Of a stretch of DNA of 44,936 nucleotides, positions 1-44,936 are shown in pieces. A program made the position numbers and the translations under genes. Under the pieces are notes generated by a model, which searched no databases, was not told the origin of the DNA, and worked only from the letters and a program-made list of their open reading frames with translations. Source of the DNA: a virus; the IMG/VR virus record IMGVR_UViG_3300028595_000021, positions 1-44,936 of that record; one strand, 5' to 3'. Within the stretch, counting starts at the first letter, position 1. Each line of letters opens with the position of its first letter.

Positions 1-11
1 GGTATGGCCAC
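1..11 (-). CDS. Start fragment of an ORF cut by the window ends
   Basis: On the minus strand a GTG codon at 11-9 follows an AAGGAG ribosome site with six bases between. Its frame runs off the window after GTG GCC ATA CC. If base 1 is joined to base 44936, the frame continues without a stop into the partial ORF at 44816-44936, giving a complete protein of about 43-45 residues. This is inference from frame and ribosome-site geometry. The rest of 1-51 holds only an eight-codon frame starting at 51 that I do not call a gene. Confidence 0.4.
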
Positions 12-51
12 ACACCACTCCTTCTCACTCCACGTTCCGCACCTCTCGCAT

Positions 52-384
52 TTAATCATGGTTCACCTCCTCCCCCCTGTACTGGATGTGGACATGGGTT
101 GCCTCAAGCAGCACAAGGTATTTTGGACCGAGGATTGTTTTCATCTTCTTGACCCAATTGTCCAGCTCGGGCTGCCCGAGGTCCCGGATTCTGAAATCAA
201 GCGCCCACCCGGTGTAATGCTTCGAGTTTACGCTGTGCCGGCCCTCGACACCGCTGGTGACCGTTGGCACATATCCATGGGTCACAAAATTGGCTGCCGT
301 GACTGCGGCATGGATGATATCCCACATCTGCCACCTGTACCAGGTCATGTGATGCCATACTACGCCTTTCTTGATATTGATCAT
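52..384 (-). CDS. M15-family peptidase, probable endolysin
   Basis: The protein is 110 residues from an ATG at 384 that overlaps the upstream stop (TAATG) and is preceded by GGGAGG. It shows the M15 (VanY / L-alanyl-D-glutamate or D-Ala-D-Ala carboxypeptidase) zinc signature: SKHYTGWALDF gives the His-x6-Asp pair, and the C-terminal ATHVHIQY supplies the third zinc-binding His. Phage proteins of this size and family cut the peptide part of peptidoglycan at lysis. It has no signal peptide or membrane segment, so it should need a holin; the tiny membrane proteins encoded just upstream are candidates. It is the last complete gene of the leftward early operon at the window edge. A six-residue-longer ATG start exists at 402 but has no better ribosome site. 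The family call is firm; the exact bond cut is not known. Confidence 0.85.
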   Translation of the reverse strand: MINIKKGVVWHHMTWYRWQMWDIIHAAVTAANFVTHGYVPTVTSGVEGRHSVNSKHYTGWALDFRIRDLGQPELDNWVKKMKTILGPKYLVLLEATHVHIQYRGEEVNHD

Positions 385-821
385 TATGGCTTTTCCTCCC
401 ACGCTTTCATCTCCTTGAGTACCCTTGCAGGATCATCTGTTATTAAATCAGCAAACCCATACATCACATCAAACTCACCATAAGGGAACTCATCTTGATA
501 TATGATTAGTTTCTTGCCTTGCCCCTTTGCGTAGCCAGCTTCCAAGTGTGATGACTTACCAGCCGGAAGAATTAATAAACAAACATCCGCCCAATCAAGC
601 CACATCTTATCTTCTTTGAATGCTTCCTGCGCTCTTTCGTCTTTCAGGAAATTAATTGCATTTAATTTAGATGGATCACCTATTTCTGAAAAGTGAAACA
701 CATATCTCCCTGACTCGTCATTGCAGAAGGCATCAACATGAAAACCTTCCTCCATTAATATCTTCTGCCACTCTTCAACGTCTAATGCGTTCTTCCAGCT
801 TGATGCTAAGTATATGTTCAT
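384..821 (-). CDS. Nucleoside 2-deoxyribosyltransferase-like protein
   Basis: This protein has 145 residues, starting at ATG 821 after GGAGGACAAGAG. The start overlaps the preceding gene by four bases. The N-terminus (MNIYLASSWKN) and the later WADVCLLILPAG and SHLEAGYAKGQGKKLIIY segments match the Rossmann-like nucleoside 2-deoxyribosyltransferase / DUF4406 fold. In that family the Glu of the SxHxExG motif is the nucleophile and the motif is intact here. Related enzymes move or hydrolyse the deoxyribose-base bond. In phages they are thought to serve nucleotide salvage or base modification, and a role in altering nucleotide signals is conceivable. No partner gene for nucleotide metabolism lies nearby. 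The fold assignment is good; the substrate is unknown. Confidence 0.7.
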   Translation of the reverse strand: MNIYLASSWKNALDVEEWQKILMEEGFHVDAFCNDESGRYVFHFSEIGDPSKLNAINFLKDERAQEAFKEDKMWLDWADVCLLILPAGKSSHLEAGYAKGQGKKLIIYQDEFPYGEFDVMYGFADLITDDPARVLKEMKAWEEKP

Positions 822-1246
822 CTCTTGTCCTCCCACACCCTCACCGCACACTCTGCCCTGATGTCGGCAGGAAGATGGATAAGTCTCCACATTATCAACC
901 TAATATCGTCAGTAAATGGAGAATTGTTATATAGCTTATTGGCGTATTTCAAGTGCAACCTCAATTCCTTCAACCGTTCCTCAACCATCCTCATTTGATT
1001 CAGGTCGACGTCGGGTTGCCAACATGGGAGATTGGTATATAGTTCAAACGATGACCGTTCAGACTTTTTCCTGTATTGTGGGGAATAACCTCCCGGTGGA
1101 AAATGTTCATAATAATATTCCGATGCAAGCCATTTTTCAGACTCACCGTCCACTAGCCCCATAATCTCCGCACACTTGGCACGGAGCTGTTCAATAGGCA
1201 ATAGCCCTCCGTTACTTCCCTCATAATCATTTTCGTGGTCTGTCAT
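818..1246 (-). CDS. Hypothetical protein, 142 aa
   Basis: I do not recognise a family. The ATG at 1246 follows a GGAGGGAGGAC ribosome site, and the gene overlaps the next one by four bases (ATGA), the tight coupling seen across this operon. The protein is hydrophilic and rich in aromatic and charged residues, with a likely helical segment near residues 85-110. A C-terminal LPADIRAECAVRVWE stretch looks like a small helical motif seen in phage hypothetical proteins. It has no signal peptide, membrane span or clear metal-binding cluster. Confidence 0.75.
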   Translation of the reverse strand: MTDHENDYEGSNGGLLPIEQLRAKCAEIMGLVDGESEKWLASEYYYEHFPPGGYSPQYRKKSERSSFELYTNLPCWQPDVDLNQMRMVEERLKELRLHLKYANKLYNNSPFTDDIRLIMWRLIHLPADIRAECAVRVWEDKR

Positions 1247-1264
1247 GGCTTGTCCTCCCTCCTT

Positions 1265-1384
1265 TCACCAAAATATTAAAACCGCTGCCAAGGCTGCCAG
1301 AACCGGCAGCTCATAGGCCAAAATCATTTTCGCGATACCCCACCTTGTTACCGGCGTGAAGCCGCAATATTCTTTAGGTTCCAT
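1265..1384 (-). CDS. Small membrane protein, 39 aa
   Basis: This very short gene begins at ATG 1384, directly behind GAGGAGAG, and ends at TGA 1267-1265. The first half is polar (MEPKEYCGFTPVTRWG). The second half is one hydrophobic helix with alanine and leucine runs ending in IFW, so a single-span inner-membrane protein with the N-terminus inside is likely. It lies four genes before the M15 peptidase in the same operon, next to two other single-span proteins, so a role in lysis (holin or antiholin) is possible but unproven. The ribosome site and tight packing support it as a real gene. Confidence 0.55.
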   Translation of the reverse strand: MEPKEYCGFTPVTRWGIAKMILAYELPVLAALAAVLIFW

Positions 1385-1396
1385 CTCTCCTCCTCG

Positions 1397-1471
1397 CTAC
1401 ATCAAAAGCCATAAAATTATACCAGCGCCCATGAAAAACCCGCAGGCGAACCCTTCCCAAAAATTCATCAT
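1397..1471 (-). CDS. Tiny membrane peptide, 24 aa
   Basis: An ATG ATG pair at 1471-1466 overlaps the stop codon of the upstream 94-residue gene. The frame ends at TAG 1399-1397, twelve bases before the next gene start. The peptide (MMNFWEGFACGFF, then MGAGIILWLLM) is almost wholly hydrophobic with aromatic ends, like a single transmembrane helix. The GGGAG upstream fits a ribosome site for either ATG. Its size and place next to other membrane peptides make it a candidate lysis or membrane-stress factor; no family is recognised. Confidence 0.45.
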   Translation of the reverse strand: MMNFWEGFACGFFMGAGIILWLLM

Positions 1472-1752
1472 CCCATCATCTCCCTTCCGCACATCCCGAC
1501 CGCAAAGGCCAGGGCGGCGCATAGGCACAGCACGAAGATGAACCAGGCAATACTGATGTCCACATCGAACCATGCGCAGTCATTGTTCTTGTTGATCTCT
1601 TCAGGCAGCCTCTCATAAAGGTAGTCCACCGACTCCCCGAAATGGCTATGCCTCCATATGGCCTGGACGTTTCTCTCATGCCCACATTGATACCGCTCGC
1701 AGGCCACCCACTTGTTAACCAGGTGCTTACAGTCCTTGCAATAGGCTTTCAT
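1468..1752 (-). CDS. Zinc-knuckle-like protein with C-terminal membrane helix
   Basis: The protein has 94 residues, starting at ATG 1752 behind AAGGAGG. The N-terminal part carries four cysteines in two pairs (CKDC at 5-8, and C18 and C23 with a following His), a likely zinc-binding site. The middle is acidic and ends in CAWFDVDISI. A hydrophobic helix from about residue 68 to 86 (IAWFIFVLCLCAALAFAV) should anchor the C-terminus in the membrane. Its stop overlaps the start of the 24-residue membrane peptide. Function is unknown; a membrane-tethered zinc domain beside other small membrane proteins is the main observation. Confidence 0.7.
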   Translation of the reverse strand: MKAYCKDCKHLVNKWVACERYQCGHERNVQAIWRHSHFGESVDYLYERLPEEINKNNDCAWFDVDISIAWFIFVLCLCAALAFAVGMCGREMMG

Positions 1753-1764
1753 CCCTCTCCCTCC

Positions 1765-2142
1765 TTACCAGGCAGTATCCATCCCGTACTTGAGATGGAC
1801 CTCACTGTCTTCTGTCGGATCATAATAGCTCGGCCTCCGGGTCTCACCAGCCTGGATCGAACTGGCCGTGCCGCTGGCCATGCACCCCTTGACCCTCATC
1901 AGGACATACTCAAACCTCCAGCCGTCTTCAGTTTTATGAAACCGAATAAGCATGGCCCGATCCTCATAATCCTTGAGCTTGCTCTTCACCCTGGCCCTCA
2001 GGTTGTAGCCAAGCGTTTCAGCCTGCTGCCTCAACTCTTCTGCCACCATTCGGACCAGGTCCTCTGTCCACGGCCTGCCGGGTATCTCAATCACCACCAG
2101 GTCCTCGTCAATGATCTCGTCATGCACTGCTATGCCGTTCAT
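1765..2142 (-). CDS. Hypothetical protein, 125 aa
   Basis: The chosen start is ATG 2142 because it follows AAGGAGG with proper spacing and overlaps the upstream stop by four bases; a 22-residue longer frame has no ribosome site. The protein mixes beta strands and helices (DEDLVVIEIPG, then an amphipathic helix near residues 30-50 and a FEYVLMRVKG strand). No motif, signal or membrane segment is visible and I recognise no family. A compact soluble alpha/beta protein of the early operon is all that can be said. Confidence 0.7.
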   Translation of the reverse strand: MNGIAVHDEIIDEDLVVIEIPGRPWTEDLVRMVAEELRQQAETLGYNLRARVKSKLKDYEDRAMLIRFHKTEDGWRFEYVLMRVKGCMASGTASSIQAGETRRPSYYDPTEDSEVHLKYGMDTAW

Positions 2143-2726
2143 CGCCACTTCCTCCCTTCCCATGGCTTGCTGCTTCCTATGGTCTTGTTCGTTGAGAAGC
2201 AATGCCATGTTATATCATTAAAGTCCTCAGTAATTAATGTTGGCGTTATCCACTTTGCATCCGGCTTGCCTTTCACCTTATATCTGCTGTCAACGATATC
2301 CTCCACGTACCACCAGGAGCGCTGGCCTCCGTTAAGGCCGAGGATGATAGCCATGTGGGACCCCTCCCTGTTAATATTGTAATAAATGTACGGCCTGTAC
2401 CTCTTGTGCTTATTTATATCGTTGATAAGGTATCGGGGATAAGGATAGTCCTGGGCGCAAGTAAACATACTGCTACTCTTCTTCACCTCAACCAGTAGGT
2501 CGGAGTCTGGCAGATGAATAATGATGTCACCCACCTTGTCGCCGTGACTGCCTCTCTGATCAAAGGTGGGTGAATGGTCCTTTCGAGGCCTTGTGGTCTT
2601 GAATCCCCTTTCATTCAGCCAACGCTCAATGAATGCCTCCTTTGCCTTTGCGCCCTTGGCTGTCACCAGGAATTGCTTGTGAATCTTGGCCTTCTCCTCT
2701 TCCGTTAAGTCATCATCGCTAAACAT
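2139..2726 (-). CDS. Hjc-like PD-(D/E)XK endonuclease
   Basis: The protein has 195 residues from ATG 2726 (TGATG overlap with the upstream gene; AAAGGTGG ribosome site). After a helical N-terminus it has KGAKAKEAFIERWLNERGF, which resembles the N-terminal KGxxxE helix of archaeal-type Holliday-junction resolvases. It is followed by the core GDIIIHLPDSDLLVEVKK. This supplies the conserved Asp of the GD turn and the E-x-K pair, and so a full PD-(D/E)XK metal site. Such enzymes nick branched or specific DNA. The genome also encodes a RusA-type resolvase upstream in the same operon, so this one may serve another step, for example host-DNA cutting. The motif evidence is good, the substrate is inference. 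Confidence 0.6.
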   Translation of the reverse strand: MFSDDDLTEEEKAKIHKQFLVTAKGAKAKEAFIERWLNERGFKTTRPRKDHSPTFDQRGSHGDKVGDIIIHLPDSDLLVEVKKSSSMFTCAQDYPYPRYLINDINKHKRYRPYIYYNINREGSHMAIILGLNGGQRSWWYVEDIVDSRYKVKGKPDAKWITPTLITEDFNDITWHCFSTNKTIGSSKPWEGRKWR

Positions 2727-3160
2727 CACGCCACCTTTGTCACAGGCCAAATCTTTTCGACCAGGTAGCCTTCGATGTTCCCGATCCCGGCAGCGCTGTC
2801 ATACACCGCCCCGTCATGCCACACCACAACGTGCCTGGAGTCCGGGCCGAATCGGTCGATGATCTCCACCGTCTGTGAAGCCACTGTGATATAGGCGGTC
2901 TCGATGTGTTCCAGCGTGGTCATCACCTCAAGCTGTTCCCTTTTCTCCAAAGGACTCAACTGGAGATCAAACCCGTATCCCATGACGTAGCCACGTTCCG
3001 CCAGGTAGCAATAGGCATCATAGTCTCGCCATGGCGGCCCCCCAAGGCCTCTCGACTTCGCCCACCTCTCAAAGTCAACCAGGTTGTCGTGGCCCACGAT
3101 CATCGAGGCTGCACAGCCTACGCACGTGTGTTCACCCCTCTTCTGCACTATTAATTCCAT
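2726..3160 (-). CDS. Papain-like (C39-type) cysteine protease fold
   Basis: The protein has 144 residues from ATG 3160 after AAAGGAGGTGAGAGGC. It shows the layout of C39-like peptidase folds: an N-terminal Gln (Q6) a few residues before a Cys motif (HTCVGCAASM, Cys13 or Cys16), and a C-terminal His in RHVVVWHDG followed by AVYDSAAG, supplying the Asp/Asn position. All catalytic positions seem present. In bacteria this fold trims leader peptides or acts in toxins. Here it may process a phage or host protein, or be a phage-specific amidase-like enzyme. It overlaps its upstream neighbour by 29 bases, more than is usual here. No family member with known phage role comes to mind. Confidence 0.55.
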   Translation of the reverse strand: MELIVQKRGEHTCVGCAASMIVGHDNLVDFERWAKSRGLGGPPWRDYDAYCYLAERGYVMGYGFDLQLSPLEKREQLEVMTTLEHIETAYITVASQTVEIIDRFGPDSRHVVVWHDGAVYDSAAGIGNIEGYLVEKIWPVTKVA

Positions 3161-3338
3161 TGCCTCTCACCTCCTTTGCGCACTTGGGACAGATGTATGG
3201 ATACTCTATATTTACCGTGGGAGCCGGGTCTCCCTGATGCTCATCATCCTTGTCCAATGTGCGCAGTTCTGGTTCATTGAAACCGGCCTCTGCCACCTCC
3301 CTGCAATGCAGGCACTTCACCAAGTAATACGTCCTCAT
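3132..3338 (-). CDS. Small zinc-ribbon protein, 68 aa
   Basis: The ATG at 3338 sits behind AAAGGAGGTAAG. Two cysteine knuckles about 40 residues apart (KCLHC near the N-terminus and ICPKC near residue 51) are arranged as a zinc ribbon, the usual DNA- or protein-binding fold of small phage proteins. The region between is acidic. Its end overlaps the next gene by 29 bases. No specific function is visible. Confidence 0.7.
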   Translation of the reverse strand: MRTYYLVKCLHCREVAEAGFNEPELRTLDKDDEHQGDPAPTVNIEYPYICPKCAKEVRGNGINSAEEG

Positions 3339-3348
3339 CTTACCTCCT

Positions 3349-3816
3349 TTACATTTCGAGCAGCACCTTCAGCGCCGCATTATACGCCTCTTCATAGCCG
3401 TACCCTATTTTTTGATACAGGTCCTTCTTCATGCCACCATCAAGCTGCTGGTAGCATGAATAGCAGAAGGAGAAACCCTTCTTCTTGCTCTCTCCACAAG
3501 CACACTCCTCGCTCATCAATTCCTTGTAATAGAACTGCCGGTCAGGTGTATCGGTCCTATGGTCCCGCCCCTTCCTCTTCTTTGGCTCCTCCTTCTTCCC
3601 ATGCAGCGCCTCGCTGTGCGCCTTTACAGTTTCATCCTCCGGGTCGTCATCGACCCGTGGCGGCCTTATCTCGCAATGATACCCCTTGTACATGCTGTAC
3701 TTCTTGACCGCCGCCTCTACATCCTTCTTTGTGTTGTACAATCCGATGGTGATCTGCCCGGTCTCTTCATTGACCAGGTGCATCTCCCATAGATGATCCC
3801 TCGGTAAATCGTTCAT
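3349..3816 (-). CDS. Zinc-binding hypothetical protein, 155 aa
   Basis: The start at ATG 3816 follows AAGGAGAAGGGACG. The N-terminal ~55 residues look like a small alpha/beta domain. A charged linker (KKEEPKKRKGRDHR) follows, then a four-cysteine cluster (ECACGES with FCYSCYQQL about residues 106-124) typical of a treble-clef or zinc-ribbon fold. The end is helical (YGYEEAYNAALKVLLEM). The linker makes a nucleic-acid-binding role plausible. It overlaps its neighbour by four bases. I do not recognise the family. Confidence 0.7.
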   Translation of the reverse strand: MNDLPRDHLWEMHLVNEETGQITIGLYNTKKDVEAAVKKYSMYKGYHCEIRPPRVDDDPEDETVKAHSEALHGKKEEPKKRKGRDHRTDTPDRQFYYKELMSEECACGESKKKGFSFCYSCYQQLDGGMKKDLYQKIGYGYEEAYNAALKVLLEM

Positions 3817-4070
3817 CGTCCCTTCTCCTTTTTCTTCTCGATTCGCCGCTCAGACACAAGCCCCCCACGAGCCATGAGCCAGATGTCCACCATGTGGGTG
3901 TAGGTCATGTTGTGGTAAATCTTGCGCCGCTTCCCGTCAGTGCATAACCGGACCTCTTCTTTCTCCATGATGATCCCGGAGGCCTTCATGGGCGGCAACC
4001 ACTTGGCCCTCAGGGTCCTCACTGATACGTCCAGGTATGCGGCTATAGCCTTGTTGCCCTTCAGTTGCAT
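3813..4070 (-). CDS. Helix-turn-helix protein, 85 aa
   Basis: ATG 4070 overlaps the RusA stop (TGATG), with GGGGGA upstream; a GTG one codon earlier is less likely. Residues 5-30 (GNKAIAAYLDVSVRTLRAKW) form a helix-turn-helix with the spacing of excisionase/MerR-type or small-terminase-type DNA binders. A basic, likely wing region (GKRRKIYHNM) follows. The C-terminus is strongly basic (RRIEKKKEKGR). It could be a transcription regulator of the early operon or a DNA-recognition protein. Operator sites cannot be assigned from this window. Confidence 0.65.
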   Translation of the reverse strand: MQLKGNKAIAAYLDVSVRTLRAKWLPPMKASGIIMEKEEVRLCTDGKRRKIYHNMTYTHMVDIWLMARGGLVSERRIEKKKEKGR

Positions 4071-4438
4071 CACGTATCCCCCTGCTCGACTATGATCACA
4101 TCAACCCCGTGCCTTGGTGCCTTAAGAAACCGTTCTGTCCAGCCGCTGATGTACCTGGGACTGTCGTTGTCCAGCACGCCTGCTTCGACCATCCCATCAA
4201 GGACGTACTTCTTGGCAAACGAGACGTTGTCCATGTCCCTCTTGCGGTTAGGCTCGTACCACGTAAATTGCAAGAACACCGGCTGCCTTGACTTTCTCAG
4301 GCGCTGCTGCTTGCAATGCATCTTCACAAGGTATGTTAACTCCGACTTCTCCTTGTGGTAATTAGCCCAATGGCGCTTAGCCTTCCGCAGGGTGTCGTTT
4401 AGCGATGGAAACTTCTTACCTATCGTCAATCGTTGCAC
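4070..4438 (-). CDS. rusA: RusA-family Holliday-junction resolvase
   Basis: This protein has 122 residues. I chose GTG 4438 because an AGGAGG site lies six bases upstream; an in-frame GTG at 4462 has none. The RusA hallmark is present: KRDMDNVSFAKKYVLDGMVEAGVLDNDSPRY, written here in part, carries the Asp cluster and the Lys used in metal-dependent cleavage of four-way junctions. The C-terminus has the usual strand DVIIVEQ. RusA proteins work as dimers and resolve replication or recombination intermediates before packaging. This fits the RecE/RecT pair in the opposite operon. The gene overlaps its upstream neighbour by 23 bases. Confidence 0.88.
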   Translation of the reverse strand: MQRLTIGKKFPSLNDTLRKAKRHWANYHKEKSELTYLVKMHCKQQRLRKSRQPVFLQFTWYEPNRKRDMDNVSFAKKYVLDGMVEAGVLDNDSPRYISGWTERFLKAPRHGVDVIIVEQGDT

Positions 4439-4730
4439 GGTACACCTCCTCTTCGCAGTCACTGATGTACGCCTTCACTGCGTGCCATAGCCCGGCCCCG
4501 TTCTTCCGGCCCCAGGCCGTTTCGTAGTATCCATTTTTGTCCGTTTCCATACCGAGCCGCCTGGCCAGGATTTCTCCATTCTGGAGGGCCTTGTCATGTT
4601 CCATGTCCACCTCCAATTTGTATTTCGGGTCACCCGATTCAATCTCCTCATCACACCAGGTTGCCTCTGGCTGATCATACTGGAGCCAGATATGCCTTGG
4701 TGGGTCCCATCCCCAGTCGTTTTTTACCAT
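4416..4730 (-). CDS. Hypothetical acidic protein, 104 aa
   Basis: ATG 4730 is preceded by GGAGGAAAAGCGA and overlaps the previous gene by seven bases; a 34-residue longer frame lacks a ribosome site. The protein is rich in Trp, Asp and Glu, with a mostly helical centre (EHDKALQNGEILARRLG). No motif, signal or membrane span is visible. It is probably a small soluble early protein; no function can be given. Confidence 0.65.
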   Translation of the reverse strand: MVKNDWGWDPPRHIWLQYDQPEATWCDEEIESGDPKYKLEVDMEHDKALQNGEILARRLGMETDKNGYYETAWGRKNGAGLWHAVKAYISDCEEEVYRATIDDR

Positions 4731-4936
4731 TCGCTTTTCCTCCTGTAGATAAACATGCCACGGTTGAATAATCGGCAAAGGACGCTTCCCGGCAAATTGA
4801 TCATAAACGCCGCTGGCTTTGGATTGGCCCAATTGGTTCCAGGCACCACAACAGCCTCTTTCCTCTGCGCACTGGCATGTAAGTCATTAAGGTCGTGGAT
4901 TCTATTCTCCCAATTGTACTTAACAACTCTGTCCAT
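4724..4936 (-). CDS. Hypothetical protein, 70 aa
   Basis: The ATG at 4936 overlaps the stop of the replication protein (TGATG arrangement) and shares its GGAG site. The protein has an N-terminal helix and a basic C-terminus (CRLFNRGMFIYRRKSEW). The frame is kept open between two tightly coupled genes, which is the main support. No family or function is recognised. Confidence 0.55.
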   Translation of the reverse strand: MDRVVKYNWENRIHDLNDLHASAQRKEAVVVPGTNWANPKPAAFMINLPGSVLCRLFNRGMFIYRRKSEW

Positions 4937-5805
4937 CACATCTCCTTCCCGGCAAAGGCCTTCTCAAAAACCTTCTCAAGCTCCTTCGGCATAGGCCTCG
5001 CCGACTTGACCATGCAGTCATAGCACTCACCCTCTGCATGGACGGGTTTGTTGCAACCTTCATGCTTGCACCTCTCGACCTTCTTCGCTGCGCCACCATT
5101 GGTGGGGTCCTTCGGCATGATCCCCCTCTCCTTCATCGAGTCCGCCACCCAACCAACCAGTGCATGGTAATCCGACTTGTACTTCTTGCCGGTGCGCATC
5201 TTGTAGTTGTTCAGGAACTCGATCATCTCAGGAGCAACGTCACCCCACTTCGCATTGAGCTGCTCATACTGCTGGTCAGTCAAGTAGACGTCATCGAGGT
5301 AGCGTGTTTTTTTGTCTCCCTTCTCTTCATCTTCCTTTCTATTCCCTTCCTTTCCCTTCAGGGATACCTGTTTGTCACGTGTAGCAAACACGGCCCCCTC
5401 CGGGAGTTTACTCTCATCAACACTATAGGATGCTCTCTTACGGTTGCCGGTTTCCTGTATGCTACAGTTAAGCCACGGCGGAAGTGGAAGACTGGGCGGA
5501 GGAGGGTTCCTCAGGATTTGATGTTTGTGAAAGTTTTTCAGCCACAAATATTGTTTCCCGTTGACTTCATACGGGATAACCTTGCCATGTTGGCAAAGCG
5601 TGTTAAAGGTGTTCTCTATGTCCGTCACGGACGCCTTGAGCGCTCCACACTGAAGCTTGAAGTCCGGTGGATAATACTCAAGGCAACCGCTGTCCTCGGC
5701 CAGCATCCATGAGATAAGATAGAGGTGCAGGCCGGTGTTACCGATGGCCTCCTGCAACCGGGAGTCCTGGTAAAGCTCGATATTCACCATCCTCTTTTTG
5801 CTCAC
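4936..5805 (-). CDS. Phage replication initiation protein
   Basis: The protein has 289 residues, starting at ATG 5805 with a four-base overlap to the regulator upstream. The N-terminal ~100 residues (IELYQDSRLQEAIGNTGLHLYLISWML and a following WLKNFHKHQ strand) look like the winged-helix domain of phage replisome organisers. A low-complexity charged linker (about residues 140-165) follows. Then comes a DnaD/replisome-organiser-like helical segment (EFLNNYKMRTGKKYKSDYHALVGWV), and last a Cys knuckle (CKHEGC with CYDC near residue 265). Position right after a Cro-like gene mirrors lambda cro-O. With no polymerase or helicase in the window it most likely loads host replication proteins at an origin. 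The linker coding DNA is unusually purine-rich (5330-5367) and could hold the origin. Confidence 0.75.
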   Translation of the reverse strand: MSKKRMVNIELYQDSRLQEAIGNTGLHLYLISWMLAEDSGCLEYYPPDFKLQCGALKASVTDIENTFNTLCQHGKVIPYEVNGKQYLWLKNFHKHQILRNPPPPSLPLPPWLNCSIQETGNRKRASYSVDESKLPEGAVFATRDKQVSLKGKEGNRKEDEEKGDKKTRYLDDVYLTDQQYEQLNAKWGDVAPEMIEFLNNYKMRTGKKYKSDYHALVGWVADSMKERGIMPKDPTNGGAAKKVERCKHEGCNKPVHAEGECYDCMVKSARPMPKELEKVFEKAFAGKEM

Positions 5806-6011
5806 GATGCCCTCCTTATAAACAGGTCTTCAGGTTCAACGTCAAGGACCTCGGCCAGCTTGTACACCGTTGAAAGCTTTGTGCTGCCTTGCTTTAGGAT
5901 ATACTCTACGCCGGTCTTGGTCATCTCCAGCCGTTGTGCCAGGTCGAATGTTGTCATCCGCTTTTTAATAAGGATGCCCTCAATCATCTGCACGTTTAAT
6001 AATCGTTTCAA
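5802..6011 (-). CDS. Cro/CI-like helix-turn-helix regulator
   Basis: The protein has 69 residues. A TTG at 6011 lies eight bases behind GGGAGG; the in-frame GTG at 6020 would sit inside that ribosome site, and an ATG at 5987 is an alternative. The XRE-type fold is plain: MTTFDLAQRLEMTKTGVEYIL contains helices 2 and 3, and LSTVYKLAEVLDVEPEDLF is the classic closing motif. It is the first gene behind the leftward promoter, as Cro is in lambda. It probably binds operators in the 6012-6250 divergent region to set early transcription. No separate CI-type repressor with a dimerisation domain is present. Confidence 0.85.
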   Translation of the reverse strand: MKRLLNVQMIEGILIKKRMTTFDLAQRLEMTKTGVEYILKQGSTKLSTVYKLAEVLDVEPEDLFIRRAS

Positions 6012-6043
6012 GCGTATCACCTCCCTTAATAATATTTGAGAAC

Positions 6044-6071
6044 AGTATAACTACCTGATTTTGCATGTCAA
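6044..6071 (-). promoter_or_regulatory. Strong leftward early promoter (sigma70 type)
   Basis: On the minus strand a perfect TTGACA (6071-6066) and a TATACT (6049-6044) are 16 bases apart. Transcription would start near 6037, a few bases before the GGGAGG site of the regulator gene. It is the best promoter match in the window and probably drives the whole leftward early operon. Confidence 0.8.
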
Positions 6072-6177
6072 CAAGTTTTTCTTTACACTCTTGCCGCACC
6101 CATTCTCGCACTCCGTTGGGCTTAAACGCAACCGGCCACGCTTTCCGTTGGACGTAAGTTATTGAATAATGGGAGAA

Positions 6178-6207
6178 ATAAAAAAAAATAAAAAAAAATA
6201 AAAAAAA
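6178..6207. repeat. Phased A-tracts upstream of rightward promoter
   Basis: Three A-tracts of eight to nine bases are separated by single T residues at 6179, 6189 and 6199, an exact 10-base period. They end four bases before the -35 box at 6211. Phased A-tracts bend DNA, and A-rich sequence at this position acts as an UP element binding the RNA polymerase alpha subunit. An imperfect palindrome TTATTGAATAA lies at 6159-6169 and may be an operator. Confidence 0.65.
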
Positions 6208-6210
6208 CTG

Positions 6211-6239
6211 TTGACTTTCCCAAAAATATGAATTATTTT
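6211..6239 (+). promoter_or_regulatory. Rightward early promoter (sigma70 type)
   Basis: TTGACT at 6211-6216 and TATTTT at 6234-6239 are 17 bases apart. The A-tracts directly upstream would strengthen it. The predicted start near 6246 lies just before the first helix of the structured leader, so the RNA element would form the 5' end of the transcript. Confidence 0.65.
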
Positions 6240-6260
6240 GTAGTCGTTCTTTGACAATCT

Positions 6261-6613
6261 GAGTGGGTGGCCAGGCAAGGGAGGCCGACAAAATAAGCAC
6301 TTAAACCCGACCCACTCCAATAACGAAGCCGAGCAGGAAACCGGAAGGGATGGGCAGCCCTGAAGATTGAGGGGGCGAGACAACAAGGCAGGCCTAAGGG
6401 CGAAGGAAAGGCAAGGCGAGCGATACCGCAGCGGCAAGAAACCTACGGTATGAGTGCGGAGTCCATGCCGAACCACAACGGGGTGCGATCCCGGCGAAAA
6501 GAATCGCATGTTCCATAGGGCTTCCAAAGTGTGAGAGCAGGCTGACCTCACCAATCCGATCCCCTTGGGTCAGAGGGCAGGCGGATGGTGCCTGGGCTTT
6601 GGCGGCCCTATGG
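6261..6613 (+). ncRNA. Large structured leader RNA, unknown class
   Basis: No credible gene lies between 6240 and 6640, but the RNA folds strongly. Visible helices: GAGTGGGT 6261-6268 with 6310-6317, enclosing GGCC 6269-6272 with 6283-6286; ATACCG 6423-6428 with 6446-6451; TGCGAT 6484-6489 with 6503-6508; and CCATAGGGC 6513-6521 with 6605-6613 (nine perfect pairs), continued by CCAAAG 6524-6529 with 6597-6602. The last helix encloses GTGAG 6531-6535 with 6547-6551 and CAGGC 6578-6582 with 6590-6594. It lies between a promoter and the first gene, and its last helix ends 23 bases before the AAAGGAGGG site. I see no match to tmRNA, RNase P or a known riboswitch. It could be a cis-regulator, an antitermination RNA like HK022 put, or a stable RNA. 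The fold is seen in sequence; the role is inference. Confidence 0.6.
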
Positions 6614-6650
6614 AGCATCAAACAACCATCAAATAAAGGAGGGAACAAAA

Positions 6651-6890
6651 ATGGCAACAATGATCCAATGGGAAGACAACATCGCAACACTGAGCGATGC
6701 GGAACTGGCAGGCGTATCAAGCGCTCTCGAAGACCTTAAAAGCTGGGATCTCTTCGAGGGAGAGCATAACTATATGGGGACCCTTCGAGCCATGGTCAAC
6801 CACGAAGAGACCAAAAGGCTCCTGGCAAGGCATGACGCTCAACTGGCAAGCGTGAGCGCCTTTTGCGATAAAATTTTCAAGGAGGTGTAA
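6651..6890 (+). CDS. Hypothetical protein, 79 aa, first gene of rightward operon
   Basis: ATG 6651 follows AAAGGAGGGAACAAAA; the longer frame upstream runs through the leader RNA helix and has no ribosome site. The protein is soluble and helical (DAELAGVSSALEDLKSWDLF, then a helix-rich C-terminal half), acidic at the N-terminus. It is separated from the next gene by one base. I recognise no family. Being first behind the promoter it should be expressed very early, the usual place for host-takeover proteins. Confidence 0.75.
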   Translation: MATMIQWEDNIATLSDAELAGVSSALEDLKSWDLFEGEHNYMGTLRAMVNHEETKRLLARHDAQLASVSAFCDKIFKEV

Positions 6891-6891
6891 C

Positions 6892-7179
6892 ATGGAACTA
6901 CTTCACCGTTTTGATTGCGGATGCATCGGCATCCCTTCCGGTCAACCCAAGCCTGGACCTGGCAAGACCATGGTTCAGGAGGCCCTGTGTTTTATGGTCT
7001 GTGATCGGGCAGACTATGATGACAGCCCCTACGTCCTGTGCGTCAGGGACTTGTTCGTTGACAAGGCGGCCCCTGTGCCGCTGAGTAAGGAGGCAAGTAA
7101 TAACCTCCTTAACCATTTCAACCTTGCCATCGCCAAGTCAGAGGCAATCGATAGCCTCAAAAGGGTGATGGCCCTTTAG
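6892..7179 (+). CDS. Hypothetical protein, 95 aa
   Basis: ATG 6892 is behind AAGGAGGTGTAAC. The N-terminus has a cysteine pair (FDCGCIGI) and further cysteines at CFMVCDR, which could bind a metal. The C-terminal half is a long helix (EASNNLLNHFNLAIAKSEAID). The stop TAG at 7177-7179 is followed at once by a GAAAC-containing RNA element (7182 on), so translation termination and that RNA fold are linked in space. No family is recognised. Confidence 0.75.
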   Translation: MELLHRFDCGCIGIPSGQPKPGPGKTMVQEALCFMVCDRADYDDSPYVLCVRDLFVDKAAPVPLSKEASNNLLNHFNLAIAKSEAIDSLKRVMAL

Positions 7180-7181
7180 CC

Positions 7182-7295
7182 GAAACGCCGCCGCCTCCTT
7201 CGGGAGTGGGGCATGGGAGCGGATATTTACGGCCCACAATGTTGCGTGCCAAATACAGCTATGGCTAGGAATCCGTGCGGCGGCTTAAGTAATGA
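7182..7295 (+). ncRNA. Possible degenerate hammerhead-like RNA
   Basis: Directly behind the TAG at 7179 lies CCGAAACGCC, the same 5' motif that opens the hammerhead at 9778. An eight-pair helix joins 7187-7194 to 7277-7284 as stem III would. Inside are a CTCC-TTCG-GGAG hairpin (7197-7206 region) and GCGGAT 7219-7224 pairing with 7271-7276. The 3' side continues with TTAAGTAATGA, where UAAUGA could be a decayed remnant of CUGAUGA, and CCCTT 7172-7176 can pair with AAGGG at 7295-7299. A normal stem I is missing. It is structured RNA with high likelihood; catalytic activity is doubtful. Confidence 0.4.
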
Positions 7296-7309
7296 AGGGA
7301 GGTGATCAC

Positions 7310-7324
7310 ATGCGTCCGGCCTAA
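7310..7324 (+). other. Mini-ORF in front of hammerhead ribozyme
   Basis: GGGAGG at 7297-7302 is seven bases before ATG 7310, and the frame Met-Arg-Pro-Ala ends at TAA 7322-7324. The same frame also has an ATG at 7292. The stop codon lies four to six bases before the ribozyme stem II strand (7328-7330), so a terminating ribosome would cover it. This suggests a translated leader peptide that gates the ribozyme; translation itself is not shown. Confidence 0.35.
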
Positions 7325-7327
7325 AAA

Positions 7328-7391
7328 GTCGAAACGCCCCCCTGACCTCAGGGGGCGTAGTACCAGGGTGGCTCCTGGTGCCTGATGAGAC
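7328..7391 (+). ncRNA. Hammerhead ribozyme 1 (type II, stem II open)
   Basis: All core positions match the hammerhead consensus. GAAAC at 7331-7335 gives G12-A13-A14-A15.1. Stem III pairs 7334-7341 with 7351-7358, ending in U16.1, and A7359 is the cleavage-site H17 (a GUA triplet). Stem I pairs 7360-7367 with 7374-7381 (eight pairs, one G-U) around a GTGGCT loop. CTGATGA at 7382-7388 is the C3-A9 strand. Stem II pairs G7389-A7390-C7391 with 7328-7330. Cleavage would fall between 7359 and 7360. Loop I GGCT can pair with AGCC at 7392-7395, the kind of outer contact that gives such ribozymes full speed. GGC at 7318-7320 can extend stem II. It lies 50 bases before the ribosome site of the ParB-like gene, so it would split the early transcript between two genes. 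The motif is seen directly; activity is inferred. Confidence 0.9.
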
Positions 7392-7445
7392 AGCCTTTGT
7401 ACATCAGAACCGCCACAACCCACATCACATATAGGAGGAAGAAAA

Positions 7446-8372
7446 ATGGCAAATAAAGTAAAGGTACACAGGGATTCTATTGAAATGTTTTGGGACGACA
7501 ATATCGTGTGGATTGAAGTCAAAACATTGAAGGGGATGGGCAGCAAGTTTCAGCGTAACATTGAGAGAGTCCGCAAGAACAAGCTGATAGAGTCCATGAA
7601 AGCAGATGGCTACTGGGTGAGCAGTCCAATCACTGTCAACCAGGATTTTCATGTTGTAGACGGCCAACACAGGGTTCTTGCGGCACTTGAATTAGGAATA
7701 GAAAAGGTGCCTGCTTTCGTTGTGAACTACGGAAGCGAAAAAGATGAAGCCGCACACTTTTCGACCCTTAGCGACTGGAACACAAAACTTAAAACCAAAG
7801 ATTACTGGGCGGCCCGAAAGGCTCATGGTGACCCTGTGGCCGAAGTTATCTACGCCCTAAACCAAGACCTCGCCAGCTTGATGCACCACGATATCCAATT
7901 GAAAGAGAATGTTCCGGGGGCAGGTCGCAAAGGACAGAGGTGGCAAATTACTGATGCGCTTCACTTCATCAAGGCGGGATTGGGCCTTAAAAGTCCGTGG
8001 GCGAGGGCCACGCACCACACTTGGTCTTCCGCAATTAAAAACATTATCGACGAGGAAGGCAAGGCTTCCATTGTCGGTTATGTGAACTTGCCAGTCAACT
8101 TTTGGAATGCCACTTTCGGGACCACCAGAGATGCTTCAACGAAAGACATTTACACAGGAACCCATGTCGCAGCATACTGCGAATTCTACTCTAAGCTGCT
8201 GATGGCTGGACTGCTTAGGACCAAACACCACTGGGACTCAGTCATCAGCAAAATGAAAACCTTTAACTACAGCTCCCCTATTTATAGAAGCTGCCATAAG
8301 CGATACGATAAACTGGGATTTCTTGTGGTACACTATAACAAGGGTAGAACGACCAGGAGAATTGAACTTTAA
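7446..8372 (+). CDS. ParB/sulfiredoxin-like nuclease-domain protein
   Basis: The protein has 308 residues from ATG 7446, behind ATAGGAGGAAGAAAA. The ParB-like core lies at about residues 40-100: a helix with KLIESMKADG, then SPITVNQDFHVVDGQHRVLAALELGIEKVP cited here in part. The DGQHR is the nucleotide-binding motif of the ParB/sulfiredoxin fold (GEHR in classical ParB). The C-terminal 200 residues are helical, with Trp-rich segments, and match no family I know. Phage members of this fold act as nucleases, DNA-binding modulators or enzyme-like regulators; a partition role would need a ParA, which is absent. It is the first gene after the first hammerhead ribozyme, so its mRNA should start with a 5'-OH end if cleavage occurs. 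Confidence 0.75.
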   Translation: MANKVKVHRDSIEMFWDDNIVWIEVKTLKGMGSKFQRNIERVRKNKLIESMKADGYWVSSPITVNQDFHVVDGQHRVLAALELGIEKVPAFVVNYGSEKDEAAHFSTLSDWNTKLKTKDYWAARKAHGDPVAEVIYALNQDLASLMHHDIQLKENVPGAGRKGQRWQITDALHFIKAGLGLKSPWARATHHTWSSAIKNIIDEEGKASIVGYVNLPVNFWNATFGTTRDASTKDIYTGTHVAAYCEFYSKLLMAGLLRTKHHWDSVISKMKTFNYSSPIYRSCHKRYDKLGFLVVHYNKGRTTRRIEL

Positions 8373-8407
8373 CGAGGGGAAAGCAAGCTGAAAGGAGGTA
8401 GCAAAAA

Positions 8408-9184
8408 ATGGGATTAATGGCACACTGTAACACCACGTATGTGGATGAGGCAGAGGTAAGGGCCGTCGAGGCCCCTGAATGGACAGACACATGGCACCCG
8501 GTAGCACACGGCATGGTCCTGGACGCTGCGGCTGAGGCCGTATCATCCATCGGCCTGAACGTAGTCAAGGCCGAGTACAGCCTGAGCAAGACCGGAGGCC
8601 GCATGTTCGGGTTTTGGGAATTGGACCATCGGACCAACGGCAGCAACTGGTCCATCGGGCTGCGCAACTCCATTGATAAGAGCATGGTCCTCGGAGTGTC
8701 CGGGGGCCTCAAGGTTTTTGTGTGCGACAACATGGCGCTGTCTGGCGACTATATCGAGTTTCACAAACACACGGCAGGCCTGGATCAGGAGAGGGTCGCC
8801 AGGATGTTTGTGGCTGCCATGGCGCAGCTCATCGATCAGCTCGATGCGTTTACGAAATGGCACGGTGCGCTGAAGCACATGCCCCTCACCCCGGAGGAGT
8901 TTGCACGCATGACCTACGAGGGAATGAAGGCCGGTGCTTTTGCACCCAGGCAGTTCAACGGTTTTCACAATGCATACGATGAGGAGGTCCTGCTCTGTGA
9001 AAAGGATCAGGACGCTGCCAGCGGCCAGACGGTTTACTCCTGGCACGGTGCAGTCACCAGGCTGATGCGAGGCGAAAGCATGTTTTCGGTTGCCAAGAAA
9101 AACACGGCGGCCAACAATGTCATCAAGGACCACATCAACCGCCAGGGATACCAGCTTATCCCTTGGCTCGAACGGCCCAAATGA
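8408..9184 (+). CDS. DUF932-like protein
   Basis: The protein has 258 residues and a ribosome site AAAGGAGGTAGC before ATG 8408. It has the pattern of the DUF932 (phage/plasmid LGT) family: TWHPVAHGMVLDAAAEAV near residue 27, a strand-rich centre with MFGFWELD and WSIGLRNSIDKSMVLGVSGG, then VFVCDNMALSGDY and a helical C-terminus. Members are common in phage and plasmid early regions next to single-strand annealing and ParB-like genes, as here, but their biochemical role is unknown. The gene overlaps the next one by four bases (ATGA). Confidence 0.7.
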   Translation: MGLMAHCNTTYVDEAEVRAVEAPEWTDTWHPVAHGMVLDAAAEAVSSIGLNVVKAEYSLSKTGGRMFGFWELDHRTNGSNWSIGLRNSIDKSMVLGVSGGLKVFVCDNMALSGDYIEFHKHTAGLDQERVARMFVAAMAQLIDQLDAFTKWHGALKHMPLTPEEFARMTYEGMKAGAFAPRQFNGFHNAYDEEVLLCEKDQDAASGQTVYSWHGAVTRLMRGESMFSVAKKNTAANNVIKDHINRQGYQLIPWLERPK

Positions 9185-9357
9185 GTGAGTCACGGGAGGA
9201 CCGTGCATGGCAAAGGATGAGATACGATAACCTTAAGAGGGTGCAGGAGAGCGGCAGTCACGCAGAGGCTGTGCAGCGCCGAGTGTCCAGGCATGTGGGG
9301 GCCGTGAGGGTATCCACCAACGCCGATGGTTGTGGGAAGACCACACCCGGCTCGTAG
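9181..9357 (+). CDS. Small basic protein, 58 aa
   Basis: ATG 9181 overlaps the upstream stop in an ATGA; the frame ends at TAG 9357. The protein is rich in Arg and Ser, with a helical first part (EDRAWQRMRYDNLKRVQES) and a Gly/Thr-rich end, so nucleic-acid binding is possible. The 64 bases that follow hold only the AAAGGAGG site of the next gene. Support is the translational coupling, not similarity. Confidence 0.5.
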   Translation: MSESREDRAWQRMRYDNLKRVQESGSHAEAVQRRVSRHVGAVRVSTNADGCGKTTPGS

Positions 9358-9421
9358 CCGTCTGCAATCGGTGCCTGTAGAAGCGGTTACCCCCATGCTA
9401 ATCCAAAAAGGAGGAATAAAA

Positions 9422-9775
9422 ATGGAAGATGGACTCGGAACCACACACGTGGGAACAATCGCAGGGATCAATGGTCACCCTATGAGCGGATTGTGGATGC
9501 TTACATTCGAAGACGGGACCGTTGTTCACATCGCAAGCGGCTTTGGCGTTCGCAGCTTGGCCGCATGCTTCGGAGCAAGGGAGGGCAGCGGCGACCTCAT
9601 GGAGAAAATCCAGGGACAGAAAATCGTTTACACGGCTGACCCCTTTAACGTCATGGAGATGTTTACCCTTTATGATGAGTGGGTGGACATGTACCCCGAC
9701 TTTGAAATTCCCTTTGAAGGGATTGACAACGAGGAGTTAACAGAGGAGTTCAGGAGGTTGGGCTATCTTGATTAA
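9422..9775 (+). CDS. Hypothetical protein, 117 aa
   Basis: ATG 9422 follows AAAAAGGAGGAATAAAA; the longer frame upstream overlaps the previous gene and has no ribosome site. The N-terminal half is strand-rich (HVGTIAGINGHPMSGLWMLTF), and the C-terminal half is acidic and helical (EGIDNEELTEEFRRLGYLD). No known family is recognised. The stop TAA at 9773-9775 is two bases before the first stem II base of the second hammerhead ribozyme, and the last codons may form its outer stem. Confidence 0.75.
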   Translation: MEDGLGTTHVGTIAGINGHPMSGLWMLTFEDGTVVHIASGFGVRSLAACFGAREGSGDLMEKIQGQKIVYTADPFNVMEMFTLYDEWVDMYPDFEIPFEGIDNEELTEEFRRLGYLD

Positions 9776-9777
9776 AG

Positions 9778-9893
9778 CCGAAACGCCGGGACAATAAGAC
9801 ACACCAGAAGCCTGAGTAGGCCGCAAGGTACGAAAGGTAAGCCTGGTGCGCACACCGGCGTCATCGCAGCGTGGCGGCTGCGGTCTGATGAGG
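9778..9893 (+). ncRNA. Hammerhead ribozyme 2 (type II, stem II open)
   Basis: GAAAC at 9780-9784 supplies G12 to A15.1. Stem III pairs 9783-9789 with 9855-9861 and ends in U16.1. C9862 is H17, so the cleavage triplet is GUC and cleavage falls between 9862 and 9863. Stem I pairs 9863-9870 with 9877-9884 (eight pairs, one G-U) around a GTGGCG loop. CTGATGA is at 9885-9891, and stem II starts with G9892-G9893 pairing with C9778-C9779. Stem III has a large insert: CACCAG 9802-9807 pairs with 9843-9848, and GCCT 9810-9813 pairs with 9818-9821. Loop I TGGC can pair with GCCA at 9895-9898, matching the contact in ribozyme 1 with changed bases. The element sits between a stop codon and the AAAGGAGG site (9908-9915) of the next gene. 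Confidence 0.88.
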
Positions 9894-9923
9894 AGCCAAA
9901 TAAAATTGAAAGGAGGATTTACC

Positions 9924-10565
9924 ATGTACGTACCAGACACACTCAACAGACTTAACAAGGAGGAGGTTGACAAGGTGGCAGCAAGACAGACCGATTGTGA
10001 CTACTGCGGCTTTGACACCGAGGACGCAAACTACAATGATGGGCAGGGTCTTCGCATTCTAGAGGTGTATAACCCTGCGGACGAGGTCCGGGACCCACCG
10101 ATCACGGGTTTTTACACCGTGGATGTCATCTGCGATGACTGCTACGACCAAGGTCGGCACATGGAGGAGCGGTTCTACTGTTCTGCCTGCGGAAGACTGT
10201 TCATCTACAACCACTCATGGGATGTCGTTGCTGTGACCGATCACAGGACCGGCGAACTCTATTGCCAGAAGTGCTACATCGATGAGGTCCTGGAACCGAT
10301 AGATTTGGGACAGGTGCTTGTCGATTTGGAGAATGGCAACGTGGACGGCTGGAAACGGATCAACGGTGTCCCCGGCAAAGAGCTGCTTTGGGAAGGCGAG
10401 TTCAGCCAGTACAGCGACTTTTCCGGACACACAAATTTCACCTCCATCAGGGACGCCGTCTCTGAAGCGATGGAGGAGGACGGCTACGACCTGAACACGC
10501 TGGTGTATCCGCTGATCACCCACGGGTATCAGTTCAGCGTAGCCCTTGGGGTGTACGTTGAGTAA
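9924..10565 (+). CDS. Multi-zinc-finger hypothetical protein, 213 aa
   Basis: ATG 9924 follows AAAGGAGGATTTACC. Cysteine pairs are regularly placed: CDYC near residue 25, CDDC near 71, CSAC near 86 and CQKC near 115. This is enough for two zinc-ribbon units in the first 120 residues. The C-terminal ~90 residues resemble a small alpha/beta domain (FTSIRDAVSEAMEEDGYDL). No catalytic motif is visible. It is the gene directly downstream of the second hammerhead, so its mRNA would carry the cleaved 5' end. Function is unknown; nucleic-acid binding is plausible. Confidence 0.75.
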   Translation: MYVPDTLNRLNKEEVDKVAARQTDCDYCGFDTEDANYNDGQGLRILEVYNPADEVRDPPITGFYTVDVICDDCYDQGRHMEERFYCSACGRLFIYNHSWDVVAVTDHRTGELYCQKCYIDEVLEPIDLGQVLVDLENGNVDGWKRINGVPGKELLWEGEFSQYSDFSGHTNFTSIRDAVSEAMEEDGYDLNTLVYPLITHGYQFSVALGVYVE

Positions 10566-10809
10566 CGAGCGCCCCGGCTTGGCATGGGTAGACCCGCAAA
10601 CTGCAAAGATCGGCGGCAAGGTTGTCGAAGTGCCTGGAAAGTATGCACGCCAGCGGTACTTTTGGGCCTTCGAGGAACTGGATGACGGCAACGTCATCGT
10701 CTACCCTGTCAACGCCAACCCGGTTGAGTACATCGAAATCCCGAAAAAACTCGTTTGCAGATGGCCCATATTCAGGGGGCAGGAGGACACCGATGAAGCT
10801 AGACATTAG
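10558..10809 (+). CDS. Hypothetical protein, 83 aa
   Basis: No ATG is available. TTG 10558 overlaps the upstream stop (TTGAGTAA), with a GGGG seven bases before, and an earlier TTG at 10546 is less well placed. The small protein is strand-rich (KIGGKVVEVPGKYARQRYF, EELDDGNVIVYPVN) and may be a small beta-barrel. It overlaps the exonuclease gene by 17 bases. The frame stays open within a compact operon, which supports it as a gene. Confidence 0.55.
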   Translation: MSNERPGLAWVDPQTAKIGGKVVEVPGKYARQRYFWAFEELDDGNVIVYPVNANPVEYIEIPKKLVCRWPIFRGQEDTDEARH

Positions 10810-11689
10810 GCCGCTGCCTGGAAAGGTGATGGCGCACAGGCTGCCCCCGGAACCTGGGTTCTACCGCTGCAACGAGGAGGTTTACTTCGGGTTGCCGGGA
10901 GCAAATGCAAGCACGTTAAAGGTACTCCAGAAGAAGACGGCAGGCCATGCTCATGCCGCCGAGACCAAAGCATTTCAGGAAAGCATCACGCCCAAGCAAG
11001 CGACCGCCGCCCAGGAGTTCGGGACGGCCTTTCATTGCAGGCTTCTGGAGGCAGAGCGGTTCGACCGCACATATATTCGGGCCGACTATACACGAACCAA
11101 AAAGAAAAAGGAGGAGGCAGCCGAGCTAGACCAGCGTCTCCTCAAGGCCGATGACTACGACAAAGTCACGGCCATGGTGAGGGCGGCCTTCACTCAGAGT
11201 GATCAGATGAGGGCCTTGTACAAGAAAGGTCAATCCGAAATATCCATGTGGTGGATCGATCCCCACACCGGCATCCTCTGCAAAGGACGCCTGGACTGGT
11301 GGTCTGTGATATTCGACATCCCGGTTGATGTCAAGACAGCGGAGAGCGCTTTGCCGTTTGACTTCAGCAAAGCCATCGCCAACTATGGGTATCACATATC
11401 CGCCAGGCATTACCTGGACGGACTCCAGGAGTTGCTCGAAATGGAGATCAATGATTTCATCTGGTCGGTACATGAAAAAGAGGAGCCGTACCAAGTGGCC
11501 TTGTACCGGGCCGACAAGGAAATGCTGGATGAGGCCGAGATTGACCTCCGCCAACTCAAAGAGGAGTACAGGGAGTGCCTGGACAAAGACGAATGGCCTC
11601 TGTATCCTGGCGACCTGACCGACATCAGCCTGCCAGGATGGGTCAAGAGGAAAAAGCACCGGGATGCCTTTGACATCCCATCACCATAA
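10793..11689 (+). CDS. RecE-like PD-(D/E)XK exonuclease
   Basis: The protein has 298 residues. The start at ATG 10793 has AGGAGG with seven bases between; the long upstream frame is spurious. It matches the DUF3799/RecE-type domain. An N-terminal helix with STLKVLQKKTAGHA and FGTAFHCRLLE carries the His, and the core GRLDWWSVIFDIPVDVKTAES provides the Asp and D-x-K of the metal site. YHISARHYLDGL gives the downstream Gln/His-Tyr helix. These enzymes chew 5' ends of double-stranded DNA to give 3' tails that the RecT protein pairs. The recT gene follows 13 bases downstream, so this is a two-gene recombination system. Confidence 0.85.
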   Translation: MKLDIRPLPGKVMAHRLPPEPGFYRCNEEVYFGLPGANASTLKVLQKKTAGHAHAAETKAFQESITPKQATAAQEFGTAFHCRLLEAERFDRTYIRADYTRTKKKKEEAAELDQRLLKADDYDKVTAMVRAAFTQSDQMRALYKKGQSEISMWWIDPHTGILCKGRLDWWSVIFDIPVDVKTAESALPFDFSKAIANYGYHISARHYLDGLQELLEMEINDFIWSVHEKEEPYQVALYRADKEMLDEAEIDLRQLKEEYRECLDKDEWPLYPGDLTDISLPGWVKRKKHRDAFDIPSP

Positions 11690-11702
11690 AGGAGGTAGAG
11701 AA

Positions 11703-13379
11703 ATGACTGACGAAAAAGCTTTAACCAAAACCAACGGTGAGCGAAAGCCCATCAACATCGACATCAGCAACGGCATCCGGCCAAGCTCCTATGATGAGCT
11801 TATGCAGTTTGCTGCGCTGGTGGATCGCAGCGGCCTGGTCCCTTCCACCCTGGCCAAGGGTGGTGTACCGGCCATTGCCATGGCCTTGATCTCCAACCTG
11901 GAGGCAGGGCGCAACATGATCCTGGGCCTCCAGGACATCGCCGTGATCAACGGTAAGCTCAGTGTGTACGGTGACGGCGTCCTGTCCATGATCAGGGGCA
12001 GCGGCCTCTTCGATGAGGAGGCCTTCGAGGAGTCTGAGTCCGGCGAGTTCCGGCAGCCCGGATGGACCTTCAAGTGTACCGTCCGGCGGCTCCCCAACGG
12101 CAAGCCCAAGACCGGCGTGTTTACCTGGCAGGAGGCTATGGCCGCCGGGTTCGACAAGATCAAGGAGCCAAGCCCGTGGGCTAGGTTCCCCAGGCGGATG
12201 ATGGTCTGGAAGGCAAGGCAGTGGGTCCTGCGTGACACCTTCGGGGATATCCTTCGGGGATACAAGATCGCCGAGGAGGCCATGGACATGATCGACCTGG
12301 AAGAGGTCGAGGGCCGGTACGAGGTTGCAAAGGAACCTGGCGACAACCTGGGAGATGTTTTGACCCAGGTCGGTCGGAAGGAGGAGGTTCACCTGCAAGG
12401 CAGCATGGAGGTTCCGAATGAGCAGCCTGAGGTCAGCGATGGGCCTCGATCCATAGAGCCGGATGACGGGTTCGAGCAGGGGAAGGGCGAGACCGAGATC
12501 GTTGAGCCTGAGAACACCGGCGAGGTCCTGGCTGTCAAGCCGGGAGAGAAAACCGACTACGTCTTTGGCAATGAGAAGTTTGTCCTCGACGCTGAAGAAG
12601 CCCAAGCCAAGGTCAATAAGCTCAAGACTTCAGGCATCCTGGCTTTCTTCCACAATAACCATGACGGCATCCACCAGTCGGTCAAGGTGTTCGCCCAGGC
12701 CAAGTTTATGAAGCTGCACAAGGCTGATCCGCCTCCGTTGCAACCGATCCAGGCCGGTGGCGATGCCACCCCTGACCCTGAAGCAAGCCTGGAGAAGGAG
12801 GCCCCGAAGGGTGACGGCACTGACATGTTGCCCTGCCCCAAGAAAGGCGGAGCGAATGTAATGACCAAGGCCTGTGACAAGCTGTGTAACTCGTCAGATA
12901 CGTGTGAGGTATACCAGAGCTACCTTGGTGACGAGAAAGTCGATCCTGAGGCCGATTTGGAAGCCCAGGAGCCTGTTTCGGAGAAAGAGCCGGTGTCATC
13001 CAAGCTGATCGAGTGTGACAACTGCGGGAACCTGGAGGAAATGCCCATAGACAAGGATCCTGCGCTCGTGGTTTGCCCCAAATGCCAGGGACCCATGGCC
13101 AATCCTTTGCCCCCAGGAGGCCCAAACCTTAACGAGGCTGGCACTTCACGGGATAATGCGGGGGAACCTACGCAACAGGACTTCCTGGCCAAGATGGAGG
13201 AGTTTAGGGACCACCTTGGCAAAGCAAAGTACCAGATGGTGCTGATGGCTCAATACCGGGTGAAGGCTGCGGAGGACCTCAAGGAAAAAGAGTGGGGTTC
13301 TGTGCTGGAGTCTCTTAACACCCAGGCTATAAACATGGATATCGAGCCGCTGGACATTGATGCTTTCATCCCGTTTTAA
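11703..13379 (+). CDS. recT: RecT-family annealase with long zinc-ribbon extension
   Basis: The protein has 558 residues from ATG 11703, behind AAAGGAGGTAGAGAA. Residues 20-220 are a RecT single-strand annealing domain: MALISNLEAGRNMILGLQDI and INGKLSVYGDGVLSMI, then an FTWQEAMAAG segment and WARFPRRMMVWKARQWVL cited in part. RecT proteins are usually 250-330 residues. Here ~300 more follow: an acidic linker, a Cys cluster (MLPCPKK, CDKLC, DTCEVY near residues 385-415), and a clear zinc ribbon (C438/C441 and C458/C461) before a helical tail. The extension may bind DNA or a host protein. With the upstream exonuclease it would repair and join phage ends or copy foreign genes. It is the last gene before the terminator. 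Confidence 0.85.
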   Translation: MTDEKALTKTNGERKPINIDISNGIRPSSYDELMQFAALVDRSGLVPSTLAKGGVPAIAMALISNLEAGRNMILGLQDIAVINGKLSVYGDGVLSMIRGSGLFDEEAFEESESGEFRQPGWTFKCTVRRLPNGKPKTGVFTWQEAMAAGFDKIKEPSPWARFPRRMMVWKARQWVLRDTFGDILRGYKIAEEAMDMIDLEEVEGRYEVAKEPGDNLGDVLTQVGRKEEVHLQGSMEVPNEQPEVSDGPRSIEPDDGFEQGKGETEIVEPENTGEVLAVKPGEKTDYVFGNEKFVLDAEEAQAKVNKLKTSGILAFFHNNHDGIHQSVKVFAQAKFMKLHKADPPPLQPIQAGGDATPDPEASLEKEAPKGDGTDMLPCPKKGGANVMTKACDKLCNSSDTCEVYQSYLGDEKVDPEADLEAQEPVSEKEPVSSKLIECDNCGNLEEMPIDKDPALVVCPKCQGPMANPLPPGGPNLNEAGTSRDNAGEPTQQDFLAKMEEFRDHLGKAKYQMVLMAQYRVKAAEDLKEKEWGSVLESLNTQAINMDIEPLDIDAFIPF

Positions 13380-13398
13380 TTAGAGCGCTCATAAAGTA

Positions 13399-13436
13399 AA
13401 AAGCCCCCCAGGTCTTCGGACTTGGGGGGCTTTTTT
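13399..13436. terminator. Bidirectional rho-independent terminator
   Basis: A stem of about 16 pairs (AAAAGCCCCCCAGGTC at 13399 on, against GACTTGGGGGGCTTTT) closes on a TTCG loop and is flanked by an A run on the left and T6 on the right. It lies between the convergent ends of the rightward operon (13379) and the leftward late operon (13458) and should stop both. Confidence 0.92.
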
Positions 13437-13457
13437 ATTACCTGTTTCTCGAAGCTG

Positions 13458-13709
13458 CTACGGGTTGATTGTGATGTCTACTTCCACGCTTGTTGTCGGC
13501 AAACCGACCACCTGGATAATCTCGGTAACAAGTCGTCCTAAATTGTCTTCCAAGTTATCGGCCAAAACCTTGACCTCTTCTGGAGTTATAGCACTGCCGC
13601 CAGGGCTGTCTGGACTAGACGCCATCTTTACAGCAGCGTAGGCCTCGGCTGCCGTTGTTGCTGCCTCCATAGCAGGCCCCAAAAACTTAAACAAGTCTCC
13701 CCATCCCAT
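13458..13709 (-). CDS. Small phage protein, 83 aa
   Basis: ATG 13709 is preceded by AAAGGAGGTGATACA. The N-terminus is an amphipathic, alanine-rich helix (GPAMEAATTAAEAYAAVKM). A Ser/Pro/Gly linker follows, then a second helix and a terminal strand (SVEVDITINP). It is the last gene of the late operon, next to a set of membrane proteins. I recognise no family. A minor virion or lysis-related role fits the place but is not shown. Confidence 0.7.
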   Translation of the reverse strand: MGWGDLFKFLGPAMEAATTAAEAYAAVKMASSPDSPGGSAITPEEVKVLADNLEDNLGRLVTEIIQVVGLPTTSVEVDITINP

Positions 13710-13739
13710 TGTATCACCTCCTTTCCTCTATAAGCCGGT

Positions 13740-14141
13740 TTACGACCCCCTCAATAGAAAAAATATGCTGACAACAGCTCCAGATATAATTGTCATTATC
13801 AAGTAATCCGTCCATTTTTTCTCGCCACCACTGGATGCTATGTGAGTGGCTAATGTCTTTGACGATTCGTCAACCCTGTCCCTGACGGTATCTATTCGAA
13901 GTTCGGCTTTTTCAAACATGGCTAGGACTTCTGACCGTGTAGCGAAGTGTGACTGAAGCTCCTTCATCTCTTTTTTGATATGGTTACCTTCCTCAAGCCT
14001 TCTCCCCATTTCTATGGTTGTAACATCAATGGCCGATTGCATCGATTTATTTCGCAGCAGGGATTGCTTCTCCCTTTCGTCCATTATTTTGAAAACTTTG
14101 TCAAACTTCTCCTCGCACCACTTGTAATCGCATTCTGTCAT
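13740..14141 (-). CDS. Coiled-coil protein with C-terminal membrane anchor
   Basis: The protein has 133 residues. Most of it is one long charged coiled coil (about residues 15-105) and it ends in a single hydrophobic helix (YLIMTIISGAVVSIFFLLRG). This layout is the XhlA/haemolysin-like or holin-accessory type seen near phage lysis genes. The ribosome site is weak (GGGTGC). Its neighbours upstream are also membrane proteins, so this end of the late operon may be a membrane-attack module separate from the endolysin at 52-384. The function is inferred from architecture only. Confidence 0.65.
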   Translation of the reverse strand: MTECDYKWCEEKFDKVFKIMDEREKQSLLRNKSMQSAIDVTTIEMGRRLEEGNHIKKEMKELQSHFATRSEVLAMFEKAELRIDTVRDRVDESSKTLATHIASSGGEKKWTDYLIMTIISGAVVSIFFLLRGS

Positions 14142-14153
14142 TTAAGCACCCAT

Positions 14154-14561
14154 CTAGACGCCTGCTACAGGAATATTCCGCTTCCTGGCGTTAACCCAGG
14201 CATCCCAAACCGTGCGCTTAAATCCATGCCCCACCACGCACAGCAATCCAACAATCAAGCACCATTGCCGGGCATACCAATACCATTCACCAAGGATCAT
14301 ATCCCTGACGGTAAGGTCCGGGTTCTGCAAGACCATGTCCCTGCTGTACAACTCTATCAGGTTTTTGGCAAAGACCCCGGTTATAATAATTGCCACATAC
14401 CAGAAAAACACCGGGACCGGCTCCGGGTTGAACCCCCTCCTCTTTGCCAGCGCTTGCCTGGAAACCCAGTAGACAGCCAGCGCATAGAACATGAGACAAA
14501 GGGCCAGGATTATCTGATAGTCGATGTAGGCTGCATCATAGTAAAAGCGGAATAAAAACAT
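14154..14561 (-). CDS. Polytopic membrane protein, 135 aa
   Basis: ATG 14561 overlaps the upstream stop (TAATG) and follows GGGGGAGTG. Three hydrophobic helices are apparent: YQIILALCLMFYALAVYWV, PVFFWYVAIIITGVFA and YARQWCLIVGLLCVVG, ending in a basic tail. This is the size and topology of class I holins, which have three spans, but no specific holin family is recognised. It lies in a run of four small membrane-linked genes after the ejection proteins. Holin is the leading hypothesis. Confidence 0.6.
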   Translation of the reverse strand: MFLFRFYYDAAYIDYQIILALCLMFYALAVYWVSRQALAKRRGFNPEPVPVFFWYVAIIITGVFAKNLIELYSRDMVLQNPDLTVRDMILGEWYWYARQWCLIVGLLCVVGHGFKRTVWDAWVNARKRNIPVAGV

Positions 14562-14746
14562 TATTCACTCCCCCTGCAATCTTTTTTGTTTTCGGTTACA
14601 CATAACCAGAGCTTGCCGTCGAATGCATCCATTACCTCGCTTATGGCCTTGTCGGCCTCTTTCAGGAACTCCCCATCCTCCGCCTGCTTTATAACGTACC
14701 TATCTTTTCGGCACCTATCCAGGAAGGCTTTAATTACGGTTATCAT
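14561..14746 (-). CDS. Hypothetical protein, 61 aa
   Basis: I chose ATG 14746 because AAAGGATACAGCC precedes it; it overlaps the previous gene by 17 bases. The protein is charged, with an N-terminal amphipathic helix (MITVIKAFLDRCRKDRYV) and a helical centre (LKEADKAISEVMDAFDG). No membrane span and no family are recognised. Confidence 0.6.
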   Translation of the reverse strand: MITVIKAFLDRCRKDRYVIKQAEDGEFLKEADKAISEVMDAFDGKLWLCVTENKKDCRGSE

Positions 14747-14933
14747 TTGGCTGTATCCTTTCAACCAACCTGTTCGTAAACTCGAACAGCTTTTCGAGTA
14801 GCTCACGTTGACTCCTTGCAAGGCGCATGTTCCTTCTGTATTCAAGCCCGTACATGATTAGCAGGACAATGATGAACGGGTTGCCAATTTCCTTCAGAAG
14901 GTACTCTACTGTTTCAGCTATAGCACCTTCCAT
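14730..14933 (-). CDS. Single-span membrane protein, 67 aa
   Basis: ATG 14933 comes right after the stop of the 2118-residue gene. One hydrophobic helix at residues 19-30 (PFIIVLLIMYGLEY) is followed by a basic amphipathic helix (RRNMRLARSQRELLEKLFEF). Single-span holins of class III and small spanin-like proteins look like this. With its neighbours it may form the membrane part of the lysis machinery. This is a structural guess, not a family match. Confidence 0.6.
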   Translation of the reverse strand: MEGAIAETVEYLLKEIGNPFIIVLLIMYGLEYRRNMRLARSQRELLEKLFEFTNRLVERIQPNDNRN

Positions 14934-17900
14934 CTACTGGGCAGCGACTCCGATGTTCGCTGACCCTCCGCCTCCGCCTTTTCCGGTCATAATCTGCTCT
15001 TTTAGCTCGCCCCTGATCCTGTCCATCACCTGGAGCCGTTCAAACTTCTGCATGGTGTTTTCACGTGCCTCCATCCTCGATGTGTTGATGGTCCTGTCTG
15101 CCATCGTGCTTTGCTTCAGGACGTTTGAACTCTTGTATTCCGCACTATCATAAAGCTTAATCAGGTTTTTCTTGACCAACTTCCCTGCATGTTCTCGGTA
15201 GTAATCAAGCTCATTGGGCCTCAAGTTGATACCCATGATGCTGCGGCCCACACCGGCCTGAAACCTCAGGTCCCCCTCTTTCATAAGCCTGATAGTTTCC
15301 TTGTTAACTGGGTGAGGTTTTGCCTTGTTATACCTGAAGGGCATGACGAGATCGGACACCGGGCCGAAAACCTCATTGCCAAGGCCTGGCCTGGGAGTCA
15401 CAACATCTCCAAGCCAATCCCTCATGGGGATGAGGTCCTTGCTGGAGCCAGCCCAACCGACAGCCTGCTTGTAATGGTCGATCAGGTTTTGAGCCTCTGT
15501 CACACGTGGGTCCACGGCTCTCGTAACGGCACGCTGTATAGATGAATAAGGCGTGGTCGAGGTAATGAGCCTATTCAGGTATTTCGGGAGCTTGTGAGGC
15601 CCCGTCGACGGCTTGAGAGAGTCTAGCAAATCAGCTACTCCCCTCATGTAAGTCTTGTTGAATACGTTATTTGACATGGACAGGAGGACGGCGGTCGTGA
15701 TATCGGTGGCCTCCATATCGTCAACGTGTGCGAGAATCTCCGCTGAGTCTGCGGCCAGGCCCATGATCACACCGAGAGGATCGAAGCGATCATAGGCGTA
15801 ATACTTTCCACCTATCCTTACGGAATAAGGCATCCAGCCATCGGCCATCATAACTTTTTTCATCTCCGGGTTGGTCGGCCCTCCGCCTGTGATCGTGCCG
15901 TCAAGCGCAAGGGAAGCCATCACGCCGCTTATAGCAGACCCAAGTGCCATCCTTGCAATGGCTGTGTCTCTCTCGGCTCCACCCTTTGCAATCTGCTGTC
16001 GAAGCTGTGACTTTTCACTGAGCAATGCGACCAGGCCAAGGGGAGACCTTTCGAGCGCACCATACCTAAAAATGTTGACCGGCGTGCGCACGAATGGGAT
16101 TACCACTTTCACCATGGGTCCAATTACGGCTGCTTTCCTCGCACCCTCGATATGAGACCCGAGACCTCCCCGGATTAGGTCGTTTGTGAATGTCTGATAA
16201 TCCGCCCTGTCCATGGCCTGCATGTGAATGTCTGGAACAAAGTTTGCAGGGTCTTCAAGGACTCGGCTCTCCCACTCCCTTATTTTTTCAAGGTCCCCAA
16301 GTGCGGCTGCTTTCCTTGCAATATACTGACGAATAGCCATTCGATAGGCTACTGACTTAAAGAACGCATCACCAGCATTCAACCCCCTTCCTGGTAACCT
16401 CACAAACTCCCCAAGAAGGTCCACACCCCTGGCGATCAGCGTCCCCTCGTCGAGAAACTTAGCATCGTTCACGCCTGGCAACCTCTCGACGTTGTACTTG
16501 ACATTCTTGGCAGTTATGGCCGGTGACCGCCTAGTCGTATCAATCTTGGTCTGAGCGTCATAACTCTCACCTGTCCGCAGCGTGTGTGCTGCCAATCGGA
16601 ACCCGTCCTTGATGCCCTCAACAAATCCAACAGCAGCTTGATTAGCTTCTCGGGTCCTAAGTTCTCCAGACCCTACAATCGGCAATCTACTTACGCCCAC
16701 TGATAGATAATTCTCGAACCCTGCCATGAGCATGGTCAGCGTGTTACCTGCCACGTTAACGGCCTGTGTCGTAATGCCCGATAGAATGCTGTTAATGTAA
16801 ACCTCATAAAGCATATCTGTCGTTGTGGCGTGATGCATCTTGTCGAGCGCCTTGTTTAGCTTCCCTAGGTCTATCTTGCCGCCACTGTTATTGGCCAAAT
16901 CAGCCACCATCTTTATTGATGTATCAACCATTTCAGGGCCGCCGCCAAGGGATATTATTGCATCAAGTTGCTTTACTACATTGTCCTTTTCAGCGGCAGC
17001 AATTATCGAGTGCGCCCTGAGTACTTGCCCTGCGATTCTTGACTTCTCTGAAAGTCTTCCACGCAACGCCGCATGTAACGCCATAGCCTTTTGGTACGCC
17101 GCCTTCTCTATCGGCCCGGCTTTTGCGTCATTTGCCAAGAGTCCAAGTTCAAGGACCTTTTCAGCGCTGCTTCTCACAATCGTCCTCATCGCATGCACTT
17201 CCCACGGATACTGAAACCCACCGTGGGTATTAAGCATAGTATTGACACTGATCCCGAGATCATCGGCAAGAGCCTTTTCGCCCCTCCTGGTTATCTCCTC
17301 AACAGTTGTTTTCGGGGCCATCTTGTCAAACTGCTCTTTGAATGCAGCCCCCACCTCCAATTCCAGTTGGTCTATGTCTTTGGATGTATTCAACCTAGAC
17401 AGATTCAGATTTACCTTGGCAAATGGAACATCCTTCCCGGAAGCTGTTTTTCGCCATTCCGGCTGTTCCTTCCATTCAGTCTTGAGTATCCTGTCTGCCT
17501 CCCCAGGGGCCATGGTTATTATTTCATACATGGCCTTTGTCGAATCACCGATAACCCCGAAGTCAACCATTCCACGCTGGTCATCTTCGGGCCGCTTAAG
17601 CCAATCAGAAAGCCTCTTGGCCATGTCCTCCTCTACTTCGTAGTCGAAGCCTTCCGTCTTTTTGGGTTCTCGAAGACTCTGATCTTCGATGAGATCGGTG
17701 GCTCTACCACTCTCACGTTCTTGGCGTGCTTCACCAAGAATTGCTGGAGCGGACTGTCTTCCGCTCCCGTTGGCTTTATGCCCTTCCCCTTTGACGACTG
17801 CTTGCGTGTAGACATTTTCTCCCTCCACTACTCCCCAATGATCAATGATATGCTTCTTGTAATTCTCGTTTGCCTTGACAGGGTCTGCGTCCACATCACC

Positions 17901-20900
17901 GAGGGCCTCGCTGAACCTGTCATATACGTCCATCTTGCCTTTGCCCATGGCCTCGTACATATCGTTAAGGGCCTGCACCTCTTTGGCAGCAGACTTGCTG
18001 TCCATCACGAAATGATCCACCCACTGGCGGCCTTGGCTGTCCTCCTCGATGTTGAAGTTTTCAACCCCAAGCCGGTCGATCTCCTCCTGCATCTTGTCAA
18101 GGCCCTGCTTCTTGAGCTGGAACCTGATCACTTTCCCAGGGACACTATTCTTACCAGGCTCATTGGTTTCAACGAAGACCATGTTCTGCGCCTTACTCAA
18201 TCCGACAAACTCGGAAGCGAAAGCTTTTGCGCTGTGTACAGGCCCAGTCACATTAAAGCTTACACCGTACTCCATGGAGCCGCTCGTTGCTCCACCGAAT
18301 CTAGCCATGGTCATTGGTGCGCTCTCTACCGTCAGCTCCTGGTACTTTGACTTCACGCCTCGGATCAGTTCTTCCACCAGAGGCGTGTACCTCTCACGGC
18401 CAATCACCTTCAGGGTTGGAAAATCCTGGGGTAATTTTTCTGTCGCCTCTGTTACGTCAGACAACCGCAGCTTTGCCGTGATTGGCGTTTCCTTGACAGG
18501 CACCTCTCCAAACATATTGAACCACATGCCGGTTGCCGTGCTGTATGCATAGCCGTCATAGCCGTACTCTTTGATAAGGTTGTCGATGACGTTACTTCTG
18601 TAAGGCACCTCCGTCCCGGCTTTCTGAGCGGCTGCTATGACTTTGTCGGCCTTCTTAACAAAGCCAAGCCGGTCCTTGGTGTAGTCGTAAACCTGTGTCC
18701 CGGTCTTAACCAAATGAGCCACTGGGTTTCTGGCTTTCACACTAGGCTCAGGCCTGACACCAGGGCTGTAGAAGTACCCCCTTGGCACATACGGCCAAGC
18801 ATCGGTGCTGCCAGCCTTCCGGTTTCCAACGTCCTTGTTGCTATAAATATTGTGGCTCTCCTCAAGGCCAACGCCCTTGATATAATCATACACGTTGGCA
18901 CGGTACGTGATGGCATCCATCTCCGGGACAAGGGTCTGCATGTACATGGAGCCTGGGATATAATCCTTCCCTAACTGTGCGGCCTCCCTGTAAGATGCAG
19001 CCTCGACGTCAGGCAGCCTTGACTTGAACCATAGTGCCGCCTGGACTCCAGGCACGGTCATGTTGTTGCGCCTTGCAGCTTCGACAATGTCGTTGGTGAC
19101 CAGCCTTTCAACGTGTGGGTCAACTACCATCCTGGCCCCCTTGCCAGGATTCCATGTCACATTGAATCCCCAAAGCCTTGGCATATGCCGGTCAATGACA
19201 ACGCCCCCGGTTGTTCTTGGATAAAGGCCTGCGTGCATGTACCGGCCAACCTTAGGGCCGTACATGTCGATCATCTCATCCATGGTTTCGGGCCTGTCCT
19301 TGCCCTCCCATATCCTCGTTATCTTAGGTATGTCATGCTTCGACACACCGGGATAAAACTCACCGTTGCCAGTTTTTGAGTTCCACTTAACGGCGATCTC
19401 CCCATCACTGTTTAGCTGCTGAGGCCCTGGCTTTGGCTCGTAACCTTTTTCCATAAGGTCAACGACACTGGCATAAACCTTCTGGTTTCCCTGAGGCCCC
19501 TTGCTGGCGCTCATCACAGCCTGTATCATAATGTGCTTATCGATCTGTTCAGGCGGAAGGTCCTTGCCCTCAAACCCTCGCATAAACTCGTCCCAGTCCT
19601 CATACCACTTGGCAAGCTCCTTTGACTCCTTCTCCTGGAGGATCTCGTCAATTCTCTTTTTACGCCTAGCAGGGTCCTTGGGAAATATTGGTGCATCAAT
19701 GATTTCGTTTCCTTCTGCATCAGTGTAGAAGGTATCAGTCTTCTTTCCATATGGCGTATCTCTTGTCACCTCACGAGCAACCACCTCGCCCTTTTGCAGC
19801 TCCCCTTTCTTGACAGCTCCATATAAAAGCTTCTTCCCGACGGGAAACCTGCCCGTGTGCTTCACATGGTGGAGCATTAAGCTGGAGCCATGCTCTTCCA
19901 GGAGCTTGTTGTACTCTTCGCTACCATACTTGATGTCACCTTTACCGATGCCCACCCTCGCTTCGTTAATTGCAGACCTTTTCTCCTCGGTCCATGTGTC
20001 AGGGTACTTCCACCTGTTGGTCCTGTACCACTCCCCAAAGGGCATCCGCAAAGACCCCTCACGGTCCTCCAGCTCGAAGTCCTTGACCTTCCTACTGACA
20101 CTTTCAAATAACGATGGTGTCCTCCCTGCCTCTTCAGATGGGAGCTTGATCTTGATAGGATCACCGAGTTTGTCCAGGTCATTGAACTGCCTGAAGTGGT
20201 CCATCATAATTTTATAGTCAGACGGGTCCATATTGGCAGGGTCCTGGAATACACGCCTGGCCGCCTCCATGGCTTTCATCCTGCTCGGGACACCAGACAT
20301 GGCAAATGCAGGACCAAGGGCGAATGATTCCGCCAGCATCTCGGGGTCCCTCTCGCCGTGCATATACGCCTGCCCTGCAAACACTGCACCTGTGGCAACA
20401 CCCTGCTTTACCGTGTTCAGCTTGTGCATCGCTACAAATAATTTTTTAAGCAAAAGAGCTTCAGCCGCCTCCTTGCCTCCGGCTTTAATCATACCAACAA
20501 AACCGGCACCATCATTTTTTGCCCGGAGAGACCCACGCACAAATGGCAGCGTGCCGCCACTTCCAACATCAGAAAGGAATTGAAATATCCCAGGGCCTGC
20601 ACCGAGAAAAGCACCGGCAACCTTTTCGAATATCGTTGCATCCTTGAGTTGCTCAGCATAAAACTCAGAAGCCTCGTAGAAGCCTGACAGTGATGTGTCT
20701 ACAAACTCCTTAGGATCGAACCCAAGAGGTCTCAATGCTTCACCAAACAGCAGGACCCCTGTCTCGACAAGACCGGCAACACCGGCAGAGGCATCACTTG
20801 TCGCTTTCTTGAGGATGTTCTCTATGGCACCTTGATTCTCGTATGTGATATTTGTCATACGCTCAAGGTTCGCCGCCTTTTCCTCGTACCCTTCGCTGCC

Positions 20901-21290
20901 AGGTTCTCCAACCTCCTCCTTCCTATACCTCTCCAGCTCCTTCATCTTCTGGTCCTGGTCGAGAAAAAACTTGAAGTTCTGGATGCCCCATTCCTTTGCG
21001 GCCCATCTCCCGGCGGCAAGCGCAGACTTCAAGGTAGGCGTCTCCTCGATGTCCAGCTCCTTCCCCTTCTCAGGAGACTCGTTGACAGGAGCAGGTTTTC
21101 TGCTTGGTCCAGGAGGGAGCAAACCAGGGACCCTTGACGAGTCCTTGTCTTCAAGCCCATACTCCTTGGCAAGGTCGCTATCGTCAATGGGGACAGTGCT
21201 TTTGTGATCGAGGTTGCGCCGTCCCACGAAGGCCTCTGTCACATCATCATCAACGCCTATGTCTGAACTCAGAATGTCATACGGGTCCAT
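14934..21290 (-). CDS. Giant ejection protein (T7 gp16-like role), polyvalent type
   Basis: With 2118 residues, this is the largest gene of the window. ATG 21290 overlaps the previous stop by one base. It holds the place of the T7 gp16 internal virion protein that is ejected to form the DNA conduit. I see no lytic transglycosylase motif at its N-terminus. Instead it looks like a large polyvalent protein. A GYDGYAY-containing segment past the middle of its N-terminal half resembles the polyvalent-protein associated domains that may be toxin-like or ADP-ribosyltransferase-like. The last ~640 residues, beginning near YINSILSGITTQAVNVAGN, match the LPD38-type C-terminal region, with several amphipathic or membrane-prone stretches. 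The end is Gly-rich. It probably enters the host with the DNA, so enzymatic parts could act at once on the cell. Confidence 0.75.
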   Translation of the reverse strand: MDPYDILSSDIGVDDDVTEAFVGRRNLDHKSTVPIDDSDLAKEYGLEDKDSSRVPGLLPPGPSRKPAPVNESPEKGKELDIEETPTLKSALAAGRWAAKEWGIQNFKFFLDQDQKMKELERYRKEEVGEPGSEGYEEKAANLERMTNITYENQGAIENILKKATSDASAGVAGLVETGVLLFGEALRPLGFDPKEFVDTSLSGFYEASEFYAEQLKDATIFEKVAGAFLGAGPGIFQFLSDVGSGGTLPFVRGSLRAKNDGAGFVGMIKAGGKEAAEALLLKKLFVAMHKLNTVKQGVATGAVFAGQAYMHGERDPEMLAESFALGPAFAMSGVPSRMKAMEAARRVFQDPANMDPSDYKIMMDHFRQFNDLDKLGDPIKIKLPSEEAGRTPSLFESVSRKVKDFELEDREGSLRMPFGEWYRTNRWKYPDTWTEEKRSAINEARVGIGKGDIKYGSEEYNKLLEEHGSSLMLHHVKHTGRFPVGKKLLYGAVKKGELQKGEVVAREVTRDTPYGKKTDTFYTDAEGNEIIDAPIFPKDPARRKKRIDEILQEKESKELAKWYEDWDEFMRGFEGKDLPPEQIDKHIMIQAVMSASKGPQGNQKVYASVVDLMEKGYEPKPGPQQLNSDGEIAVKWNSKTGNGEFYPGVSKHDIPKITRIWEGKDRPETMDEMIDMYGPKVGRYMHAGLYPRTTGGVVIDRHMPRLWGFNVTWNPGKGARMVVDPHVERLVTNDIVEAARRNNMTVPGVQAALWFKSRLPDVEAASYREAAQLGKDYIPGSMYMQTLVPEMDAITYRANVYDYIKGVGLEESHNIYSNKDVGNRKAGSTDAWPYVPRGYFYSPGVRPEPSVKARNPVAHLVKTGTQVYDYTKDRLGFVKKADKVIAAAQKAGTEVPYRSNVIDNLIKEYGYDGYAYSTATGMWFNMFGEVPVKETPITAKLRLSDVTEATEKLPQDFPTLKVIGRERYTPLVEELIRGVKSKYQELTVESAPMTMARFGGATSGSMEYGVSFNVTGPVHSAKAFASEFVGLSKAQNMVFVETNEPGKNSVPGKVIRFQLKKQGLDKMQEEIDRLGVENFNIEEDSQGRQWVDHFVMDSKSAAKEVQALNDMYEAMGKGKMDVYDRFSEALGDVDADPVKANENYKKHIIDHWGVVEGENVYTQAVVKGEGHKANGSGRQSAPAILGEARQERESGRATDLIEDQSLREPKKTEGFDYEVEEDMAKRLSDWLKRPEDDQRGMVDFGVIGDSTKAMYEIITMAPGEADRILKTEWKEQPEWRKTASGKDVPFAKVNLNLSRLNTSKDIDQLELEVGAAFKEQFDKMAPKTTVEEITRRGEKALADDLGISVNTMLNTHGGFQYPWEVHAMRTIVRSSAEKVLELGLLANDAKAGPIEKAAYQKAMALHAALRGRLSEKSRIAGQVLRAHSIIAAAEKDNVVKQLDAIISLGGGPEMVDTSIKMVADLANNSGGKIDLGKLNKALDKMHHATTTDMLYEVYINSILSGITTQAVNVAGNTLTMLMAGFENYLSVGVSRLPIVGSGELRTREANQAAVGFVEGIKDGFRLAAHTLRTGESYDAQTKIDTTRRSPAITAKNVKYNVERLPGVNDAKFLDEGTLIARGVDLLGEFVRLPGRGLNAGDAFFKSVAYRMAIRQYIARKAAALGDLEKIREWESRVLEDPANFVPDIHMQAMDRADYQTFTNDLIRGGLGSHIEGARKAAVIGPMVKVVIPFVRTPVNIFRYGALERSPLGLVALLSEKSQLRQQIAKGGAERDTAIARMALGSAISGVMASLALDGTITGGGPTNPEMKKVMMADGWMPYSVRIGGKYYAYDRFDPLGVIMGLAADSAEILAHVDDMEATDITTAVLLSMSNNVFNKTYMRGVADLLDSLKPSTGPHKLPKYLNRLITSTTPYSSIQRAVTRAVDPRVTEAQNLIDHYKQAVGWAGSSKDLIPMRDWLGDVVTPRPGLGNEVFGPVSDLVMPFRYNKAKPHPVNKETIRLMKEGDLRFQAGVGRSIMGINLRPNELDYYREHAGKLVKKNLIKLYDSAEYKSSNVLKQSTMADRTINTSRMEARENTMQKFERLQVMDRIRGELKEQIMTGKGGGGGSANIGVAAQ

Positions 21291-22945
21291 TACCTTTTAT
21301 TCTCCTTCCTCCACTCTTCCGGCGTGGTGATGTTCAGATCGTTCTCCATTGCACTCGAAGGCTTGCTGTGGTACTCCCTGGTCAGGGCATGGAGTTGCCG
21401 GAACTTCATGTGCAGCCTGTTGTATTCGAGGACGTCAGTCTCTTTGATCGCCCTGATCGAACTTAACATCCTCATCATGGCTGGACCATTCGAGCTTGTC
21501 CCAGGGGACATGCCCAGGTCACGCTCCAGCCGGGCGACCCTGGTTCCAACATCTTCCTTGATATACTTCTTGGATACATAGTTTGCTGCGTCCCTTGGAG
21601 ACCAGTTCTTGCCGTCGTCAACAACGCCGTGTGTAAGGTCCCAGTAGAGCTGCTTGCCTTCACGTATCCTGGCCTCGTCCTCCGCCGATGGGGCTGCCCA
21701 CTTGCTCCTGTATTCCAGCACCTCGCTCAAAAGGGCGTACTCGTTTTTCCATTCCGCCGTTGTGTGAGGCCCTTCCTTCCGGGTGGCGTGCAAAAGCTTC
21801 AGAAGCGATGAAACGGTCTGTGGCCGCAAGGGGCTTTTCGGGTTGCCTATGCTATCGATGAGACGATCTGAAATCTTGTCGTAGGTGACTTCATCGGCAC
21901 CAACGCTTTCCAGAATAAGGCCAGTCATCTGCGCCTCGGCTATGTCATCGTTCATATCCTTGCGCTCCTTGGTCAAGGCCCTTGAAGCGCTGAATGAAAA
22001 AGACCCTCCGAGTTCTTCAGAGTTCTGGTTGATAAAACCGAGGGCATCGGCCTCGTTACCAGAGAGGACCATGTCAACAAGCTGCAAGGTCAGGGCGTCC
22101 TTCCTGTCACGCTTGAGCCTGTCGGCCTCGACCTCCTGGCGGCGTTTGAGTTGGTACTTCCTATCATCCTCCGCCTCTATGGCATCATCGATCTTTCCCT
22201 TGTAAATCTTTTTTTCGGTAGCATTCATGTCATCGAATGCACCGGCATCGAACTGCTGTTTTGCGGTGTATGGGTTCTCTGCGATCATGGCGGCCAGCCT
22301 CTTCGCATATGCCTTGTCCCTGAATTGCTGATACATGCTGTCGCCAGCGGCCTTGGTCCACAAGGTTCCAACCTCTGTTTCAATCAGGTCTCCCATGGCT
22401 TTCAGCTTCGCCTTGAAGATAGCATCCCCCTTATCATTGAACGGTGCATTGGATGCAGAATCCCCAAGCTCCTCGATGCGGACCCTGGTATTTACGTCAT
22501 GCTCCTCCTTCTTCTTGGTGAAAATGAGCTTCTTCACTTTGAAGTCATGCCCGTTGGTAAGTCGCCTAAGCTCAGATGAAAACTGATTCATATCGAGGCC
22601 AGCATCAGTGGCCCTCTTGGTGTACGTCTCTGCGACGATACCCTTCTTGTTATCATATGCCCCCTGGATATCATCCGGATTCTTAGTGTTAACAAGCTCG
22701 GTCTCCCGGTATATGCTGAGGTCCTTCTCGGCGTCTGAAAGGATCGCCGACATCTTGGACCCTTTGGCCTTCTCGTCGATCATCGCTATGGCGTCACCAA
22801 CAGCGGCCAGCCCGGCGGCAATGGCACGGTCGCCCGTTGTCGGCTCCACCGGCACGGTCACGTTGCTTGGCGACTGAATCGGCTGGTGGCCACCAAGGCC
22901 CCTGCTTACGGTCAACCCCTGTCTGTATCCTAATACATTGGGCAT
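21290..22945 (-). CDS. Internal virion/ejection protein (T7 gp15-like)
   Basis: The protein has 551 residues; ATG 22945 lies behind GTAGGAG. After a flexible N-terminus (PIQSPSNVTVPVEP) it is almost fully helical and strongly charged, with coiled-coil stretches near residues 240-290. That is the look of T7 gp15-type ejection proteins that line the trans-envelope tube. It lies between the gp14-like and gp16-like genes, the canonical order. No catalytic motif is visible. Assignment rests on position, size and helical character. Confidence 0.7.
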   Translation of the reverse strand: MPNVLGYRQGLTVSRGLGGHQPIQSPSNVTVPVEPTTGDRAIAAGLAAVGDAIAMIDEKAKGSKMSAILSDAEKDLSIYRETELVNTKNPDDIQGAYDNKKGIVAETYTKRATDAGLDMNQFSSELRRLTNGHDFKVKKLIFTKKKEEHDVNTRVRIEELGDSASNAPFNDKGDAIFKAKLKAMGDLIETEVGTLWTKAAGDSMYQQFRDKAYAKRLAAMIAENPYTAKQQFDAGAFDDMNATEKKIYKGKIDDAIEAEDDRKYQLKRRQEVEADRLKRDRKDALTLQLVDMVLSGNEADALGFINQNSEELGGSFSFSASRALTKERKDMNDDIAEAQMTGLILESVGADEVTYDKISDRLIDSIGNPKSPLRPQTVSSLLKLLHATRKEGPHTTAEWKNEYALLSEVLEYRSKWAAPSAEDEARIREGKQLYWDLTHGVVDDGKNWSPRDAANYVSKKYIKEDVGTRVARLERDLGMSPGTSSNGPAMMRMLSSIRAIKETDVLEYNRLHMKFRQLHALTREYHSKPSSAMENDLNITTPEEWRKENKR

Positions 22946-22955
22946 GGTCGGTCTC

Positions 22956-23615
22956 CTACTTTCCGGCTTTTAGCGCTGACATGTTATCACTCGCAAAACT
23001 GAAGGCGGCTGCACCCCCTGTCAACAGGCTTCCACCGGCGGTCTTCAGCCCCTGCGCCCTTGACATGCTGGCAAGCTCACCGCCTTCCCACCGGAACCTG
23101 TCCGCCTCGTGGTCCTGTATATCTCCACTGTACAGGTAGCTCGTCTTCTCCCTTTGTATAGTGGAAGTCTCTAGGTCAGACTCCCAGTCGATTAACTCAA
23201 GGTCATACGTGAGTTCATCCAGGCTGTACTCGACCTCCTGGAGGATCGAGCCTGAACTGGACATGATGCCCTTGTGGAGCTTTGACCTTGCGATATCCCT
23301 GAGGCCTTCCTCTGCCACCTTCCTTTTCTCTATGGCAGCCTTCTGTTTTTCAACGGCGATCCTGTAATCCGCCCACTGGGCTTCTATCCTCGCCTGCTCT
23401 GCACGCTGCTTCGCAAGTTGTGCATTATAATCGGCCTGCTGCTGTGCGGCCTTTGCCTGCTGCTTCGATTGCTGTATGGATGTAGCTGCGGTGTAGACTG
23501 TGGACGCAATCATAAAGGCGAGAGCCACCGCTGCGAAAGGAAACCCGACCAGCGCAAGGACAATCAGGAGGGTCCAAGCATTCATCTTTTTTTTCTTGTC
23601 ATTTGTAAAGAACAT
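22956..23615 (-). CDS. Internal virion/ejection protein (T7 gp14-like)
   Basis: The protein has 219 residues, starting at ATG 23615 with a one-base overlap to the nozzle gene. It has a hydrophobic N-terminal helix (WTLLIVLALVGFPFAAVALAFMI). A long Ala/Gln-rich coiled coil (SKQQAKAAQQQADYNAQLAK and on) follows, with the SGSILQEVEYSLDEL motif after the helix that is typical of the gp14 virion core family, and a Gly-rich end. Members insert in the outer membrane and start the DNA channel. The order nozzle, gp14, gp15, gp16 supports the call. Confidence 0.8.
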   Translation of the reverse strand: MFFTNDKKKKMNAWTLLIVLALVGFPFAAVALAFMIASTVYTAATSIQQSKQQAKAAQQQADYNAQLAKQRAEQARIEAQWADYRIAVEKQKAAIEKRKVAEEGLRDIARSKLHKGIMSSSGSILQEVEYSLDELTYDLELIDWESDLETSTIQREKTSYLYSGDIQDHEADRFRWEGGELASMSRAQGLKTAGGSLLTGGAAAFSFASDNMSALKAGK

Positions 23616-26600
23616 CAGAACACCTCCATATCAAATATGATACCTACCAGTGTGAAAGGAACGGGATCACTGCCTTTTATCGTTATCCATCCATCATAAT
23701 CAACACCCCCAGGCACCATGACATTCTCCACATCGCCGGTGTAAAGAACGCTGCTGAAATAGCCCCCAAACCCAATCCTGGCGTCCTTATATGGGATGTC
23801 TCTCATGTTAGCACCATCCTGCCCGTACTGGCCGCGATTGCTCTTGTACAACCGCAATGTACATTCTCCGAAAGCTTTCTTCCGACCCTGGGAGGTTCCA
23901 CCCTGGATGCTTGGCTCCACCCTCATCGGGGTGATAACATGCTCGTAGGGGTGTCCTATGGTGATGAATGATTCAATTTCCGCTGTGGTCGTAATGCTGC
24001 CATCAAGCCCGACTGTTACGTCCTCTATTGTCCCCTGGCCGATCATCGCCTTGCATGACTGACCGGCAAGGGCTTGCAGGTAGGGGCTGCTGATCGTATA
24101 CGTTGCAGCGCTCACAGATATGGTATGGGCGCAATCGACAAAGCAAGCATTGATAAGTGAGTCATCATCAAAAAACTCTTCCAAAAATTCTATGTACCTT
24201 TTTGTGAAGGTGCCATGTGTCGTTGTGACTGATCTCTTTATAAGGCACCAGGTCTGATCATCGCTCGATGTGTCGCTCTCGCCCATGGGGATCGTGGCAA
24301 CGTCCTCGAAGCAACCGACAGTCTCATGGTCGTGCATGGCCGTGACCTCATGCTCTTCGTGGAAGGTCATGCCTGCCATGTTACCGTCCTGCTTGGGCAT
24401 CCACAAAATACTATTTGGCTGCTTCTGGTAGGATATTGCAAGGACCGGGCTTTTCGTAAGGTGAGGTGCAAGCACGGTCATTTCCGGCGCGACATACCCG
24501 GCGCTTTCCCAGTTGTAAGCCAAACGGTAAATCTTCTTTGAATGCCGCTGAATAAAGAGGACGTTCTGGCCAACCTTTGCAGCCATGGCCCACGTGCTGC
24601 CGATGAACTGGATTTCTTTGGCAGTGATGTTACTGTAAATGATTGCGTCTTCCTCATCGGCAGAGCCGACTCTCCATTCAGCCCCGGAATTGCCCACGAT
24701 GATATTTGTGGCTGCCTTAAGCCATTGTATCTCATTGACTTCGTCAGAAGCGAATGTGATATTAATAGGCCTGAGATCGTCAGCGGCACCCTGGAAGTCA
24801 TCCAGGTCTCCATCTTCGGACAGCCATATGTCAATTGGGTTATTGTTGGTGCAGGCAAATCCAAGCCTGTTCTCAAAGAAAAGACAGCATTTGGCGTAAT
24901 CATCAACTCCAGAGTTAAAGGTGGTGAACCCGGCATCAATTGCGGTGTATGTCCAATCGGCCATGGTAAATGTCGGCGTGGCTGCTGTGCGGGTAACCTT
25001 CTTTGCGATATATGATGGGTGCGTGATGACCATAATGTCGGCGGACTGGGTCCATTGGATGTCCTGGACATCACCAGACAGGTAGTCACAATTTGCAGTG
25101 ATCTCGTATGGCTCATCCTGGCGCTTAAGCTCAACGGTATCATATAGCAAGGTTGTACCATCCCCGTTTGCCGCCTCGTGGAAGAGGCCAATAATAATTC
25201 CGTGGCAATCCATGGGCGTGTAAAACTCTTTTGTGTGTTGGACCCATGCTGCTGTCCCTGTGTATGACTCATCGACCAGAAGGTTCCCAGTGAGAAAGCT
25301 TCCGGAGCAGTCCCACATCGTCACGTTGTCAACAAAGAAATAATCCCCCGCAGCACAATCGGTGTGTCCCAAAAACTCGATGTATGCACCAGCCCCTCCT
25401 GTGCCTGCTCCAGCCGCGTCCTCTTCGCGGAACATCCTTTTAATGTGGGTCCACTCTCCTGCGACCAATCCATCGAATTCTTCGTCCAGGTTGTAAGCAC
25501 TATTGTCACCTTTCCTGATCCTGACCTTCAACCGCTGCATATCGGAATACGCAAAGACATCACACTCGAAACAGTAGATGATGGAGTTTGAAGTTGTAAA
25601 TGTGTCAGACCTTGCGCCATCATTGGCCGCCGATACAGTGACTTGCATACTCCCAGGGCTGGCATCGTAAACATCAACGCCGCCTGCATCTGCTGCGCTG
25701 ATTAAAAACTGCTCATACTGGCAGACAGAGTCCGAGTCTCCGGGGTCATGGAAGTCAACGAATTCGAGCGACCCATCACTAGCTATTCTGTAAGAGATGA
25801 TCCCACTCGATCCACAACTGACCACTATATGAGCATCCCCGGTCGTGGGGCATACAAACAAAGTGCAATATTCATGGGTGTACCCTGCGTCCGTTGACGA
25901 TGCCCCGGAAAAAGCCCCAGTAGAGTCTACGCTGGCCCACCTAATGCCAGAGGCACCATCTGTAAAGTACAGCACCCCATTATAATACGCGCAATCAAGC
26001 GTTGCCGTTGGAGTCGTAACCTCATCGACCAAGGCCAACGTACCAGAAGAGTCCACGCTGATTGAGGCAACCGACCCCGTTCCGCAGCAATATGCATAGG
26101 TCCCATCAGTATCAACCCGCCTCCCCGTTCCTCCGCCGGAGAATGGGTCCGCGAGGGTATCGACGAGAGTAAAAATGCCAGTGGTTTCGTCTATCGTATA
26201 AGAGGCAATGTCACCATCGCTATGGCAAGCGACAAGGTAATCACCGACTCTTGTGATTCCACGGCAATTGCCATTGGTGTCAATGCCGTCCCTGTAAGTT
26301 ATGGTGCCGCTGCCGTCTATGTTGCAAGACCCCAGGCCCCATGATGCCCCTGAGTCATCGGAACAAACCAAGACATATCCGCTAGTCTCGGTATCATCAA
26401 ATATGGATGTAACCTTGACTATCGCGTTATCAGTATCCTTATGCGTAAGGGTGCCATCAGACCCGACAGTGTAGGTATCGAGACCCCTTGTCCAATCACC
26501 AACGGCGAGTATGTCGATCTCTGACCCGGAATAATAAGTTATGTTTGCTGCACAGCGGCTGTCAGAGCTGGTGGCATCATTGGCCGCCACACGGCTCCCT

Positions 26601-27292
26601 ATGGGAGATATCTCATTCGCATAAACTGAGCTGGAGGCCGCGAAGCTTCCCCCTACAACGACATTCCAATTGTTGATATTGCCGCCTTCGTAGTATCCAT
26701 TGTCAACGATCAAATCCCCGGTTGTAAGCGGCAGGTTAAAATCGGCCTCGACAATTTTGACCATTCCAGCGGTGGCAGTCCCTTGCTTCAAATAAAATGC
26801 CAATTCGTACAAAGACCCTGGCTCAACAGAAACGAACTGCCAGGCGTATGGGTTGTCTGCCCCTCCCTCAGTGATTTGCAAGCAATTCCCCGCAGCACCA
26901 GCAGGAGCGCTGGCCAAGGCTGCTGCACTGCCGGAATCCCACGGAGCCGTGGCAGCAGCAAAGCCGCCGTTGGTAATCAAGTCGCTGCCCTCGATGATTA
27001 CCTGTCCATCCTGCATGTGGACCCTCATATACTTATGGCCGATCTCCAGGATGTACGCCTGCTCGGTGTTATACTGGAAAGGCACGAGCTTGCAGTTATA
27101 TCCGGCGTACTTCGCCTCCGCAACATATCTGAACCCAGGTCGCCTGGAGGCAGGGCCGTGAGGATGAACAACCATATTCTTGAGTTCCTTACATGCGTTG
27201 GAGTATTTCTCAAAGTCAACACGTGCATCGAGGAGCCTAGTAAATTCACCGGCTGTAAAATTCGTAAGGATGAGCTGTCCTTTCTGGCCCAT
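23615..27292 (-). CDS. Tail nozzle protein with inserted seven-bladed beta-propeller
   Basis: The protein has 1225 residues (tail tubular protein B / T7 gp12-like; usually about 700-900). The N-terminus is typical (TNFTAGEFTRLLDARVDFEK and RRPGFRYVAEAKYAG). From about residue 103 two carbohydrate-binding-module-like jelly rolls are inserted (NGGF...W motifs). The second is itself split by residues ~258-545, which show seven repeats of a hydrophobic strand, then xSYxIDxxGTL and V-D, a complete seven-bladed propeller of lactonase/YncE type. The nozzle chain resumes after ~residue 720 (PSYIAKKVTRTAATPTFTMA) and contains the usual FFENRLGFACT and EIQWLKAATNIIVG segments. The insert probably faces outward on the tail and may bind host glycans. 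Confidence 0.85.
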   Translation of the reverse strand: MGQKGQLILTNFTAGEFTRLLDARVDFEKYSNACKELKNMVVHPHGPASRRPGFRYVAEAKYAGYNCKLVPFQYNTEQAYILEIGHKYMRVHMQDGQVIIEGSDLITNGGFAAATAPWDSGSAAALASAPAGAAGNCLQITEGGADNPYAWQFVSVEPGSLYELAFYLKQGTATAGMVKIVEADFNLPLTTGDLIVDNGYYEGGNINNWNVVVGGSFAASSSVYANEISPIGSRVAANDATSSDSRCAANITYYSGSEIDILAVGDWTRGLDTYTVGSDGTLTHKDTDNAIVKVTSIFDDTETSGYVLVCSDDSGASWGLGSCNIDGSGTITYRDGIDTNGNCRGITRVGDYLVACHSDGDIASYTIDETTGIFTLVDTLADPFSGGGTGRRVDTDGTYAYCCGTGSVASISVDSSGTLALVDEVTTPTATLDCAYYNGVLYFTDGASGIRWASVDSTGAFSGASSTDAGYTHEYCTLFVCPTTGDAHIVVSCGSSGIISYRIASDGSLEFVDFHDPGDSDSVCQYEQFLISAADAGGVDVYDASPGSMQVTVSAANDGARSDTFTTSNSIIYCFECDVFAYSDMQRLKVRIRKGDNSAYNLDEEFDGLVAGEWTHIKRMFREEDAAGAGTGGAGAYIEFLGHTDCAAGDYFFVDNVTMWDCSGSFLTGNLLVDESYTGTAAWVQHTKEFYTPMDCHGIIIGLFHEAANGDGTTLLYDTVELKRQDEPYEITANCDYLSGDVQDIQWTQSADIMVITHPSYIAKKVTRTAATPTFTMADWTYTAIDAGFTTFNSGVDDYAKCCLFFENRLGFACTNNNPIDIWLSEDGDLDDFQGAADDLRPINITFASDEVNEIQWLKAATNIIVGNSGAEWRVGSADEEDAIIYSNITAKEIQFIGSTWAMAAKVGQNVLFIQRHSKKIYRLAYNWESAGYVAPEMTVLAPHLTKSPVLAISYQKQPNSILWMPKQDGNMAGMTFHEEHEVTAMHDHETVGCFEDVATIPMGESDTSSDDQTWCLIKRSVTTTHGTFTKRYIEFLEEFFDDDSLINACFVDCAHTISVSAATYTISSPYLQALAGQSCKAMIGQGTIEDVTVGLDGSITTTAEIESFITIGHPYEHVITPMRVEPSIQGGTSQGRKKAFGECTLRLYKSNRGQYGQDGANMRDIPYKDARIGFGGYFSSVLYTGDVENVMVPGGVDYDGWITIKGSDPVPFTLVGIIFDMEVF

Positions 27293-27297
27293 AATTA

Positions 27298-27942
27298 TTA
27301 TCTCCCCGCCTTTACAAAATCTATATTATCTTCATCGTATTCCTCGTCAGGGAACTCCCCTTCCTCGAAAACGCCCATCTGGCGTGCCTCTGCAATGGCG
27401 ATCTCCTCCATCTCGTGTAGATTTATGCCCTTAGTGCTTGCGTTGCTGATCGATACTGCCAGCTTTTTGGCTAACCTTACAGAGAGGACCTCTATGAAAT
27501 TAGGATCGTACACTGAGGCTGCCGTATTATCGATGATGTATTTGATCCAAAGCTCGTTGCCTGTGCTGTTGCTTGTATCCACATCACATAGCAGGTAATT
27601 CGTCTGATACCTCTTCCACGGGAGGTCTGGATGGCTTGGCACTTCAAGGACCCTCAAGCAATCAGACGGGAGCGTTGACATGTACTCATAGTCGTAAGGG
27701 ACAAAGTGATTAGCCGCTGCGCTGGCATAGTTAAGGACAGTGGCGTGCGCAACCGAGAAGGACCAGGGAAACTTTCTCAATAAGAGGCTCCTGGTATTTT
27801 CATAGATATTGGCTGCCTTCTGCTCCTCCTCCATGGTGAGACCCTCGCCTATAGTGGCGATGTTCCGGGCATGGATGAGGTCCATGGCCATGTTAATGAT
27901 GTTTATGTCATCTTCGGTTGCGCTGTTCATGTATCGAGGCAT
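27298..27942 (-). CDS. Tail adaptor (tail tubular protein A, T7 gp11-like)
   Basis: The protein has 214 residues; ATG 27942 follows AAAGGAGTTAAAAG. The N-terminal pattern (INMAMDLIHARNIATIGEG, then NIYENTRSLLLRKFPWSFSVAHATV) is diagnostic of tubular protein A, which joins the portal ring to the tail nozzle. The C-terminal helix with ISNASTKGINLHEMEEIAIAEA is also typical. It precedes the nozzle gene as in T7. The C-terminus is acidic. It overlaps the upstream membrane-protein gene by 35 bases. Confidence 0.88.
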   Translation of the reverse strand: MPRYMNSATEDDINIINMAMDLIHARNIATIGEGLTMEEEQKAANIYENTRSLLLRKFPWSFSVAHATVLNYASAAANHFVPYDYEYMSTLPSDCLRVLEVPSHPDLPWKRYQTNYLLCDVDTSNSTGNELWIKYIIDNTAASVYDPNFIEVLSVRLAKKLAVSISNASTKGINLHEMEEIAIAEARQMGVFEEGEFPDEEYDEDNIDFVKAGR

Positions 27943-28327
27943 CTTTTAACTCCTTTGCTACCTTCTTGGCCAGCTCATCGATATTGATGATCTCGACTCT
28001 CCCCGGTGGTATCTTACCTTTGTTCCATTCAGACTCAATATCATACCCATCAGAGTTGTGCCAAAAATAACCAATAGCCCAACGACTGACCACACGATAC
28101 ACGAGATAACAGAGTCCGAGTCCAATAAGGAACAGATTCTTCCTCCACTCCCCACCGATGATGTACGACCACCCTGCGATGAGGATGGTGATCTTTTCAA
28201 ATGAGAATATGGCAGTCGATGCAAATGCATTATTACCCTGGTTGTACCAATACCTGTGTTTTACGAAAACTTCGATTAGCTTTCGTCTTCTTTTTTTTGG
28301 AATTCGATTTCTTAACCATTGCCTCAT
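27908..28327 (-). CDS. Two-span membrane protein, 139 aa
   Basis: ATG 28327 is behind GAGAGGCAAAGGC; a TTG seven codons earlier is an alternative. A very basic N-terminus (RNRIPKKRRRKL) precedes two hydrophobic segments (about residues 40-60 and 70-88). A soluble C-terminal part ends in a charged helix (IDELAKKVAKELKDA). It lies between the O-antigen-ligase-like gene, which it overlaps by 95 bases, and the tail adaptor. It may be a partner of that membrane enzyme. No family is recognised. Confidence 0.6.
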   Translation of the reverse strand: MRQWLRNRIPKKRRRKLIEVFVKHRYWYNQGNNAFASTAIFSFEKITILIAGWSYIIGGEWRKNLFLIGLGLCYLVYRVVSRWAIGYFWHNSDGYDIESEWNKGKIPPGRVEIINIDELAKKVAKELKDASIHEQRNRR

Positions 28328-29864
28328 GCCTTTGCCTCTCTTTCTCAAGGCCTCTTATGACCTTGATAGCTTCCCCAACCTCCTTCGCATTTGGCTGCAA
28401 AATTGCGGCCTGATGAAAGCAGCTTGCTGCAATGTCCACTGCCCCTGCATCGAGCGCTATGCTCCCAAACACAAAGTATACGGCCCACTCCGGCCTCTCC
28501 CCATCGTAAAAGAAGAGGGCCTTCTCTGCGCAATTAAACGCAAGAGGGTAATTCTTGTTCTTCATGGCCTCCTTGGTTATCCTGTACAGCCACTCGGTCC
28601 TGTAAGGCTCAAGCTTCAGGGCTGTCAGGAGGTCACCCTTTTCTGCTGCACGGTTCGCACGCCATGGTTTATAGGCGTAGCAATAAACAAGGTAGGCTAT
28701 GGCAAGAGCAGCGATGAAGGCCATCTCTATATTGACTTTGATTGCGATTTGCCGTTGCCCCTCGCTAATCGCCACCCCTGCCAATAGCCAAAACGGAAGC
28801 GACACCCCCGTATCCCTGAACGACAGGAAAAATGCTGCGTTCGCCATGAACGCAACCACCCCGGCCAGGATGAAGGTGTCAGCCTCCCATGCTCGCAGAA
28901 CAACGAACCCCAGGAATGCCGCACAGAGCGCACATCCCAGTAAACCGTATTCTGCAAGACTTTCTGCATAATCGTTATGCGCACGGCGACCCACGGTAAA
29001 CTGGAACCGGCCAGGCTCCTTCTGGTTGCCGAGGATCGTCGGGTCTTTCAAGTTCAGTTCCGCTACGGCCCTTGTATGCTTATGCCGGAAGCATCGCGGC
29101 CCCCATCCGAATATAGGCCTGCGCAGCCACATGGCGATGGCCGCCCTGGTCATAAGCAGCCTATGCCCCACTGACTCCTTGCATCCGACTTTGTACATGT
29201 ACGTGACAATAGCCGCCGGGATGACCATGAATAACACCGCTGGTTCTATAATGCACAATCCTAAAGCTACGGCTCCCTGAGCGGCACGACAATGGCTTAA
29301 CGCAATGCCCCCAATGATGATCACTGCGCTGATCGCATAAAATGCGCTGACGTTCCATATGAGCCACAGAGAGATAAAGAAACACGGCACCAGGTAAGCA
29401 GCCGTGTAATTACTGTTACCCATCCACCCCTTGAATCTGGTTTTCTTGCGCATGAAAGGCGTAAACCTTGGATCGACGATATCCTTTTTAAGTAGCTGCT
29501 GGCTCATCCCATACAAGGCTGTCACCGTTGCCGGGATCACAGCGGCTTGAAAAGAGAAGTCGAAGGGAACTCTTTGCGCCAAGAGGCAAAACACCAAGAC
29601 AGACAGCACCCTAACGACTTCTCTAGTGGCGAGGTGGTGATGGTCTGCCCATAGGAGGGAAAAGACACAGAACACCACCACCGCAAGGAGGTAGCGGTTG
29701 GGGCCGCTGAATGCCGGGATGCCACTCCACAGCATAACGATGGCTGCGATCCCCATCAGAAGGATCGTGGCCTGCTCCTTGGCCTGGTCAACCCCGAACA
29801 CCCCGTCAAACCTGATGATCGGGACCACGGCCATGGCTATGCCGAGGAGTACAAGCTCCAGCAT
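28233..29864 (-). CDS. O-antigen ligase / oligosaccharyltransferase-like membrane protein with TPR-like tail
   Basis: The protein has 543 residues and about ten hydrophobic segments in the first 400. It carries the marks of the Wzy_C/WaaL/PglL superfamily: GNSNYTAAYL at 149-158, GWGPRCF at 253-259 and RAHNDYAESLAEYGLLG at 294-310, the periplasmic HN...E signature. These enzymes move undecaprenyl-linked glycans onto lipid A core or proteins. Residues ~405-505 form TPR-like helical pairs, as in PglL-type ligases, and the end is very basic (SKKKKTKANRSFRK). A phage copy could change the surface glycan of the infected cell to block superinfection or could glycosylate phage or host proteins. It sits inside the structural operon, sharing a base with the C2H2 gene upstream. 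Acquisition from a host is likely. Confidence 0.8.
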   Translation of the reverse strand: MLELVLLGIAMAVVPIIRFDGVFGVDQAKEQATILLMGIAAIVMLWSGIPAFSGPNRYLLAVVVFCVFSLLWADHHHLATREVVRVLSVLVFCLLAQRVPFDFSFQAAVIPATVTALYGMSQQLLKKDIVDPRFTPFMRKKTRFKGWMGNSNYTAAYLVPCFFISLWLIWNVSAFYAISAVIIIGGIALSHCRAAQGAVALGLCIIEPAVLFMVIPAAIVTYMYKVGCKESVGHRLLMTRAAIAMWLRRPIFGWGPRCFRHKHTRAVAELNLKDPTILGNQKEPGRFQFTVGRRAHNDYAESLAEYGLLGCALCAAFLGFVVLRAWEADTFILAGVVAFMANAAFFLSFRDTGVSLPFWLLAGVAISEGQRQIAIKVNIEMAFIAALAIAYLVYCYAYKPWRANRAAEKGDLLTALKLEPYRTEWLYRITKEAMKNKNYPLAFNCAEKALFFYDGERPEWAVYFVFGSIALDAGAVDIAASCFHQAAILQPNAKEVGEAIKVIRGLEKERQRHEAMVKKSNSKKKKTKANRSFRKTQVLVQPG

Positions 29865-30214
29865 TACTTATCCTCCGAGTGCTTATGTCTTATGTGGGCA
29901 AGGTAGCCTTGACGGGTGCTGAACTCCTGGTCGCATTCTTCACAATACTTTTCCGGGTCAAACGGCTTCACCTCTTCCTCCTCGTCGACTTTCGAGGTGT
30001 CACGGGTGGACTGCTTGGCCTCCTTAACCGCTTCTTTTTTGGCGGCCTCCTCTGCATCGTAAAGAATTCCTGCGTATTCCCAGTCTGTCACAAAGTGATG
30101 GGGAACCTTCCCCCTCACCTGGTTAAGCTCCATTACTTCCCCAGGATACCAGGGCCTGCCGTTGTGGAAACATTGCTTCTTGCAAACATAATGCTTTGTC
30201 TTCGGTGCTGGCAT
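29864..30214 (-). CDS. Small protein with C-terminal C2H2 zinc finger
   Basis: The protein has 116 residues, ATG 30214 after AAAAAGGAGAATGCA. The N-terminal ~50 residues (YVCKKQCFHNGRPWYPGEVMEL) are strand-rich, like a small head or cement-associated domain. A long acidic and Lys-rich linker follows (residues ~55-88). The end is YCEECDQEFSTRQGYLAHIRHKH, with the exact Cys-x2-Cys-x12-His-x4-His spacing plus the conserved Phe and Leu of a classical C2H2 finger. Such fingers are rare in bacteria and their phages. It could bind DNA or a protein in the capsid or the host. It lies between cement and membrane-enzyme genes. Confidence 0.72.
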   Translation of the reverse strand: MPAPKTKHYVCKKQCFHNGRPWYPGEVMELNQVRGKVPHHFVTDWEYAGILYDAEEAAKKEAVKEAKQSTRDTSKVDEEEEVKPFDPEKYCEECDQEFSTRQGYLAHIRHKHSEDK

Positions 30215-30235
30215 TGCATTCTCCTTTTTGGACTC

Positions 30236-30253
30236 CCTGCCCCGTAGGGCAGG
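30236..30253. other. Intergenic hairpin between cement and C2H2 genes
   Basis: CCTGCCC (30236-30242) pairs perfectly with GGGCAGG (30247-30253) around a four-base loop. On the minus-strand RNA it is followed by GAGTCC and an A run, not by U residues, so it does not look like a terminator. It may be a processing or stability hairpin behind the highly expressed cement gene. Confidence 0.55.
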
Positions 30254-30282
30254 AAGGTTTGGGCTTGGTTAAAGGTTAACTG

Positions 30283-30795
30283 CTACGAGGTCCAACCGTA
30301 AGTGGTTGTGTCCTCAGGCCCAGTGGGGGCCTCAAGACCGATCCATGCATCCACAGCCCCGGCAGACATCCCGGTGGGGACTACTGCTATGAGCTGCATG
30401 TACTGAGCCAGATCGACCGCAGGAATAGCCGCTTTGACAATGCTCACGCCAATTGTTGCACAAGCACTCGCTGTCATGGCGGCGAACATAACGCCCGATG
30501 CCCACGTGCTGCCATCGGCGGAGGTCTGCAACCAAATCTGGATTGTGGATGCAGAATTACCTGCGAAGGCCGTGTTGACAGTCACGTTGATATACAACGG
30601 TGTGCCTCTCCCTACTCCGGCACCGTGGGTGGCGTCATAAAACTTCTCGGTGTTGGTCAGGGTCTTGACGTAATACGAAGACGTCCCGGTCCCTGAAATG
30701 TCAAATGCATCTCCGAACTCCAAGAAGCTATCCATGATGGCCCCTCGCTTGCAGAGGCCAACGACAGTGGTGAAGATGTTTTTAATATGCCTCAT
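30283..30795 (-). CDS. Bbp16-like capsid cement protein
   Basis: The protein has 170 residues. ATG 30795 has AGGAGG six bases upstream and is preferred, although a second ATG at 30735 with GAGGGG begins where family similarity starts (MDSFLEFGDAFDISGTG). The typical pattern is visible: GTPLYINVTVNTAFAGN, then IQIWLQTSADGSTWASG, a strand-rich jelly-roll-like cement protein of the BPP-1 Bbp16 type that locks capsomers. It directly follows the capsid gene. The extra 20 N-terminal residues are unusual and hydrophobic/basic. Confidence 0.78.
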   Translation of the reverse strand: MRHIKNIFTTVVGLCKRGAIMDSFLEFGDAFDISGTGTSSYYVKTLTNTEKFYDATHGAGVGRGTPLYINVTVNTAFAGNSASTIQIWLQTSADGSTWASGVMFAAMTASACATIGVSIVKAAIPAVDLAQYMQLIAVVPTGMSAGAVDAWIGLEAPTGPEDTTTYGWTS

Positions 30796-30805
30796 ACTTC
30801 ACCTC

Positions 30806-31813
30806 CTATGTTACGGCGGTCTCGGTATTGAGGATTGCATCAACCCTCCGCACCGGGACGCCCCTAAACATGGTGACAGGAACACCGAAAGCATCGGAAG
30901 AGGAGTAATTCACATTACTCTTATCCTTTGCCCGGATATCCATCTGCGCCAATATCACATCATTGGCGTAGATAACAGCCCCACGACCTTTGTAAGGAAG
31001 CTTCCTGAGAAGCCTGATGAGAACGTCATCATCAAAAGTGTTGGCAGCGCCAGAGCTTTCAATGTTGGCGTATCTCTGCACGCACCTCTCATCTCTAACG
31101 GCAACGCCGATGTCAACGGAGAAGTGAGTGCGATAGGCCTGGTATTCCTTGCTGTTGGAATCCTGGACCGTATCCTCGCCAAGGTCACGGGCCTGGATGC
31201 CCATGCTCTTTGAGTTTTTGGGGTAAATGAGATGAACCATTGTCGGACCCCACTGCACCACAAGGATGCTAGTGACGTCACTGCCACCTCCACCACCGTC
31301 CCAAACATTGTTCTTCGCCAGCTCATTAAACCTGGTACAAAAACCGTTGAAGCGTTCGGGATGCGAACCCATGTTGCCATAGATAAGCGTATCTGCGATG
31401 GTCTGTGACAGGCCCTCGATGAAGGCACGATCCTCCCCCGCCCGGAAAGCCTTGGGGTCGGGAGCCAGGTCCACGAGCTTCTTATCAACCTTGCTGTAAG
31501 TCTCCAGCATACCGATAGCCTCGGTCACCTGTGTGGTGGTTGAGGCCTCGGTGTCCACACCGGCATTCAGCTTACGCCACGTACCGGCAGGCAGAGAGTT
31601 ACGCCTGGTGATGAGATGCCCAGTCATCTGGTTTGACTCAAGCCATACGGCATCGTCAAAAATCTCATTGGTCTCATCGAGGACTTCGGCAATGGCAATG
31701 AGATCGCCGTTGTTGGTCCGCTTGGCAAGCTCCACCAGCGTCAACTGCGAGTAAACGCTGTGGGTGTCACCGGCCACTTCGAGACCGACAATGGCAAACT
31801 TGACCTTGTCCAT
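30806..31813 (-). CDS. Major capsid protein
   Basis: The protein has 335 residues; ATG 31813 follows CTAGGAGGACACACA. The sequence has the BPP-1-type podovirus capsid pattern: an N-terminal arm, LITRRNSLPAGTWRKLNAG, then EAIGMLETYSKVDKKLVDLA and a spine-helix region with FIEGLSQTIADTLIYGN. A C-terminal A-domain has MFRGVPVRRVDAIL. This should form the icosahedral shell on the HK97 fold. It lies between scaffold and cement genes. Its first 40 residues share AIVGLEVAG and ELAK with a small protein encoded before the terminase genes (43777-44058). Confidence 0.9.
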   Translation of the reverse strand: MDKVKFAIVGLEVAGDTHSVYSQLTLVELAKRTNNGDLIAIAEVLDETNEIFDDAVWLESNQMTGHLITRRNSLPAGTWRKLNAGVDTEASTTTQVTEAIGMLETYSKVDKKLVDLAPDPKAFRAGEDRAFIEGLSQTIADTLIYGNMGSHPERFNGFCTRFNELAKNNVWDGGGGGSDVTSILVVQWGPTMVHLIYPKNSKSMGIQARDLGEDTVQDSNSKEYQAYRTHFSVDIGVAVRDERCVQRYANIESSGAANTFDDDVLIRLLRKLPYKGRGAVIYANDVILAQMDIRAKDKSNVNYSSSDAFGVPVTMFRGVPVRRVDAILNTETAVT

Positions 31814-31824
31814 TGTGTGTCCTC

Positions 31825-32616
31825 CTAGTCCTTCTTGTCCATGCTAGGATAAGACAGTGACGGCTGCCCCAAGCTGTCCCGTGTGGCTTCCCCAACCTTC
31901 TCTCTAGGTGGCCTTACGTCACGGAGCATCTTGTCGTTCAACAGTTGCGTCCCTACATGGTAGAAGAGTTTAATAATATTTGGGTTATCGCCGAACCCGG
32001 AATTGTCGAGCCAATTCACCGTTTCCTCGTCAGCAAAAAACCACACCGCACGCATGGCGATGTCTGCATTAGCCTCGTACTCATCACCCCAAGTATCTTG
32101 CAAGGCCTTGACAGCTTCGGCCTTCCTCTCTTCAGAGGTGCGTTGGATGCCTTCCGCACTGTCCATCACGTTGTCAATATACCAGCTATAAGCGGCCTGC
32201 ACTTGGTCAGGGGAGAAGTTTCTATCGTGAGCAAACTTCAGGAATGACTTCTCCAGGTCCTCAGGGTAAGGACCCAGTTTTTCCTGATCCCAATTTGGTC
32301 GCTCGACCTTATAGCCTTCGGGGTCACCGGGAATCCCATAGGCCTCTCTATAGGCCTTCAGGTCATCCTCAGTAGGATTCTCTCCCAGTCGTGGCAACAT
32401 CTCCCCTACCTTGCTCTCGTACTCCGTTACCTTCCCCAAGGTGTCAAGGTGAGCTTTTGCAAACTCACCCAGGTTACCGAACTGGGTCAGGGTCTCGTTT
32501 CCCTTGTACTCATCCGGGAGCTGTGCGGTCCACGCTGGTGGGTCTCCAGGAGTAGGGTCCCCTTCACCCTCGCCTCTCCTGGTTTTTCCGATAAAACACC
32601 ATTCAATCTTTCCCAT
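31825..32616 (-). CDS. Capsid scaffolding/assembly protein
   Basis: The protein has 263 residues; ATG 32616 is behind AAGGAAGGAGATTGAG. It is acidic and helical, with DLKAYREAYGIPGDPEGYKVE near residue 90, the motif common to podovirus scaffold proteins, and a short basic-aromatic C-terminal tail (SLSYPSMDKKD) that could bind capsid. It precedes the capsid gene by 11 bases. The scaffold guides shell assembly and is then lost or cut; no protease is fused to it. Confidence 0.8.
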   Translation of the reverse strand: MGKIEWCFIGKTRRGEGEGDPTPGDPPAWTAQLPDEYKGNETLTQFGNLGEFAKAHLDTLGKVTEYESKVGEMLPRLGENPTEDDLKAYREAYGIPGDPEGYKVERPNWDQEKLGPYPEDLEKSFLKFAHDRNFSPDQVQAAYSWYIDNVMDSAEGIQRTSEERKAEAVKALQDTWGDEYEANADIAMRAVWFFADEETVNWLDNSGFGDNPNIIKLFYHVGTQLLNDKMLRDVRPPREKVGEATRDSLGQPSLSYPSMDKKD

Positions 32617-32617
32617 C

Positions 32618-32974
32618 TCAATCTCCTTCCTTATTGATCAAATCCCATCCTTTTCTTTCAGTCACCCTAAGGCCATCGAAGTCTCTCAGGGGTATGTCCA
32701 TAAAGGCATTGATCAGGTCAAGGTCCATCAGGTTAACGTAACTGTATACTCCAATGTTTGCCAAGAGGTGCCTGGCGTAATTGCTAAGCACCACTTCCTC
32801 TGTCTCGCTTACCTCCTCATTAAAGAAGTTCAGTTCACCCAACATGTGGGTCAAAACTCTGCGGCCTGTCTGGCTGCTGAATACTTCCCGGTACGCATCG
32901 ACCATCTGTGAGTCAAGCTCGTTTTCGGTCTGCACTTTCTTGCGCCGGAATAATTCCCTTAATATTTCCCTCAA
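32618..32974 (-). CDS. Bbp19-like phage protein
   Basis: The protein has 118 residues, overlapping the portal gene by four bases. The central TGRRVLTHMLGELNFFN and the following ETEEVVLSNYARHLLANI match the small helical protein found between portal and scaffold genes in BPP-1-like phages (Bbp19 family). Its biochemical role is unknown; by position it belongs to head assembly or portal function. Confidence 0.7.
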   Translation of the reverse strand: MREILRELFRRKKVQTENELDSQMVDAYREVFSSQTGRRVLTHMLGELNFFNEEVSETEEVVLSNYARHLLANIGVYSYVNLMDLDLINAFMDIPLRDFDGLRVTERKGWDLINKEGD

Positions 32975-34845
32975 GCTGCACCTCCTTGCTGAAGCAAGAG
33001 TTGTTCAACACCAGGGTTGTCAATAAGGGCTTGCCCCAAGTTGCCCTCCGTGGCTGCATCGGCCTGCGCCACATCTTTAACCATCGAGGCACCCTCAGCC
33101 ATGGTCTGCCTCTGCATTTCTCTTTCCGCTGCTGCCTGCCTGGCCTCCCTTATCTTCATAACAGTGTCTTTGCTATTAAGCAGTTCTTGCGGCATCCCTC
33201 CGATCCTCATCACTTCCTTGATCGTGCCGTCCCAGTCGATGTTATCCTTCGTGTTAGGATCAATCTCCATAATCGGGATGGCGCTCTCGATGGACCTCAT
33301 TACCCCTTGATGAGAGAAGAGTCGCCGCTGTGCTTGTGCCAGGGGTCCAAGGTACTCGATGTCAATTTTCCCCTTCCCGGTTGCCATGGCGTAGTCAACC
33401 AGGACTTGAGGGGGATCGGGTATCTTGCGCTGTCTTCGCAGCATCTCGAACACCAGGTCGGTGATCGGGTTCAAAGCCTCGCTGTTCAGTCGGCCTATTG
33501 TCGTCCCCAACACAGCGGCCTTCTCTCCTTGACGTTCTATGACCTCAGTTGCGGTGAGCTGCCTCTCCGCCCTGGTGAGCAGCAGAAAGAAGTCCACCTT
33601 AAAATGTTCCTTGATGATCTCACGCTTCCGCTCAATATGTTCCATGGTGTACGGATAGGCGTTGCTGCCGTAGTCAACAGGGTAAATAAGGCGCTTCTCA
33701 TTCTTGTAGTAGTTTACGCCCTTGGCATTAAGCCTGCCCTTCCCGAACATTTCATTAGGCAGCATCACCGGAGGATACGCCGTCCGGTTTGCAATGGCCT
33801 GGCTTGTTTTTTCGATCACCTGAGCGCCCAGGATGTCCACCAGTGCGTCCCAGGCCGGTGACGTACCATAGACCCTCCCCGTATCGATTTTCCACCTCCA
33901 GGAGGCCGTGGGGAACTGGTCGAAGCCCCACTCGTTGAGAATAGTGTCATCCTCATCGCCACCACCGGCATTCAGGAGCCACACCGAGGCCCATGGCTTG
34001 TTCGGCCCTGTCGGCAGATTGATATTTCTGTCTGTGCGAGGGAAGATGCAATGAATGATCTCGTACTCGTTGCTGCTCTGGTTATTGTTGATTGCCTGCA
34101 CCACGTTGTCCGTAAGCTTCGACGGGTCCCACGCCAGAGGGTCACGCTGTCCCGGAGGCATGTTTGGGTCATAGCACCTCTGCATGATCTGCCTGGCCGT
34201 GTAGTTGAATTTACGGAACAGTGTGTCCACCCGCCCGTATTTATCAACATCGACATAGGCCTCCTTAGGGTGCAGCACGGTGAAGACTGGGAGCTGCCTG
34301 CGCATGTCCTCCTCTACCCACATGTTGGCCGTGCCGATGCTGCCACCATGCAGGAAGTATTCGGCCATGGAGTCGTAGAAGTTGGATGCACCGTAAATGC
34401 TGTACATCACCTCTTCACAGATTTGGAGCCACGACCTCACTTCAGGAATCTCGTCGAGTCTCATTCCCATGGTTGCATAGGAGGCCATCACACGGCTGCC
34501 CATTTGAGAAGAAATCACCTCGGCCATGGCCAGTCGAAACCATTTGATGGCCGGTGATACAAGGTAACCATGGAGGCCGTCAGCAAGGAGCTGAAGCATT
34601 CCCTGCGGGCTTCCATCGTAGGTATCCTCACCGTACTTCTTGTGCCGGTCGGTATTGGCTGCGTACTTGTGGCTGGTGCTATGAGCAGTGTTCAGGATGT
34701 CCCATAGCCTGGGGATGACATGGGTGACGATGTCCTGCCACACCTGTTCAGCGGTGTACCGACCTTGCTCCAGCTCCTTCTGCCTGGAGAGCAGCTTCTT
34801 CTTAAGGGTCTCCTCGGTCGGTTTGATTTCAAGCGTTGTCGCCAT
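32971..34845 (-). CDS. Portal protein (head-tail connector)
   Basis: The protein has 624 residues and begins with ATG 34845 overlapping the previous stop (TGATG). Typical portal features: an N-terminal helix with LLSRQKELEQGRYTAEQVWQD, DGSPQGMLQLLADGLHGYL, an LHPKEAYVDVDKYGRVDTLF beta part, TASWRWKIDTGRVYGTSPA, and the helical stem with ERKREIIKEHFKVDFFLLL and QLTATEVIERQGEK. The C-terminus is a long helical barrel region with Gln/Ala-rich sequence. Twelve copies form the ring for DNA entry at the capsid vertex. This is the T7 gp8-like family, with a length near the upper end for it. Confidence 0.92.
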   Translation of the reverse strand: MATTLEIKPTEETLKKKLLSRQKELEQGRYTAEQVWQDIVTHVIPRLWDILNTAHSTSHKYAANTDRHKKYGEDTYDGSPQGMLQLLADGLHGYLVSPAIKWFRLAMAEVISSQMGSRVMASYATMGMRLDEIPEVRSWLQICEEVMYSIYGASNFYDSMAEYFLHGGSIGTANMWVEEDMRRQLPVFTVLHPKEAYVDVDKYGRVDTLFRKFNYTARQIMQRCYDPNMPPGQRDPLAWDPSKLTDNVVQAINNNQSSNEYEIIHCIFPRTDRNINLPTGPNKPWASVWLLNAGGGDEDDTILNEWGFDQFPTASWRWKIDTGRVYGTSPAWDALVDILGAQVIEKTSQAIANRTAYPPVMLPNEMFGKGRLNAKGVNYYKNEKRLIYPVDYGSNAYPYTMEHIERKREIIKEHFKVDFFLLLTRAERQLTATEVIERQGEKAAVLGTTIGRLNSEALNPITDLVFEMLRRQRKIPDPPQVLVDYAMATGKGKIDIEYLGPLAQAQRRLFSHQGVMRSIESAIPIMEIDPNTKDNIDWDGTIKEVMRIGGMPQELLNSKDTVMKIREARQAAAEREMQRQTMAEGASMVKDVAQADAATEGNLGQALIDNPGVEQLLLQQGGAA

Positions 34846-34994
34846 CAGCTATCCCCTTTCTTCTTTTTCTTTTTCCTGCGCCACCCCATCATGGCCATGG
34901 TCCCGTAGATGTACGCCTGCTTCCTGCTCTCAGGCCAGTCGGGATGGTTCTCGTTTACGTCTCGCCTCAGTTTGTCGTGGAGTTCTTTTGGCAT
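34845..34994 (-). CDS. Small lysine-tailed protein, 49 aa
   Basis: This frame is too short for most gene finders. ATG 34994 begins five bases after the upstream stop and ends in TGA overlapping the portal ATG. The protein has a charged helical start (PKELHDKLRRDVNENHPDWP) and then ESRKQAYIYGTMAMMGW, ending in RRKKKKKKGDS. The predicted ribosome site (AAGGAGG) is 18 bases upstream, farther than normal, so translation may depend on coupling. Such small proteins ahead of portal genes are common in this phage group; no function is known. Confidence 0.55.
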   Translation of the reverse strand: MPKELHDKLRRDVNENHPDWPESRKQAYIYGTMAMMGWRRKKKKKKGDS

Positions 34995-34999
34995 GGCCT

Positions 35000-36580
35000 T
35001 TACGGTGAATGCCTCCTTATAAAATGCGGAATGCCAAATGCATTGTTCCGCACTGGCTCCATGACGCTTTTCTTCTTGCTCTCGTAAGCCCCGATGTCGG
35101 GCGCTCGATAGACTCTCATTGACTCGTAAGCCCCAACATCATAAAAAACATTTTTAGGAACGCTTCTACCTCTATGGTCAGTTGTTGATTCCATTGTCAC
35201 TCCTGATGTTCCTGCGTTATATGCAGGTGAACCATCCTGAAGTCTATAATTTGACACTCCAGTTGTAGCAAGCAATGGATCTGTGTTGAGCGAATTTGCG
35301 TCTCCTCCTGTATTAGCTTTGAAAGTAGCAAAACTTATCTGAGCAGCATCCCAATAAAACCGATCCTTGACTCCATAAATATTGTAGTCAAGGCTAACAA
35401 GAGTAGCACCTATCCCATTACTTGTAACCTTAACTTCGTATCTGGTCGGATCGAGGCACTTAGTGATGGTATTCTTGATCACCCACTTTCCATCAGAATC
35501 TATCCAGATATTAGAGTTTCTCTCGTTCTTCTGTTCTCCGTTCCCTATAAAAGTTCCTCCAATGATTGTGACACCAGAGTTTGCTGTACATCCTACACCG
35601 GCATTCCAGTTGTTGATGCCTACGCAATACTCAAGTGTTAATTGATCTGTAGAGTGAGCCGTAAAACCTTCTCCAGCCATAGCAGCAGCAGAGCCATTGT
35701 CTTCTGTATAGCATCTGCGGAATATGGCTACTCCACCCGTATTGGTGGCCATTCCATCACCAGTGTTTCCAATGGCAATATGATCTTCCACCACACCAGA
35801 TGAAGCATCAAACCTTAAACCTATTGCATTGTTGTTTGTTGTGCTATTGGTAATCAGCACATTTGATGCAGCCGACTCAATAGAGATCCCTGTACCAGAA
35901 CAATTACTTACATGTAGATTATTAAAAGTACCTCCTGTAAAATCACCATCCCTGATCTCAATTCCAGTAGCCGAATTTGTAACCGTCACACCATCCAACT
36001 TAGTGCCGACCATAGCATAATCGTCAGTCTTTCCAATATGCACAGCATCGTTAGCTGCATATCCATCCACTGTGCAATCTTCCATGGCAAAATATGTAAT
36101 ATCCTGAAGGTAAAGCCCATAAGCTGGGCCACCAATAAAATCACAGTTTTCAAACCTGTTATAGTCCTGATACCAAATCTGGACAGTGGCAATAGAACCA
36201 CCATGAAACTTGAGATTTCTCCAAGACAGATAGTCAGCATAGCCGTTTGCGCTTATTACCCTCATTTGCTCGGATGTCACAGCGTCCTTGTAAGCACTCA
36301 AAGTGATGGTATCCCCATCTCTCGCCTTGATGATGACAGGATTACCAGAAGCTCCATCGTCTTCATTGCCAGGGACAATAAACTCTGAATAGAAGACTGA
36401 TGTCCCTCCTATCGTTGCGGCTTGGACCTCAATGATATCTCCTGGCTCCAAATCGTTACTTGAAAATGCCTCTGTCACTGAACGATGGTCACAAGTATGG
36501 CATACAGTATAAACCGTTGCTTGAGCCAGGCTGCCACCAGTGGCAATCAGAAAACATAAAATCAGTAAAAGCTTTTTCAT
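35000..36580 (-). CDS. Secreted right-handed beta-helix protein
   Basis: The protein has 526 residues; ATG 36580 is behind AGGAGCTGACG. A clear Sec signal peptide (MKKLLLILCFLIATGGSLAQA) is followed by a right-handed parallel beta-helix of roughly residues 50-400, with rungs such as FENCDFIGG, AMEDCTVDGYA, GVTVTNSATGIEI and NLHVSNCSGTGI. The end has the choice-of-anchor-Q-like motif (GSPAYNAGTSG, DHRGR, DVGAYES), and then a second DIGAYES copy. This is the pattern of bacterial surface polysaccharide-binding or -cutting proteins; catalytic residues cannot be assigned. In a virion operon it could be a tail spike, but a signal peptide would send it to the periplasm. GC content is visibly lower than in the portal gene. 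Confidence 0.75.
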   Translation of the reverse strand: MKKLLLILCFLIATGGSLAQATVYTVCHTCDHRSVTEAFSSNDLEPGDIIEVQAATIGGTSVFYSEFIVPGNEDDGASGNPVIIKARDGDTITLSAYKDAVTSEQMRVISANGYADYLSWRNLKFHGGSIATVQIWYQDYNRFENCDFIGGPAYGLYLQDITYFAMEDCTVDGYAANDAVHIGKTDDYAMVGTKLDGVTVTNSATGIEIRDGDFTGGTFNNLHVSNCSGTGISIESAASNVLITNSTTNNNAIGLRFDASSGVVEDHIAIGNTGDGMATNTGGVAIFRRCYTEDNGSAAAMAGEGFTAHSTDQLTLEYCVGINNWNAGVGCTANSGVTIIGGTFIGNGEQKNERNSNIWIDSDGKWVIKNTITKCLDPTRYEVKVTSNGIGATLVSLDYNIYGVKDRFYWDAAQISFATFKANTGGDANSLNTDPLLATTGVSNYRLQDGSPAYNAGTSGVTMESTTDHRGRSVPKNVFYDVGAYESMRVYRAPDIGAYESKKKSVMEPVRNNAFGIPHFIRRHSP

Positions 36581-36589
36581 CGTCAGCTC

Positions 36590-39142
36590 CTATGGATAGT
36601 ATTGATATGGATACGTGGCTAAGGGATACCGCCTGCCATCCGGTACTCGGCGTCCTCTTGCATCGGTGTAACCAATATCTGGAAGGCCGTCCTGGTCACG
36701 ATCTGGAGTGCCAGCGTTAATTGCTACAGAACCTTTTTTTAGCCTATAGTCGCTTACTCCAGACCAGCCTGGAGAAGTATCATAGAAAGTAGATGATCCC
36801 GATCTTTCAGAATAAGACCCTGCGCCAGAAAGCACTTTTTGAAATATATTATCATGCCCTTGCACTGTCTTTCCTGCTGCTATATCCATAGAGCTGGCAA
36901 TGGTATTAATAACAAATGTATGTTCATCGGCATCTATGTCTTCATTCGGTGCAGATACATTGAAGACGCTAACACCAGTGGCTGTAACCTGGATGCCTCT
37001 TTCAGCAACGCAATGAAGTAAAGACCAATATGATTGATCCACCAAAAGAAGCCTTCGCCAAATTCCTCCTTGGAGGGCTGCGAATGTATTGCCACTAAGG
37101 TTATCAGAGGTCAAAGCAGGAAAATCAAATTTCCCGCCGATCATGTTTTCCATGGCGTTAAATTTAACGATAGACGGGCCGGTCGTTGCTTCCACATAGC
37201 TAGGAGTCACACCAGTAATATATCCTGTGACATTGCTCAAAGACATCTGGTTTGATAAATTAAATCCAACACCATTGCCAGAACCTGGTTCATTCACGTA
37301 ACAATTATCATCCGGCCAATGAGCATAGGCCTGATAACTCCCTTCACTCCCTGCACCAGGCCCGTGGGACACCCCTACCACCAAACCATCGGATGCATCA
37401 GCCCCCCTGAAAAAAGGATTGTTCGCTCTATCCTTTGGCCTCAAGAAAGTGTCCCACTTCATGTCTATAGGATCCCTGATGTCTGCGACAGCAACCCCTA
37501 AAGTTCCGTTTGCTATATATGCATATCCATTGTCAATGGAGAACATTTGGGGTGGAGGGTCCCCTGAAGGAGCATACCAGTTATATTTTTCAAGAACAGG
37601 AAGGTCCAGGTATTGCAGTGTAACGGGATTCAATGGATCGCTTATATCAACTGACCATATGCCATTGGGTTTTGTGGTTGGCTGATCTTCTATGGTTCCA
37701 GATGTCTTAACAGAAACGAATGCCACATTATTAACAATCTCAACGTCCCATGGCTGGCCATCTGTTTCAGGACAATCCAGCTCCGCAACATGGAATGGGT
37801 TTGATGGATCAGAAACATCGACTATCCTAAGATATCCACCATCATTGCTTGTATGAAAAATATAATTACCACTTTTATCCATCCCATGGCTGTCATGGGG
37901 AACACCTAAACCAGACATTCCATCTGTTTCATCGGCCCTTCCCATCCAGACAGGGTTTCCATTGTCAGATACATCAAATATCCACAACCCTTTATTTTGC
38001 GCTCCGACATACACATAGGGATACTCATAATAGATTCCTGACCCTTTTCCTTCAAATGATATGTTACCCGCCTCTGTTGCTACAGCAGGAGTGCTAATTT
38101 CTACAATAGACATTCTTCCATCGTCTTCGTAATCTTCACCCCATGTTTCACCGCTTGTATAAACGTTGATAATATACTCATCAAAGTAAAAATCCTGAGC
38201 TGTAATGGTTCCATACTTTGGACCAAGCATAATATCTGTTGGAGTTTTTGTGCTGTTGTCTATTCCATCAATGCCCCCACTTGAGTTCAGGTTTGTCCAT
38301 GCAGCACCATATTTCGTCCGATAGAAATGCCTGGCTCCACCATCATCACCATTGACATCCAATTCAACCTTAATTTGATACCAGGTATCATATTGTAAGT
38401 CGGTCACATTGCCAGTGGCCGTTGAATAAGCTCCAGAATCCTGTTGAGTCTGCAACCTTAATTCAAAATCTTGATCAGCAATATGGTTAACAACAAGAAG
38501 CCTTACAGTTTCTGCTGTACCTATCCCGCAAGGAGCAATCCTTTGGTATTGACCTTCGGTGGCGTCCAAAGTGTCAAAGGGCAAGTACATCCAGAATATC
38601 ATTTCAACGCTGGTTCCACTAGCAGTAGTATGCCTTAACCATGCAGCATCTCCGCCACCGCTAACCGACATTTTGACAACATTACTTCCATCATATATGG
38701 CCGGACCAGGAAAGCTTGACACTGCACTGATTGAATTTCCAGGGCTGCAAGAAGCTGTGTCCCATTCATCTGAACCACTGCACATATCATCATAATCATC
38801 TTCAAATCGGTAGGTATAAGTGTTCGTGTAAGCAGCAGCTCCGGCCCTTGATGCGTAGAACCCTGTTACTCCGCCAGGATCAACATCAACACCCCTTGAT
38901 TCAAGTGGAGATGGGCAAACATCCAAGGTATCAGTAAGAGAGACGCTGAACGGATCGCTGATGTCAAACAACCTGTGTCCACTGTAAGCAGCAGCTATCC
39001 AGGCATAACTTCCATTTATCTTGACCTCTGCTGCCGGATTATCTCCTGCAAGGTAGCCACTCAAATAAGCACCGCCACCATAAGCCAATGATACCGGAAA
39101 CAAGGATGCAAGTACGAGCGCTTGAAATAATATTTTCTTCAT
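36590..39142 (-). CDS. Secreted LVIVD-repeat propeller protein with LamG-like insert
   Basis: The protein has 850 residues with a signal peptide (MKKILFQALVLASLFPVSLA). LVIVD-type propeller repeats are plain: GHRLFDISDPFSVSL near residue 57, KGLWIFDVSDNGNPVWMGRA, YLRIVDVSDPSNPFHVAEL, IWSVDISDPLNPVTLQYL and GVAVADIRDP. Between the first and second repeats about 230 residues (WDTASCSPGNS through FYFDEYIINVY) resemble a concanavalin/LamG domain. The C-terminal 200 residues are strand-rich and end with an INAGTPDRDQDG and DARGRRVPDGRR motif like the anchor region of its neighbour. It looks like a host-derived surface adhesin. Role in the phage is unknown; superinfection control or receptor masking is possible. 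Confidence 0.72.
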   Translation of the reverse strand: MKKILFQALVLASLFPVSLAYGGGAYLSGYLAGDNPAAEVKINGSYAWIAAAYSGHRLFDISDPFSVSLTDTLDVCPSPLESRGVDVDPGGVTGFYASRAGAAAYTNTYTYRFEDDYDDMCSGSDEWDTASCSPGNSISAVSSFPGPAIYDGSNVVKMSVSGGGDAAWLRHTTASGTSVEMIFWMYLPFDTLDATEGQYQRIAPCGIGTAETVRLLVVNHIADQDFELRLQTQQDSGAYSTATGNVTDLQYDTWYQIKVELDVNGDDGGARHFYRTKYGAAWTNLNSSGGIDGIDNSTKTPTDIMLGPKYGTITAQDFYFDEYIINVYTSGETWGEDYEDDGRMSIVEISTPAVATEAGNISFEGKGSGIYYEYPYVYVGAQNKGLWIFDVSDNGNPVWMGRADETDGMSGLGVPHDSHGMDKSGNYIFHTSNDGGYLRIVDVSDPSNPFHVAELDCPETDGQPWDVEIVNNVAFVSVKTSGTIEDQPTTKPNGIWSVDISDPLNPVTLQYLDLPVLEKYNWYAPSGDPPPQMFSIDNGYAYIANGTLGVAVADIRDPIDMKWDTFLRPKDRANNPFFRGADASDGLVVGVSHGPGAGSEGSYQAYAHWPDDNCYVNEPGSGNGVGFNLSNQMSLSNVTGYITGVTPSYVEATTGPSIVKFNAMENMIGGKFDFPALTSDNLSGNTFAALQGGIWRRLLLVDQSYWSLLHCVAERGIQVTATGVSVFNVSAPNEDIDADEHTFVINTIASSMDIAAGKTVQGHDNIFQKVLSGAGSYSERSGSSTFYDTSPGWSGVSDYRLKKGSVAINAGTPDRDQDGLPDIGYTDARGRRVPDGRRYPLATYPYQYYP

Positions 39143-39158
39143 TGCTCTACCCCTATAA

Positions 39159-39437
39159 TTACGGTTCGGCAGTCATACCCACCCCGATAGGCACGGCAGG
39201 CACCCCTTTTATAAATGAAAAAGGGGCAGGGCTACTTATCCCCCATATGTTCTTGGCATGGACCTTAATATCGTGGACACCATCAGGCCAGGAGTCCAGG
39301 CCTTCACGCAAAGAGCCGTCAGCTTGCGCTTGAACTTCAGTCGTGACGCCGCTCTCTACAATCAGGTAGCTGGTCACGTTCGTGGCCGGATCGCACACGA
39401 GCCATACCGCAAAGATCGCTATGATTAAATGTTTCAT
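39159..39437 (-). CDS. Small exported Fn3-like protein, 92 aa
   Basis: ATG 39437 overlaps the upstream gene by four bases (ATGA). A signal-like hydrophobic start (MKHLIIAIFAVWLVCD) with a Cys at residue 15 might also be a lipoprotein-type site, but the lipobox is poor. The rest (WPDGVHDIKVHAKNIWGISSPA) has the feel of one fibronectin-III or Ig-like strand sandwich. It stands in a row of four genes with export signals. Function is unknown. Confidence 0.65.
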   Translation of the reverse strand: MKHLIIAIFAVWLVCDPATNVTSYLIVESGVTTEVQAQADGSLREGLDSWPDGVHDIKVHAKNIWGISSPAPFSFIKGVPAVPIGVGMTAEP

Positions 39438-39826
39438 CGTTTACCTATGACCTCGTAATGCAAGGTTACACCACTCTCGGCAGAGTCCTTGTCCCACCTG
39501 AAGTCAACAACCATGTTCGGGGTCCACAAGATGAGGCTGTCACCATCGGCCAGAATTTGTGCCGTTGCGTCAAAATCGACGATGGCATTGGCCCCGGCAT
39601 CTCCGGTAAGGCAAAACCTTATGCCCCCACCTTCAGGCTGAACGATGGCTTGATATGGCCGCCCTGAGGTTGTCAGCGAGGACACACCTGACGCATCGTC
39701 ATAGTCGTGGTATGACCCAAGGCCAACGTAATTCTCCTCGGCATGGGCCTTGATCACCGCACCCATAAAGATCAAGGTGGCGATCACCATAATGAAAATA
39801 AGAAGTTCTCTCGTTAACCTGGTCAT
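39434..39826 (-). CDS. Exported or membrane-anchored protein, 130 aa
   Basis: ATG 39826 is behind AAAAAGGAGAAATAGCT. The N-terminus (RELLIFIMVIATLIFMGAVIKAHA) is a signal peptide, with a likely cut after AHA, or an anchor. The mature part is strand-rich (IRFCLTGDAGANAIVDFDATAQIL, cited in part), like a small jelly roll. It is the first of four consecutive export-signal genes. I recognise no family. Confidence 0.68.
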   Translation of the reverse strand: MTRLTRELLIFIMVIATLIFMGAVIKAHAEENYVGLGSYHDYDDASGVSSLTTSGRPYQAIVQPEGGGIRFCLTGDAGANAIVDFDATAQILADGDSLILWTPNMVVDFRWDKDSAESGVTLHYEVIGKR

Positions 39827-39828
39827 AG

Positions 39829-40485
39829 CTATTTCTCCTTTTTTACGCCACCAAGGGTGGTTGATAACCTGGGCCTGTTGCCCAAGAGTGTACTCGTGCG
39901 TTGCTTCCGGGTCCCCGGCCTCGATTTTCTCACTGTCTTCGCCAACTGGTAACCATACTGTTGGCCAAGCCTGGTTTTCTCCTCGGAGAGGGAGGCCTCG
40001 GTCTCACGTGCCTTGTTGAGGTCCGCCAAGCGCTTCTTCTCGGATGCCTCCAGCTCAGGCCTTACCTCACCCCCCTCATCGATCAGCTTCCACTCGTAGG
40101 GTATAGGCTTCTTTATAACCCTCTTCTTCTCAACCCTGTAGTTTAATTGGCCATCATATCCACCCGTGGCTGTGCCTTCATCAGTAATCCTAAACCCCTC
40201 TTTAACTTGAGGCAGGCCAGTCTTCGGATCATTAACTCTCTGGCCCCATTCATCGGTTACATACGGTGATGGAAGGCCGGTCCAATAATCCCCCTGGTCA
40301 TAATGCTCCCATACCTCAACGTCCTCTGCGCCTCCACCTGTCAGCTCGTACCTCGCTCCGGGCAGGGTGTCGAGAGTGTACCCACCAAGCTTATTTGGCT
40401 GCGACAGGGTCTTTATCGACTTGGTTAAGGACTTCAGCTCCTTCTCGACCTCGCCCAACCTTGCTGGCTTCTTCGCTATTGCCAT
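39829..40485 (-). CDS. Hypothetical phage protein, 218 aa
   Basis: ATG 40485 is preceded by AAAGGAGATAAGAT. A basic N-terminal helix (EVEKELKSLTKSIKTLSQ) leads to an aromatic central part (DVEVWEHYDQGDYWTGL) and a Lys/Glu coiled segment. The end carries the motif RKQRTSTLLGNRPRLSTTL, related to the RxSTILTG-type tails of small head-region proteins in T7-like phages. It overlaps the previous gene by 95 bases, which is unusual here. It may be a minor virion protein; no function is known. Confidence 0.65.
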   Translation of the reverse strand: MAIAKKPARLGEVEKELKSLTKSIKTLSQPNKLGGYTLDTLPGARYELTGGGAEDVEVWEHYDQGDYWTGLPSPYVTDEWGQRVNDPKTGLPQVKEGFRITDEGTATGGYDGQLNYRVEKKRVIKKPIPYEWKLIDEGGEVRPELEASEKKRLADLNKARETEASLSEEKTRLGQQYGYQLAKTVRKSRPGTRKQRTSTLLGNRPRLSTTLGGVKKEK

Positions 40486-40654
40486 ATCTTATCTCCTTTC
40501 GACTGAACTTTTTGGCAGCGAGGGCTTGCGCCTTGCGCTCCCTCATGCGCTGCTCGATACCCTTCTTGGCCTCCTGCCATGCAACGATCTGTTCACCACG
40601 TACTTGCTTCTCAGGCTTGCGAGGCTCGAACTTCATTGGCTTTGGCACTGGCAT
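40391..40654 (-). CDS. Basic hypothetical protein, 87 aa
   Basis: ATG 40654 has GGGGGA seven bases upstream; a TTG at 40669 is an alternative. The protein is very basic and helical (QIVAWQEAKKGIEQRMRERK), with a second charged helix at the end. Its last third overlaps the N-terminus of the next gene in another frame, so one of the two ends may be shorter than drawn. No family is recognised. Confidence 0.55.
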   Translation of the reverse strand: MPVPKPMKFEPRKPEKQVRGEQIVAWQEAKKGIEQRMRERKAQALAAKKFSRKEIRYGNSEEASKVGRGREGAEVLNQVDKDPVAAK

Positions 40655-40658
40655 ACTC

Positions 40659-41144
40659 TTATCCCCCAAGTTTCTCCTTGCCGGTCATGGACTCGTAGGA
40701 CAGCAGGCCTCCAGCCTTTCGATCCCTGCTTGCGCCTTCGTACAACCCCCCGGTGAGGATGGTGCTGCGCCTGCCTCGGCGCTTGGCTCCGTAGGTCTTC
40801 TCCTTGTTGCTCTCACGCTGTTCAAGCTCGATCTCGGCCAGGGACTTCTCAGGAGGCGCTGGCGCTGCCGGTGGCGGTGGTGGTGCCGGAGGCGGAGGAG
40901 GAACCTGAGGGGGAGCGCTTGGCCCCTTGCCAGCACGGTCCTTACCAATGAACACAGGCAACCCCTTTGCGGTCCTGTCGTCCTTTGGGTCAGGCTTCTC
41001 AGGCATGTCTTCGTACATCTCTTCCAGCATCTTGTGGTAGCGGTTTAAGGCCTCCTCGACGTCCTCAGGCAATGGTGCTGTGCCTATCTCGTGAATGATG
41101 CCCTGGTCATTACCTTCAGGGCGCTCGTCTCTCTGTTCTCCCAT
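40659..41144 (-). CDS. Proline-rich phage protein with RRSTILTG tail
   Basis: The protein has 161 residues; ATG 41144 has AAGGAGGAAGC. An acidic helical start (EEALNRYHKMLEEMYED) is followed by a proline/alanine linker (VPPPPPAPPPPPAAPAPP, residues ~78-97). A charged helix and the tail KRRGRRSTILTGGLYEG come next; that last motif recurs at the end of small proteins near the terminase genes of many T7-like phages. Function is unknown, possibly in head assembly. It overlaps the GNAT-like gene by 61 bases. Confidence 0.68.
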   Translation of the reverse strand: MGEQRDERPEGNDQGIIHEIGTAPLPEDVEEALNRYHKMLEEMYEDMPEKPDPKDDRTAKGLPVFIGKDRAGKGPSAPPQVPPPPPAPPPPPAAPAPPEKSLAEIELEQRESNKEKTYGAKRRGRRSTILTGGLYEGASRDRKAGGLLSYESMTGKEKLGG

Positions 41145-41623
41145 GCTTCCTCCTTCAGTATCGACATTTGTGTCATGTCCACCCACTCACCATCAATCAT
41201 TGTGTGGTGCCTGGATGTCCCCTCGATGGTAAAGCCCAAGGCCCTGGCCAAGGCGATGGCTGACCTGTGCCGGGTCCAGCACAGCAGCTTCTCGATATCG
41301 AAGACCGAGAACCAATAGGGCAGTGCCTGCTTGACGATGGCCGCCACGGTCCTTGGGTTGGCGTACCCCTTTTTCTTGCAGATGCCCACGGTGGCGTAGA
41401 ACGGCTCCACCAGGTAATCAATGTAGGCGAAGCCGCAAGGCCCTACGCCCTGGTCATCGGCCACCAGGACCGACTCACGTGTATTGAGGTATCGTGTGGC
41501 CTCGACGGCGTCCTTGCACCCGTGGAAGTCGTAGGCATCACCCCAGTCATTGATGATGGCGATGCAGTGTTCGATGTCGTTGCCGGTGGCTTCATTGATT
41601 GTCACGGGTCCGAACTTGATCAT
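41084..41623 (-). CDS. GNAT-like acetyltransferase
   Basis: The protein has 179 residues; ATG 41623 lies behind GAGGAACGA and overlaps the Acb2-like gene by four bases. The central strand-helix pattern and the C-terminal HRSAIALARALGFTIEGTSR plus TQMSILKEEW-like end match GNAT enzymes of the RimJ/RimL type, which move acetyl groups from acetyl-CoA to amines. The pyrophosphate-binding loop (CKKKGYANPRTVAAI) is present in a degenerate form. Many podoviruses carry such a gene beside the terminase; the target is unknown. It may be a structural relic or a host-modifying enzyme. Confidence 0.68.
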   Translation of the reverse strand: MIKFGPVTINEATGNDIEHCIAIINDWGDAYDFHGCKDAVEATRYLNTRESVLVADDQGVGPCGFAYIDYLVEPFYATVGICKKKGYANPRTVAAIVKQALPYWFSVFDIEKLLCWTRHRSAIALARALGFTIEGTSRHHTMIDGEWVDMTQMSILKEEAWENRETSALKVMTRASFTR

Positions 41624-41829
41624 TCGTTCCTCGCTATAGATGCATTAGCCCACATCACGCACTCCTCAAGCTTCGTGATCGCCAGTGACTTCTCCCTGCT
41701 ATCAGGGCATGATTCATCGATCATGTGGGCGAAGCTGCGTGCGTGGTTCCTCAAGGAATCGTACCTCCCAGGCTGATCTCCCTTTGGCTTGTGGTAAGTA
41801 AACCTTATCTCGATATCCTTTTGCTCCAT
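41620..41829 (-). CDS. acb2: Acb2-family cyclic-nucleotide sponge (anti-CBASS)
   Basis: The protein has 69 residues; ATG 41829 follows AAGGAGGCATT. It has the helical-hairpin signature of the Acb2/Tad1-hairpin family: RNHARSFAHMIDESCPDSRE (residues 27-46) leading into KSLAITKLEECVMWANASIA and RN at the end. Members such as T4 Vs.4 and Pseudomonas phage Acb2 form hexamers that bind cyclic di- and tri-nucleotides, which starves CBASS effectors of their signal. This points to hosts that use CBASS or related immunity. The position directly behind terL, in the late operon, means expression might be late unless earlier transcription reaches it. Assignment by motif is strong; ligand choice is not known. 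Confidence 0.83.
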   Translation of the reverse strand: MEQKDIEIRFTYHKPKGDQPGRYDSLRNHARSFAHMIDESCPDSREKSLAITKLEECVMWANASIARNE

Positions 41830-41838
41830 AATGCCTCC

Positions 41839-43416
41839 TTAAACCCTCTTCTCATCGACATTACCATAGTCCTGCTCGGCCATGCCTGCCCCGAACCTAG
41901 CGAGCTGCTCCTCCGGCGTTTCTGCCATCTCCGGAAAGGTGGCTGCCATGTCATCATCAAGGATGCGTGCCATGGCGTCCAGGCCGTCATCATGGAGGCA
42001 CACCGGATACGCCAGGTACTCCTCATTGCGCCACAGGTCTATGATGTCGTAGCTCTGCCCATCGTACAGGGTCTTCCAAAGCATCCCCGGTAGCCACATG
42101 CGACCCTGCTCGAAGATGGGGATGAGCCGGTTGATTCTCTCGTGCTTGCCAAGCTTCCCGCCCAGTGGGGTGATCGTGAAGCGGTAGTTGGTAAGGTCCA
42201 TGCAGAATTCGATGTGTTCCTTGTCGCTCTGCGCACCGTACTCCTCATAGCCCACACCAACAGGCCTGTACTTGCGGTGGAACTCAAACACGGTATTGGT
42301 GCGCTCGGTCAGGTTGAGCCTGTCCCGGACCATGTCGATCAGGTAATAATTGCGATCATAGCCAAGGCCTATCACCATGATCACTGACCAGTCGTTCTCC
42401 AGCTTCTTCTTGCTGCCTGCCGGGTCCACCAGGATGTAGCGGTTCATCTGCTCCCACCCGGCAACCGGCCAGTACCGCAGCCACTCGGCCTTGAAGCCCA
42501 CTGCCTCATCCGCCCTTGGGTTCTGGAGGATTTGACAGGAGAAGGTGTAAGGCCCCATGTCCCTGCGCTTCTTCTTCATGGTCTCCAGGTCCCACATGAC
42601 AGGGAAGCCTTCCATGGTGCCGTCATTGGTGCCTGGGTGCCTGCGCTCTATGGCGCTGCGCCTCTTGATGATCGTGCTGTATGTGTCTCCGAAATGGTAT
42701 CGTGTGCCGATGTACCTGACCTTGCCCCCCTGCTCCGATGTGAGGTTGAGGGACAGCTCCCAGGCGTCCGTCACCTTCTTGACCATGTCAGGCGTGGTGA
42801 CCGACTCCCTGGTGATGACGTCATCATACACCATGAGCTTGTAGTGTGCGCTGGTAGGCTGGCCGTCCACCAGGCCCCATGCTTGGATGGTTGACTCTTT
42901 TGGGTTGCCCGTGCGCTTTACGATGATGCCGTCATCTTCAGACCACTTGCTGGCCTCCTTCTTTGGGTTCGCCCACAGGATCTCCGGGAAGAGACCCTTG
43001 AGGTTCTCATTGCCCTCGAACTCCCTCTTGATCTGGCGTAGAAAGCCCTTGGCAATAGGCCTGGTGAAGCTGAAGATTCCGACAGTTAATTCTGGATCGT
43101 TGAGGATGTCTTGGATGGTGAGGCCGAAGGTGATGATGGTGGATTTGTAATGTTCCCTTGCCCACAAGTCAAGCATGCCGTTGGGTTCAAGCTGGACCTC
43201 ACGGCACCTTTCGAATATCCACTCCTGGCGCTTCTTGTCGCCTTGAGCCATGTCAATGCGGCCCAGGAACTGGACAAGCAGGTAGTACAGGTCTGTCTTG
43301 CACAGGAGCCTGTACGCATCATTCAGGGTCTCGTTGTCACCGACCGAGGCGCTACTTATCAGGTCGTTGTACGCCTCCCGGCACTGATCGAGACTTAATC
43401 CTATCCACCACTGCAT
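41839..43416 (-). CDS. terL: Terminase large subunit
   Basis: The protein has 525 residues. I prefer ATG 43416 (AGGCGAG upstream) over ATG 43440, which lacks a ribosome site. The ATPase part shows the T7-like Walker A variant WAREHYKSTIITF (about residues 85-98), Walker B KLMVYDDV (193-200) and coupling motif YIGTRYHFGD. The nuclease part has YILVDPAGS (327-335), then VGVGYEEYGAQ and the terminal HDDGLDAM (475-482), which supply the metal-binding acids. It packages DNA through the portal. It overlaps the small-subunit gene by 65 bases. Confidence 0.93.
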   Translation of the reverse strand: MQWWIGLSLDQCREAYNDLISSASVGDNETLNDAYRLLCKTDLYYLLVQFLGRIDMAQGDKKRQEWIFERCREVQLEPNGMLDLWAREHYKSTIITFGLTIQDILNDPELTVGIFSFTRPIAKGFLRQIKREFEGNENLKGLFPEILWANPKKEASKWSEDDGIIVKRTGNPKESTIQAWGLVDGQPTSAHYKLMVYDDVITRESVTTPDMVKKVTDAWELSLNLTSEQGGKVRYIGTRYHFGDTYSTIIKRRSAIERRHPGTNDGTMEGFPVMWDLETMKKKRRDMGPYTFSCQILQNPRADEAVGFKAEWLRYWPVAGWEQMNRYILVDPAGSKKKLENDWSVIMVIGLGYDRNYYLIDMVRDRLNLTERTNTVFEFHRKYRPVGVGYEEYGAQSDKEHIEFCMDLTNYRFTITPLGGKLGKHERINRLIPIFEQGRMWLPGMLWKTLYDGQSYDIIDLWRNEEYLAYPVCLHDDGLDAMARILDDDMAATFPEMAETPEEQLARFGAGMAEQDYGNVDEKRV

Positions 43417-43771
43417 CGAGTAGCTCGCCTGTGACGTCATGGGTGTGGCTTACCACAAACTCGCCCCCATCGGTGCCGTGCGTCACCTCAGACTTGGTTG
43501 GCGCTGCTGCGCCCACGGTCTTGCTCCACTCCTTCAACGCTTCGAGCTGGAGCTTGCCGTCATCGTACTCCTCGCCGGTGATGATCTCGTCCTTGTCGGG
43601 GCCTCCCAAAAACTCCTTGGGTGCGGCCTTGGCCTTGGACAGTGACATCAACTGCCTGGCGTAATGGTCTGAAGTAAACCCAGCGTCCTGGAGCGCCACC
43701 AGAATTGCAGACCGATGGAAAAGTGCTTCCATCATCTGCTCCTTGGAGGGATTCTGTTTGACGTCTTCCAT
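43352..43771 (-). CDS. Probable terminase small subunit
   Basis: The protein has 139 residues from ATG 43771, with only a weak site (TAAGAG). The first half is helical (EALFHRSAILVALQDAGF, then SDHYARQLMSLSKAKA) and could form a DNA-binding helix-turn-helix. The centre is acidic and disordered-looking, and the end is a helix with basic residues (LLDAVVDRIKSRS). It lies directly upstream of and overlaps terL, the canonical position. The call rests on position and helical pattern, not on a recognised motif. Confidence 0.65.
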   Translation of the reverse strand: MEDVKQNPSKEQMMEALFHRSAILVALQDAGFTSDHYARQLMSLSKAKAAPKEFLGGPDKDEIITGEEYDDGKLQLEALKEWSKTVGAAAPTKSEVTHGTDGGEFVVSHTHDVTGELLDAVVDRIKSRSVPGGVQRPDK

Positions 43772-43776
43772 GGCTC

Positions 43777-44058
43777 TTAGGTCACGGCAATGGTTGCGGG
43801 GTCAGCGCCTTCGGTCGTGATCTTCGAATTCTTGAAGGCCAGGTATCCCATGTGTTCGCCGCTGGTCGCAGACTTGATCGAGAAGAACGTGTACTGATCT
43901 CCGCTGAACCACTTCTTCAGGCCAATCGGCTCTCCTGACTTGCCTTTAGCAAGCTCGCTGCCCTGGACCCTGGTCAAGCTGCCGTTGCTGTACGCACCGG
44001 CCACCTCCAGCCCAACTACTGCGATGCACGTGCCTGCCTTACCTCCACATGATCTCAT
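43777..44058 (-). CDS. Small protein sharing a capsid-arm motif, 93 aa
   Basis: ATG 44058 follows GCAGGAGGATGTCGTT. Its residues ~11-30 contain CIAVVGLEVAG and, about 16 residues later, SELAK, matching AIVGLEVAG and VELAK at the start of the major capsid protein (30806-31813) with almost the same spacing. After that the sequences differ. The rest is strand-rich (KWFSGDQYTFFSIKSATSG). It could be an old partial duplicate of the capsid arm, a capsid-binding protein that mimics it, or a decoration protein. It heads the terminase-structural operon behind a candidate promoter and a leader hairpin. Confidence 0.7.
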   Translation of the reverse strand: MRSCGGKAGTCIAVVGLEVAGAYSNGSLTRVQGSELAKGKSGEPIGLKKWFSGDQYTFFSIKSATSGEHMGYLAFKNSKITTEGADPATIAVT

Positions 44059-44083
44059 AACGACATCCTCCTGCTTTGGATTT

Positions 44084-44108
44084 GGCTCCGGGTTTTGCGC
44101 CCGGAGCC
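44084..44108 (-). promoter_or_regulatory. Perfect 9-bp hairpin in 5' leader of late operon
   Basis: GGCTCCGGG at 44084-44092 pairs with CCCGGAGCC at 44100-44108 around seven bases. It lies between the candidate promoter (44154-44182) and the ribosome site of the 93-residue gene. No U run follows on the minus strand, so it is not a terminator. It may stabilise the late mRNA or control translation. Confidence 0.55.
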
Positions 44109-44153
44109 GGTTAAAGGTGAACGGTTGAGAAGGAACCCAAGAAAAGTAAATCA

Positions 44154-44182
44154 CCCATAACACACCTCAAAAACCCTGTCAA
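44154..44182 (-). promoter_or_regulatory. Candidate late promoter
   Basis: A perfect TTGACA (minus strand, 44182-44177) is followed after 17 bases by TATGGG (44159-44154), a poor -10 box but with TGT just before it, an extended -10 element. It faces the terminase and structural genes. Without a second promoter the late genes would depend on read-through from 6066, so a promoter here is sensible but weakly supported. Confidence 0.35.
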
Positions 44183-44308
44183 ACGGGTGATGCCGGTCCT
44201 ACATCACCGTGGCCATCTCATACGCCCGGCAGTCTCACGCAGTTTAACACACTCAAACCAAAAAGTTTCGGAATTTGCATTTTTTGTACGATACGTGTGT
44301 GCGGTGTA

Positions 44309-44342
44309 CTTCCCTTCCCTTCCTTTCCCTTCCCTTCCTTTC
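44309..44342. repeat. Pyrimidine/purine-strand tract with CCCTT repeats
   Basis: About 34 bases are pure pyrimidine on the plus strand, made of imperfect CCCTT and CCTTT units. It is followed at 44344 by AGGGATAC. A similar tract and the same AGGGATAC octamer occur inside the replication gene at 5340-5367. The stretch 44183-44486 holds no gene that I can support. Confidence 0.5.
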
Positions 44343-44391
44343 TAGGGATACAGGTTGGTGGCAGGGTGGTGACTTGTAGGTAACTGGTGAG

Positions 44392-44460
44392 ATACACGTA
44401 TGAAACAGACACCAAGAGCCGCTGGTATCAAGGGTCTTCGTGCCTGTCTCTCACGTGTAT
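44392..44460. repeat. Long imperfect inverted repeat
   Basis: ATACACGT at 44392-44399 is matched by ACGTGTAT at 44453-44460. The arms continue inward with ACAG, CAC and AGA blocks facing TCT, GTG and CTGT, giving a broken stem of about 26 bases per arm. A further ATACGTGTG copy lies at 44291-44299, and a TATAAT abuts the right arm. It could be an operator, an origin element or a cruciform site. Confidence 0.45.
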
Positions 44461-44486
44461 TATAATGGTAGGTTTCATGTATGCTA

Positions 44487-44819
44487 CTAGGCGTGTACAA
44501 TCAAAGCGTTTGGGTCATGCTGGAGGTGCCTGATGAAATCTTTAAGCTCATCATTGGTAAAAACATACAGTCTCGCAGTGTACCGGGACTCATTCAATAG
44601 GTCCACTTGCTCCTCAACATCCCTGGTGCCGTCCCCAAATTTTTCACTGGTTGTGATCTGCCTCATCAGTTCATCGCACAGGGCTTGAGCCATCCTTTCC
44701 CTGATCATGCATTTCGCATCTTGCATTGCATGGCTCATGGTCTCCATTTCCCTAGACACCCTGATCGTGACGCTTAGTTCCCTTCCTCCATAGGCTGGAC
44801 TTGATGATCCTCCGCTCAT
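44487..44819 (-). CDS. Hypothetical protein, 110 aa
   Basis: ATG 44819 overlaps the stop of the end-spanning ORF and follows AAAAGGAGGAAAGCAA. The N-terminus is Ser/Gly-rich. A strand (ELSVTIRVS) is followed by a long helix (AMQDAKCMIRERMAQALCDE) and a last helix (TNDELKDFIRHLQHD). No family is recognised. If the genome is circular, it is the last gene of the leftward early operon before the 300-base gene-free region. Confidence 0.68.
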   Translation of the reverse strand: MSGGSSSPAYGGRELSVTIRVSREMETMSHAMQDAKCMIRERMAQALCDELMRQITTSEKFGDGTRDVEEQVDLLNESRYTARLYVFTNDELKDFIRHLQHDPNALIVHA

Positions 44820-44936
44820 TTGCTTTCCTCCTTTTGCTTGATGTGTCCCTGCGCCTTCTCCTTACTTAGGGACAATTCCCTCGAACAGGCCTGGCAAAGA
44901 CCCCGGATTCCACCTGGGTCCTCCGGGCTGATCGTG
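44816..44936 (-). CDS. Partial ORF at right end, zinc-knuckle-like
   Basis: The open frame enters from the right edge and stops at TGA 44818-44816, overlapping the next ATG. The visible part (TISPEDPGGIRGLCQACSRE, then a Lys-rich helix ending in KQKEESK) has one CxxC pair. Joined to 11-1 it gains a GTG start with an AAGGAG site, giving a complete small protein of the early operon. Function is unknown. Confidence 0.5.
   Translation of the reverse strand, partial: TISPEDPGGIRGLCQACSRELSLSKEKAQGHIKQKEESK

Follow-up and report, generated by a model that had tools for sequence, protein, structure and literature searches.

Tandem type II hammerhead ribozymes between genes of a phage early operon and their possible role as gene-boundary cutters

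Results

Organization of the locus

The window analysed here is the whole 44,936-nucleotide stretch of DNA of an IMG/VR virus record (IMGVR_UViG_3300028595_000021), in which the head, connector and terminase genes are carried on the minus strand. A leftward block with a replication initiator is followed by a rightward operon (Table 1), which opens with two small open reading frames (ORFs) for which no family match was found in Pfam, PHROG or NCBIfam, and which runs through a ParB-like gene to two recombination genes, exonuclease VIII-like and RecT-like, with matches to phrog_412 (5.9e-67) and phrog_561 (9.7e-14). For a ParB N-terminal nuclease-like domain, ORF 7446-8372 has PHROG matches to 1.6e-9 and falls below the Pfam and NCBIfam cut-offs; because the match is to PHROG only, the term “ParB-like”, used in an earlier sequence-only reading of this DNA, is of the right strength. 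The rightward transcript is probably ended by a hairpin followed by a run of T, a pattern match of a kind no commoner in this region than in shuffles.

The region 5000-12000 gave no DNA match in annotated phages. No close relatives of the ParB-like, 9924-10565 and exonuclease proteins were found in viral contigs, nor any of the ParB-like protein in genome contigs, and the sole viral contig with a relative of the 8408-9184 protein (L123) gave no Rfam hammerhead match. Two hammerhead ribozymes lie inside this one co-directional operon, with genes led by Shine-Dalgarno (SD) sites on either side, and the locus thus has the tandem mRNA-processing arrangement of prophages, in which at least two same-strand hammerheads flank co-directional operon genes.

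Table 1. Features of the rightward operon and its surroundings (positions in the window).
Feature	Position	Strand	Remarks
Replication initiator, leftward block	4936-5805
Rightward operon	6585 to ~13430	+
Two small ORFs, operon head	6585-6890, 6892-7179	+	Left on 5' cleavage fragment if cut
Probable dead hammerhead	7178-7298	+	13-mer AGCCGAAACGCCG at TAG 7177-7179 of ORF 6892-7179
Four-codon ORF	7310-7324	+	ATG CGT CCG GCC TAA; strong SD GGGAGGTGATC; ends 3 nt before ribozyme 1; from sequence alone
Hammerhead ribozyme 1, type II	7328-7395	+	RF02276, own descriptor, fold z-score
Ribozyme 1 stem II	7328-7330/7389-7391		3 bp, open; sequence
Ribozyme 1 stem III	7334-7341/7351-7358		8 bp, closed by loop; sequence
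Ribozyme 1 stem I	7360-7367/7374-7381		8 bp, closed by loop; sequence
Ribozyme 1 core	7331-7334, 7358, 7359, 7382-7388		GAAA 7331-7334 (G12-A13-A14, A15.1), CUGAUGA 7382-7388, U16.1 7358, H17 = A7359
Ribozyme 1 C11.1-G10.1 pair	C7330-G7389
Ribozyme 1 predicted cleavage	between A7359 and G7360	+
Ribozyme 1 predicted pseudoknot	7370-7373/7392-7395	+	GGCU (loop I) with AGCC (3' tail); 4 bp, sequence
ParB-like gene	7446-8372	+	phrog_1033 ParB-like partition protein, 1.6e-9; would be first gene of 7360-9862 RNA
Conserved phage protein gene	8408-9184	+	Relatives: 87-kb viral contig, 38% identity; Microcoleus phage My-WqHQDG, 32%
Small ORF	9422-9775	+	Would be last gene of 7360-9862 RNA; stop abuts ribozyme 2
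Hammerhead ribozyme 2, type II	9776-9901	+	RF02276 55.1 bits, descriptor
Ribozyme 2 stem II	9778-9779/9892-9893		2 bp, open
Ribozyme 2 stem III	9783-9789/9855-9861		7 bp, closed
Insert in ribozyme 2 stem III loop	9790-9854	+	65 nt; CACCAG/CUGGUG stem, inner hairpins
Ribozyme 2 stem I	9863-9870/9877-9884		8 bp, closed
Ribozyme 2 CUGAUGA core	9885-9891		H17 = C
Ribozyme 2 predicted cleavage	between C9862 and A9863	+
Ribozyme 2 predicted pseudoknot	9872-9875/9895-9898		UGGC with GCCA; 4 bp, sequence
ORF without assigned family	9924-10565	+	On 3' fragment if cut
Exonuclease VIII-like gene	about 10622/10682-11689	+	PHROG; on 3' fragment if cut
RecT-like annealing protein gene	11664-13379	+	PHROG; on 3' fragment if cut
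Terminator-like hairpin and T run	13410-13432	+	Pattern match

Hammerhead ribozyme 1

The ribozyme at 7328-7395 is a real hammerhead, of type II by sequence, structure and covariance model. The Rfam Hammerhead_II model (RF02276) matches 7327-7399 over its full extent (1-66) with 51.4 bits, against a gathering cut-off of 37 bits, and with E = 8e-8 when the whole window is compared with 4,227 families. Our own descriptor of core plus stems scores the same element at 20, whereas 2.5 Mb of control sequence, reversed or complemented, yields two matches only, the best at 11, and the fold z-score is -2.5. The sequence-only reading had proposed the covariance-model search, which thus returned the family it foresaw; each core base that it named was found in its place when checked base by base, as were stems I and III of eight pairs and an open stem II of three. 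The cut it predicted, just ahead of the ParB-like gene, does lie on the rightward early transcript, 86 nt upstream of the start at 7446. Missing from that account were the pseudoknot, the second ribozyme at 9776-9901, the probable dead third copy and the odd A at position 17.

This A17 is one of three departures from the norm. Among 77 non-redundant copies in the matches listed (see below), position H17 is C in 74, U in two and A in ribozyme 1 alone. The distance to the start codon is 55 nt, and a CAUCAG downstream of the ribozyme (7402-7407) is complementary to the CUGAUG of the core, the whole spanning 7382-7407. The best nested fold with the CAUCAG hairpin reaches -40.2 kcal/mol as against -31.0 for the ribozyme fold with its pseudoknot left uncounted, growing-chain folds favour the alternative from 7407 onward, and the hairpin, once transcribed, is predicted to form in competition with the active fold. 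Taken together, A17, the distant start and the hairpin suggest that this may be a slow, switchable or more regulated copy. As a general feature, however, the core-sequestering hairpin was rejected, since core-complementary 6-mers follow only four of the 77 copies in the matches listed, which is about chance. The four-codon ORF immediately upstream would be either a leader ORF or the leftover of a deleted gene.

Hammerhead ribozyme 2

Ribozyme 2 lies on the same strand as ribozyme 1, has the higher score (55.1 vs 51.4 bits) and begins directly 3' of the TAA (9773-9775) of ORF 9422-9775. Both copies have the core, the open stem II, the closed stems I and III and the above-cut-off RF02276 score of the type II class.

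The insert in stem III of ribozyme 2 can fold on its own (z = -1.6). No Rfam family matched it, and its centre had no exact match among the viral contigs. A long-loop pattern search for similar inserts gave mostly chance matches, those in three contigs (L131, L137 and L144) looking genuine; in L131 a type II hammerhead carries a branched stem III insert, and the 7-mer which it has in common with the insert of ribozyme 2 is not significant. A nested degenerate hammerhead within the insert (CUGAGUA ... GAAA) was considered and dropped, several core positions being broken.

A probable dead third copy

Apart from 9776, where it opens ribozyme 2, the 13-mer AGCCGAAACGCCG has a single further occurrence, at 7178. 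There it leads into a possible stem III (7185-7194/7277-7286) with nine of ten pairs formed and one mismatch, a match reached by 784 of 20,000 shuffles, followed by an A and by GUAAUGA (7289-7295), which resembles a decayed core lacking stem I. The stretch 7178-7298 gave no Rfam match and has neither an intact core nor a stem I; it is probably the remnant of a type II hammerhead. As the SD site and the four-codon ORF stand between it and ribozyme 1, the simplest reading would be a ribozyme-gene-ribozyme array that has lost its first ribozyme and its gene to decay.

The orphan 5' half (7178-7190) and the 3' half of ribozyme 2 (9856-9901) could form a complete type II hammerhead across 2.6 kb, with a 6-bp stem III and a 2-bp stem II. 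Such a long-range hammerhead is unlikely in the cell, and the pairing of the two halves suggests recombination between copies.

Placement of type II hammerheads in viral contigs

A pattern scan of viral contigs, blind to stop codons and SD sites, gave at least 120 stretches; in these and the window the descriptor identified, among the matches listed, 152 type II copies, which form 77 non-redundant clusters, the window's own accounting for two. In 64 of the 75 other copies listed, an open frame of 40 or more codons has its stop codon within 12 nt of stem II, as compared with 9.6% of random positions, and in 23 of the 75 this stop abuts or overlaps stem II. Similarly, a start preceded by an SD site follows stem II at 8-40 nt, with a mode of 15-19, in 61 of 74 listed copies (random, 13.6%). 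Random positions are a lenient background for both comparisons, the ordinary gene boundaries of compact operons being a stricter one. The few listed copies without an adjacent long frame showed no recurrence of SD-led mini-ORFs.

Loci in the matches listed carry from one to ten copies. All copies share a strand in each of the 31 multi-ribozyme loci, spaced 247-5,722 nt apart with the exception of one pair at 68. One array, in IMGVR_UViG_3300017605_000570 (L031, 2817-6749, minus strand), has about ten type II hammerheads in about 4 kb, at nearly every boundary in a run of small genes, and those listed exceed the Rfam cut-off; in another contig (L083) two near-identical copies of 74.1 bits occupy different gene boundaries. 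The order of stop, ribozyme and SD is seen in named phages too: in LESphi4 one CDS ends at 7989, the hammerhead occupies 7989-8059 and the next CDS starts at 8076, whilst the placement in the RcWaterboi and RS1 phages and that of the nine type II hammerheads of Streptomyces phage R4 (NC_019414.1, 41776-49461; L124) agree with the same plan. In R4 the annotated mini-genes gp75.1 and gp67.1 fall on hammerheads, and the annotated starts of gp76, gp77 and gp72 run through hammerheads; the annotation there is therefore probably wrong.

GemA, Mu-type transposases and host-nuclease inhibitors recur just downstream of the viral-contig hammerheads, and many carriers are thus Mu-like transposable phages. 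A recurrent linkage to ParB was discarded, as no ParB-like family appeared downstream of 59 other type II copies among the top 25 PHROG families and all the Pfam families listed.

Discussion

Perreault et al. (2011; PMC3088659) described hammerheads of type II with their pseudoknot, together with tandem copies on either side of prophage genes and the idea of mRNA processing; these tandem copies, the proposal and the cleavage data were overlooked by the sequence-only reading. In that study fast cleavage of type II forms required the pseudoknot of loop I with the 3' tail, three tandem arrangements cleaved in vitro and one did so in E. coli; spliced and circular products were sought and none detected, and no function was established for the tandem prophage hammerheads, so that the sequence-only reading's statement on this point still holds. 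The text of PMC3088659 makes no mention of stop codons, ribosomes or Shine-Dalgarno sites. In the open-access literature we found neither a description of stop/SD geometry for phage hammerheads nor another paper on prophage hammerheads of type II. The phage reported here is an added case of type II hammerheads, and any novelty may lie in the quantified geometry.

Like the RF02276 hammerheads of bacteria and prophages, the copies in the window have an open stem II of 2-3 bp, closed stems I and III, an intact core and a candidate pseudoknot of loop I with the 3' tail, and they stand in tandem around phage genes. They differ from the usual members in the A17 of ribozyme 1, where C is usual, the 65-nt insert of ribozyme 2 and the probable dead copy upstream.

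The folds, positions and strand of the ribozymes are observed, as is the general geometry, and we infer from them that cleavage occurs in the cell: the two active-looking, cis-cleaving type II hammerheads are likely to be gene-boundary cutters in the rightward early transcript. Each would fold as RNA polymerase passes and then cut itself once, after A7359 and after C9862, turning a polycistronic RNA of roughly 7 kb into three mRNAs, namely a leader-side piece, a 2,503-nt RNA (7360-9862) which would carry the ParB-like gene plus two further genes, and a 3' piece bearing the recombination genes. Since both helices flanking the cut are closed in the type II form, stem III would end the upstream mRNA as a hairpin with a 2',3'-cyclic phosphate, and stem I, with a 5'-OH, would start the downstream mRNA just before its own ribosome-binding site. 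Such ends may be protected, the 5'-OH and hairpin from decay that depends on a 5'-monophosphate and the 3' hairpin from exonucleases, and translational coupling across the boundary would be broken, so that the stability and translation of neighbouring gene blocks would become separate. A cut between stop and SD takes nothing away from the genes on either side, and this favours a processing or insulating role over signalling or the making of RNA circles.

It is a further and rather doubtful step to propose that stop, ribozyme, SD and start form a dedicated boundary device, in which cleavage is coupled to termination of upstream translation and both products are protected by hairpins. A ribosome that terminates at a stop 0-12 nt ahead of stem II would sit over the 5' half of the core, and the ribozyme could fold only when termination is not under way; cutting might then be gated by the ribosome, or otherwise switchable, and report on upstream translation. 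We regard such gating or switching as unlikely. The stop-codon adjacency in 64 of 75 listed copies fits it, although this may only reflect the compact packing of phage genes; at ribozyme 1 the SD-led four-codon ORF ending 3 nt upstream and the core-pairing CAUCAG hairpin, preferred by growing-chain folds from 7407 on, would add control, but the core-complementary 6-mers number no more than chance gives, and mini-ORFs were not recurrent in the few listed copies noted above. If the proposal is true, the structured stem III insert and the core-sequestering hairpin would make these natural regulated hammerheads, either allosteric or ribosome-gated.

Other readings give cleavage a lesser or a different part. 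The hammerheads might serve mainly as shared DNA boundaries at which homologous recombination swaps single genes, cleavage then being a secondary matter or a by-product. Near-identical copies at several gene boundaries of one genome, as in L083, fit this reading, as do the non-homologous genes between copies and the third-copy remains beside the four-codon ORF, which resemble a gene lost between two copies; a mere linker would, however, need neither the catalytic core nor stems I and III, all of which are kept across copies, and we think it improbable that exchange is their main purpose. Similarly, selfish or neutral intergenic insertions of no present benefit would account for a probable dead copy beside live ones and for a number per locus which varies from 1 to 10 in the matches listed, but would be expected neither to share a strand in 31 of 31 listed multi-copy loci nor to be placed so precisely after a stop and ahead of an SD across a large non-redundant set; this reading is very improbable. 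Hammerhead cleavage leaves 5'-OH and 2',3'-cyclic phosphate ends which are suited to ligation, for example by RtcB. The 2,503-nt RNA, bounded by two same-strand hammerheads and bearing such ends, might thus be ligated by ribozyme or RtcB into a circle. However, each type II end keeps only a partial ribozyme, so that joining would have to reassemble one from parts of two different copies; inter-copy spacing is highly variable in the matches listed, and neither spliced nor circular products were found by Perreault et al. (PMC3088659). We hold circularisation to be very improbable.

Cutting at gene boundaries remains the favoured explanation. For the role of phage hammerheads, a question since 2011, the stop-ribozyme-SD geometry makes the processing idea sharp and testable; if cleavage does set mRNA ends and uncouple translation, these elements would be natural 60-nt insulators between genes.

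Paired hammerheads of types I or III are also found in retrozymes and viroid-like circular RNAs, which are circular RNA replicons. As in the window, two hammerheads bound an RNA there, but the window shows no hint of replication or circularisation. The HHphage of haloviruses HF1 and HF2 is a hammerhead variant 13 nt upstream of the start codon of an early gene (PMC3088659). Both are thus found shortly upstream of the start of an early phage gene; HHphage, however, is a structural variant before a helicase gene, whereas the window has a standard core before a ParB-like gene and before one of no assigned family. Cultured carriers exist in Streptomyces phage R4, with nine copies, and in Mu-like Pseudomonas, Rhodobacter and Rhodovulum phages, with one; these belong to other lineages and carry other genes than the window, yet they have the same ribozyme family, gene strand and placement between stop and SD.
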